Virus record (IMG/VR): IMGVR_UViG_3300007735_000650
Span: 1 to 34,327 of that record
Reading direction: 5' to 3' (one strand)
Source of the DNA: a virus
DNA: 34,327 bases
Position numbers and translations under genes: made by a program. Positions 1-34,327 of the stretch are shown one piece after another. Within the stretch, counting starts at the first letter, position 1; each line of letters starts with the position of its first letter. The notes under the pieces were generated by a model, which saw only the letters and a list, made by a program, of their open reading frames with translations, had not been told where the DNA came from and did no database searches.

Positions 1-182
1 AATATACGAATATACGAATATACGAATATACGAATATACGAATATACGAATATACGAATATACGAATATACGAATATACGAATATACGAATATACGAATA
101 TACGAATATACGAATATACGAATATACGAATATACAAATATACGAATATACGAATATACGAATATACGAATATACGAATATA
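1..182. repeat. Tandem array of 8-bp unit AATATACG
   Basis: From the first base, 22 consecutive copies of AATATACG fill 1-176. They are identical except for one G-to-A change at 136, and a degenerate partial copy follows. The array runs off the left edge, so its true length is unknown; the contig may simply have broken inside it. It is AT-rich in an otherwise GC-rich arm and lies directly upstream of the first early promoter. Possible roles are an iteron or origin, a partition site (a ParB-like gene lies at 5925), or a terminal repeat. The sequence does not decide between these. Confidence 0.95.
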
Positions 183-210
183 ACTAAACACGCAAATACC
201 CAGGCACCCA

Positions 211-309
211 GCCGGCGGCACCATAGAACCCCAACCGGCGGCACCTAACCGGCGGAACCCCAACCGGCGGCACCTAACCGGCGGAACCATAGACCCAACC
301 GGCGGCACC
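211..309. repeat. Array of CCGGCGG-centred direct repeats
   Basis: Six CCGGCGG cores occur in about 100 bp, five of them as AACCGGCGG (233, 247, 262, 276, 297). A 29-bp unit holding two cores is repeated perfectly at 231-259 and 260-288. All copies are in the same orientation. The same 9-mer recurs inside and between genes across the left arm but was not found to the right of 10 kb. It is probably a protein-binding element; its function is unknown. Confidence 0.9.
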
Positions 310-310
310 A

Positions 311-371
311 GAAAAAAAATCAAAATAAACCGAAAAAACCGCTTGCACCATACCGCCAACCCGGCTACATA
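311..371 (+). promoter_or_regulatory. Early promoter with A-rich upstream element
   Basis: The -35 TTGCAC (343-348) and -10 TACATA (366-371) are 17 bp apart. The -10 lies in GGCTACAT, close to the alphaproteobacterial housekeeping pattern GCTANA. An A-rich stretch at 311-340 could act as an UP element. It would drive the small genes from 413 onward. Confidence 0.65.
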
Positions 372-412
372 TCATCTCACGAACAACGCAACACGAAAGG
401 CAACCCCGCCCC

Positions 413-664
413 ATGTCCCGCAAAGCTGCAAAGGCATTTTCCCCAGGCGACCGAGTCGCCTATGCCTCCGCCTTCCTCAAGTCAACCGGCCAGCGAACCG
501 GCTGGGCGCCGTTTGCGCGCGGGACTGTCACCGGCGGGCAGGCGTTCGGCGGGCGCGTCCTGGTTTCAATCAAGTGGGACGACGTAGCAGACGAAAAGAA
601 CGTGCTCGATTGCAACCTGACGCTGGTCAGCCGCATCGCGGTTGACGCGGCGTTGGCCAACTAA
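413..664 (+). CDS. Hypothetical early protein, 83 aa
   Basis: I do not recognise the family. The 83-residue protein is basic at the N-terminus and has a Gly/Val-rich middle with alternating hydrophobic residues, compatible with a small beta-barrel. No membrane segment or signal peptide is visible. The start follows an AAAGG ribosome-binding site, and the 23 nt from 393 to the ATG are identical to the 23 nt before the next gene (664-686). It is the first gene after the promoter at 343-371, so it is probably expressed early. The upstream ATG at 343 in another frame overlaps the promoter and is not used here. Confidence 0.7.
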   Translation: MSRKAAKAFSPGDRVAYASAFLKSTGQRTGWAPFARGTVTGGQAFGGRVLVSIKWDDVADEKNVLDCNLTLVSRIAVDAALAN

Positions 665-683
665 CGAAAGGCAACCCCGCCCC

Positions 684-890
684 ATGCGATACACCGTCAC
701 CGCTAGTTATAAGCGCCTTGCAGGCGCCAGGGTTGCAGATCCAGAAATAACCCTAGACGGCAAAACGCTGCGCCTAGATGCTAACGCGCCGGGAGACCTT
801 ATGCGGCTCGTTCCGCCCGGTTGGGGCAACGCCCCCTTGTCCGCGTGGCGCCCCCTGGTTGAACGCGCAATCGCAAAAGGGTTTCTCTAA
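684..890 (+). CDS. Hypothetical early protein, 68 aa
   Basis: The family is unknown. An in-frame ATG exists at 642, but 684 is preferred because it carries the same AAAGG leader as the gene at 413 and 642 would overlap that gene. The sequence begins MRYTVTASYK and ends with an amphipathic segment (WRPLVERAIAKGFL). No catalytic motif is visible. The stop overlaps the next ATG as TAATG, which suggests translational coupling. Confidence 0.65.
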   Translation: MRYTVTASYKRLAGARVADPEITLDGKTLRLDANAPGDLMRLVPPGWGNAPLSAWRPLVERAIAKGFL

Positions 891-1045
891 TGTTCGCCAT
901 CTTCGCCAGCCCCAAGGCCACCTATCGCGCAACCATGGCGGTTGCGGTCTATGACACAGAGGCGGAGGCGCGCGAGGAAGCCACCGCCCGCGCCCGGCGC
1001 GTTCCGCACTGGCATTTCATGGTTGCGGCGGTCAAAGTCGATTAA
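890..1045 (+). CDS. Hypothetical small protein, 51 aa
   Basis: This 51-codon frame starts at the ATG of a TAATG overlap with the upstream stop, so re-initiation is likely. The product begins MFAIFASPKATYRATMAV, continues with an acidic/basic Ala-rich helix and ends HWHFMVAAVKVD. It looks like a small beta-alpha-beta unit. Its support is the coupling and codon use like its neighbours; there is no recognised homology. Confidence 0.5.
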   Translation: MFAIFASPKATYRATMAVAVYDTEAEAREEATARARRVPHWHFMVAAVKVD

Positions 1046-1096
1046 CTTAGCAGCCGCCCACCTTCCCCAAACCCCTAAGCAAGAGGCAACCCTGCC

Positions 1097-1501
1097 ATGC
1101 GAACCTGCACCGACTGCAACGGCCTCGGCTATAAGACTATCTCAGGCTTCACCAGCCTAGAGGGCAAGGTTTACCCGGAGCGCCGCTATGGTTGCCACAC
1201 TTGCGAGGGTGCCGGAACCAATGCCGCCCCTGATGAGGCCGCAATCCGCGCCGCCATTAAGGGCCGCAAGCCCGGCAGCCTCCGCACCGCCCGGCCCCGG
1301 GACCGCCGCGCCTATTATGTGTGGCGCATGGCGCGCTTCCATGGTGGCGTCGATGTCACCCTGCCCGTGATGGCCAGCCTCGATTGCGGCGCGGATGCTT
1401 ACCGCCCGGAGCTTGACGCCCTGGCCGATCAAGTGGCGCGCGAGGCGTTCGGTTCGGACCTTCGCGGCGCGATGCGCTGGTATCGGGCAATGCATGGCTA
1501 A
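1097..1501 (+). CDS. DnaJ-type zinc-finger-like protein, 134 aa
   Basis: Two CxxCxGxG-type knuckles appear near the N-terminus: CTDCNGLG (residues 4-11) and CHTCEGAG (about 33-40). Together they resemble one zinc site of the DnaJ central domain. No J-domain is present, so it is not a DnaJ co-chaperone. The rest is helical and Arg-rich, with a central YYVWRMARFHGG segment. Small phage proteins with this zinc module are common and usually uncharacterised; nucleic-acid or protein binding is an inference. The start follows a purine-rich AAGAGG. A gap of 51 bp separates it from the previous gene. Confidence 0.65.
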   Translation: MRTCTDCNGLGYKTISGFTSLEGKVYPERRYGCHTCEGAGTNAAPDEAAIRAAIKGRKPGSLRTARPRDRRAYYVWRMARFHGGVDVTLPVMASLDCGADAYRPELDALADQVAREAFGSDLRGAMRWYRAMHG

Positions 1502-1510
1502 AAAAAACAC

Positions 1511-1540
1511 TTGACCCCACATGACCACCCCGGCTGTAAA
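1511..1540 (+). promoter_or_regulatory. Putative early promoter upstream of the peptidase gene
   Basis: The -35 TTGACC (1511-1516) and -10 TGTAAA (1535-1540) are 18 bp apart, with the -10 in a GGCTGTAAA context like the other left-arm promoters. It lies just after the zinc-finger gene and would drive the gene at 1577. Confidence 0.5.
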
Positions 1541-1576
1541 CCACCTAACGACAAACAGCACAAGGAAAGCCGCCAT

Positions 1577-2560
1577 ATGTCCAAAGCCAACCGGCCCACC
1601 CCACTAGCGCCCAAGCCTTTCACCAAGGCGCCCGACTTCCAAGACCCTGCGATTGCAGAGCTTTTGCAGATGCACACTTTTTGCCGCCCCCATGATGGCG
1701 CGACCGTCAAGGAATTTTGCAAAAGGTATATTGACAAGCTGCCGGGCATGAAGACCGACAAGGCAGGCAACCGCATCGTTCGTATCGGCAATGCGCCCGT
1801 TCTATGGTCGTCGCATACCGATACCGTTCACAAGCAGGACGGCAAGCAGCGCCTTACCTACGCCGCCGGGATGCTCTATCTGGCAGACAAGTCCCCTTCC
1901 AACTGCCTTGGCGCTGATTGCACCGTGGGCGTTTGGCTTATGCGGCAAATGATCCTGCGCCAAATTCCGGGCCTTTACATTTTCCATCATGCGGAGGAAG
2001 TCGGCGGCATTGGTTCTGACTATATCGCCACTAAAACCCCGCACTTGCTCAACGGCATTGACTACGCCATTGCGTTTGACCGCAAGGGCACTAATAGCGT
2101 TATCACGCACCAGTTTAGGCGGTGCGCCTCCGATACGTTTGGCCGCGCCTTGGCGGCGCAACTCGGCCCCAATTTCACGCTTGACGATGGCGGCACGTTC
2201 ACCGACACGGCCAACTATACCCGCCTCGTGCCGGAATGCACGAATATCTCTGTGGGTTACTACAGCCAGCATACGGCGGCGGAAGTCCTAGATGTTGGCT
2301 TTGCGGCGCACCTTCTTAACAAGGTTTGCGCGCTCAATCCTTCTACCCTGCCAGTCAGCCGGAACCCCACCGACCCCGACGACTTCGGCGCGCGTGACTT
2401 CCATGCTTCCTACTACACGGAGGGCCTTAATCGCAAAGCCAACTTGCACGATCTCGTTTTTGAGAACCCGCAAGTCGCAACAAAAATTCTCGAAGACCTT
2501 GGCATCTCCGCAGATGATTTTGCTTACTACGTGTGGGAAGCCGAGAACGTCCGCCAATAA
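1577..2560 (+). CDS. M20/M28-like zinc metallopeptidase
   Basis: This 327-residue protein keeps the metal-site pattern of co-catalytic zinc aminopeptidases and carboxypeptidases. The visible residues are SSHTD (H80, D82), GADCTVG (D114), HHAEEVGG (E140 as likely catalytic base, E141 as ligand), AFDRKG (D168) and YYSQH (H232). All expected ligands are present, so an active peptidase is likely. No signal peptide is seen, so it should act in the cytoplasm. The substrate is unknown. An ATG at 1511 is in frame but lies on the promoter -35; 1577 has an AAGGAAAG site upstream and begins MSKANRP. A peptidase of this class is unusual in a phage early region. It could also be a related amidohydrolase such as a deacylase. 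Confidence 0.75.
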   Translation: MSKANRPTPLAPKPFTKAPDFQDPAIAELLQMHTFCRPHDGATVKEFCKRYIDKLPGMKTDKAGNRIVRIGNAPVLWSSHTDTVHKQDGKQRLTYAAGMLYLADKSPSNCLGADCTVGVWLMRQMILRQIPGLYIFHHAEEVGGIGSDYIATKTPHLLNGIDYAIAFDRKGTNSVITHQFRRCASDTFGRALAAQLGPNFTLDDGGTFTDTANYTRLVPECTNISVGYYSQHTAAEVLDVGFAAHLLNKVCALNPSTLPVSRNPTDPDDFGARDFHASYYTEGLNRKANLHDLVFENPQVATKILEDLGISADDFAYYVWEAENVRQ

Positions 2561-2571
2561 GCAGCCCCCAT

Positions 2572-2614
2572 GCCCCCTCTCCCACGGGGGCAGGCTGCCC
2601 CGCGCCACGGCGCG
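2572..2614 (+). other. Alternative GC-rich stem-loops after the peptidase gene
   Basis: Three perfect stems can form. GCCCCC/GGGGGC (2572-2577 with 2586-2591) and GGGGCA/TGCCCC (2587-2592 with 2596-2601) share bases and exclude each other. CGCGC/GCGCG (2601-2605 with 2610-2614) can form beside the first. No U-tract follows, so a simple intrinsic terminator is unlikely. Confidence 0.45.
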
Positions 2615-2664
2615 CCCTTGGCGATTGGCCAGCCTACAAAAACCAATACAAGGAACCCCAACCA

Positions 2665-2892
2665 ATGACCCCAGAAGCCTTGGCCCGCCTGACCGCCGCC
2701 CGCGCCACCGCCGCCCTTGCTGCCGTAGCAGCCGCCGAACACAAGGCCGAACGCGCCCGCAAGGAAGCCGCCCGCGCCACCGCTGCCGCTATCCGGGCGG
2801 CGGAAGCTGCCGCAACGGTTGCCAGCCGGCGGGCCACGAAGGCAAAAAAGCGCGCTGAGAATATCGTTTTTCTCTTGACCTCTGCCGCCTAA
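2665..2892 (+). CDS. Ala-rich helical protein, 75 aa
   Basis: The 75-residue product is almost entirely Ala with Arg, Lys and Glu, predicting one long charged helix or coiled coil. It has no membrane segment. The start at 2665 follows CAAGGAACCCC, the standard leader of this arm; an in-frame ATG at 2533 would overlap the peptidase gene and the stem-loops. The last codons (LLTSAA and stop) overlap the next promoter (2875-2903), so the C-terminus may be partly dictated by that element. Function unknown; a DNA-associated or scaffolding helix is possible. Confidence 0.55.
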   Translation: MTPEALARLTAARATAALAAVAAAEHKAERARKEAARATAAAIRAAEAAATVASRRATKAKKRAENIVFLLTSAA

Positions 2893-2903
2893 CCGGCTAC
2901 AAA
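2875..2903 (+). promoter_or_regulatory. Strong-looking early promoter
   Basis: The -35 TTGACC (2875-2880), a 17-bp spacer and -10 TACAAA (2898-2903) in GGCTACAAA form the best match in this arm to the alphaproteobacterial housekeeping consensus. Eighteen bases from 2880 to 2897 are identical to 3248-3265 in the next promoter. It drives the gene at 2935. Confidence 0.7.
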
Positions 2904-2934
2904 AACCCCGCTACTAAACGAAAGGCGACCGCCG

Positions 2935-3222
2935 ATGTGCCGATACATGCTTTTTGCTGGCGAAAATTTCTATCCCAAAGGGGGATGGGAGGACTTCAGA
3001 GGTTTTTTTGACACGCCCGAAAGCGCCCTCGAATATCTGCGCAAAGGAGAGATTCCCGAGTGGATCACGGACCCCGAACCAGACGACGAAGACAGCCGCC
3101 GGTGGGCAGAATGGGCTCACATTGTAGACACTCAAAAGATGGTGATTGTTCGAGAATGGTTAGGGGATAGATACTCCCCCAATTTTCGGGAAAGGCCGAC
3201 TTACAACGCGTCTCATACCTAA
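2935..3222 (+). CDS. Hypothetical acidic protein, 95 aa
   Basis: The family is not recognised. The protein is rich in aromatic and acidic residues (FYPKGGWEDFRGFF, EWITDPEPDDEDSRRW) and soluble, with no signal or membrane segment. It starts after a CGAAAGG leader. It has a dedicated promoter at 2875-2903 and is followed by another promoter at 3243, so it is a single-gene cassette. Its acidic character and early cassette position resemble phage accessory or inhibitor genes, but that is inference only. Confidence 0.65.
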   Translation: MCRYMLFAGENFYPKGGWEDFRGFFDTPESALEYLRKGEIPEWITDPEPDDEDSRRWAEWAHIVDTQKMVIVREWLGDRYSPNFRERPTYNASHT

Positions 3223-3242
3223 CCGGCACCAAAAAAAACCCC

Positions 3243-3271
3243 TTGCACTCTGCCGCCTAACCGGCCATAAA
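3243..3271 (+). promoter_or_regulatory. Putative early promoter (partial copy of the 2875 promoter)
   Basis: The -35 TTGCAC (3243-3248) and -10 CATAAA (3266-3271) are 17 bp apart. The spacer shares 18 identical bases with the promoter at 2875-2903. It drives the gene at 3305. Confidence 0.6.
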
Positions 3272-3304
3272 CACCCCACCACAAACCCACAAAGGAACCC
3301 CACC

Positions 3305-3856
3305 ATGGCCCGCACCAACCTCGAAGCCGCCGCCGCTGACTGCATCAGCGATGCCATCTATGGCATGGAAACGCTCGACCTTGACGCGCTCCGCGACAAC
3401 GCCGAGGAACAGGCCAGCAGCGCCGCCGATAGCGCGTGCATCTATACCAGCGCGTGCCTGGACATTATCAGCGACTACGAGCGCGAAGCACCCGACGCTG
3501 AAGACATGACCGGCGGCGATACTTACAAGGCCGCCGACTGGCAACAGGCCATGTGTGCGTATGCGTATGCCATTGCATACACGGTTATCAGCCGGAACGT
3601 CCACGATCTGATCGAAGAAATCGAACAGGCTGCCGACGACCTCCGCGACGCAGCGGAAGCGCATGGCCTTGAAGACCCCGCCGACCCCCGGATTAGCGCG
3701 GACTGCCCGCACGGCTGGGCTGCCCATGACCGCGAAGACGCGGAAGGCACTTGCTATTGGACCCAAGGCAAGCTCGAAGGCTGCCGCGCCGTGGCCCGTA
3801 AGGTGGCAGGCATTTGGCTTTCCTTCACCTGGACCCCGGAGGAAGGGGGCGAGTAG
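3305..3856 (+). CDS. Hypothetical acidic helical protein, 183 aa
   Basis: Not recognised. The 183-residue product is strongly acidic, Ala-rich and mostly helical, with Cys spread through it and a C-terminal CPHGWAAHDREDAEGTCYW segment that could fold as a small domain. There are no membrane segments. The start follows AAAGGAACCCC. It has its own promoter at 3243-3271 and stands as another single-gene cassette. The negative charge is compatible with DNA mimicry, but nothing specific supports that. Confidence 0.7.
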   Translation: MARTNLEAAAADCISDAIYGMETLDLDALRDNAEEQASSAADSACIYTSACLDIISDYEREAPDAEDMTGGDTYKAADWQQAMCAYAYAIAYTVISRNVHDLIEEIEQAADDLRDAAEAHGLEDPADPRISADCPHGWAAHDREDAEGTCYWTQGKLEGCRAVARKVAGIWLSFTWTPEEGGE

Positions 3857-3909
3857 CCCCTAACCCTACCGCTCCCATAACTCTCACCCCACCAAGGAAC
3901 CTCCACACC

Positions 3910-4158
3910 ATGAAGATTGACCGAAACATCCCCCTCCCCGCCGCCCGTCGCACCCTCGCCGGGTACAATTCAAAATACCCTTTCGCCAAGATGACCCCAG
4001 GCGATAGTTTCCTCATCCCCTTGCCAGCCGACCCCAAGAAGGCAAAGGCAAAGCGAGGCGTCATTTCGTGCCTCATGATCTATCACTCCCGCAAGCGTGG
4101 CGCCAAATATGCCAGCCGCCGCCTTGCCGATGGCCTGCGCGTGTGGCGCATCTCGTGA
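3910..4158 (+). CDS. Conserved-looking phage protein with YPF..MTPGDSF motif, 82 aa
   Basis: The protein begins MKIDRNIPLPAARR and contains KYPFAKMTPGDSFLIP (about residues 21-36), then a basic segment ending in RVWRIS. From memory this layout, with a basic N-terminal PLP, a YPF-x-x-M-x-x-GDSF-x-x-P core and a variable basic tail, recurs in small phage proteins of unknown function; I cannot check it here. The start at 3910 follows CAAGGAACC; an in-frame ATG at 3814 lies within the previous gene. Its stop overlaps the next gene's GTG start, indicating coupling. Confidence 0.65.
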   Translation: MKIDRNIPLPAARRTLAGYNSKYPFAKMTPGDSFLIPLPADPKKAKAKRGVISCLMIYHSRKRGAKYASRRLADGLRVWRIS

Positions 4159-4382
4159 GGCACCTCGACCCCTCAGACATGGACCAGGGCGAGCTTCGCG
4201 CCGCCCTGGCCGACCTCAAGAGCCTTGGCGTTTCGCATACTAATATTGCTGGATGGTTCGGCTACAAGTCAAAAGCCACCGTCCACCAATGGCTAACCGG
4301 CGCCACCAAAATCCCAGAAAAGGAGGCGAAGTTTCTCCGCGACCTGCGCCAATGGTGGAAGGAGAACAAGCCCCAATGTTAG
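4155..4382 (+). CDS. Small HTH DNA-binding protein
   Basis: The region SLGVSHTNIAGWFGYKSKAT followed by VHQWLTGATKIPEK reads as a Cro/CI-type helix-turn-helix with its recognition helix, followed by a WW-containing C-terminal helix. The GTG at 4155 overlaps the previous stop (GTGA) and gives 75 residues; ATG 4179 is an alternative and gives 67. It is likely a DNA-binding regulator of this arm. Targets are unknown; the dispersed AACCGGCGG elements are one candidate, which is pure inference. The last codons overlap the hydrolase start at 4376. Confidence 0.6.
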   Translation: MRHLDPSDMDQGELRAALADLKSLGVSHTNIAGWFGYKSKATVHQWLTGATKIPEKEAKFLRDLRQWWKENKPQC

Positions 4383-4822
4383 ACGCCCTCGCCCTGTCCT
4401 ACGCCCTGCACCTAGCACCCAAGGGGGTACCGGCGGACCTCCAATGTCTGACGGAGGCGGTCTATTACGAGGCCAAGACTCAGACCGTGCAGGGCCAGCT
4501 TGCCGTGGCGCAAGTTGTCCTTAACCGGCGGAAGTCCCCGGCTTTCCCGCAATCCATCTGCGCCGTGGTCTATCAGAAGAAAGGCGCCCGGTGCCAATTC
4601 TCGTGGGCCTGCAACGCAAAGACCTTGCGCCAAGCCAGAGACCCTTTGCAGTGGGCGGTTGCCCGTGAAGTCGCGCGCTTTGCCCTCATAGGCAAAGCGC
4701 CCGACCCCTCCAAAGGGGCAACCTACTTCCACGCCGCCTACGTCAAACCCCACTGGCCCCACTTGCAAAAGACCGCCAAAATTGGCGGCCACATCTTCTA
4801 TAGGCCGAGGGGGCAAGCCTAG
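4376..4822 (+). CDS. SleB/CwlJ-like cell-wall hydrolase
   Basis: The 148-residue protein matches the Hydrolase_2 (SleB-like) family along its length: CLTEAVYYEA (24-33, with E32 as the likely catalytic Glu), QLAVAQVVLNRR, SICAVVYQ, CQFSWACN, then ATYFHAAYV and IGGHIFYR near the end. The family cleaves peptidoglycan. No convincing signal peptide is present, so export would need a holin or tail delivery. It sits in the early arm, far from the lysis cassette at 19.8-21.2 kb, and overlaps the HTH gene by 7 nt. It may be a second endolysin or serve a wall-remodelling role. Confidence 0.8.
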   Translation: MLDALALSYALHLAPKGVPADLQCLTEAVYYEAKTQTVQGQLAVAQVVLNRRKSPAFPQSICAVVYQKKGARCQFSWACNAKTLRQARDPLQWAVAREVARFALIGKAPDPSKGATYFHAAYVKPHWPHLQKTAKIGGHIFYRPRGQA

Positions 4823-4947
4823 TGCTGCAAGTCAAACGGCTCCGCGCCGACCCTTACAGCCTTGGCCCCTATCTGCTACGGGGGCGAAATTCCTTGACGC
4901 TGCGCCTTGGCTTGTGGATTATCAGCCTCCGCACCCCTTGGAGATAG
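4822..4947 (+). CDS. Possible small basic protein, 41 aa (GTG start)
   Basis: An open frame starts at the GTG overlapping the upstream TAG (4820-4822) and ends 3 nt before the next ATG. The product is basic and partly hydrophobic (LRLGLWIISLRTPWR). It fills an otherwise empty gap and fits the coupled style of the arm, but length and content alone do not prove it is expressed. A promoter-like TTGACG with GATTAT 17 bp downstream lies inside it and could instead serve the next gene. Confidence 0.35.
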   Translation: MLQVKRLRADPYSLGPYLLRGRNSLTLRLGLWIISLRTPWR

Positions 4948-4950
4948 AAA

Positions 4951-5133
4951 ATGCCCCGGACCTCCGCCGACCTTGCCCGGACCTTGGAAGGCTACCGACA
5001 CGAGTTGACCGAAATGCTCCGCGACCTTAACCGATTGAGCGTCAACCGGCGGCAGGAAGCCGCCGAGCATATCCAGCGCGCCCGGCAAGCTGTCGGGCTT
5101 GCAAGGGCGGCGCTCTTGGGCGGCGAAAATTAG
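4951..5133 (+). CDS. Hypothetical helical protein, 60 aa
   Basis: The 60-residue product is wholly helical with heptad-like spacing (LARTLEGYRHELTEMLRDLN, then AAEHIQRARQAVGLARAAL), suggesting a small coiled-coil dimer. No enzyme motif is visible. It starts 3 nt after the small frame at 4822-4947 and ends just before a promoter-like element and hairpin (5137-5171). It contains one AACCGGCGG copy at 5044. Function unknown. Confidence 0.55.
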   Translation: MPRTSADLARTLEGYRHELTEMLRDLNRLSVNRRQEAAEHIQRARQAVGLARAALLGGEN

Positions 5134-5136
5134 TTA

Positions 5137-5171
5137 TTGACTGAGGCGCCCGAAACGGGCACGGCTACGAA
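5137..5171 (+). promoter_or_regulatory. Promoter-like element with hairpin in the spacer
   Basis: TTGACT (5137-5142) and GGCTACGAA (5163-5171) resemble the other left-arm promoters, but the spacing is 23 bp. The spacer contains a perfect hairpin, GCCCG-AAA-CGGGC (5148-5160). It may be a promoter bent by a bound protein, or only a leader hairpin before the gene at 5193. Confidence 0.35.
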
Positions 5172-5192
5172 CATCAACAAGGAACCCAAACC

Positions 5193-5894
5193 ATGACCAA
5201 GCACCTGATTCTCCGCACCTGCGATGCCAACATGCAAAGCCACGGCGGCTTTCAGTGGCCGCGTTCTGGCCTTGTGGCCGCACCTGACTGGAACCGCGCG
5301 GCCAAGTGTGGCAACGGGCTGCACGGCTTTTTGCGTGGTGAAGGCGAGGGCGCCCTTGCTGACTGGGGCAGCGACGCCATATGGCTCGTGGCCGAAGTCG
5401 AGACGTTCGTTGACCTCGGCGGCAAGGTCAAGTTTCCCACCGCTGAAGTCATCTTTGCTGGCTCCCGACTTGAGGCGACGGCGCTCGTGAAGGCGCGCTA
5501 TCCTAACGCCGCTGTGATCGGCGCGAACGTCGCCGTTGAAGACCGGCGCGTGGCTGTGGCGGGCGACTATGGAACCGCAACGGCGGGCTACAGTGGCACC
5601 GCAACGGCGGGCGACTATGGAACCGCAACGGCGGGCCATTGTGGAACCGCAACGGCGGGCCACTACGGAACCGCAACGGCAGGCTACAGTGGCACCGCAA
5701 CGGCGGGCGACTATGGAACCGCAACGGCGGACTACTCTGGAACCGCAACGGCGGGCGAAGGTGGGATGCTTCAAATTTACTACTACGACCGGAACAACCG
5801 GCGGCGCCTCGCTGTTGCATACGTTGGCGAAGACAATATCAGGCCGAACGTCAATTATCGGCTTGACGGCAACGCTAAATTCGTGCCTGCTTAG
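5193..5894 (+). CDS. DUF7666-like protein with octapeptide GTATA repeats
   Basis: The N-terminal 110 residues (HLILRTCDANMQSHGGFQWP, CGNGLHGFLRGEG, IWLVAEVE) resemble the DUF7666 domain seen in phage and prophage proteins of unknown role. Residues 124-187 then hold eight octapeptide repeats of the form G-x-x-G-T-A-T-A. A 45-residue tail containing IYYYDRNNRRRLAV follows. The repeat period and its T-x-T pattern recall ice-nucleation and antifreeze beta-solenoids, in which T-x-T ladders line one face. Whether this protein binds ice, sugar or nucleic acid is unknown. No signal peptide is seen. The start follows CAAGGAACCC. Confidence 0.7.
   Translation: MTKHLILRTCDANMQSHGGFQWPRSGLVAAPDWNRAAKCGNGLHGFLRGEGEGALADWGSDAIWLVAEVETFVDLGGKVKFPTAEVIFAGSRLEATALVKARYPNAAVIGANVAVEDRRVAVAGDYGTATAGYSGTATAGDYGTATAGHCGTATAGHYGTATAGYSGTATAGDYGTATADYSGTATAGEGGMLQIYYYDRNNRRRLAVAYVGEDNIRPNVNYRLDGNAKFVPA
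5562..5753 (+). repeat. Eight 24-bp coding repeats
   Basis: Eight near-identical 24-bp units encode the octapeptides of the DUF7666-like protein. The DNA core ACCGCAACGGCGG recurs with variation mainly in the two codons after Gly. This copy structure can expand or contract by slippage or recombination. Confidence 0.9.
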
Positions 5895-5924
5895 GCCACA
5901 AACACCCGCAAGGAACCCAAACCA

Positions 5925-6857
5925 ATGTCCTTCGACTTTGCCACCTACGCGACCCCCTCCAGCACCGCAGCCCAGGCCCTCAAGGCGGAAGCGGAAAGCC
6001 GAACCGGCGGACTGAAGGCGCTTGCCACTGACCGCAGCGATCTCTTTCGCCTCAACCCCTATAACATCACGGTCAAGGATGGATGGAACAGTCGCGATAT
6101 GCGCGACCCTGACAATCAGGCGCATGTCGATGAACTGGCCCGGTCTATTGCCGCCATTGGCGTGCAGGAGCCGCTTACCGTCTACATGGACGGCGGCAAG
6201 CCTGTCCTGACGGACGGGCATTGCAGGCTGCTTGCCACCCTGAGGGCAATTGAGACTTACGGGGCGGAAATCCGTTCTGTGCCTGTCAAGACGGAGCCGA
6301 AGGGCAGCGACGAGAAGGACCGTCTGCTTTCGCAGATTATCAGAAACGGCGGCAAGCGCCTCTCGCCCTTGGAGCAAGGCGCCGTCTATAAGCGCCTGCT
6401 GAATCTTGGCTGGACGGAAGCGGAGATCGCCCGGCGGACTGGTGCGCAGCAAATCCAAGTCAGCCGCTATATTGACCTCCAAGCCGCACCTGAGCCGGTT
6501 CTTGAACTTGTGGCAACTGGCCAAGTCTCCGCCACGCTCGCACTCGAAACCATCCAAGAGCGAGGCGACGAACAGGCGGCGGAAGTCCTGACGGCGGCAG
6601 CCGAGACGGCCAAAGCGCGCGGCAAGAAGAAGGCCACCGCCAGCACCGTGGCCGAAGTCGTAACCGGCGCCAAGCCTGAGCGTAAGAAGCGGGATAAGGC
6701 AATCCCCGCACCTTCTGAGGCGCTTTTTGATGCCTTGCGGGCGGCACTTCATGACGTGCTTTTGCACCTGCCTGAGTATGACGAGGACGGTAATCCGGCC
6801 TTTGCGCGTGCCCACCGCCATGCTATTCAGATTCTTGCCCAAGCTGAAGGAGAGTAA
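5925..6857 (+). CDS. ParB-like protein with KorB-type HTH
   Basis: The 310-residue protein has a ParB/sulfiredoxin-like domain (about 40-125) with the motif TDGHCRLLA (96-104). An HTH segment follows (about 160-183: LGWTEAEIARRTGAQQIQVS), then an Ala/Lys-rich linker and a C-terminal helical region. Such proteins bind specific DNA sites; the N-domain can act as a CTP switch or nuclease in different members. No ParA gene is seen nearby, so a regulatory or replication role is as likely as partition. Candidate sites are the arrays at 1-309. The start follows CAAGGAACCC. Confidence 0.8.
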   Translation: MSFDFATYATPSSTAAQALKAEAESRTGGLKALATDRSDLFRLNPYNITVKDGWNSRDMRDPDNQAHVDELARSIAAIGVQEPLTVYMDGGKPVLTDGHCRLLATLRAIETYGAEIRSVPVKTEPKGSDEKDRLLSQIIRNGGKRLSPLEQGAVYKRLLNLGWTEAEIARRTGAQQIQVSRYIDLQAAPEPVLELVATGQVSATLALETIQERGDEQAAEVLTAAAETAKARGKKKATASTVAEVVTGAKPERKKRDKAIPAPSEALFDALRAALHDVLLHLPEYDEDGNPAFARAHRHAIQILAQAEGE

Positions 6858-6858
6858 A

Positions 6859-7071
6859 GTGCCCTCGAAGTTCACCCCCACCCTAGCCGACTTCCCCGCA
6901 TGGGAGAAGCGCACCAAGCACACACCCGGCCCTGCTTCCGCACAGTTGCGTGGAAGTCGTAACCGGCGGATCATCTCAACGTTTGAACGCGATGGCGTCG
7001 AATATCAGTTGCACGCCACCAAGGGCATCAGACGCATCAGGCGGACATTTTTGAAGGAGGCGAACCAGTGA
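6859..7071 (+). CDS. Hypothetical basic protein, 70 aa (GTG start)
   Basis: Unknown family. A GTG at 6859 follows GAAGGAGAG and gives 70 residues that are Arg-rich toward the C-terminus (GIRRIRRTFLKEANQ). An in-frame ATG further upstream lies inside the ParB-like gene and is disfavoured. The segment RRIISTFERDGVEYQLHA could be a beta-hairpin. Its stop overlaps the next GTG (GTGA). It contains one AACCGGCGG at 6961. Confidence 0.6.
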   Translation: MPSKFTPTLADFPAWEKRTKHTPGPASAQLRGSRNRRIISTFERDGVEYQLHATKGIRRIRRTFLKEANQ

Positions 7072-7289
7072 TCGAACCCGCCAAGCAAGTCAGCGCCACG
7101 CAGCACTTGCGCGTGGCGCGGCACAAGATGGCGCCCGCGTGGCAGGCCATCCATGACTTCCTTGTGGCGCGTGGCTTCCACACCGCTGCCAGCCACATGG
7201 GCGACATCATGCGCCTGACCACGCCCGCCGCTTTCTGGCAGACGTGGCAGGCAAACGGCCACGACAGTTACAGAGCCAAAGGCACCTAG
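7068..7289 (+). CDS. Hypothetical protein, 73 aa (GTG start)
   Basis: Unknown family. It starts at a GTG coupled to the previous stop (GTGA), with GAAGGAGG a few bases upstream as a strong ribosome-binding site. The product is helical with many His residues (HLRVARHKMAPAWQAIHDFLVARGFHTAASHMGD). No membrane segment or catalytic motif stands out. It ends 2 nt before the recombinase start. Confidence 0.6.
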   Translation: MIEPAKQVSATQHLRVARHKMAPAWQAIHDFLVARGFHTAASHMGDIMRLTTPAAFWQTWQANGHDSYRAKGT

Positions 7290-7291
7290 CG

Positions 7292-8167
7292 ATGATCGCT
7301 GATTTCCTGACGGACCTGCGGGCGCGCAATTACAGCCCGCAGACCCTTCTGGCCTACAGCAAGACCCTACAGGCGGCACAGGTGGCGCTAGGCGCTACGC
7401 CGCTAACCGATGCCCAGCCTGCCGACCTGCGGCGCTTCTTCTCCACCCAGGCGCAGAACACGGCTACGACTAAACTGCGGCACATTGCGGCGATCAAGAC
7501 CTACGCCAAATTCGTGAGGCGCAACCAACCGGCGGCGCCTCTCGTCAAGACGGCAGCAACGCTGCAAGGCCCTCGCAAGGCGCGGCACTTACCCAAGGCC
7601 CTCAGCACCAATCAGACTGAGGCCCTTATCAGCCTCGCCTCCCGCCCAAGCCCTGACCGCGCGGCGTGGAAGGTAGCACGCGACCGCGCGATTATATTGC
7701 TTTTGTATGGCGCGGGCCTGCGCTCTGCCGAGGCTCTGAGCCTACCGGCGGATGTTGACGCCGACGCAGACGCCATTCGTATCGTGGGAAAAGGCAGGCG
7801 TGAGCGCCTAGTCCCCCTTCTCCCTGTTGTGGCGCAGGCCGTGAACACCTACCGGCGGCTATATCAGCCGAAGGAACGGCTTTTCGAGGGCTTCTCTGAC
7901 CGCGACTTGCGCCGTCTTATGCAGAGGCTTCGTGAGGCCCTTGGCTTGCCTTCTACTGCTTCGCCCCATAGCCTTCGCCACAGCTTCGCCACGCATATCT
8001 ACCAAAACGGCGGGGATATCCGGACCTTGGCGGACCTACTTGGCCATGCTAGTGTCAGCACAACGGCAATCTACATGGCAACTGACGAGGCGACCTTGCT
8101 TGCTGTGGTGCAGCGATGCGCGCCTGAGCGATATGGAACCGGCGGCAAGGAGCGCGAAGTGGCATGA
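7292..8167 (+). CDS. Tyrosine recombinase, XerC/XerD-like
   Basis: The 291-residue protein has an N-terminal SAM-like core-binding domain (1-90) and a C-terminal catalytic domain with the complete active site: R144 (GAGLRSAEAL), K167 (VGKGRRER), H226 and R229 (HSLRHSFATH), H252 (LLGHASVSTT) and nucleophile Y261. Length and spacing match XerC/D rather than lambda-type integrases, which carry an arm-binding domain. It could resolve genome multimers, integrate at a dif-like site, or catalyse other site-specific recombination. An ATG at 7244 is in frame but overlaps the previous gene; 7292 begins MIADFLTDLR. No att or dif site was found. Confidence 0.88.
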   Translation: MIADFLTDLRARNYSPQTLLAYSKTLQAAQVALGATPLTDAQPADLRRFFSTQAQNTATTKLRHIAAIKTYAKFVRRNQPAAPLVKTAATLQGPRKARHLPKALSTNQTEALISLASRPSPDRAAWKVARDRAIILLLYGAGLRSAEALSLPADVDADADAIRIVGKGRRERLVPLLPVVAQAVNTYRRLYQPKERLFEGFSDRDLRRLMQRLREALGLPSTASPHSLRHSFATHIYQNGGDIRTLADLLGHASVSTTAIYMATDEATLLAVVQRCAPERYGTGGKEREVA

Positions 8168-8451
8168 ACCCCCTATTGGCGAAAATCCAACGCGCCATCT
8201 GTGACGAGATGCCGATGGACATAGGGCTATACGACTGCGCACGGGCGGCACGCGCTGCCCTCGCTGTTGCAGGCCCGGCCATTCGTGAACGCTGCGCCGC
8301 CTACGTTGATTGCGGATGCCCGCACGGACCCGAGGCTGTAAAAGCGGCAAAGCAGTATGGCCACAACTCCGCCCGACGCTGGCAGATTTGTGGCGAAAGC
8401 ATATGCGCGGCCTTGGAGGCGCATGAGATTCGTAGTATGACGGACGAATAG
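8164..8451 (+). CDS. Hypothetical Cys-containing protein, 95 aa
   Basis: Unknown family. The ATG overlaps the recombinase stop (ATGA). The product is helical with Cys and His placed in YDCARAARAAL, CAAYVDCGCPHG and WQICGESICAALEAHE, which might bind a metal. No homology is claimed. Its close coupling to the recombinase suggests co-expression, not necessarily a shared role. Confidence 0.6.
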   Translation: MNPLLAKIQRAICDEMPMDIGLYDCARAARAALAVAGPAIRERCAAYVDCGCPHGPEAVKAAKQYGHNSARRWQICGESICAALEAHEIRSMTDE

Positions 8452-8468
8452 AGAAAGGACTTCGACCA

Positions 8469-8672
8469 ATGGCCAAAGGTTCCAAAAAAGGCAAGAACGC
8501 TGCCAAGTGCAAGACTTACAAGACAGAAGGCAGGCGTGAGCGCAACAAGCTCCGCAAGCTCTTGAAGCATAGCCGGCGCCATATCCACGACAAGATGGCG
8601 CTTGCCACGATTGCCAATCTGCGTAAGATCGTCCCGCCTTCCATTCAGAAGCAGGACGGAACACATGGGTAG
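8469..8672 (+). CDS. Very basic small protein, 67 aa
   Basis: The N-terminal half is densely Lys/Arg-rich (MAKGSKKGKNAAKCKTYKTE and onward), followed by a basic helix (NKLRKLLKHSRRHIHDK) and a hydrophobic segment. Such composition suggests RNA or DNA binding. The start follows GAGAAAGGAC. It overlaps the next gene by 8 nt. The family is not recognised. Confidence 0.6.
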   Translation: MAKGSKKGKNAAKCKTYKTEGRRERNKLRKLLKHSRRHIHDKMALATIANLRKIVPPSIQKQDGTHG

Positions 8673-8823
8673 CCAATGGGTTGCAACCAACGGGGTGCAG
8701 AAAGTCGTAGCACCTAGCCGGTCTCTAGCCATCATCGCGGCACTCGCCAAGGCAAGCACCAACCCCAACTACCGCTGGTCGCACGCAGAGCGTGATGGCT
8801 GGCGAGTGGAGAAGTCAGATTGA
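8665..8823 (+). CDS. Hypothetical small protein, 52 aa
   Basis: A 52-residue frame starts at ATG 8665 inside the end of the previous gene and ends in a TTGA overlap with the next. It begins MGSQWVATNGVQKVVAPSR and ends NYRWSHAERDGWRVEKSD. The Trp-rich, mixed-charge sequence suggests a small folded domain. The upstream in-frame ATG at 8602 is internal to the previous gene. Function unknown. Confidence 0.5.
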   Translation: MGSQWVATNGVQKVVAPSRSLAIIAALAKASTNPNYRWSHAERDGWRVEKSD

Positions 8824-9254
8824 CCGGATTCTCCAACCACATGCGCCTACTCGTAACCGGCGGGCGGAATTTCGATGAAGCGGCCCTAGTCTATGATGTG
8901 TTGAGCCAGTTGCACAAGCACTACGCCATTGGCGCCCTCATTCATGGGGGCGCTAAGGGTGCAGACAGCCATGCAGGCCAATGGGCCAGCCTGCATGGCG
9001 TCCACCAAACCATCTTCCTGCCTGATTGGAAGCGCCATGGCCTCATGGCAGGGCATGACCGCAACACACGGATGCTGACAGAAGGCAAGCCGGATGCCTG
9101 CATTGCCTTCCCAGGCGGCAAGGGCACGGTAGATATGGCGCGAAAGGCCAAGACTTACGGGCTTTCTGTCTGGAAGCCTTTTTCGCCTAAAAACAAGCCG
9201 CCCTTTGAGGGTTTCACTCTCTGCACGAGGCATGTGATCCGATATGCTACCTAG
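8820..9254 (+). CDS. SLOG-superfamily protein (DUF2493, YspA-like)
   Basis: The 144-residue product has the DUF2493/SLOG layout: RLLVTGGRNF near the N-terminus, IHGGAKGAD (about 41-49), PDWKRHG and FPGGKGTVDMARKA. SLOG domains are Rossmann-like folds that bind nucleotides or nucleotide-derived ligands; the role in phages is unknown. The TTG at 8820 overlaps the previous stop and has GGAG 8 nt before it; ATG 8841 is an alternative that begins directly with MRLLVTGG. The end overlaps thyX by 11 nt, so the two are co-expressed, which fits a nucleotide-related function. Confidence 0.75.
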   Translation: MTGFSNHMRLLVTGGRNFDEAALVYDVLSQLHKHYAIGALIHGGAKGADSHAGQWASLHGVHQTIFLPDWKRHGLMAGHDRNTRMLTEGKPDACIAFPGGKGTVDMARKAKTYGLSVWKPFSPKNKPPFEGFTLCTRHVIRYAT

Positions 9255-10107
9255 CCACTATATCAAAATACACGACCACGGCTTCGTCGGACTCGTGGAC
9301 CACATGGGTAGCGATGCCGCCATTGTGGAGGCAGCAAGGGTATCCTACCAGACGGGCACCAAGGCCACGAGAACTGACCGGGCACTTATCCGCTACCTTA
9401 TGCGTCATAAGCATACCAGTCCCCTAGAAATGTGCGAAGTCAAGTTGCACATCCGCGCCCCAATCTTCGTGCTGCGCCAATGGATCAGGCACCGCACCGC
9501 AAGCGTCAATGAAGAATCTGGCCGCTATAGCGAAATCCGCGAAATGTTTTTCTCCCCTGCTTTGGGCGACCTAGCACCGCAGTCGCTAGACAACAAGCAG
9601 GGGCGGGAAGGCGAGTTTCCGTTGCACAAGCAAAAGGCAATTCGCAACGTCATTGAAGCCAATAACGAATACTCTTATGCCTCTTATAAGGCCCTACTGG
9701 CGGAAGACTTGGCGCGGGAGCTTGCCCGCATCACCCTGCCCTTGACCGCCTATTCCTCGCTTTACTGGAAGATTGACCTTCACAACCTTTTGCACTTCCT
9801 GACGCTGAGGACGGATAGCCACGCGCAAAAGGAAATCAGGGACTACGCAGACGCCATTCTCGATATCATCCGGCCCCTGTTCCCCTACGCCGTAGAGGCA
9901 TGGGAGGACTACCAGCAACAAGCTAAGATGCTTTCACGCATGGACCTAGACTTGCTTGCCGCCCTCATCCGGCGGTCAAATATCAAGACTCAGTGGGTTG
10001 ACATGGTTGAAGAAGCGAGAGGCGAAAAGGTCTTGGCGGAGAAGTTCGGTATGAGCGGGCGGGAGTTGCGGGACTTTGTTCTTTTGCTTGATCTGCCGGA
10101 TTTCTAA
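9244..10107 (+). CDS. thyX: Flavin-dependent thymidylate synthase ThyX
   Basis: The 287-residue protein carries the ThyX signature RHRTASVNEESGR (82-94), the RHRx5-7S/R-type motif that binds dUMP and FAD. ThyX makes dTMP from dUMP with methylenetetrahydrofolate and reduced flavin in the cytoplasm. The flanking RYSEIRE and the C-terminal LRTDSHAQKEIRDYA are typical of the family, and the length fits alphaproteobacterial and phage forms. It overlaps the SLOG gene at its start and shares stop-codon bases with the convergent terL at its end (10104-10107). Together with the deaminase and kinase near 18 kb it suggests phage control of dTTP supply. Confidence 0.95.
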   Translation: MLPSHYIKIHDHGFVGLVDHMGSDAAIVEAARVSYQTGTKATRTDRALIRYLMRHKHTSPLEMCEVKLHIRAPIFVLRQWIRHRTASVNEESGRYSEIREMFFSPALGDLAPQSLDNKQGREGEFPLHKQKAIRNVIEANNEYSYASYKALLAEDLARELARITLPLTAYSSLYWKIDLHNLLHFLTLRTDSHAQKEIRDYADAILDIIRPLFPYAVEAWEDYQQQAKMLSRMDLDLLAALIRRSNIKTQWVDMVEEARGEKVLAEKFGMSGRELRDFVLLLDLPDF

Positions 10108-11432
10108 TAACCCCCCGCCATCTTCACAACCCCCGAACCAATCCGCCTACGCGAGATAGGCATCAGGTTCATAACTGCGTAGCCAAGGGCGTCAGGCAAG
10201 TGAGTGTATTTGCCTTGTGCGACCTTGGCGACGTTGCCATTGTCATCAAAGCCAAGGCTTTCAAGCGACGTAATCAGTTCCTTGCAGCGCGGATGGACAA
10301 AAAGCCGAGGCTTACCGGCGGCTGACAAGAAGGCGCCATTCACAATATTGATGCGGTCACTGACCATGGGATTCTTGCGCGGCATGACAAGTTTGAAGCC
10401 CATGCCTCGCAGCACGCTATGGTTCGTATTCCCGCCCGCCGAGGTATGCTGCTGATTGCCCGAGGCGTCAGGATAAATAGTAATATTCCTGCCTTTGAAC
10501 CTTTCCGAAAGCAGGTCCGCATAGCGTTGGATGGTGGCATTCGGCAATAATATTTCGTCAACGGCGCAGAAGCACTCCTCGCCCTCAGCATTGAGAAATT
10601 TCACCAAAACAATACCAGACATGGGAAAACGGTTGAAGTCCAAACCAAGATGAAGGTTGCAACGCCCGTCATCGTCAATATGCGAGACAACATGCGTGCT
10701 GCGCTGGAACGGCTGATAGACCTTGCCGGTAGGAGACTCGAACGACGCCTCGAATTCAGTCCTGAACTCATAGGGGTTCATGGTCTGCCGCGCTTCTTCA
10801 ATTTCCGAAGCAGGCACAATCCCGGCATCCACCGTCTTGATGGTGTAGCTATACCAGTTTTTCTTGCCAGGGTCCAAACCGTCGCAATAGGCTTCATAGA
10901 ACCACTTGCTACCGGCGCTGACTTTAGGGGTGCCGAGGAACAGAGCGTCGCCCTGTTGGTCAGCCAAGGCGGGGCGGACAATCTTTGTCCACATCACTTC
11001 AGTAATGTCAGCCGCTTCGTCAAAAATAGCAAAAGAAATCGACAGGCCACGCAGGCGGTCAGGCACTTCAGCGCCAAAGAGGCGAATCATCGTGCCTGTG
11101 TTCTTCAAGACAATCGACATGTCACTGCGGTTGATTTCCGCAATCATCTCAGGCGGCACGCTATCCATCAACTCGCGCCACATGATCTGCTTGGCCATCT
11201 TCAAGGTCGGCGCGATATAGACCACAAGACCTTTGGAGACCGTATTGGCGGCGCGGTAAAGTTCGTGCTTGCTGAGGAACGACTTGCCGCTTCGCCGCCC
11301 CGCCACAACCACACGATAGCGGCAGGGGTGTAGGTAGACATGCGCCTGCCAGGGCATGAGGCCGAGGTTGCTTGTCGCCCGATCCGCTAAAATAGGATCA
11401 GGCTCCCACGTCAGTTTGTTAATCGCGTTCAT
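10104..11432 (-). CDS. terL: Terminase large subunit
   Basis: The 442-residue protein has the packaging ATPase motifs Walker A AGRRSGKS (44-51), Walker B FAIFDEA (134-140) and coupling motif GTP (167-169). The RNase H-like nuclease domain has acidic residues D265 (GLDFN), D322 (YPDASG) and D414 (LPDALGY). It drives DNA into the prohead and cuts concatemers, docking on the portal. Its start overlaps the terS stop (ATGA), so the two are coupled. It runs toward thyX, and the two stops share bases with no terminator between them. Confidence 0.93.
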   Translation of the reverse strand: MNAINKLTWEPDPILADRATSNLGLMPWQAHVYLHPCRYRVVVAGRRSGKSFLSKHELYRAANTVSKGLVVYIAPTLKMAKQIMWRELMDSVPPEMIAEINRSDMSIVLKNTGTMIRLFGAEVPDRLRGLSISFAIFDEAADITEVMWTKIVRPALADQQGDALFLGTPKVSAGSKWFYEAYCDGLDPGKKNWYSYTIKTVDAGIVPASEIEEARQTMNPYEFRTEFEASFESPTGKVYQPFQRSTHVVSHIDDDGRCNLHLGLDFNRFPMSGIVLVKFLNAEGEECFCAVDEILLPNATIQRYADLLSERFKGRNITIYPDASGNQQHTSAGGNTNHSVLRGMGFKLVMPRKNPMVSDRINIVNGAFLSAAGKPRLFVHPRCKELITSLESLGFDDNGNVAKVAQGKYTHLPDALGYAVMNLMPISRRRIGSGVVKMAGGY

Positions 11433-12124
11433 TCGTCGCCTTCAGATACATCCTCAGAATCAAGCACCGCCCGCTTCTTCACGATCATCGGCTTGATTTC
11501 TTCCTTCGGCTTCATGAGGCGACGCAGGTCATGGACATTGCGCTCCTCCTCATTGGCCTTGGAGACTGCCGTGACAAGCTGGCCAATCGACTTGGTGAGG
11601 CGGTTGAGTTCCACACGAACACGATCAGGGTTCTCGCGCGTTTCGGCTTCCGCCTCCAGATACTCGATTTCAGTCTCAAGCAGATTGGAGATACGGTCAA
11701 TAATGCTATCCAGGCGCTTTGACCGCTTGCGTGTCGTGGTCAGGCGCTCCGCGATCTGCGCGGCGGAGGACAGAACCACTTCATCTTCGCGTGCCTTGTT
11801 GCCCCGCAGAAGGGACAGTGCCTCAGGCGACGGTTTGCCTGTCTCATCCATACCCATAACCATCATGGCACGGGCTGCATCGGCTACGCGGGGTTCAAGA
11901 TTTCGCGTCCAGTTGTAACGCCTTATCCGGTTAGAAATGGCTTGTGACGTGACGCCCTTGGCTTCTGGCAGACGGGCCAAGTCGCTTAGCGCCCAGCCAA
12001 TCCTATAGTAATGCTCAATCACATCCCACTTGGCGCCAGACTTCCACTTGCGCGGCTTCTGTTTACGCTGCACCTTCACATCGGGGCGAATAGGCGTCAC
12101 TTTTTCGGCCTTGTCGCTTGACAT
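11429..12124 (-). CDS. terS: Terminase small subunit-like protein
   Basis: The 231-residue product lies directly upstream of terL with a 4-nt overlap. Its N-terminal part is basic (RKQKPRKWKSGAKW) and contains an HTH-like stretch (IGWALSDLARLPEAKGVTSQ, then AISNRIRRYNW), as in DNA-recognising small terminases. A central charged coiled-coil region (about 115-200) could mediate ring assembly. The assignment rests mainly on position and this layout. It is transcribed from the divergent promoter region at 12160-12189. Confidence 0.75.
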   Translation of the reverse strand: MSSDKAEKVTPIRPDVKVQRKQKPRKWKSGAKWDVIEHYYRIGWALSDLARLPEAKGVTSQAISNRIRRYNWTRNLEPRVADAARAMMVMGMDETGKPSPEALSLLRGNKAREDEVVLSSAAQIAERLTTTRKRSKRLDSIIDRISNLLETEIEYLEAEAETRENPDRVRVELNRLTKSIGQLVTAVSKANEEERNVHDLRRLMKPKEEIKPMIVKKRAVLDSEDVSEGDE

Positions 12125-12159
12125 GATTAGATTCTTCCCAAAAACCGTTACAGACGTTG

Positions 12160-12189
12160 TTTATCCGCCTCCATGCGTGTTAAAGTCAA
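12160..12189 (-). promoter_or_regulatory. Promoter for the terminase operon
   Basis: On the minus strand TTGACT (12189-12184) is followed, after 17-18 bp, by GGATAA/GATAAA (12166-12160). It lies about 36 bp upstream of the terS start and is divergent from the portal promoter. Confidence 0.6.
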
Positions 12190-12208
12190 GGCTGCATTGA
12201 CTTTTAAC
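12179..12208. repeat. Inverted repeat holding two divergent -35 boxes
   Basis: GTTAAAGTCAA (12179-12189) and TTGACTTTTAAC (12197-12208) form a near-perfect dyad around a 7-bp centre. Each arm contains a TTGACT -35 box facing outward, so a single bound factor could control both operons. Confidence 0.65.
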
Positions 12209-12225
12209 TACGTGGTCGCTTAACC
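12197..12225 (+). promoter_or_regulatory. Promoter for the portal/head operon
   Basis: TTGACT (12197-12202) with TTAACC in GCTTAACC (12218-12225) at a 17-bp spacing resembles the alphaproteobacterial pattern, with a weak -10. The portal gene starts about 40 bp downstream. Confidence 0.5.
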
Positions 12226-12265
12226 CTTCTCGAAGGCGTTTGTTTTCGTATTCAGGAATTTTTCA

Positions 12266-13672
12266 ATGCCAGTCACCGACATCGCAGCGGAATACAGCGC
12301 CAACCAAGACGACTGGCAGATGATCCGAGACGTTCTAAAGGGTGCCAAGGCCATCCGCGAAGGCGGCCACAAGTATCTACCTCAGCTTTCTGGCATGAGT
12401 TGGGGTGAATACGAGGCATACAAGAAGCGCGCTCAGTTCTTCAATGCCACGGCGCGCACTTTGAACGGCCTTGTCGGCATGATTTTCCGCAAGGAACCTG
12501 AGATCATATTGAACGGCGCTGAGGTTCTGCGCCCGCAACTTGAGACCTGCACGGTTGACAATCAGCCTTTCACGGTCTTCGCCCGCGCCATCGTTCGCGA
12601 AATCTTAAGCATGGGCCGCGTAGGCGCATTGGTGGACGCGCCGACCAATGGGGGCACGCCCTACTTCACCACTTACATGGCGGAGAACATCACCAATTGG
12701 CGCAATATGCGCGACGATAACGGGCGCCTTATCGCCAATCAGATCGTGCTGAAGGAAGACCTTCTGGTAGACAGCCAATCGGGTTTCGGCTCAGAAGAAG
12801 TCACAATTTATCGTGAACTCTACCTTGATGAAGATGGTATCTACCGCCAACGCCTTTGGTTTCCTGTCAAGAGCAAAGATAACAGCACGTCCTACCAGCC
12901 GGGCAGCGAAGTGGCGCCCATGCTGGCGGACAGTGGCTTCTTCCGAGGCGAGATGCCTTTCATCTGCTTTGGCCCCATGAAGACGGGCATGAAAGTGCAG
13001 CGGTCGCCTGTTCTTGATATCGCTGAGTTGAACGTCCTTCATTTCCAGCGCAGCGCGCAGTTGGCGCATGGCCAATTTTACACGGCCACTCCGACTTATT
13101 GGGCGATTGCACCCAATCTAGGTGATGAATTGCCCGAATATCGCGTAGGCCCCAACACGGTATGGTTGGTCGATCAGCCCAACTCTTGCGGTATTTTGGA
13201 ATATCGTGGCGAAGGTCTAAAGTATCTTGAATCCGCTTGCACCCAACTCGAAGCCCAGATGGCAAGCCTTGGCGCGCGTCTTGTGGCCGACCGTAAGAAC
13301 ACGGCGGGCGAGTCAAGCCAAGTGGCAGAGATGCGGAGCAAGGGCGACTCGTCCTTGCTTTATGAAATTGTGGACAGCGCCGAAAAGGGCCTAACGGAAC
13401 TTCTTAAGATTTGGGTTCGCTGGAATGGCCGCAACCCGCAAGGCGTTGAGGTCAAACTGAACCGTGATTTTGTTGATGCAGCCCTTGAATACCGCACTTG
13501 GCTGCAACTTGACCGTGCCCATGCAGCGGGCAACATTGATGATGAGACATACTACCGTATGCTATTTGAAGGTGAAATGCTTCCTTCGACTTATGGCCCG
13601 ATGGATGTCAAGAACATCATTGACAAGGCGCCGCAGATGCGGGCAGATAAAGCCGCAGAATCGGTCCAATGA
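12266..13672 (+). CDS. Portal protein (DUF4055-type)
   Basis: The 468-residue protein resembles the DUF4055 portal family: DDWQMIRDVLKGAKAIREGG, YLPQLSGMSWGEYEAYKKRA and ARTLNGLVGMIFRKEPEI near the N-terminus, then MGRVGALVDAP. Portals form the dodecameric DNA gate at one capsid vertex and dock the terminase. Length is normal for the family. It is the first gene of the plus-strand head operon, next to the divergent terminase genes, which fits. A long C-terminal helical region (about 340-440) matches the portal stem/wing pattern. Confidence 0.85.
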   Translation: MPVTDIAAEYSANQDDWQMIRDVLKGAKAIREGGHKYLPQLSGMSWGEYEAYKKRAQFFNATARTLNGLVGMIFRKEPEIILNGAEVLRPQLETCTVDNQPFTVFARAIVREILSMGRVGALVDAPTNGGTPYFTTYMAENITNWRNMRDDNGRLIANQIVLKEDLLVDSQSGFGSEEVTIYRELYLDEDGIYRQRLWFPVKSKDNSTSYQPGSEVAPMLADSGFFRGEMPFICFGPMKTGMKVQRSPVLDIAELNVLHFQRSAQLAHGQFYTATPTYWAIAPNLGDELPEYRVGPNTVWLVDQPNSCGILEYRGEGLKYLESACTQLEAQMASLGARLVADRKNTAGESSQVAEMRSKGDSSLLYEIVDSAEKGLTELLKIWVRWNGRNPQGVEVKLNRDFVDAALEYRTWLQLDRAHAAGNIDDETYYRMLFEGEMLPSTYGPMDVKNIIDKAPQMRADKAAESVQ

Positions 13673-13702
13673 TGGTCCGTAGATCATTAAACACAGGCGA
13701 TC

Positions 13703-14560
13703 ATGGCGGAACAAAACTTCCTGAAGCTAGTCAACCCTGAAATCGGCTTTCTGCCGATGAACATTGAATATGCTGCAAGCCTAAACCTGCCTTTTGTCAC
13801 AAAAGATGCACTTTCTAAGGAAAAAGGCGTTGTGATTTGCGGGACTGCGCCTTCTTTGGTGAAGGCGCAATCGCTTCGTGAGATCAAGCGACTACAGGGC
13901 TTAGGCTATAAGATTTTTGCGGTCAAGCAGGCTATCCGTATTCTTCCTGAATATGATATCATTCCTGATTTTTCTGTCGCAATGGACCCAAGCGAAAAGC
14001 AAATCAAAAAGACGCCTCTCGACCCAAGAGTGACTTACTTCGTTGCTTCTTCGTGCCATCCGAGAATGTTCGACTACCTCATTAGGGGCGGGGCCAATGT
14101 GGTTGTTTTCCATTCTGCTTGCGGTGCTGCGACTGAGAATCTGTGCGAAATGGAAATCTATGCGAAGTTCTTCCCGCAAAATTGCAACTACGAAAGCGTC
14201 GCAAGTGGAGGATACACGGTCGTAAACCGCGCCATCGCATTAGCGGAATGGATGGGCGCCAAGCGTATCCATGTCGCTGGCGCACCGTTTGGTTGGCGCG
14301 AGAGTGAAGATTACTATGCGCCAACCGTGGAAGAGCCTGCGGGTAATGCCTCTGGTCCCACCCTTGATGACCAAGGTAGGGTAGACGGCAAAAAGTGGTT
14401 CACTAAGGCAGACCTTCTGCCAAGTGCGCTATCCGTGGCGCGCAAAGCCAAGGCGTCACCAGAAAAGTTCCACTTTATTGGCGACAGTCTTGCAGCTTCC
14501 CTCGCCACCAAGTCTCACGAGTTCTTGGAGCGCGTGGTGCCAAGCAAGTCCGCTGCTTAA
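13703..14560 (+). CDS. MptE/DUF115-like protein in the head operon
   Basis: The 285-residue product has a Rossmann-like nucleotide-binding start, GVVICGTAPSLVKAQSL (about 42-58), then IPDFSVAMDPSEKQ and a C-terminal GGYTVVNRAIALAEWMGAKRI and HVAGAPFGW. This order matches the DUF115/MptE-like superfamily, which includes a pterin pyrophosphokinase and Maf-type flagellin glycosyltransferases. In the head operon, between portal and scaffold, it might modify a virion protein, though enzymatic activity is unproven. It starts 30 bp after the portal stop. Its end overlaps the antisense gene at 14557-14721 by 4 bp. No head protease was found in this position. Confidence 0.7.
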   Translation: MAEQNFLKLVNPEIGFLPMNIEYAASLNLPFVTKDALSKEKGVVICGTAPSLVKAQSLREIKRLQGLGYKIFAVKQAIRILPEYDIIPDFSVAMDPSEKQIKKTPLDPRVTYFVASSCHPRMFDYLIRGGANVVVFHSACGAATENLCEMEIYAKFFPQNCNYESVASGGYTVVNRAIALAEWMGAKRIHVAGAPFGWRESEDYYAPTVEEPAGNASGPTLDDQGRVDGKKWFTKADLLPSALSVARKAKASPEKFHFIGDSLAASLATKSHEFLERVVPSKSAA

Positions 14561-14721
14561 GTGCGCTTTTTGGCGCGCTGCGCTTGAGCGATATTGTCCA
14601 CGGCATTCGGATAGGGGCGCCCTGCCTTCTCAGCACGACGCTTGGCAGCCGCCTTATCCTGCGGGCTTAAAGGCGTAGACCGCTTACGTGGATTCTTCTT
14701 TTCCCAAAGTGGCTTATCCAT
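14557..14721 (-). CDS. Small basic conserved-looking phage protein, 54 aa
   Basis: A 54-residue frame on the minus strand starts at an ATG overlapping the stop of the upstream antisense gene (TGATG). It begins MDKPLWEKKNPRKR, continues LSPQDKAAAKRRAEKAGRPY and ends PNAVDNIAQAQRAKKRT. I recall the pattern KPLWEK-x-P plus AKxRAxxAGRPYPNxVDN as recurrent in small proteins of proteobacterial phages, but cannot check it here. It is rich in Lys/Arg, perhaps DNA- or capsid-interacting. It overlaps the end of the MptE-like gene on the plus strand. Confidence 0.7.
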   Translation of the reverse strand: MDKPLWEKKNPRKRSTPLSPQDKAAAKRRAEKAGRPYPNAVDNIAQAQRAKKRT

Positions 14722-15101
14722 CACTTCTTCGCCTTCTCATCAGCGGACTTCATTTGCCGCACCAATTTGCCTGACCATGCCTCGCCTGCACGCCCACCCC
14801 ACAAGTTGATGGCGATGGCTCGCGCACTTGGGCCACCATCGGCGGGCTTAGCCTGCGGTGCGTCGCCATGACGGTCAAAGAACGCCTTCATGCGCTTGGC
14901 CGTCTCAGGTGAAATGTCCTTGCCTGCGGCCAAGGTGGCAGCACGGGCCACGCCAGAGCCGATGCCCTGCTTGCCTGCCTCTGAAGTCGTAAGGCCGCCA
15001 CGCCCATATTTGCGGCGCTGTTCAAGGCCACGCTTTGCCGCCTCGCGCACGCCCTGCGGGGGCGTAAAGTCGATCTTCTCATACTTCTTTGGCGGCGCCA
15101 T
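14721..15101 (-). CDS. Conserved-looking phage protein with GRGGL / RMKAFFDRH motifs, 126 aa
   Basis: The 126-residue protein shows EKIDFTPPQGVREAAKRGLE, KYGRGGLTTSEAGKQGIGSG, ISPETAKRMKAFFDRHGD and SARAIAINLWGGRAGEAW. I recall the series GLxLRxxxGRGGxxxG-VARA, then SPETxxRMxxFFxRH, then SAxxIAxxLWGG from many phage genomes, often near capsid genes; no activity is known to me. An upstream GTG at 15137 is possible, but ATG 15101 has GTGAGG in front. It is antisense to the head operon and has its own promoter (15139-15167). Confidence 0.75.
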   Translation of the reverse strand: MAPPKKYEKIDFTPPQGVREAAKRGLEQRRKYGRGGLTTSEAGKQGIGSGVARAATLAAGKDISPETAKRMKAFFDRHGDAPQAKPADGGPSARAIAINLWGGRAGEAWSGKLVRQMKSADEKAKK

Positions 15102-15138
15102 TTGTGCCTCACATGCAAGGGGGCTATTGCTTTCCACA

Positions 15139-15167
15139 TATACAATGATCTAGGCACCAATAGTCAA
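15139..15167 (-). promoter_or_regulatory. Promoter for the antisense gene pair
   Basis: On the minus strand TTGACT (15167-15162), a 17-bp spacer and TGTATA (15144-15139) form a near-consensus sigma-70-type promoter. The predicted start is about 30 nt upstream of the ATG at 15101. Confidence 0.7.
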
Positions 15168-15169
15168 TC

Positions 15170-15186
15170 GTGCGGCTGTGCCGCGC
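15170..15186 (+). other. Hairpin with TGT loop before the scaffold gene
   Basis: GCGGC-TGT-GCCGC (15172-15184), extended by one G-C and one T-G pair, forms a compact hairpin about 50 bp before the scaffold start. The same TGT triloop on a GC stem appears twice in the coat-protein leader. Confidence 0.45.
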
Positions 15187-15234
15187 CCGTATATCGCATC
15201 GGTTAATTGCGGTCTCCTGAGGAGTAATTCTAAA

Positions 15235-16026
15235 ATGCTGATTCGCGCACTTCATAATCCAATGAATTATAATGCTGAGGATGGCGGTAGCGGAGGCCCT
15301 GATATTGCGGCCCTTGTCGCCGCAGAGGTTCAGAAGGCCACACAGGGCCTCAAGGCCAAGAACGATGAACTTCTGAATGAAGTCAAGACTGAGCGCCAGA
15401 AGCGCCAGGAATACGAAAACCAGATTCGCAACATGGGCAGCCAGGATGACATCACCAAGGCCCGAGAGCTTATGGAGCGGATGCAGGCCGATGCGGACCT
15501 TCGCATGATCGTGGAAGGTGGCAAAGCGGCGTTTGAGGACGTGCTTACCCGCCGCACCAAGACTGTGGTTGGGGCTGAGCGCGCTGCCAAGGAGGCCGCA
15601 GAGCGTGCAGCGCAGGAAGCGGCAGCGCGGGCAGAAGCCGCGCAGAACCGTTGGCGGTCTGAGCGACTGAACTATGAAGTAACCTCCGCCGTCAGCAAGG
15701 CTAAGGCGCTGCCCGAGGCTGCCGAGTATATCCGCATCAAGGCCGAGCAGATGTTTGTGCTTGATGACGAAAGCGGCAAGCCGCGCCTGCGTGAAGGTGT
15801 TGACGTAATCGACCGTAGCGGCAACCCGCACACACTTGATACGTGGGTAGAGTCACTTCGGGATACCAATCCGTTCTTCTTTGGTATGCCGTCAGGCGGC
15901 GGTGCTGGAGGAGGAGGCAATGGCCGTGGCGGGGACCGCGCTCCTGTCAAGATCAATGCAACCGACGCCAAGGCAATCAGTGGTAATCTTGAAGCCATTG
16001 CGGCAGGTAAGGCGGTAGTGGCCTAA
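15235..16026 (+). CDS. Scaffolding protein-like
   Basis: The 263-residue product is highly helical and charged, with a long coiled coil (about 40-155) containing Gln/Lys/Glu and an AAERAAQEAAARAEAAQ stretch. A Gly-rich linker (SGGGAGGGGNGRGG, about 220-235) and a short Ala/Lys C-terminal segment follow. This, and its place just upstream of the coat gene, fits a scaffold that guides coat assembly and then leaves or is cleaved. The start at 15235 follows GAGGAG; an in-frame start at 15178 lacks a site. A terminator follows at 16039. Confidence 0.75.
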   Translation: MLIRALHNPMNYNAEDGGSGGPDIAALVAAEVQKATQGLKAKNDELLNEVKTERQKRQEYENQIRNMGSQDDITKARELMERMQADADLRMIVEGGKAAFEDVLTRRTKTVVGAERAAKEAAERAAQEAAARAEAAQNRWRSERLNYEVTSAVSKAKALPEAAEYIRIKAEQMFVLDDESGKPRLREGVDVIDRSGNPHTLDTWVESLRDTNPFFFGMPSGGGAGGGGNGRGGDRAPVKINATDAKAISGNLEAIAAGKAVVA

Positions 16027-16038
16027 ACAAAAAGCATA

Positions 16039-16070
16039 CCTACGGGGCTTAAAACCCCGTAGGTATTGAC
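16039..16070 (+). terminator. Intrinsic terminator or attenuator between scaffold and coat genes
   Basis: A perfect 9-bp stem, CCTACGGGG/CCCCGTAGG (16039-16047 and 16055-16063), has a 7-nt loop. The following tract is only moderately T-rich, so it may be partial. Confidence 0.65.
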
Positions 16071-16094
16071 TTTTACGTTTGCTTTCTCTTAGGA
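16066..16094 (+). promoter_or_regulatory. Possible promoter upstream of the coat gene
   Basis: TTGACT (16066-16071) has TTAGGA 17 bp downstream. The -35 and next bases (TTGACTTTTA) match the head-operon promoter at 12197; the -10 is weak, so an activator might be needed. Confidence 0.35.
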
Positions 16095-16113
16095 AAAGAG
16101 TGTTTACATTTTT

Positions 16114-16199
16114 AGCCCCTGTGGGGTTGAGAGTAATTCCCGCCTGCCCTGTGGGTTGTGCGCGGTTCGCGGAATCCTTCGGGTTTCAACGGCGGGAAT
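16114..16199 (+). ncRNA. Structured coat-protein mRNA leader (four-way junction)
   Basis: A hairpin, AGCCCC-TGT-GGGGTT (16114-16128, with one G-T pair), precedes a larger fold. The closing stem is ATTCCCGCC/GGCGGGAAT (16136-16144 and 16191-16199), a perfect 9 bp. Inside it are three hairpins: CCC-TGT-GGG (16147-16155), CGCG-GTT-CGCG (16161-16171) and AATCC-TTC-GGGTT (16173-16185, with one T-G pair). It ends about 20 nt before the AGGAG of the coat gene. It may stabilise the mRNA or serve as a binding site for a coat or scaffold feedback regulator. Read by eye; no folding program was run. Confidence 0.65.
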
Positions 16200-16231
16200 G
16201 CCGGTAAACCCTAGCAGCACAGGAGATTTCT

Positions 16232-17368
16232 ATGCCCAATAGTTTGTCAAATCTTATTCCCCGGCTTCTCGCTCGTGGCCTTCTTGCTCTACGTGAGCAG
16301 GCTGTCATGCCGCGTCTAGTCAACCTTGATTACTCCACCGAAGGCGCGATGCGTGGCTCCACTATCGACATCCCGGTGAGCAACACCTTCACCGCCACCA
16401 ACGTCGCCCCCAGCATGACCTACGCTTCGGCGCAGGACAGCACGCCGGGCCTCGTGCAGATTGCCCTTGACCAGTGGAAGGAAGTTCCCTTCTTCATCAC
16501 TGACAAGCAGCGCATGGAGATCATGGAGAGCGAGTCCTTCCTCCCCATGAACGTCTCCGAGACCGTTCGCGCCCTTGCCAACTCTATGGACGGCCATATC
16601 CACAATCAGTATGTGGACGTGTATGGCTATGTCGGCACCGCCGGTCAGACTCCGTTCAGCACCATTGCTGACGTGGTCAACGCCCGTGCTGCGCTAAACA
16701 AGCAGCTTTCCCCGATGGGCAATCGCCGCATGGTCCTCAACCCGGATGCTGAGGCTCAGCTTCTTCAGATTCCGGCTATGTCGGACCTAGAGAAGACCGG
16801 CGACTCGGACGTGAAGATTGAAGGTCTACTTGGTCGCAAGTTTGGCTTTGACTTCTATCAGTCCACCAACGTTGTCACGCACACCGCTGGCACCGCTGCG
16901 AGCATCACCGTGGCTTCCACCACGGCGGCTGGCGCTACCACTCTGGATATCCTTGCATCCGTCGCGGGCACCCTGAAGACGGGCGACGTGTTCAGCATTG
17001 CTGGTAACAGCCAGACCTACGTGGTGACTTCGGCTAACGCCACCTACACCAGCACCAAGGCCGCTATCTCCATCAGCCCCCCGCTAGTGGCGATTGCTTC
17101 TAGCGGTGCGGATGTGGCTAAGCGCGCTTCGCATGTGGTCAACCTTGCCTTCCAGCGCGAAGCCTTCGCCTTCGTGAACCGTCCGCTGGCTGGCGTGGGC
17201 AATGGCCCTGAGCTTGGCTCGATCATCTCGCAGATGACCGATCCGGTGTCTGGCCTGACCATGCGTATGGAAGTGACCCGCCACAACAAGCAGGAGCGTT
17301 TCGCCGTGGACGTTCTATACGGCGCCAAGGCAGTCCGTCCTGCCCTCGCCGTTCGCGTCGCTGGCTAA
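16232..17368 (+). CDS. Major capsid (coat) protein, P22 coat-like
   Basis: The 378-residue protein resembles the P22-coat branch of the HK97 fold. It opens LARGLLALREQAVMPRLVNLDY, then has GSTIDIPVSNTFTATNVAPS, VPFFITDKQRMEI, a long central helix region (VSETVRALANSMDGHIHNQY), DVVNARAALNKQLSP and MVLNPDAEAQLLQIP. An inserted Thr/Ala/Ser-rich stretch (about 215-285) could be a surface domain. The start follows AGGAG at 16221. It is bracketed by an attenuator and structured leader upstream and a strong terminator downstream, as suits the most abundant head protein. Confidence 0.88.
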   Translation: MPNSLSNLIPRLLARGLLALREQAVMPRLVNLDYSTEGAMRGSTIDIPVSNTFTATNVAPSMTYASAQDSTPGLVQIALDQWKEVPFFITDKQRMEIMESESFLPMNVSETVRALANSMDGHIHNQYVDVYGYVGTAGQTPFSTIADVVNARAALNKQLSPMGNRRMVLNPDAEAQLLQIPAMSDLEKTGDSDVKIEGLLGRKFGFDFYQSTNVVTHTAGTAASITVASTTAAGATTLDILASVAGTLKTGDVFSIAGNSQTYVVTSANATYTSTKAAISISPPLVAIASSGADVAKRASHVVNLAFQREAFAFVNRPLAGVGNGPELGSIISQMTDPVSGLTMRMEVTRHNKQERFAVDVLYGAKAVRPALAVRVAG

Positions 17369-17390
17369 AGCCAAGCGGCCTAAAACAAGA

Positions 17391-17419
17391 AAGCCGGGCA
17401 GAAATGCCCGGCTTTTTTT
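17391..17419. terminator. Bidirectional intrinsic terminator
   Basis: A 10-bp stem, AAGCCGGGCA/TGCCCGGCTT, with GAAA loop is followed by T residues to 17419 on the plus strand. The minus strand also has a T-rich tail (TCTTGTTTT). It ends both the coat unit and the lysis/tRNA unit. Confidence 0.9.
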
Positions 17420-17421
17420 GT

Positions 17422-17509
17422 TGGTAGAGGCGGTGGGACTTGAACCCACAATACCGTTAAGGTCAGCAGATTTTGAGTCTGCCGCGTATGCCAGTTCCGC
17501 CACGCCTCC
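17422..17509 (-). tRNA. tRNA-Leu (anticodon CAA)
   Basis: A full cloverleaf can be drawn. The acceptor GGAGGCG pairs with CGCCTCT (one G-U). The anticodon stem GCAGA/TCTGC carries loop CTCAAAA, giving anticodon CAA (codon UUG). A class-II long variable arm (ACC/GGT stem) and T-arm GTGGG-TTCAAGT-CCCAC follow. CCA is encoded. Its 5' end (17509) directly abuts the stop codon of the deaminase gene (17510-17512), and the terminator follows within a few bases. Confidence 0.93.
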
Positions 17510-17911
17510 TCAAAGACACTCGTAGCCCGTTTCAGTCGAATAGAACACCCGCTTTATTCCGAAATCAGTGATGCACTTAGCGCAACCTACACATGGTTTG
17601 GCATTGCCCAAGATAAACTGATCTCGTTTTGTGCTCAGGTATTTGACCCTACACACATAAAGGTCCGCCTTCTTCAGATCGTCTACATCCAGGACACGCA
17701 AAGCGTTATAGATGGCGTTGGTCTCAGCGTGCCAATAAAGAGACTCTGGGTTTTTCCCAAATTTGGCCTGAAACGGATGCGTCCGCATTTGGTTGGCACC
17801 AAAAGCAACAATATTTTTTCCGCTTGCAACTGCTGCGACCACCCTTGAGCTTTTGATTGGCGGCACTTCTTCTGCGAGTTTGCGCAAAATAGCAAATATC
17901 TTCTCTTGCAT
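17510..17911 (-). CDS. Cytidine/dCMP deaminase-like protein
   Basis: The 133-residue protein has the zinc deaminase motifs YWHAETNAI (HAE at 61-63: zinc His and proton-shuttle Glu) and PCVGCAKC (106-113: PCxxC zinc ligands). It would deaminate a cytosine nucleotide, most plausibly dCMP to dUMP, feeding ThyX. Typical phage dCMP deaminases are longer and carry extra zinc or allosteric residues, so the substrate is uncertain. An AAAGG site precedes the ATG, 17 nt after the CCA end of tRNA-Met. Its stop touches tRNA-Leu, so it is flanked by tRNAs on one transcript. Confidence 0.82.
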   Translation of the reverse strand: MQEKIFAILRKLAEEVPPIKSSRVVAAVASGKNIVAFGANQMRTHPFQAKFGKNPESLYWHAETNAIYNALRVLDVDDLKKADLYVCRVKYLSTKRDQFILGNAKPCVGCAKCITDFGIKRVFYSTETGYECL

Positions 17912-17928
17912 CTTTCTGGCCTTTGATT

Positions 17929-18005
17929 TGGTGTAAGCGGCAGGACTTGAACCCGCACCCAGCCTGTTATGAGCAGGCCGCTCTACCTGATTAAGCTACG
18001 CTTAC
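17929..18005 (-). tRNA. tRNA with CAU anticodon (Met elongator or Ile2)
   Basis: The acceptor GTAAGCG/CGCTTAC is perfect. The anticodon stem GCCTG/CAGGC has loop CTCATAA (anticodon CAU). The T-arm is GCGGG-TTCAAGT-CCTGC and CCA is encoded. A G1-C72 pair argues against an initiator. Met and lysidine-modified Ile (codon AUA) cannot be told apart here. The first bases GTAA contain the stop codon of the upstream gene. Confidence 0.92.
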
Positions 18006-18235
18006 TCATCATCGTCATCTACATCATCTTCGTGTTCGCCTGAAAGCACGACTTGCTTGGCCTGTTCAAAGGCGAACACCAGTTCCATGTTGCTGATACC
18101 TCCAGCATATGACATACCCATGTCGCCGTCTTTGTCATAGAAAACAATAGCAGCCTTGGTGATGCCCATTTCGGCAAGGCGCTCAGCCTGCGCCATCAAC
18201 TGCGACCTAGCAACTTCCTGACTCTTGCGGGGCAT
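18002..18235 (-). CDS. Hypothetical protein with acidic tail, 77 aa
   Basis: Unknown family. The product has a helical N-terminal half (SQLMAQAERLAEMGITKAAI), a short FYDKDGDMGMSYAGG segment and an Asp/Glu-rich tail (EHEDDVDDDDE). The start follows GAGGAAA. Its TAA stop (18004-18002) lies inside the acceptor stem of the downstream tRNA, so tRNA 5' processing would remove the stop from this mRNA. The acidic tail may be the sequence that best tolerates the tRNA overlap. Confidence 0.7.
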   Translation of the reverse strand: MPRKSQEVARSQLMAQAERLAEMGITKAAIVFYDKDGDMGMSYAGGISNMELVFAFEQAKQVVLSGEHEDDVDDDDE

Positions 18236-18246
18236 CTGTTTTTTCC

Positions 18247-18888
18247 TCAGCGCGGCTTAATGCCGTGATTCCAAAGGTACTGGTCGATCTTGTCAAGTGC
18301 GTTCTTGGTGAAAGCCTTGGCGTCAGAGAAGTCATTGACGAATGCCAAGTCAAAGGTTTTCCCGTTCAGGTTGCCCTCGCTTCTCGGCTTCTTGGTAAAC
18401 GGCTTGCGCCACCAAGCCATATTAGCCTGCGGGTCCACTTCAGGCCGCGTCACCTTGGCCATGAACCCGGCCTCAAACATTCTCACCATATGGTATTCGT
18501 TCTCAAACCGGATATCGTCAATGACGACAGGGCGCCCTGCGGTAAGAAGGCTATAGATTTTTGAGGAAGCGACTTCAACCCAAAAATCTTCGCCCATACA
18601 ATCACGGCCCCACTGCGTCCCAAGAGTCTGCATGGCAAAGCGAGGCGTCTGGCCATAAAGCCAAGGCGAAGGCTCTGCCTTTAAGGCACCTTCGATCCGC
18701 ATCTCAATGTCTTCATCTCTAAGGCTTTGGTAAGCCAAAAGAGCCCGCAGCATGGCCTTTAGGGCATCTGCCATCTTGACCCTTGTGAAGCCTCGCTCAT
18801 AGATCAGCGCCTCTGCCAGCGTGCTTTTGCCCGCCTGCATGTAAGGGCTGTAGATGCCAATCACGGGAGTCATATTAGGCTTTTGCAT
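18247..18888 (-). CDS. Deoxynucleoside monophosphate kinase-like protein
   Basis: The 213-residue protein begins with a P-loop-like YSPYMQAGKST (13-23), followed by ALIYERGFTRVKMADALKAM as in phage dNMP kinases of the T4 gene 1 type. It continues with TPRFAMQTLGTQWGRD, a central VVIDDIRFENEYHMV (Walker-B-like) and a C-terminal Lys/Arg segment. The family phosphorylates dNMPs to dNDPs. The first Gly of the P-loop is replaced by Ser, as in some relatives. ATG 18888 overlaps the previous gene; a second ATG five codons in (18873) is possible. It fits with ThyX and the deaminase in dNTP supply. Confidence 0.75.
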   Translation of the reverse strand: MQKPNMTPVIGIYSPYMQAGKSTLAEALIYERGFTRVKMADALKAMLRALLAYQSLRDEDIEMRIEGALKAEPSPWLYGQTPRFAMQTLGTQWGRDCMGEDFWVEVASSKIYSLLTAGRPVVIDDIRFENEYHMVRMFEAGFMAKVTRPEVDPQANMAWWRKPFTKKPRSEGNLNGKTFDLAFVNDFSDAKAFTKNALDKIDQYLWNHGIKPR

Positions 18889-19876
18889 AGGTTGCTTTCA
18901 CTCTCACTCTGGGTTTGCTCACAGCCACAGCGTCGCCACGAAACCAAGCCACGCCTGCATCATCTACTTCAACCAACTCAGGCGGTAATAGCACACCGCC
19001 ACGCCACGTCAAGACCACAAACCCTGGCCGCGAATAGGAAGGGCCGTCTTCGGCATACTCAAAAGCAGCATGGCGCTTGTGGCTCAGGAAGCCGCACTCC
19101 ACGCCCCAACGCCGCCCCCGATAGTCCTCAATAGGTGCCACCGTCAAGGCATGGGTATGGCCTGTCACCATGGTTACACCTGCCACCACCGCGTTGTTGC
19201 GGGCAGCGCCGACGCCCTGGCGATGCTTATGCTTGATGACCGTATGCCCACCATGAACACCGCTATTGACATGCAAGGACCATGCCATCTTCCAATTCGG
19301 GAAGTGGTCGTGGAGGCGAAAGCCGCTGATTCCCTTATAGTCCGAAGCGGTCAGGGCCAACTTATAATCGAATCGTCGGCAGTGGTTTCCGACCGTATAG
19401 AACTTTGGCGTTCCGGGCAGCAAAAGCCTTTCGATATTGGCCAGCACTTCCTGGCAGGCTTCAAGCTCCGACTTCACATCGGGTTTGCGTTCCCAACCCA
19501 AGGGAGGATGGCGCGAGAGGTTGGCGCCGTCAAAGAGGTCGCCATTCATCACGAAGAAGTCAGGCTGCAAGGTAGGCAGAAGCGCATAGAGTGCTGCTTC
19601 TGCCGCTGTCACCCCATCCCCAGGCCATTTGTGGCGGTCACTGACGATGACGGCGGTGCCGTCCTCGATAAAGTGGTTCTCTCGCAAAGGGTATGCAGTA
19701 TCGCGGTCTGTCAGATCGTCAGTAATGGTTGGCAGCACATAGCCAAGTGCTTCTAACTTGCTGCGCCTTGCATGGACGTTGCGGATATGAATGCCGAGAG
19801 TTTTTGCAACTTCGGTGGGGGAGAAACCACTTTCTACCCAAGTGCGGGCGAAGTCGTCAGCGTTTACCACTTGCAA
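18875..19876 (-). CDS. Calcineurin-like metallophosphoesterase with N-terminal HTH
   Basis: The 333-residue product has an N-terminal HTH-like region (FSPTEVAKTLGIHIRNVHAR, about 18-37) and then the full phosphoesterase series: SDRH (D80, H82), NGDLFD (111-116), GNH (163-165), VHGGH (207-211) and GHTH (239-242). It should bind two metals and cleave a phosphodiester or phosphomonoester; the substrate is unknown. The HTH suggests it is brought to DNA. It overlaps the o-spanin-like gene at its start by 13 nt and the kinase at its end. Related phage proteins exist, often without the HTH. Confidence 0.82.
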   Translation of the reverse strand: MQVVNADDFARTWVESGFSPTEVAKTLGIHIRNVHARRSKLEALGYVLPTITDDLTDRDTAYPLRENHFIEDGTAVIVSDRHKWPGDGVTAAEAALYALLPTLQPDFFVMNGDLFDGANLSRHPPLGWERKPDVKSELEACQEVLANIERLLLPGTPKFYTVGNHCRRFDYKLALTASDYKGISGFRLHDHFPNWKMAWSLHVNSGVHGGHTVIKHKHRQGVGAARNNAVVAGVTMVTGHTHALTVAPIEDYRGRRWGVECGFLSHKRHAAFEYAEDGPSYSRPGFVVLTWRGGVLLPPELVEVDDAGVAWFRGDAVAVSKPRVRVKATYAKA

Positions 19877-20058
19877 ATCTTCTGCCCGGTCAGATTATGG
19901 GCAAGAATTTGTTTTGCTGTGCCTTCCGTAAACCTGTCCTCCTTAGAGACGTAGATCGGCTTCCAAGGGCCGCAAGCGTCAATCCCTGCGCCATTTCTGC
20001 TGCAACCTGTCAGTAGCACTAGAGCCAGAAGTAGTGGCAACGGTGCGGTCAACTTCAT
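19864..20058 (-). CDS. Outer-membrane spanin-like lipoprotein (Rz1-like)
   Basis: The 64-residue product has a lipoprotein signal with lipobox LLTGC (15-19), so Cys19 would be lipidated and the mature protein anchored in the outer membrane. The mature part contains ACGPWKPIYVSKEDRFTEGT and ends in Cys-Lys-Trp. It overlaps the i-spanin-like gene by 80 nt in another frame, the classic Rz/Rz1 arrangement. It is not proline-rich as lambda Rz1 is, so the spanin role rests on position and lipobox. An upstream in-frame ATG at 20076 would weaken the signal peptide. Confidence 0.65.
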   Translation of the reverse strand: MKLTAPLPLLLALVLLTGCSRNGAGIDACGPWKPIYVSKEDRFTEGTAKQILAHNLTGQKICKW

Positions 20059-20233
20059 CTCGTGTTCTCCGAGCATCTAGGTCGGAAGCTATGGCTTTTT
20101 GCCGTTCGCCTTCAACGCCACTGCGTTTGCCTTTGAAGTAGGCAGAAGCAAGAAGCATAACCCCGCCCGTGATTGCAAGGAAAAAACGACCGACCTTGGA
20201 CGTTAAAAGAGCAAAAATCGCTGAAAGGGTCAT
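19979..20233 (-). CDS. Inner-membrane spanin-like protein (Rz-like)
   Basis: The 84-residue protein has one N-terminal membrane segment (about 14-33, VGRFFLAITGGVMLLASAYF). A charged helical periplasmic part follows (GERQKAIASDLDARRTRDEV). This fits an i-spanin that joins the outer-membrane partner to fuse the membranes in the last lysis step. The ATG at 20233 overlaps the lysozyme stop (ATGA). It follows the lysozyme and contains the start of the lipoprotein gene. The periplasmic part is shorter than in lambda Rz. Confidence 0.68.
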   Translation of the reverse strand: MTLSAIFALLTSKVGRFFLAITGGVMLLASAYFKGKRSGVEGERQKAIASDLDARRTRDEVDRTVATTSGSSATDRLQQKWRRD

Positions 20234-20916
20234 TCCTGCCTCGCGCGCCAAACAATGACGGCAACAAGCGCCAACACGATAAGCCCGCCGACAAACCAAG
20301 GCGACAAGTGGCCGAGCGTCTGTAGCACAGGCTCCGCCTGAGAGATCGCTGTGCCCGCTGCGCTGATTGTGGCGACGGTTGCTGCGCCCTTAGTTGTATT
20401 GGACGCTAATGCCCCTGTCAGGCCCGCTGCGGCCTCCGTGACTTCCTCGCCTGTTGTGCTAGACACGAAGCTGCCGCGTGCCCACAGCCCCGCCTCAGCG
20501 GCACGGCGGTTGACAAGCCCAGGTGTCACCTTATTGCCGACCTTATTCCAGCGTGCTAGTTCCTTGGGCACACTATCGTAGTCGCCTGCGTTGAGTTTCT
20601 TGATGAGTGTGGAGCCTCGGGCCGCGCCAACGCCTACGTTGAAGCACCACGAAACGAGAGCGCCGAATTGGCCGTCCGACAAATCTACCTGAACCATTTC
20701 AGAAATGGCTTTTTCGTAGATGGCAAGGTCAGATTTAAGAAGTTTGACCGCCTTAGCCTCCGTGATCTTGGTGCCTTGCTTCATCAAGGACTTGGTAGCC
20801 GTATGGCCGTAGCCAATGGTATCCACGCCAGCGGGGCACTTGTATGGCTCCGCCCTGAAACCTTCCCATCGCTTGATGAGTTCAATGGTTTCCTGATTGA
20901 CTTTACGCGCTACCAC
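20230..20916 (-). CDS. GH24 lysozyme (endolysin) with C-terminal membrane segment
   Basis: The catalytic region RWEGFRAEPYKCPAG and then VDTIGYGHT holds E18, C27 at the T4 Asp20 position (a known natural variant) and T33 at T4-like spacing. The rest matches GH24, with LVSWCFNVG and NRRAAEAGLW. It cleaves the glycan of peptidoglycan. Residues 150-200 are an Ala/Thr-rich linker and 206-223 (PWFVGGLIVLALVAVIVW) form a C-terminal membrane segment followed by RARQE. There is no N-terminal SAR or signal sequence. The C-terminal anchor is unusual. It lies between holin and spanin genes. Confidence 0.88.
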   Translation of the reverse strand: MVARKVNQETIELIKRWEGFRAEPYKCPAGVDTIGYGHTATKSLMKQGTKITEAKAVKLLKSDLAIYEKAISEMVQVDLSDGQFGALVSWCFNVGVGAARGSTLIKKLNAGDYDSVPKELARWNKVGNKVTPGLVNRRAAEAGLWARGSFVSSTTGEEVTEAAAGLTGALASNTTKGAATVATISAAGTAISQAEPVLQTLGHLSPWFVGGLIVLALVAVIVWRARQE

Positions 20917-20927
20917 GAATTTGCTCC

Positions 20928-21233
20928 TTAGACGTTCTTAATAGACTTGCCTTCAGCGTAGCGAGCCAAGGCGATGTCGATTAGGCGAGGCCCGGTATAA
21001 GAGACGGCGATGATGACCGCGAAATTTGAAAAACCAGTTAGGCCGAAAGCGTCAGCAATGCCTTTACCTACAACGCCCATACCGATAGCCATAGGGATTT
21101 CCCATAGCAGGCAAAGGCCGATAGGGCGTTTGGTCGAAGCGGCCAACGCCAACATCCGCCCAAGCATACCCATGCCGCCAGCAAGGGCGCCTTGAGAGGC
21201 CAATTCCCGGACTGTCCATTCTTCCAGCGCCAT
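20928..21233 (-). CDS. Holin-like membrane protein, 101 aa
   Basis: The 101-residue protein has two or three hydrophobic segments (about 14-31 ALAGGMGMLGRMLALAAS, 37-57 GLCLLWEIPMAIGMGVVG, 68-83 SNFAVIIAVSYTGPRL) with short charged ends, typical of small phage holins of the LydA or lambda-holin type. It would form inner-membrane lesions that time lysis. It is first in the lysis cassette, followed by the lysozyme 11 nt later. GGAGG precedes its ATG. Confidence 0.78.
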   Translation of the reverse strand: MALEEWTVRELASQGALAGGMGMLGRMLALAASTKRPIGLCLLWEIPMAIGMGVVGKGIADAFGLTGFSNFAVIIAVSYTGPRLIDIALARYAEGKSIKNV

Positions 21234-21243
21234 GTTGGCCTCC

Positions 21244-21278
21244 TTCTATATATAGAAACTAAAAAATATAAAAGTAAA
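21244..21278 (-). promoter_or_regulatory. AT-rich region with palindrome and possible lysis promoter
   Basis: A perfect 14-bp palindrome, TTCTATATATAGAA (21244-21257), lies 10 bp upstream of the holin ATG. On the minus strand TTTACT (21278-21273) precedes TATATA (21254-21249) by 18 bp. If used, the mRNA leader would be only about 8 nt, so the element may instead be an operator or hairpin. Confidence 0.35.
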
Positions 21279-21299
21279 TACCTCTTTTCTTATACATCA

Positions 21300-22943
21300 T
21301 CAAGTAAACTCTGCATTAGCAGTAACGTGGACCCTTGATAGACTTCCAATTGCCCAAGCACCCGCTGTAGCTGTAAAATAAAAACCCCACTCAGTAGATG
21401 TCAGTGTTGTTGCTGAGAAGTCAGCACTATTTGCAATGTTCCTTGCTTGCGCATTTGCAGCGGAAGGGTTATATGAAAGCATATCAGGCGCGCGGCGCAT
21501 AGTAACAGGGAATGTCAGCCCGCTATAAGCGGCATTACCACTAGCAAGTAGGACACCAAAACTAAAAGCTCCTGTCACGCCTGCGTTTTGCGCTGGCGCT
21601 GTTTCTAACGGGAAACTCTTCCAGTAGTAGCGTTGGCATAGGGCCAATTCTGTTGAAAGTGGCCTGCGTTCAAACGGGGTAGCAGTCGCCCCTACTTCGA
21701 TTTGTACATGCGACAGATCAAAAGTGAAAAGTGCATTAACTGGAACGTATATTAAAAATGAAAGGGAGTCGTCATTACCTGTTCCTATTGTCTTTCCACT
21801 GATTGATGGCACAGCAACACTGTAAGTAAACTTAGTCCAAGAAGTCGTGACGCTTTGACTTAAAATAATTGTAGTAAAAACGTCCGCGCTAGGGGAACCA
21901 CCAGAGCCAAAAGATTGTATAAATTCAATTTTTGGTAAAGTTAAATTTGAACCCCCTTTGGCGTAAAAAGAAACGGATACTGTTTTTCCAGCGAACGTGC
22001 GGACGCCTTCAATACGTTGCCGAATAACATTGTATGTTCCGCCGGTCCCCGCAACACTTTGGTTGAACCTATAGAAGTATCGAGGTTCATCAGGAACGTC
22101 CGTCTGGCCAACGGTGAAAGTCTGACGCGAGATGGTTCGCGTAGCACCCGATCCATCATAGATAACAAACCACCTGTCCGCGCCAAAATCACCAAACGCA
22201 GGGTTACTAAAACTCGTGCCGCGCTGCCAAATATTAAAATCACCATTGATGATGGCGTTGCGAAAACCTGCAAGCGGGCCGTTATTTAAGGCAGCGACAC
22301 TCGTAATCCCCGTTTTATCAAGAACAGGCCCGCCGCCATTAACGGTAATAGTGCTGGCGACGGTCAGAGAAGGCCCTACGGTAAGTGAACTCGTAATCGT
22401 GACTGCGGCGGATATGTTGACACTCGTCGGGGTGACTTCAAAAACTTTTACACCGCCTGCGGCAAGGGCGACTTTATCAGCGCCGGGAAAAAATAGGCCA
22501 GTGTTGCGGTCCCCTGGTGTAGAAACGGAGACTGAAGCCACTTCCCCGCTGACCAAAGTAAGGTGGGTATTAAGCGTCATACCTCCGTCGCTGTCGTACA
22601 TGACAAATCGTTTGGCGGAAGGTGCAAGGAATAGATATTTTGATCCCCCATCAGGCCAACTGTACTTTGACGGAACACCCGTGGCGCCCAAATGTGTAGC
22701 TATAATTGTGTCTCGACTGATTGTGTCGGTAGCCGCATTGGTGTAGATGCCCTCGCCTACTTCAAAAACAGACGGGAGGGTGAGGCTGTCCACCACCACA
22801 TACGCCACTTTTGAACCAGTCGAAATGTTTGCTGTCTCTGGGCTTAAATATCCCGCGACAGTAGACGCAATTGAGTAGTTGTTTGTCCCAGTCACGACAA
22901 CATTGACAAGAACACGATCGCCTACATAGACGGGGACAGCCAT
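21300..22943 (-). CDS. Tail fibre / receptor-binding protein-like
   Basis: The 547-residue product has the layout of a trimeric tail fibre. The N-terminal attachment part is followed by a repetitive Ser/Thr/Val segment (about 120-225, with TGLFFPGADKVALAAGGVKV). A domain beginning NAIINGDFNIWQRG comes next, with a carbohydrate-binding-like beta-sandwich (QIEVGATATPFERRPLSTEL), then a C-terminal beta-rich domain. It probably contacts the host surface. It is the last gene of the tail operon and more AT-rich than its neighbours, which suggests exchange of the receptor-binding module. Its start overlaps the previous stop by one base (TAATG). Confidence 0.72.
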   Translation of the reverse strand: MAVPVYVGDRVLVNVVVTGTNNYSIASTVAGYLSPETANISTGSKVAYVVVDSLTLPSVFEVGEGIYTNAATDTISRDTIIATHLGATGVPSKYSWPDGGSKYLFLAPSAKRFVMYDSDGGMTLNTHLTLVSGEVASVSVSTPGDRNTGLFFPGADKVALAAGGVKVFEVTPTSVNISAAVTITSSLTVGPSLTVASTITVNGGGPVLDKTGITSVAALNNGPLAGFRNAIINGDFNIWQRGTSFSNPAFGDFGADRWFVIYDGSGATRTISRQTFTVGQTDVPDEPRYFYRFNQSVAGTGGTYNVIRQRIEGVRTFAGKTVSVSFYAKGGSNLTLPKIEFIQSFGSGGSPSADVFTTIILSQSVTTSWTKFTYSVAVPSISGKTIGTGNDDSLSFLIYVPVNALFTFDLSHVQIEVGATATPFERRPLSTELALCQRYYWKSFPLETAPAQNAGVTGAFSFGVLLASGNAAYSGLTFPVTMRRAPDMLSYNPSAANAQARNIANSADFSATTLTSTEWGFYFTATAGAWAIGSLSRVHVTANAEFT

Positions 22944-23734
22944 TATGCGTCTTCCTCAATTTGAAAATCCGTTGTCCACATATCTTCTAATTGTCGATTG
23001 ACGGTGGGCACTTCTGAAAAGTGGCCAAACAAGCCTTCGCCTAGATACTCTTCTTCACGGGCGAAGTAAATCTGGCCGGAGGAGCCGACTTCGCTGCCCG
23101 CCGTTACGATAGAATTGCCTTCCGCTTGGCTGAGAATCGGCAAAGAAATTTGCTCTACACGGTAAGGCAACCCCAAAGACGCATAACGAATGCCTGTAAT
23201 CCCCGCCCTACTATTGATGCCCGGATCACGGAAAGATCGTCCTTGGCCATAAGTGTAAGAATATTGGGTTATGAGCGCATCGCCAATCCAAAGGCGCCCT
23301 AACTGTATATAGGAGTTTGAGGCTACGCCTGTTCCGACAAAGGTAATTTGAACGTAGCGCGCGGAAATGCCCGCGACAGAGCGCCAACCCCACACACCCC
23401 AAGGGTTTAGGGTAAACGTCGCCGCTGCAAGGTTAAGCACTTCGGAACCTGAAGTGCTGACATTGCTCGCCGTGATTGCCACAGTTGCGCCCGATGACGG
23501 TAAAAGCCCGTCTCGTGGCGCAGCAAAGGCGATAAGTCTGATAGTGCGTGCCTCTTTTAAGTCTACCGTTATGACCGCATTGTTTGTGCTATTCCACGTA
23601 GAACTACGCCATACGTCTTGGATTTGAGGCGTGAGCAATCCGCCAGGGCCAAGCTGGTTGCTCGACGTTGTGACTTCAACGCCGCTCTGACCTGCCCAAT
23701 TCTTCCAAGATAGAACGGTGCCCATTAACCCCAC
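22943..23734 (-). CDS. Tail-tip protein with discoidin-like domain
   Basis: The 263-residue product has two parts. Residues about 15-150 look like a galactose-binding/F5/8C-type beta-sandwich (WRSSTWNSTNNAVITVDL, IRLIAFAAPRDG, ARYVQITFVG). Residues about 150-263 contain the QYSYTYGQGRSFRDPGI and YRVEQISLP segments of tail-tip proteins. It lies between the hub-like protein and the fibre with 10-nt and 1-nt overlaps. It may link the fibre to the tip and bind sugars. Exact family unknown. Confidence 0.6.
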   Translation of the reverse strand: MGLMGTVLSWKNWAGQSGVEVTTSSNQLGPGGLLTPQIQDVWRSSTWNSTNNAVITVDLKEARTIRLIAFAAPRDGLLPSSGATVAITASNVSTSGSEVLNLAAATFTLNPWGVWGWRSVAGISARYVQITFVGTGVASNSYIQLGRLWIGDALITQYSYTYGQGRSFRDPGINSRAGITGIRYASLGLPYRVEQISLPILSQAEGNSIVTAGSEVGSSGQIYFAREEEYLGEGLFGHFSEVPTVNRQLEDMWTTDFQIEEDA

Positions 23735-25362
23735 AACTCCAATTCCGCCGCATCGCCTCTAGCAGAGATACCACGGACGATAAATTTTTTTCCAGACTTC
23801 AAAGTAGGGATGCCGGGCCATTTCAGAGTGACCGTGGAGCCAATAGGCACAGACCACCAATTGATACCGCCCGCGCGAGGCCCTATCCTCGCGGCCCATG
23901 TTCGGCGGGGCACTTTATAGATGGCGAGAAGGTTCTGGGCGATTGTAGACGCCGCTGTTTTTGATTCGAGAACGCCAGGAAACTCCGGTCCATCCACCGC
24001 CAATGGATATCTTACTTTAACATCAAGGTCAGTGGCGATAGCTATTCTGCGCTTTCGACTGTAGTAGTCTCTAGTAGCCGAGTTTATACTTTCCGATATA
24101 TCACTGCCTTCTTGAATCACATCTATTTCTTGATACGCCACACGAATACGCCACCAAGGAGGTAGGGAGCCAGATGTTTCTTCGGGAGCCGACAATTGCA
24201 TATAAGGTTCAATTACGATAGTCGAAGTCGCAGTTTGGGGGTCGTAGATAACGTCACCCTCAAAATTACCAAGAGAATTAGGCCCCCACCAAACTGAACC
24301 TAGCCCTGCCGCCAATCTATTAAGCGCATCTTCGGCGGTGCCTTCTCGGACAACGAGACCGACTTCGCTAGAAGGCCACGCCGAGAACGCACCAGAGGAG
24401 GCGGAAGTCACCGCACCCGTTACTCGCAAGATTTGGGCAGCAGCAAGACTTGCAGTGGATGCGTACCCACCATCCGTGCTCCCCCGAACATCAACCGTTA
24501 GGAATACGGGGTCAGCGTGTAATTTTATAAATCCGCCTGATTTATTAGATGCGTATTTACCTGTTCCAGGGCTTTCCAATAGTAGCGAAGTGTAAGACCC
24601 AACGTCCGCATGGAAAATTAGATTGACGCCCAAATCACGCACGGCGACAATTTCTTCAACAGCGCCATCATGGATTTGGTAAACGCGGTTAGCTGCATCT
24701 ATTAAAGTAGGTTGCATGTTGCGGACAAAGCCGAAAACTCTTGGCTTTGCTATGCCTTCCGCTTCTGTGCTTCCCTCCGTCCCTCCCGTCCCGGCGTATA
24801 GGTTGTTCGCCACAACTTGTAAATCTGCTGCTGCTGAGCGAAGTGGCATTCGCAGCGTGTCCGTACCTTCAAAGGCTTCTGAGGCTCGTAGCGAAGCGAC
24901 TTCTACCCATGTAGAACGCGCTGCATGGCGCGGACGGCGATGTGGAGCGCGGATCAACTTAACTCGTCGTCCCGCAATGGCCCATTCGCCTGCGATACTG
25001 TCTAGCGCGCCATCTACGTTGGTAAAGCGTAATTCACCAGCATCAATCTGGGCACGTCGCCCGTCGCTAGGATAGACAGGTATAGAGCGTTCGACTACTG
25101 GTGGTTCGAGCATACGGGGTGGGTATACACTTTGCGCGCCCGTATCTCCGGGTTCTTCAATCCAGCCTCGATCAGAAGCAACGATAGTGGCGACGGAGGT
25201 TATAGTGCTGCCTAGAGAATTAAGGGCGGACATAGGGCCGCCTGAAGGCATGAACAACTGAGAGGGGCGCGGATCACCAACGCCTTGTGGATCGGGGTTG
25301 ATCTCGATGAGCCAAACCGACTCCTCAATACCCGCGCTCGCTACAGTGATGGTCGAACTCAT
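23725..25362 (-). CDS. Tail-tip / baseplate hub-like protein
   Basis: The 545-residue protein follows the tape measure, the normal place for distal tail or hub proteins. The middle has KPRVFGFVRNMQPTLIDAAN and VYQIHDGAVEEIVAVRDLGV, a segment I recall from siphophage tail-tip proteins. The C-terminal part includes VPIGSTVTLKWPGIP and FIVRGISARGDAAELELWG, resembling a beta-rich hub domain. It should sit below the tail tube and hold the receptor-binding parts. The start overlaps the tape-measure stop (ATGA). Confidence 0.68.
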   Translation of the reverse strand: MSSTITVASAGIEESVWLIEINPDPQGVGDPRPSQLFMPSGGPMSALNSLGSTITSVATIVASDRGWIEEPGDTGAQSVYPPRMLEPPVVERSIPVYPSDGRRAQIDAGELRFTNVDGALDSIAGEWAIAGRRVKLIRAPHRRPRHAARSTWVEVASLRASEAFEGTDTLRMPLRSAAADLQVVANNLYAGTGGTEGSTEAEGIAKPRVFGFVRNMQPTLIDAANRVYQIHDGAVEEIVAVRDLGVNLIFHADVGSYTSLLLESPGTGKYASNKSGGFIKLHADPVFLTVDVRGSTDGGYASTASLAAAQILRVTGAVTSASSGAFSAWPSSEVGLVVREGTAEDALNRLAAGLGSVWWGPNSLGNFEGDVIYDPQTATSTIVIEPYMQLSAPEETSGSLPPWWRIRVAYQEIDVIQEGSDISESINSATRDYYSRKRRIAIATDLDVKVRYPLAVDGPEFPGVLESKTAASTIAQNLLAIYKVPRRTWAARIGPRAGGINWWSVPIGSTVTLKWPGIPTLKSGKKFIVRGISARGDAAELELWG

Positions 25363-28300
25363 TGTGCCCTCAGCCGAGTTGTCCGAAGTTCCTCTCGCAA
25401 CTCGCCAATCTGTATTCTAAGGTCACTTACAACGTCAACTAGGGCGGCACCTTGATCTCGATCATTCTCATCAACCGTTTCGCGTAGGTTGACAATTTCA
25501 TTTCGCACAGCCCGCAACTCAGCCACTACAGCCTGAGACCCGTTGCTGTTTACCTCAACACCAAGACGCCCGTCAGCGCCACGGCGCAGGGGCATAATGG
25601 CTTCGGGGCCTGCTTCGCCAAAGAGGGCCATGGGCGCCATGGTGGGGGAGTTTACGAAGTCAGGGATGCCGCCGTAGGCGTAGGCGGTGACGCGGCCATA
25701 TTTCATGACGGCGCCTAGTGCGGCAGGCATCGTCCCGTGCGACTCTATGCTTCCTCCGAAACTTCCACTTGAATTGGAATCTGGACTCATATAGTCCCCA
25801 ACACCTATGCTTCCTACAGAAGTTGATAGGTCCTGATTGGCCTGCTGAACCGCGTCTCTGATATCCTCTGCGATTGGCAATAACGCCGCCAACTTTTCAT
25901 CAAAACGCTGGCTATAGCCCAAAGACTCTGTAAGGGCTGCGTCTTGGCGGGCACCAAGAACCTCGGAGACAAGGGGCACGTCCGCCAAGTTCATCAAAGA
26001 CTGCGGACCAGAGGTAGGGGGTGCGTTCACCAAACCTTCTAGGCCCGGTACGACTTGGTTGCGGATATCGTAGAAGCTGGCAGTTGAGCCATAAATGCTA
26101 CGGGCTAGGTTTAACAATGTATCAGCGGATTGTGTAATCCGACTTATAGCCTCTTTATCACCCGCTTGTGCGGCGGCAAGGTCGCGGTTGAAAAGGTCTT
26201 GTGCCGCAGTCAAACGCCCCATGCCCGTGGTGCCAGAGAGTTCGCTGCTTGTACGAAGTGAATCTAGGTAGTCACGGATATTCTTCGTGCTTTCCTTGAT
26301 GACTTTTTCACGTTCGATGGCCTGTGTCTCTTCAAGCGCAATCAACAGTTTAGATTTTTCTTCTGCCGTGATGCCTAGCGCGTCGATAGAGGCGGTGAAA
26401 GATTCAATCTCCTTTTGCGCATTATAAGACATTTGGATTCGTTCTACTTCTTGATCCATGCCTTGTGCCGTAAGGCGACGAATCTCAAGGCCAAGCGCCA
26501 TGTCACGCAAGGACAGGTTACGCTGTTCTTCCAACTTAGCAATAGCCTTGTCCCGTGCAGCAAGAAGTTCTTCTTCATTGACTCCGTATTCTCGTGCTTT
26601 GGCAGCGGCCTGGGCAAAAGAGTCAATCAGCGCGTCCATCTGCTTCTTGAACTCAGGCACAGGGTCTTCGGTCAAACCCTTAATAGTATCTTGCAGGGCG
26701 ATGAAACCATCTACGAACTCTTGTAGTTTCTCAGGCCCAGCAAAGGAACGAGTTGATAGAGCCTTGTTCAGTTCTTCGTTGGCTGTTGCAGCGAACTGGA
26801 ACGAAGCAAGCGCCTGATCAAAACTTGCTGCTTCGCCATATCCGAGATTACCCATACCATACTTGTTGCCGCCTACGGCACGCGCACCAGAGACCGTCAA
26901 ACCTCGTTGCTTGAGGTAAGCATTGATCGCAGGTATTTTGGCGCTGGCTTCTTGGAATTGGGCGCGGCCTTGTTCATTGTAGTACATATCCGTCATGGCG
27001 AGGAGGCCATTTTGAGAACGAATAGCGTAGCTAAATCCGTTACTTGATTCTTTGGGGCCGAAGAGGCCGCCGAGGCCGCCACCGGCAAGACCGCCGATCA
27101 GCGCCGCCGCTATGGGGCCAAGGGGACCAAGGAGACCAGCGCCAGCAAGCAATGCGCCAGCAGCAGAGCCTAGGCCGCTGCCGACCATGCCGCCTGTTTG
27201 GTTACCGCCTATCATGGAGTTCAAGAAGGTGCCCGCACCAAAGCCGAGACCCGCTGCGCCAAGGAAGCCGCCGAGAGTTAGGCCGCCTGTAGCGGGAGCG
27301 ACAGCAACACCACTCGCATCCATGAACAAAGATGCTGTGGCGGGGGATACGCCAGAAGGCGCAAAAATCTGAGTGCTTAGCAAACCACCTGGGCCGGTTA
27401 AACCCAACGAGCCAAAAATTCCCTCCTTGGGGATAAGCGAAGATAGGCCGAGCATCTGCATGATGCCGGGTCCACCCCCCGCCGCAGCGCCAGCGCCGCC
27501 CATCACAGATAGACCTGCGCCTAAAGTCGGGAGCGAAGTCCCGGCGAAAATTGAGTTGATGATTGGGTTTACAATACCAAGGCGCAGGATAGATTGGATG
27601 ATGGACGACATGACGCCACGAATGACGTTGCCGAAGTTGAGGGCGCGGATTTCGCCCTTAGCGAAGGCTTCTGTAATGGCGTCGCCAACCTGCTCAAATG
27701 CCTTTACGCCGATGTTGGCGAGTTCTCTGTAAGAATTGTCAAGATGTTGGTTTTCTTCGCGAAGTTTGACAGTTTTGCGAGCAAGCTGTTCTGCCTCAGC
27801 CACAACTCCAGGATCGCTGCCTTTAAGTTGCTGGCGGGCGCGGAAAGCCGCCAACTCCTGTTCACGAAAAACGACGCTTTCGCCAAGAAGGCTGCGCTCT
27901 TTTTCGAGTAGGGCGATTTCGTCTTCGCGCTGCTTGGTGTTGGCTTTTACGGCCTCAGTATCTTTTTCTTGCTGCGTCCGTTCACGCATCAAGGGCAGGA
28001 TGGCAGCGAGTGCTTTTTTATAAGCCTCGGACCCTTTAACACCGTAGTCGAGCGCCTTGGTCTGCGCCTTGATCTGCACTTCCATATCTTCGCCTGCAAG
28101 CGTGCTTTGCTTGTAGGCATCCAATAGACCTTGGTGCGTTTGTATTTCGATTTCCAAAGTCTCAGTATATTTACGGAGGCTTTTTTCGGCGCCAGACGCT
28201 TTCTTGTCGTTCCTAGCAAGTGCTTCGTTGTAATCATCGAGGATTTTCTGTGCGCCCGGTATTTTCGCAGCAGCCGCCGCTCTGACTTGCTCCAAAAACA

Positions 28301-31082
28301 AAGTTGTATCGACAACAGCCTTAGTGTCTTTGGTTGTTTGTCGGTATGCGTCTTGGAGAACTTTTTCACCAGCCTTTAAATCCTGGGCCTCTTTAACTGA
28401 AACATATCCGCTAAAACTCAGTCGCGTTCGTGCCCCCGCAGCCATCGGCAGGTTTTCTACTGGGGGAATTGCTTCTAAGGGACGACCACCTTCAATATTT
28501 TGGCGGATCGAAGTAAGAGATTGTAAGCCTTGTTGGGCTATGCCAAGCAATCCAGTTAACCGGAGAACTTCAGAAATAGCGTTACCGATATTCTGCAAAT
28601 TGACGGGGCTTTGGATAATCTTTATAAAATTTGCTGCTGCGTTAGAGAACGCGGATAGCGCGCCTGAACCATCTGGTGTTTTTTCAATAATAACTTTCAT
28701 TTCTGATTGAATTTTAGAAAGTTTTTCTACAAAATCCGCTAGAGGCATTTCCCCTTTTTTAACACTTTCATACCAAGCGTTTAGGTTTTCTACAGCCTTA
28801 CTAATCTGCGTGTTATACGCAGGGAGCGCCCCTGCTGCTTGTTGTAAGGAACTGACAACTTGAAAAAACTCCGCTTTGGGCATGATAGAAGAAAGGCGAT
28901 TCTGAGCCTCTTCTATCCGAGTTTCAAGTTCTTTTACACTCCTCTTGGCCTCTTCTTCCTGCACTTTGAGCGCCATAACCAGCGCCTTGGAAGCCTCATA
29001 CCCAAGTTTCCTGTAAGAAGTAATCAGCTTTTCGAAATCACTTTCTGCACTCGAAGCCGCTCGCGAAGTCCCAGATATCAAAGCGGCGTTTACCGCAGTA
29101 ATGCGGTCGGACAAATTCGCGTATGTTTTGTCAAACTGCTTTACTGCGTTATCAAATTGATCCAAGTCTCTCGCAGGGCCGCGCATCAAACCCGCGATAC
29201 CCGCACCAACCGCTGCAACGGCGATGCTGATGGCTACCCACTTAGATGCTAGTGCCGTTAGAATACGAACGAAACCAACAGCGGCAAACGCAGTAAGCGC
29301 CCCCGCCACCAAATCAAGGTTATTGGCTAGAGTTACAAGCGACTTAGCAAGGACTTCAACCGCGCCAGATTCACGGGCGGTTTCAATCAACTTGCGGATT
29401 TGGTCGGTAGTAGAAATTAACGCTTCATCAAAACCTGCTTCCTTGAAAAGCATATTGGTTTTAGTCAATTCGGTCGTGAGCCTGCCGAACGCAGAACCAA
29501 CAGACTGCGACGTGCGGTTGAGGGTTTCCGCGCCACCAGAAAGTGCATAAATCTGTCGAACAAATTCTACTGCGTAGCGTCTTGTATCGATTGTGCCTTC
29601 TTCAAAACGCTTATTCAAATCAGATTGCTTGCCGTCAACCTTAGTGACAGCCCGTTCAAGTGCCGCCATAGCCACGGGAAGTCGGTCGCCCATTTGATTT
29701 CGCACTTCTTCAGCCATGAACTTGCCCTTGGACATGGACTGTTCAAGAGCGCGGATGACGCCCATTGTCTCAGCAGAAGAAAGTCCGAAGTTACGAGAGG
29801 CACCTACCAACTCAGAGAAGACTTCTCGTGTCTCTGCGCCTTGGAAGCCTGCGCCCTTCATAGCTAGAGATAGGCGCGCAAAAGAGTTGCCTACATCGCC
29901 AACAGCAAAGCCAACTCGGTTTGCTTCTTCAAAAAGGAAATTAAGATTACGTTGAAAACCAAGAGAGCCTTCTGAAACGGTTTTTAGCGTATTAACAAAC
30001 TTATCAATTTCTAAGCCCGCTTGAATGATCTCACGCAACGCGAGGGTGCCTGAAAGCGCGCTAAGAGCGGCAGTGGTGCTGAAAACAACGCGACTAAAGC
30101 CGCCCAACGAAGCATTGGCAGCGCCAAAAGCCGCCGAGAAGACGCGGGCATTATCGCTGATGCGAGGTAGCAACCCTCCTACGCGGGCAATTTCGCTGCT
30201 CAGCCCCCGCATGGTTGCCTTGAACGCGCCCGCAGCCCTGTCAGCCTCAAGGCTCTTTACGCCGTGGGTATTCAGTGCCGAAGTATATCGCGCTAAGGCC
30301 ACTTCTGCTTGCCGTATGATGCCAGCCCCTGTTTCGGGCGAAAGCTGCCTACCTGCGCGCAAAATGATGCCTTGGGCAGCCCCTTGCGCCTGTTGCAATT
30401 TGGCTTGTAAAGCACGCGCCGATTTGTCAATCTGAGCAGTCGCTTTCTTTTCCTGATCCGCATAGAAAGAAGCGAGATCATTTTGCCGCCCTGTTCCACC
30501 GGATGTAAGTCGGTCAATCAGGCTCTGATACCCACCGGCCTGCCGAAAAACGGCGCGAGACCCCTGCATCGCTTCTTTCGCCGCGCGCACAGCTTCCGCC
30601 GCGTTCTTCTTAGCCTCCGTTGCGCGCTGGTTCTCAAGTTTAATAACAGAGTCAATGCCCGTCTTAGTCTGCTCAATCGCTTGATTGTAGCGGCGCGTTG
30701 CCCGGTCTATCTGAATCGTAGTCGCATTGACGTTGCTTGCCACGCGGTTATACTGCTCAAAAGCACGATTAACGCGGTTCATAGTGTCCGCGCGCATACC
30801 TTCTGATAATGCGTGCTTGTTAACTAGGCGGGTAACCTGCTCATATTTCTTGGCGCCTTCTTCGAGGCGCTTTTCCATTTTTGCGAACGCGCTCTCGCTC
30901 TTTGAAGCCCACTTTTCAAGAGACTGCGCGGACTGAGATTGCTTTGCAGACGCCGCGCCAATATTACCTACAGACTTCTCTACCTTAGCCGCAACCGCCG
31001 CAAGTTTATCCAACGCCTGAACTGCGGCGCTGACCGACTTGGTATCAACTTTGACTGTAAGATTAGCAACTGAATCCGACAA
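25359..31082 (-). CDS. Tape measure protein, 1907 aa
   Basis: This is the longest gene. Residues 1-340 are coiled-coil rich. About 350-530 match the tape-measure N-terminal domain (NTLKTVSEGSLGFQRNLNFL, EANRVGFAVGDVGNSFARLS, SMSKGKFMAEEVRNQMGDRL). A hydrophobic stretch lies near 587-630, more coiled coils follow, then a long Gly/Ala-rich hydrophobic region near 1194-1344 (27.05-27.5 kb) and a C-terminal coiled coil. It sets tail length and helps DNA entry. At about 0.15 nm per residue it predicts a tail near 285 nm, long for a siphovirus. It starts 2 nt after the chaperone frame ends. Confidence 0.93.
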   Translation of the reverse strand: MSDSVANLTVKVDTKSVSAAVQALDKLAAVAAKVEKSVGNIGAASAKQSQSAQSLEKWASKSESAFAKMEKRLEEGAKKYEQVTRLVNKHALSEGMRADTMNRVNRAFEQYNRVASNVNATTIQIDRATRRYNQAIEQTKTGIDSVIKLENQRATEAKKNAAEAVRAAKEAMQGSRAVFRQAGGYQSLIDRLTSGGTGRQNDLASFYADQEKKATAQIDKSARALQAKLQQAQGAAQGIILRAGRQLSPETGAGIIRQAEVALARYTSALNTHGVKSLEADRAAGAFKATMRGLSSEIARVGGLLPRISDNARVFSAAFGAANASLGGFSRVVFSTTAALSALSGTLALREIIQAGLEIDKFVNTLKTVSEGSLGFQRNLNFLFEEANRVGFAVGDVGNSFARLSLAMKGAGFQGAETREVFSELVGASRNFGLSSAETMGVIRALEQSMSKGKFMAEEVRNQMGDRLPVAMAALERAVTKVDGKQSDLNKRFEEGTIDTRRYAVEFVRQIYALSGGAETLNRTSQSVGSAFGRLTTELTKTNMLFKEAGFDEALISTTDQIRKLIETARESGAVEVLAKSLVTLANNLDLVAGALTAFAAVGFVRILTALASKWVAISIAVAAVGAGIAGLMRGPARDLDQFDNAVKQFDKTYANLSDRITAVNAALISGTSRAASSAESDFEKLITSYRKLGYEASKALVMALKVQEEEAKRSVKELETRIEEAQNRLSSIMPKAEFFQVVSSLQQAAGALPAYNTQISKAVENLNAWYESVKKGEMPLADFVEKLSKIQSEMKVIIEKTPDGSGALSAFSNAAANFIKIIQSPVNLQNIGNAISEVLRLTGLLGIAQQGLQSLTSIRQNIEGGRPLEAIPPVENLPMAAGARTRLSFSGYVSVKEAQDLKAGEKVLQDAYRQTTKDTKAVVDTTLFLEQVRAAAAAKIPGAQKILDDYNEALARNDKKASGAEKSLRKYTETLEIEIQTHQGLLDAYKQSTLAGEDMEVQIKAQTKALDYGVKGSEAYKKALAAILPLMRERTQQEKDTEAVKANTKQREDEIALLEKERSLLGESVVFREQELAAFRARQQLKGSDPGVVAEAEQLARKTVKLREENQHLDNSYRELANIGVKAFEQVGDAITEAFAKGEIRALNFGNVIRGVMSSIIQSILRLGIVNPIINSIFAGTSLPTLGAGLSVMGGAGAAAGGGPGIMQMLGLSSLIPKEGIFGSLGLTGPGGLLSTQIFAPSGVSPATASLFMDASGVAVAPATGGLTLGGFLGAAGLGFGAGTFLNSMIGGNQTGGMVGSGLGSAAGALLAGAGLLGPLGPIAAALIGGLAGGGLGGLFGPKESSNGFSYAIRSQNGLLAMTDMYYNEQGRAQFQEASAKIPAINAYLKQRGLTVSGARAVGGNKYGMGNLGYGEAASFDQALASFQFAATANEELNKALSTRSFAGPEKLQEFVDGFIALQDTIKGLTEDPVPEFKKQMDALIDSFAQAAAKAREYGVNEEELLAARDKAIAKLEEQRNLSLRDMALGLEIRRLTAQGMDQEVERIQMSYNAQKEIESFTASIDALGITAEEKSKLLIALEETQAIEREKVIKESTKNIRDYLDSLRTSSELSGTTGMGRLTAAQDLFNRDLAAAQAGDKEAISRITQSADTLLNLARSIYGSTASFYDIRNQVVPGLEGLVNAPPTSGPQSLMNLADVPLVSEVLGARQDAALTESLGYSQRFDEKLAALLPIAEDIRDAVQQANQDLSTSVGSIGVGDYMSPDSNSSGSFGGSIESHGTMPAALGAVMKYGRVTAYAYGGIPDFVNSPTMAPMALFGEAGPEAIMPLRRGADGRLGVEVNSNGSQAVVAELRAVRNEIVNLRETVDENDRDQGAALVDVVSDLRIQIGELREELRTTRLRAQ

Positions 31083-31084
31083 CC

Positions 31085-31498
31085 CTACCCCCGTCTAGTC
31101 GATCTCTTTGGCGCAGGCATAACTTCGGATTTCTTTGCCGCGTCCTTCGCTGCCCTCGCTGCTTTGGCAAGGTCGGCTTGAGCATTGAGGAACGCGCTGT
31201 CAATAACTTTTATAGCGCGTATCTCATATGGAAGCAATACACGGCCTGATAACCTTATATACGCTTCAATCTCCAAATATGTCAAAGGATTTGGCGAAAA
31301 GCCGTTTGAGCCCCGCGTTGCCTGCAAGTCAAAGAAACTTCCCCACGCAAAAGTAAATTCTTCAGGCATTGGGGGAATATCAAGCCTCGCCTCCAGTTCA
31401 AGGCGTTGCTGCCGTGAAGCTGGATCGTTTCTCCTAGATAAAACGCCTAAAGCACGAGTGAGGCTGTCAACCTCACTCGTGCCATCTTCCTTCTTCAA
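31085..31498 (-). CDS. Tail assembly chaperone, T-type frame (read by +1 frameshift)
   Basis: The annotated-style frame has 137 residues from a TTG with a poor ribosome-binding site. The frame is open upstream to 31552, where it meets the end of the G-type gene, so it is probably made as a G-T fusion by +1 frameshifting at 31551-31559. TYLEIEAYIRLSGRVLLPYE is typical of siphophage second chaperones. The C-terminus is Ala/Lys-rich. G and GT chaperones coat the tape measure and recruit tail-tube protein. The fusion would be about 288 residues. Confidence 0.75.
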   Translation of the reverse strand: MKKEDGTSEVDSLTRALGVLSRRNDPASRQQRLELEARLDIPPMPEEFTFAWGSFFDLQATRGSNGFSPNPLTYLEIEAYIRLSGRVLLPYEIRAIKVIDSAFLNAQADLAKAARAAKDAAKKSEVMPAPKRSTRRG

Positions 31499-31550
31499 AT
31501 TAAGCGCGAAATAACTTTCCGCGTGGTCTTTGAGAAGGTCTAGGCTATCC

Positions 31551-31559
31551 TCAAAGAAA
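31551..31559 (-). other. Putative +1 programmed frameshift site (TTT-CTT-TGA)
   Basis: The G-type gene ends ACG-TTT-CTT-TGA. CTT-TGA is the slippery/stop pair of bacterial prfB. Skipping one base gives GAG-GAT-AGC and so on, 18 open codons that join the T-type frame. No upstream Shine-Dalgarno stimulator like that of prfB is visible. Confidence 0.65.
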
Positions 31560-31952
31560 CGTGGCGCGGTCGTCTAGCGCCTCGCTGACCTGCTCCTTGA
31601 TCCACGAGAAACGCAGGTCGGTATAGACGGTGCGTGCAGCAGTATCAGATAGCGGCACATTTAGCGGCGTGCCGTCAAGGCCGATCAGATACCAATCCTT
31701 CGTAGCGGCAACCAGCGCCTCAGCCCGCTCGGCCTCAAGCTCATCAGCCGTCATAGTGACGCGCCCACGCATCTTGAGGCGCTTGTTGAGTGCCGCCTTC
31801 TGCACCCGCTGCACTTCAGGGCTGTCTAGGCTGACAACGGAGATAAAGGCTTCCTTGCCATCTGCATCGCGCAGCGGTTGGCGCGTCTTTGGGTGTAGAA
31901 TAGTGACGGGGACGGCGTTGGAGACATCGACGGCGAGGGCGTCAAGGGACAT
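31551..31952 (-). CDS. Tail assembly chaperone, G-type
   Basis: The 133-residue product precedes the T-type frame and tape measure, the fixed place of gpG-like chaperones. It contains PVTILHPKTRQPLRDADGKE, AFISVVSLDSPEVQRVQ, a charged helix (ELEAERAEALVAA) and DWYLIGLDGTPL, typical of tail chaperones of this type. It ends ATFL at a CTT-TGA frameshift site. ATG 31952 has GGAGG 11 nt upstream; a TTG at 31961 is too close to it. It is transcribed from a promoter-like element at 31992-32020 just after the tail-tube terminator. Confidence 0.8.
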   Translation of the reverse strand: MSLDALAVDVSNAVPVTILHPKTRQPLRDADGKEAFISVVSLDSPEVQRVQKAALNKRLKMRGRVTMTADELEAERAEALVAATKDWYLIGLDGTPLNVPLSDTAARTVYTDLRFSWIKEQVSEALDDRATFL

Positions 31953-31991
31953 GAGTAGCAAGACCTCCTAGGTCATTGAGGGTGTTTGGTT

Positions 31992-32020
31992 GTTTTGGCT
32001 AAAGAACTTCGTGAAGTCAA
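31992..32020 (-). promoter_or_regulatory. Putative promoter for the tail chaperone/tape-measure operon
   Basis: On the minus strand TTGACTT (32020-32014), 14 bp and GCCAAAAC (31999-31992) match the alphaproteobacterial housekeeping layout TTGACNN-N14-GCTANAWC at most positions. It lies directly after the terminator at 32029-32052. Confidence 0.45.
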
Positions 32021-32023
32021 GTC

Positions 32024-32052
32024 AAAAAAAGAGGCGCCTTTCGGCGCCTCTT
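32024..32052 (-). terminator. Strong intrinsic terminator after the tail-tube gene
   Basis: On the minus strand a 10-bp stem, AAGAGGCGCC/GGCGCCTCTT, with GAAA tetraloop is followed by seven T residues in a row. It ends the tail-tube transcript 24 bp after the stop codon. Confidence 0.92.
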
Positions 32053-32076
32053 ATTTTCTCAAAATACGATTGAGGC

Positions 32077-33273
32077 TTATCCGTTGCCTCGCTGGATGAC
32101 AATAGAGGACGTGCCCTGCGCCGTATTTGCCGTAAGTGGCTTGAGGGCTACGAAAGGCATGGTCACGGTGATGCCGGTATCTGGGCTGTCATCGACATCG
32201 CCACCACTATATTTGATGCGCGGCAGGATCAGGTTGACAAACTCAGTTGTGCTATCAAGCGCGTCCTTATTCTGCAAACGCAGAATCAGCGTGCTTTCAG
32301 TCTCAGACACGAACTTGTTGTGCATCGTGGCGTTGGTGAAGAGGATGGTGATTGTCCCCGTCACGTCAGCAAAACGACCGAACAGAAGGTCAGGCGTGAG
32401 ATTGGTGCCGACAACCTGCGGCCCGGCCATATTGTTGTTGACCGTGATTTCCGCAGCGGTCACGAGGCCAAGCACGCTGCCGCCTTCGTAAAGTTCACCG
32501 TTCACGGCAGCAAACGGAGTAGTCTGCGGCGTTGCGGTGTAAGAAGAAGCAACGGACGATCCAAAGCTAGTGCCATCCTGGCCAATGACGCCGAAGGTCA
32601 CGCCAACTAGGCCCGAAGCAGGGACCGAAATGGTCATCTGGTTGAAGCGCACACCCTTGAACTGCTGATAGAGGCTGCGGTCGGTCAGCCAACGCTCGAT
32701 AGTGAAAGAACGATAGGTGGTCCCAATTTCCACCTTCTGCCCTGCAACACGAATAACGGCGGAAGCGGTTGCGGTCGTTCCGATAGTGCCGGGTTCCACT
32801 TCAATGGTTGAAACGCCGACGCTCAGGGCTGTGAAGAAGCGATCGGTCAAACCAGCAACGGCGGGAGTTGCGCTGACCGCGAACACATCACCGACGCGCA
32901 CACCGTTGGTCGGGAAGTTTGCAGAGCCGCAAGTGATGCGGTTTGTAGCGGAATTAGAGACGACACTTGAAAAATTGACTGAAGCGCCAGAGGCCCAAGT
33001 GCCGCCCATAATTGCCTGGATAAAGTCATCCCAAGACTGCTGCGAAAGTTCGCCCACAATATCGCCAGTTACCGAGCGATACCCATGGCGGATATCCTGG
33101 CGCATACGGTCAGAGCGACGCTCCTCAGACTGGTAGGCTTCCTTCTGAAGATTGACTGAAAAACTTACGTCACGGATGCGCTGAAAAGCAGAACTAACGG
33201 GAGTGGAGCCAAAAACACTTTCGGCAACATACCCGATTTCAGTAAGCGAGCCCGCTGCAATTGAACCGCTCAT
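32077..33273 (-). CDS. Major tail tube protein
   Basis: The 398-residue protein begins MSGSIAAGSLTEIGYVAESV and continues TPVSSAFQRIRDVSFSVNLQ and RHGYRSVTGDIVGELSQQSW, the start of the Phage_tube_2-type tail-tube family. The middle (about 90-165) looks like an inserted beta-domain (VRVGDVFAVSATPAVAGLTD). The C-terminal part has FGRFADVTGTITILFTNATM. It polymerises into the tail tube. It has its own promoter (33340-33368), a leader hairpin and a strong terminator, consistent with high expression. The start follows TTAGGAGAA. Confidence 0.88.
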   Translation of the reverse strand: MSGSIAAGSLTEIGYVAESVFGSTPVSSAFQRIRDVSFSVNLQKEAYQSEERRSDRMRQDIRHGYRSVTGDIVGELSQQSWDDFIQAIMGGTWASGASVNFSSVVSNSATNRITCGSANFPTNGVRVGDVFAVSATPAVAGLTDRFFTALSVGVSTIEVEPGTIGTTATASAVIRVAGQKVEIGTTYRSFTIERWLTDRSLYQQFKGVRFNQMTISVPASGLVGVTFGVIGQDGTSFGSSVASSYTATPQTTPFAAVNGELYEGGSVLGLVTAAEITVNNNMAGPQVVGTNLTPDLLFGRFADVTGTITILFTNATMHNKFVSETESTLILRLQNKDALDSTTEFVNLILPRIKYSGGDVDDSPDTGITVTMPFVALKPLTANTAQGTSSIVIQRGNG

Positions 33274-33281
33274 GTTGTTCT

Positions 33282-33317
33282 CCTAAGAACTTAGGGCGGC
33301 AAAAAATGCGTTGCCGC
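33282..33317 (-). other. Leader hairpins of the tail-tube mRNA
   Basis: GCGGCAA/TTGCCGC (33296-33302 and 33311-33317) forms a 7-bp stem with an 8-nt loop. The palindrome CCTAAG-AA-CTTAGG (33282-33295) overlaps the ribosome-binding site, though its 2-nt loop makes a stable hairpin doubtful. A 5' stem may protect the mRNA. Confidence 0.5.
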
Positions 33318-33339
33318 TAAAAAACTTATACGGCTCCAC

Positions 33340-33368
33340 GTATAATTGAATGTTTTGGCGCAAGTCAA
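33340..33368 (-). promoter_or_regulatory. Strong promoter for the tail-tube gene
   Basis: On the minus strand TTGACT (33368-33363), a 17-bp spacer and TTATAC (33345-33340) form a near-consensus promoter. The -10 is one arm of an inverted repeat, TATACG-N6-CGTATA (33327-33332 and 33339-33344). Confidence 0.7.
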
Positions 33369-33372
33369 TGCG

Positions 33373-33786
33373 TTAAGAAGTCGGGACGTAGGCGAACCAC
33401 GGGACAGTCAAGCGCACCCGCCAAAAACCACCTTCACGGTCGTTCAACGTCATGCTTGGCGTCGCCTCGACATTCACAGTGATACCGCTGTTCACAAGAG
33501 TGCTGCCCCGTGAAAAATGCTGCCTGATGCTCTCAGCCACATCCGAAGCGGGGTTTGGCCCTTGGTCTTGAGGCGAATAGACATCTATCTGATAGATGCC
33601 ACTCTCGAAGTCCATGGCACTCTTGTGGTTCGCAGCAGGGCGTGTTGGCGCGGGCAAGAAGTTGACCCGCAAATGCGTTTCCGTGGTCTTAGGCGTAAAG
33701 GCGATGTTCTCCCACGCCACGTTCGGTAGCGAAGGCAGTGTATTCAGCCTTGCGTTCAAGGCGTTTCTGATAGCCTTCAAACTCAT
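33373..33786 (-). CDS. Tail terminator-like protein (DUF4128-type)
   Basis: The 137-residue product begins MSLKAIRNALNARLNTLPSL and has NVAWENIAFTPKTTETHLRV, GIYQIDVYSPQDQGPNPASD and AESIRQHFSRGSTL, the layout of DUF4128 and other tail terminators that cap the tube and join it to the head. The longer in-frame start at 33834 overlaps the previous gene; ATG 33786 overlaps the gp10-like stop (ATGA) and is preferred. Its position before the tail-tube gene is canonical. Confidence 0.75.
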   Translation of the reverse strand: MSLKAIRNALNARLNTLPSLPNVAWENIAFTPKTTETHLRVNFLPAPTRPAANHKSAMDFESGIYQIDVYSPQDQGPNPASDVAESIRQHFSRGSTLVNSGITVNVEATPSMTLNDREGGFWRVRLTVPWFAYVPTS

Positions 33787-34271
33787 CTGACTGTCCTCGC
33801 CATACGCGCGGCATTGGAGACAAGGGCGGGCCACGTCTTAGCGTTGACGCGCATCATGCCGTAAGGCGCTTGGAAAGAAAAGCCGGTGGGGAGCGTCTTT
33901 ACCCGCCTATCATCTGCAAATTTATACCCGCCAAATTCTAGTTTCCCAATATACCCTACGGTATTGACGAGATAGAGTGTCGTGTGGACACGCGGAGAAT
34001 ATACGGCATACATTTGCGAAGCAACGGAGATAGTTCTTGCTCCGTTCGGGTCAAGCCCTGTATCATTAGATGTTAAATTAGAATCAAAACCGGCAACCCA
34101 TCCGCCTCTAGCGCGCCCTACGCTATTTGGATCGTGCATACCAAAAGGTAGGTCAATTGGAGTAGCCTTGACGATATTGGTGGCGAGTTTGGTTGCAGCA
34201 CCAGATACCGTGCGAGCAAGTCGGCGTTCCGTCCTTTGAGAGAAAGCGGTGACTTGCTCAGCGAACGTCAT
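33783..34271 (-). CDS. HK97 gp10-like head-tail / tail completion protein
   Basis: The 162-residue protein has FSQRTERRLARTVSGAATKL, NIVKATPIDLP and GRARGGWVAGFDSNL, then VNTVGYIGKLEFGGY and a C-terminal FQAPYGMMRVNAKTW. This matches the HK97-gp10-like family of neck or tail-completion proteins, including a GxxLxxGWx-like step and a [V/N]xxYxxxLExG-type motif. It lies just upstream of the tail terminator, with ATGA overlaps on both sides. Confidence 0.78.
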   Translation of the reverse strand: MTFAEQVTAFSQRTERRLARTVSGAATKLATNIVKATPIDLPFGMHDPNSVGRARGGWVAGFDSNLTSNDTGLDPNGARTISVASQMYAVYSPRVHTTLYLVNTVGYIGKLEFGGYKFADDRRVKTLPTGFSFQAPYGMMRVNAKTWPALVSNAARMARTVR

Positions 34272-34327
34272 CGCCGCGCCACAATGCGGTACATGACAAC
34301 CGTGCCACTTTCAGGGATCGGCTGCAC
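34268..34327 (-). CDS. C-terminal fragment, probable head-tail joining protein
   Basis: Only the last 19 codons lie in the window (ending TVVMYRIVARR). The stop overlaps the gp10-like ATG as ATGA. By gene order in siphophages, a head-tail adaptor or joining protein is expected here. The fragment is too short to identify from sequence alone. Confidence 0.5.
   Translation of the reverse strand: MQPIPESGTVVMYRIVARR

Follow-up and report, generated by a model that had tools for sequence, protein, structure and literature searches.

A putative +1 frameshift at a UUU-pyrimidine site joining the G- and T-type tail assembly chaperone frames of a phage

How the second of two overlapping chaperone frames is translated is the question raised by the tail operon of the viral sequence analysed here (the window: the whole stretch of 34,327 nucleotides, IMG/VR virus record IMGVR_UViG_3300007735_000650). 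The two frames, G and T, overlap between the genes for the tail tube and the tape measure protein (Table 1), which is the standard location of the lambda-type G–GT pair. Lambda-type tail assembly chaperones are made by a −1 frameshift (Xu, Hendrix and Duda, 2004; reviewed in PMC5009743). The locus shares with them the two chaperone parts in this position, a fusion near the end of G and a tail chaperone domain in T. However, T lies here in the +1 frame, and a single P-site tRNA at UUU-Y would take the place of the tandem slip on a heptamer. We propose that G and T form a lambda-type G–GT tail assembly chaperone produced through programmed +1 ribosomal frameshifting. The original prediction, made from the window alone, had also proposed a +1 fusion, placing the slip at CUU-UGA in the manner of prfB, the release factor 2 (RF2) gene.

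The G and T frames and their junction

Gene G is preceded by a Shine-Dalgarno-like AGGAGG, and its product matches PHROG 313, 'tail assembly chaperone' (6.9e-10). The protein ends in ...DDRATFL, encoded by GCC ACG TTT CTT TGA, with the last four codons at 31562-31551. The T product matches Pfam PF23812, Phage_TAC_18, with 50.1 bits against a cut-off of 27 (3.1e-13). Its frame is +1 (or −2) relative to G and opens 7 codons ahead of the GAG at 31552. The coordinates, the sequence and the count of 18 codons in the bridge that follows had all been given correctly in the original prediction.

Table 1. Features of the chaperone locus and its neighbours in the window
Feature	Coordinates	Strand	Details
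Gene G, tail assembly chaperone (G-type)	31551..31952	minus	133 aa; stop TGA 31553-31551
T frame	31552-31085	minus	155 aa; stop TAG 31087-31085
T-type extension, +1 reading TTT GAG GAT ...	31085..31555	minus	PF23812; codon-position variation
Open bridge, 18 sense codons from GAG 31552 to TTG 31498-31496	31499..31552	minus	Conserved at protein level; third-position variation in T frame
Candidate slip codon UUU (Phe), followed by C (31556)	31557..31559	minus	UUU-Y invariant in all +1 relatives of both groups
CTT TGA, originally predicted site	31551..31556	minus	CTT third base T/C/A, codon TCT in one clade; TGA constant in clade
Folded RNA right after the shift site, candidate 3' stimulator	31442..31552	minus	Lowest z of 350 windows
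Tail tube gene	32077..33273	minus	Phage_tube_2, 2e-41
Tape measure gene	25359..31082	minus	TMP_3, 6e-21; PHROG 2335

G, T and the tail tube served as queries to collect relatives from viral contigs, and tblastn with G returned 15 of them. The +1 relation and the open bridge are kept in all distinct relatives of the window's branch, which is more than chance would give. The original claim of a G–GT fusion entered through the +1 frame is supported, although −1 is the usual direction in this family. Furthermore, the bridge varies as a coding sequence of T: across its 18 codons the variable columns at the three codon positions number 6, 2 and 16 when counted in the T frame, and 16, 6 and 2 when counted in the G frame. 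The period of variation switches at the site, falling mostly on G-frame third positions before it and on T-frame third positions after it.

In public records of related phages T is entered as a hypothetical protein of its own, and it could in that case be translated alone, from TTG 31498 or another start, with no fusion. It had been noted originally that the only start of T is a TTG with a weak site, and this holds: TTG 31498 is the sole T-frame start in the window, and no Shine-Dalgarno sequence is visible ahead of it. However, CTG, ACC, ACT or CTT replaces this codon in relatives, so it is not a conserved start. In the clade with CTA before the G stop (six contigs, L071-L076, five loci of which could be examined), neither ATG, GTG nor TTG occurs between the opening of the T frame, 7 codons ahead of GAG, and a point 60 codons past it. 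T is therefore reachable in that clade only by a shift within the 7-codon overlap. Apart from the window, the CTT-clade relatives carry a T-frame TTG 8 codons before GAG. The window shares with L004 and the CTA clade a TAG that closes the frame at that place, and the upstream TTG is thus not a conserved start either. With the bridge conserved as protein and no start conserved, an internal start for T was rejected, and separate translation of T is regarded as highly improbable.

Even less credence is given to transcriptional slippage, or to a single gene having been split by an error in sequencing or assembly. Nothing specific favours either, the same frame break recurs in many independent contigs of several clades, and the longest T run at the site is TTT (TTTT in one clade). 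These comparisons indicate that a longer G–T fusion is almost certainly made by a ribosomal frameshift near the end of G.

Candidate slip codons in the overlap

The overlap of the window holds no −1 slippery heptamer (X_XXY_YYZ), T being in the +1/−2 frame, and contains two codons able to re-pair in +1. The Phe codon UUU would move to UUC with three Watson-Crick pairs, while CUU would move to UUU with one Watson-Crick and two G-U pairs. The latter is the slip of the original prediction, a prfB-like shifty stop in which the tRNA before UGA slips forward while RF2 is awaited, with the RF2 level setting the G:GT ratio. CTT-TGA is indeed present in the window and in most close relatives, UGA comes directly next in every member of the window's branch, and CUU_U is the best known +1 site, that of E. 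coli prfB (PMC5009743). However, the codon before UGA varies. It is CTC in L004, whose T is 99% identical (a variant known from one contig), CTA in L071-L076 and, in L077-L079, part of TTT TCT TGA. This codon re-pairs in +1 only as CUU, so that three of its four forms (CUC, CUA and UCU) cannot take part in such a slip. In contrast, UUU re-pairs fully in every lineage, with UUC or, in the UCU clade, with UUU, and UUU-Y is the sole overlap codon with +1 re-pairing in all of them. What all these lineages have in common is thus a UUU with a pyrimidine behind it.

The prfB shift needs CUU_U, a Shine-Dalgarno-like element just upstream and a UGA that is nearly always followed by C (PMC5009743). The window shares the +1 direction and the letters CUU UGA, but UGAG or UGAA is found in all members and CUU is not conserved. 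No Shine-Dalgarno-like stimulator is present upstream of CUU, where the anti-Shine-Dalgarno pairing amounts to 0.1 kcal/mol, compared with −10.7 for the E. coli prfB element. A prfB-type cassette was consequently rejected on the Shine-Dalgarno element, the UGAC context and the conservation of CUU. Beyond the letters CTTTGA in one clade, nothing speaks for a read-out of RF2 that sets the G:GT ratio, and the attractive idea of RF2 sensing by the phage has been removed as unsupported. Since UGA is always directly next in the window's clade, a shifty stop with poor re-pairing, in the style of the antizyme UCC-UGA, could act there. Against any shift that depends on the stop stands the second +1 group described below, most members of which lack a stop beside the site. 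Slippage of the tRNA before UGA is accordingly considered unlikely.

The same frame would be reached by a −2 shift, the class of the phage Mu G–GT. The P-site Leu-tRNA would then step from CUN back onto UUC, and the join would gain one residue (ATFLF-EDSLDLLK). Re-pairing of CUU or CUC on UUC is acceptable (gWW), but CUA re-pairs poorly, UCU would need a G-U pair at the middle position, and nothing comparable exists in the UUU_CGN group. A tandem slip is impossible because UUU would land on CGU. As it accounts only for CUU and CUC, the −2 slip was rejected and appears very improbable.

As to the site, the pairing patterns of the relatives suggest that the Phe-tRNA probably slips +1 at UUU_Y. 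Most ribosomes would end G at UGA. A minority would pause while Phe-tRNA occupies UUU in the P site; this tRNA (anticodon GAA) would re-pair one base forward, with the overlapping UUC or, in the UCU clade, with UUU. The ribosome would then continue into T to yield GT, a protein of 288 aa and about 32 kDa with the join ...ATFF-EDSLDLLK. The junction originally predicted, TFL followed by EDSLDLLK, would change accordingly from ATFL-EDSLDLLK to ATFF-EDSLDLLK at the same length. The tryptic junction peptide predicted for +1 at UUU is ATFFEDSLDLLK; those predicted otherwise are ATFLEDSLDLLK for a slip at CUU and ATFLFEDSLDLLK for −2. By analogy with lambda, the G:GT ratio may serve tail assembly.

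A point against this model is that CTT, which would stand in the A site, is used more often in the window than any other Leu codon (27 per 1000) and is therefore not an obvious slow codon. Synonymous constraint was set aside as evidence: codons −5 to 0 are invariant in 15 sequences, and an equally invariant run is found at −15 to −11.

Errors of the +1 type at UUU-U/C were reportedly described in E. coli argI by Fu and Parker in 1994. In influenza A PA-X a +1 shift at UUU_C has been demonstrated by mass spectrometry, and its authors predicted a wider UUU_C class (PMC3498833). The proposed slip resembles it in the P-site Phe-tRNA on UUU, the following C and the re-pairing to UUC, while the A-site CGN of PA-X is shared only by the Limnohabitans/Curvibacter group. 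The window differs in belonging to a DNA phage of a bacterial host, in its A-site CUU (CUC, CUA or UCU in relatives) and in its strong downstream fold. Phage SPP1 gp17.1 involves a +1 shift at CCC_U (PMC6316719). There, too, the end of a tail gene holds a slip between synonymous codons that overlap, but the product is a tail tube protein, the codons are those of proline and a stop codon stands directly in the A site. Known or likely +1 tail chaperones have also been described in HSTV-2 (PMC5009743) and, as forward sites, in actinobacteriophages (PMC10274946). Like the present pair, they fuse a tail chaperone by +1, but they belong to other virus lineages. A literature search with most subscription journals outside its coverage returned no report of UUU_Y in a phage tail chaperone.

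Relatives in the +1 and −1 frames

Conservation among related phages had been put forward as a check on both the open bridge and CTT-TGA. The bridge has been kept and CTT-TGA has not; relatives without CTT-TGA that retain two frames and a good start for the second had been named as counter-evidence, and in these relatives the loss is seen but the good start is absent.

Limnohabitans phage DC31 and Curvibacter phage P26059A led to a second +1 group. Besides phages of Limnohabitans and Curvibacter it includes about 48 contigs, and its T homologue lies in +1 at UUU_CGN, with sites of the forms AAY UUU CGN, UUU UGC and UUU CAA. The overlaps mostly measure 8-17 nt (for example, AAC TTT CGA TCC GAG TGA), and the stop lies mostly 2-4 codons from the site. 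A slow stop therefore cannot explain the shift in this group, which leaves UUU-Y as the shared element; it is also the sole codon that re-pairs well across the whole group. In L163, L169 and L200, of the DC31 group, UUU_UGC or UUU_CAA stands in place of UUU_CGN, so that an A-site Arg codon is favoured and not required. The two isolates both carry UUU_CGA +1 sites, DC31 at locus L060 (PQ492658, 2462-2854) and P26059A at L146 (KY981271, 1360-1737). In public annotations of such phages T is either given as a separate gene or left out: the T frame is missing in DC31 and appears as a separate hypothetical protein in P26059A.

In most other TAC_18 pairs examined, T lies in the −1 frame. The heptamers of these relatives, such as A AAU UUU, U UUU UUG or A AAU UUC, fall on the homologous Phe codon close to where G ends. 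The +1 groups have C or U after UUU and, ahead of it, ACG or mostly AAC, which no longer permits the −1 tandem slip. Close to the DC31 group, L196-L199 read ACA AAU UUU ACG and have T in −1. A search of genome contigs added only two distant loci: L139, with a readable overlap, is −1, and no T was identified in L140. Bradleyvirinae-type loci (L142, L143, L144, L148 and L149) encode −1 chaperones whose site reads CTTTTTTTC, with a longer T run than a heptamer requires.

In a tree of 87 T sequences the direction changes 3 times, and well supported branches require at least 2 of these changes. Because the AU test does not reject a single +1 clade (p 0.35), independent +1 origins are not claimed. 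On balance, we favour the view that the Phage_TAC_18 family has changed the direction of its programmed shift, between −1 and +1, at one and the same Phe codon (A_AAU_UUU versus AAC/ACG_UUU_Y). The +1 members would then represent a bacterial UUU_Y single-tRNA class, with UUU_CGN in one lineage and UUU_CUN or UUU_UCU plus a large downstream fold in the lineage of the window.

Downstream RNA and neighbouring features

Directly 3' of the G stop lies a fold that was absent from the original prediction. When the minus strand of the tail operon is folded in 350 windows, each 111 nt long (mean z-score −0.5, sd 1.2), the lowest z belongs to 31552-31442 (−7.8; −6.7 when repeated 2 nt shifted), and the same region scores between −3.9 and −8.0 in relatives. 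Two hairpins, at 31523-31505 and about 31483-31451, keep their pairs in 90.8% of cells over 15 distinct sequences, compared with at most 58% in slid controls. Covariation is scarce, only two pairs having changed on both sides among these 15 sequences. Single sequences fold strongly, but RNAalifold gives a weak consensus when all clades are combined, and hence a structured region is claimed, not one conserved fold. The detail of the fold differs between clades. In L077 (2394-2513), an 11-bp perfect hairpin (AUGCAGAGCGA/UCGCUCUGCAU) lies 26 nt after the G stop, in a register different from that of the hairpin found at this place in the window. The two sequences folded from the DC31 group are weaker, with z of −2 to −3.

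The downstream fold is likely to be a 3' stimulator whose exact shape varies by clade. The sequence data suggest that the shift occurs, that it takes place at UUU and that downstream RNA promotes it. The related contigs, numbering more than 60, form a natural comparison set for one codon that acts either as a −1 or as a +1 site. They make testable what a bacterial ribosome needs for efficient +1 shifting on UUU-Y, in terms of the E-site codon, the A-site codon and the downstream RNA.

Two further features were observed on the minus strand of the window. The phage encodes a tRNA-Leu (anticodon CAA) at 17422-17509 and a tRNA-Met (CAT) at 17929-18005. Moreover, a strong hairpin resembling an intrinsic terminator lies at 32029-32052, between the tail tube gene and G (AAGAGGCGCC GAAA GGCGCCTCTT, then a T run), and may cause the chaperone and tape measure genes to be transcribed less than the tail tube gene.
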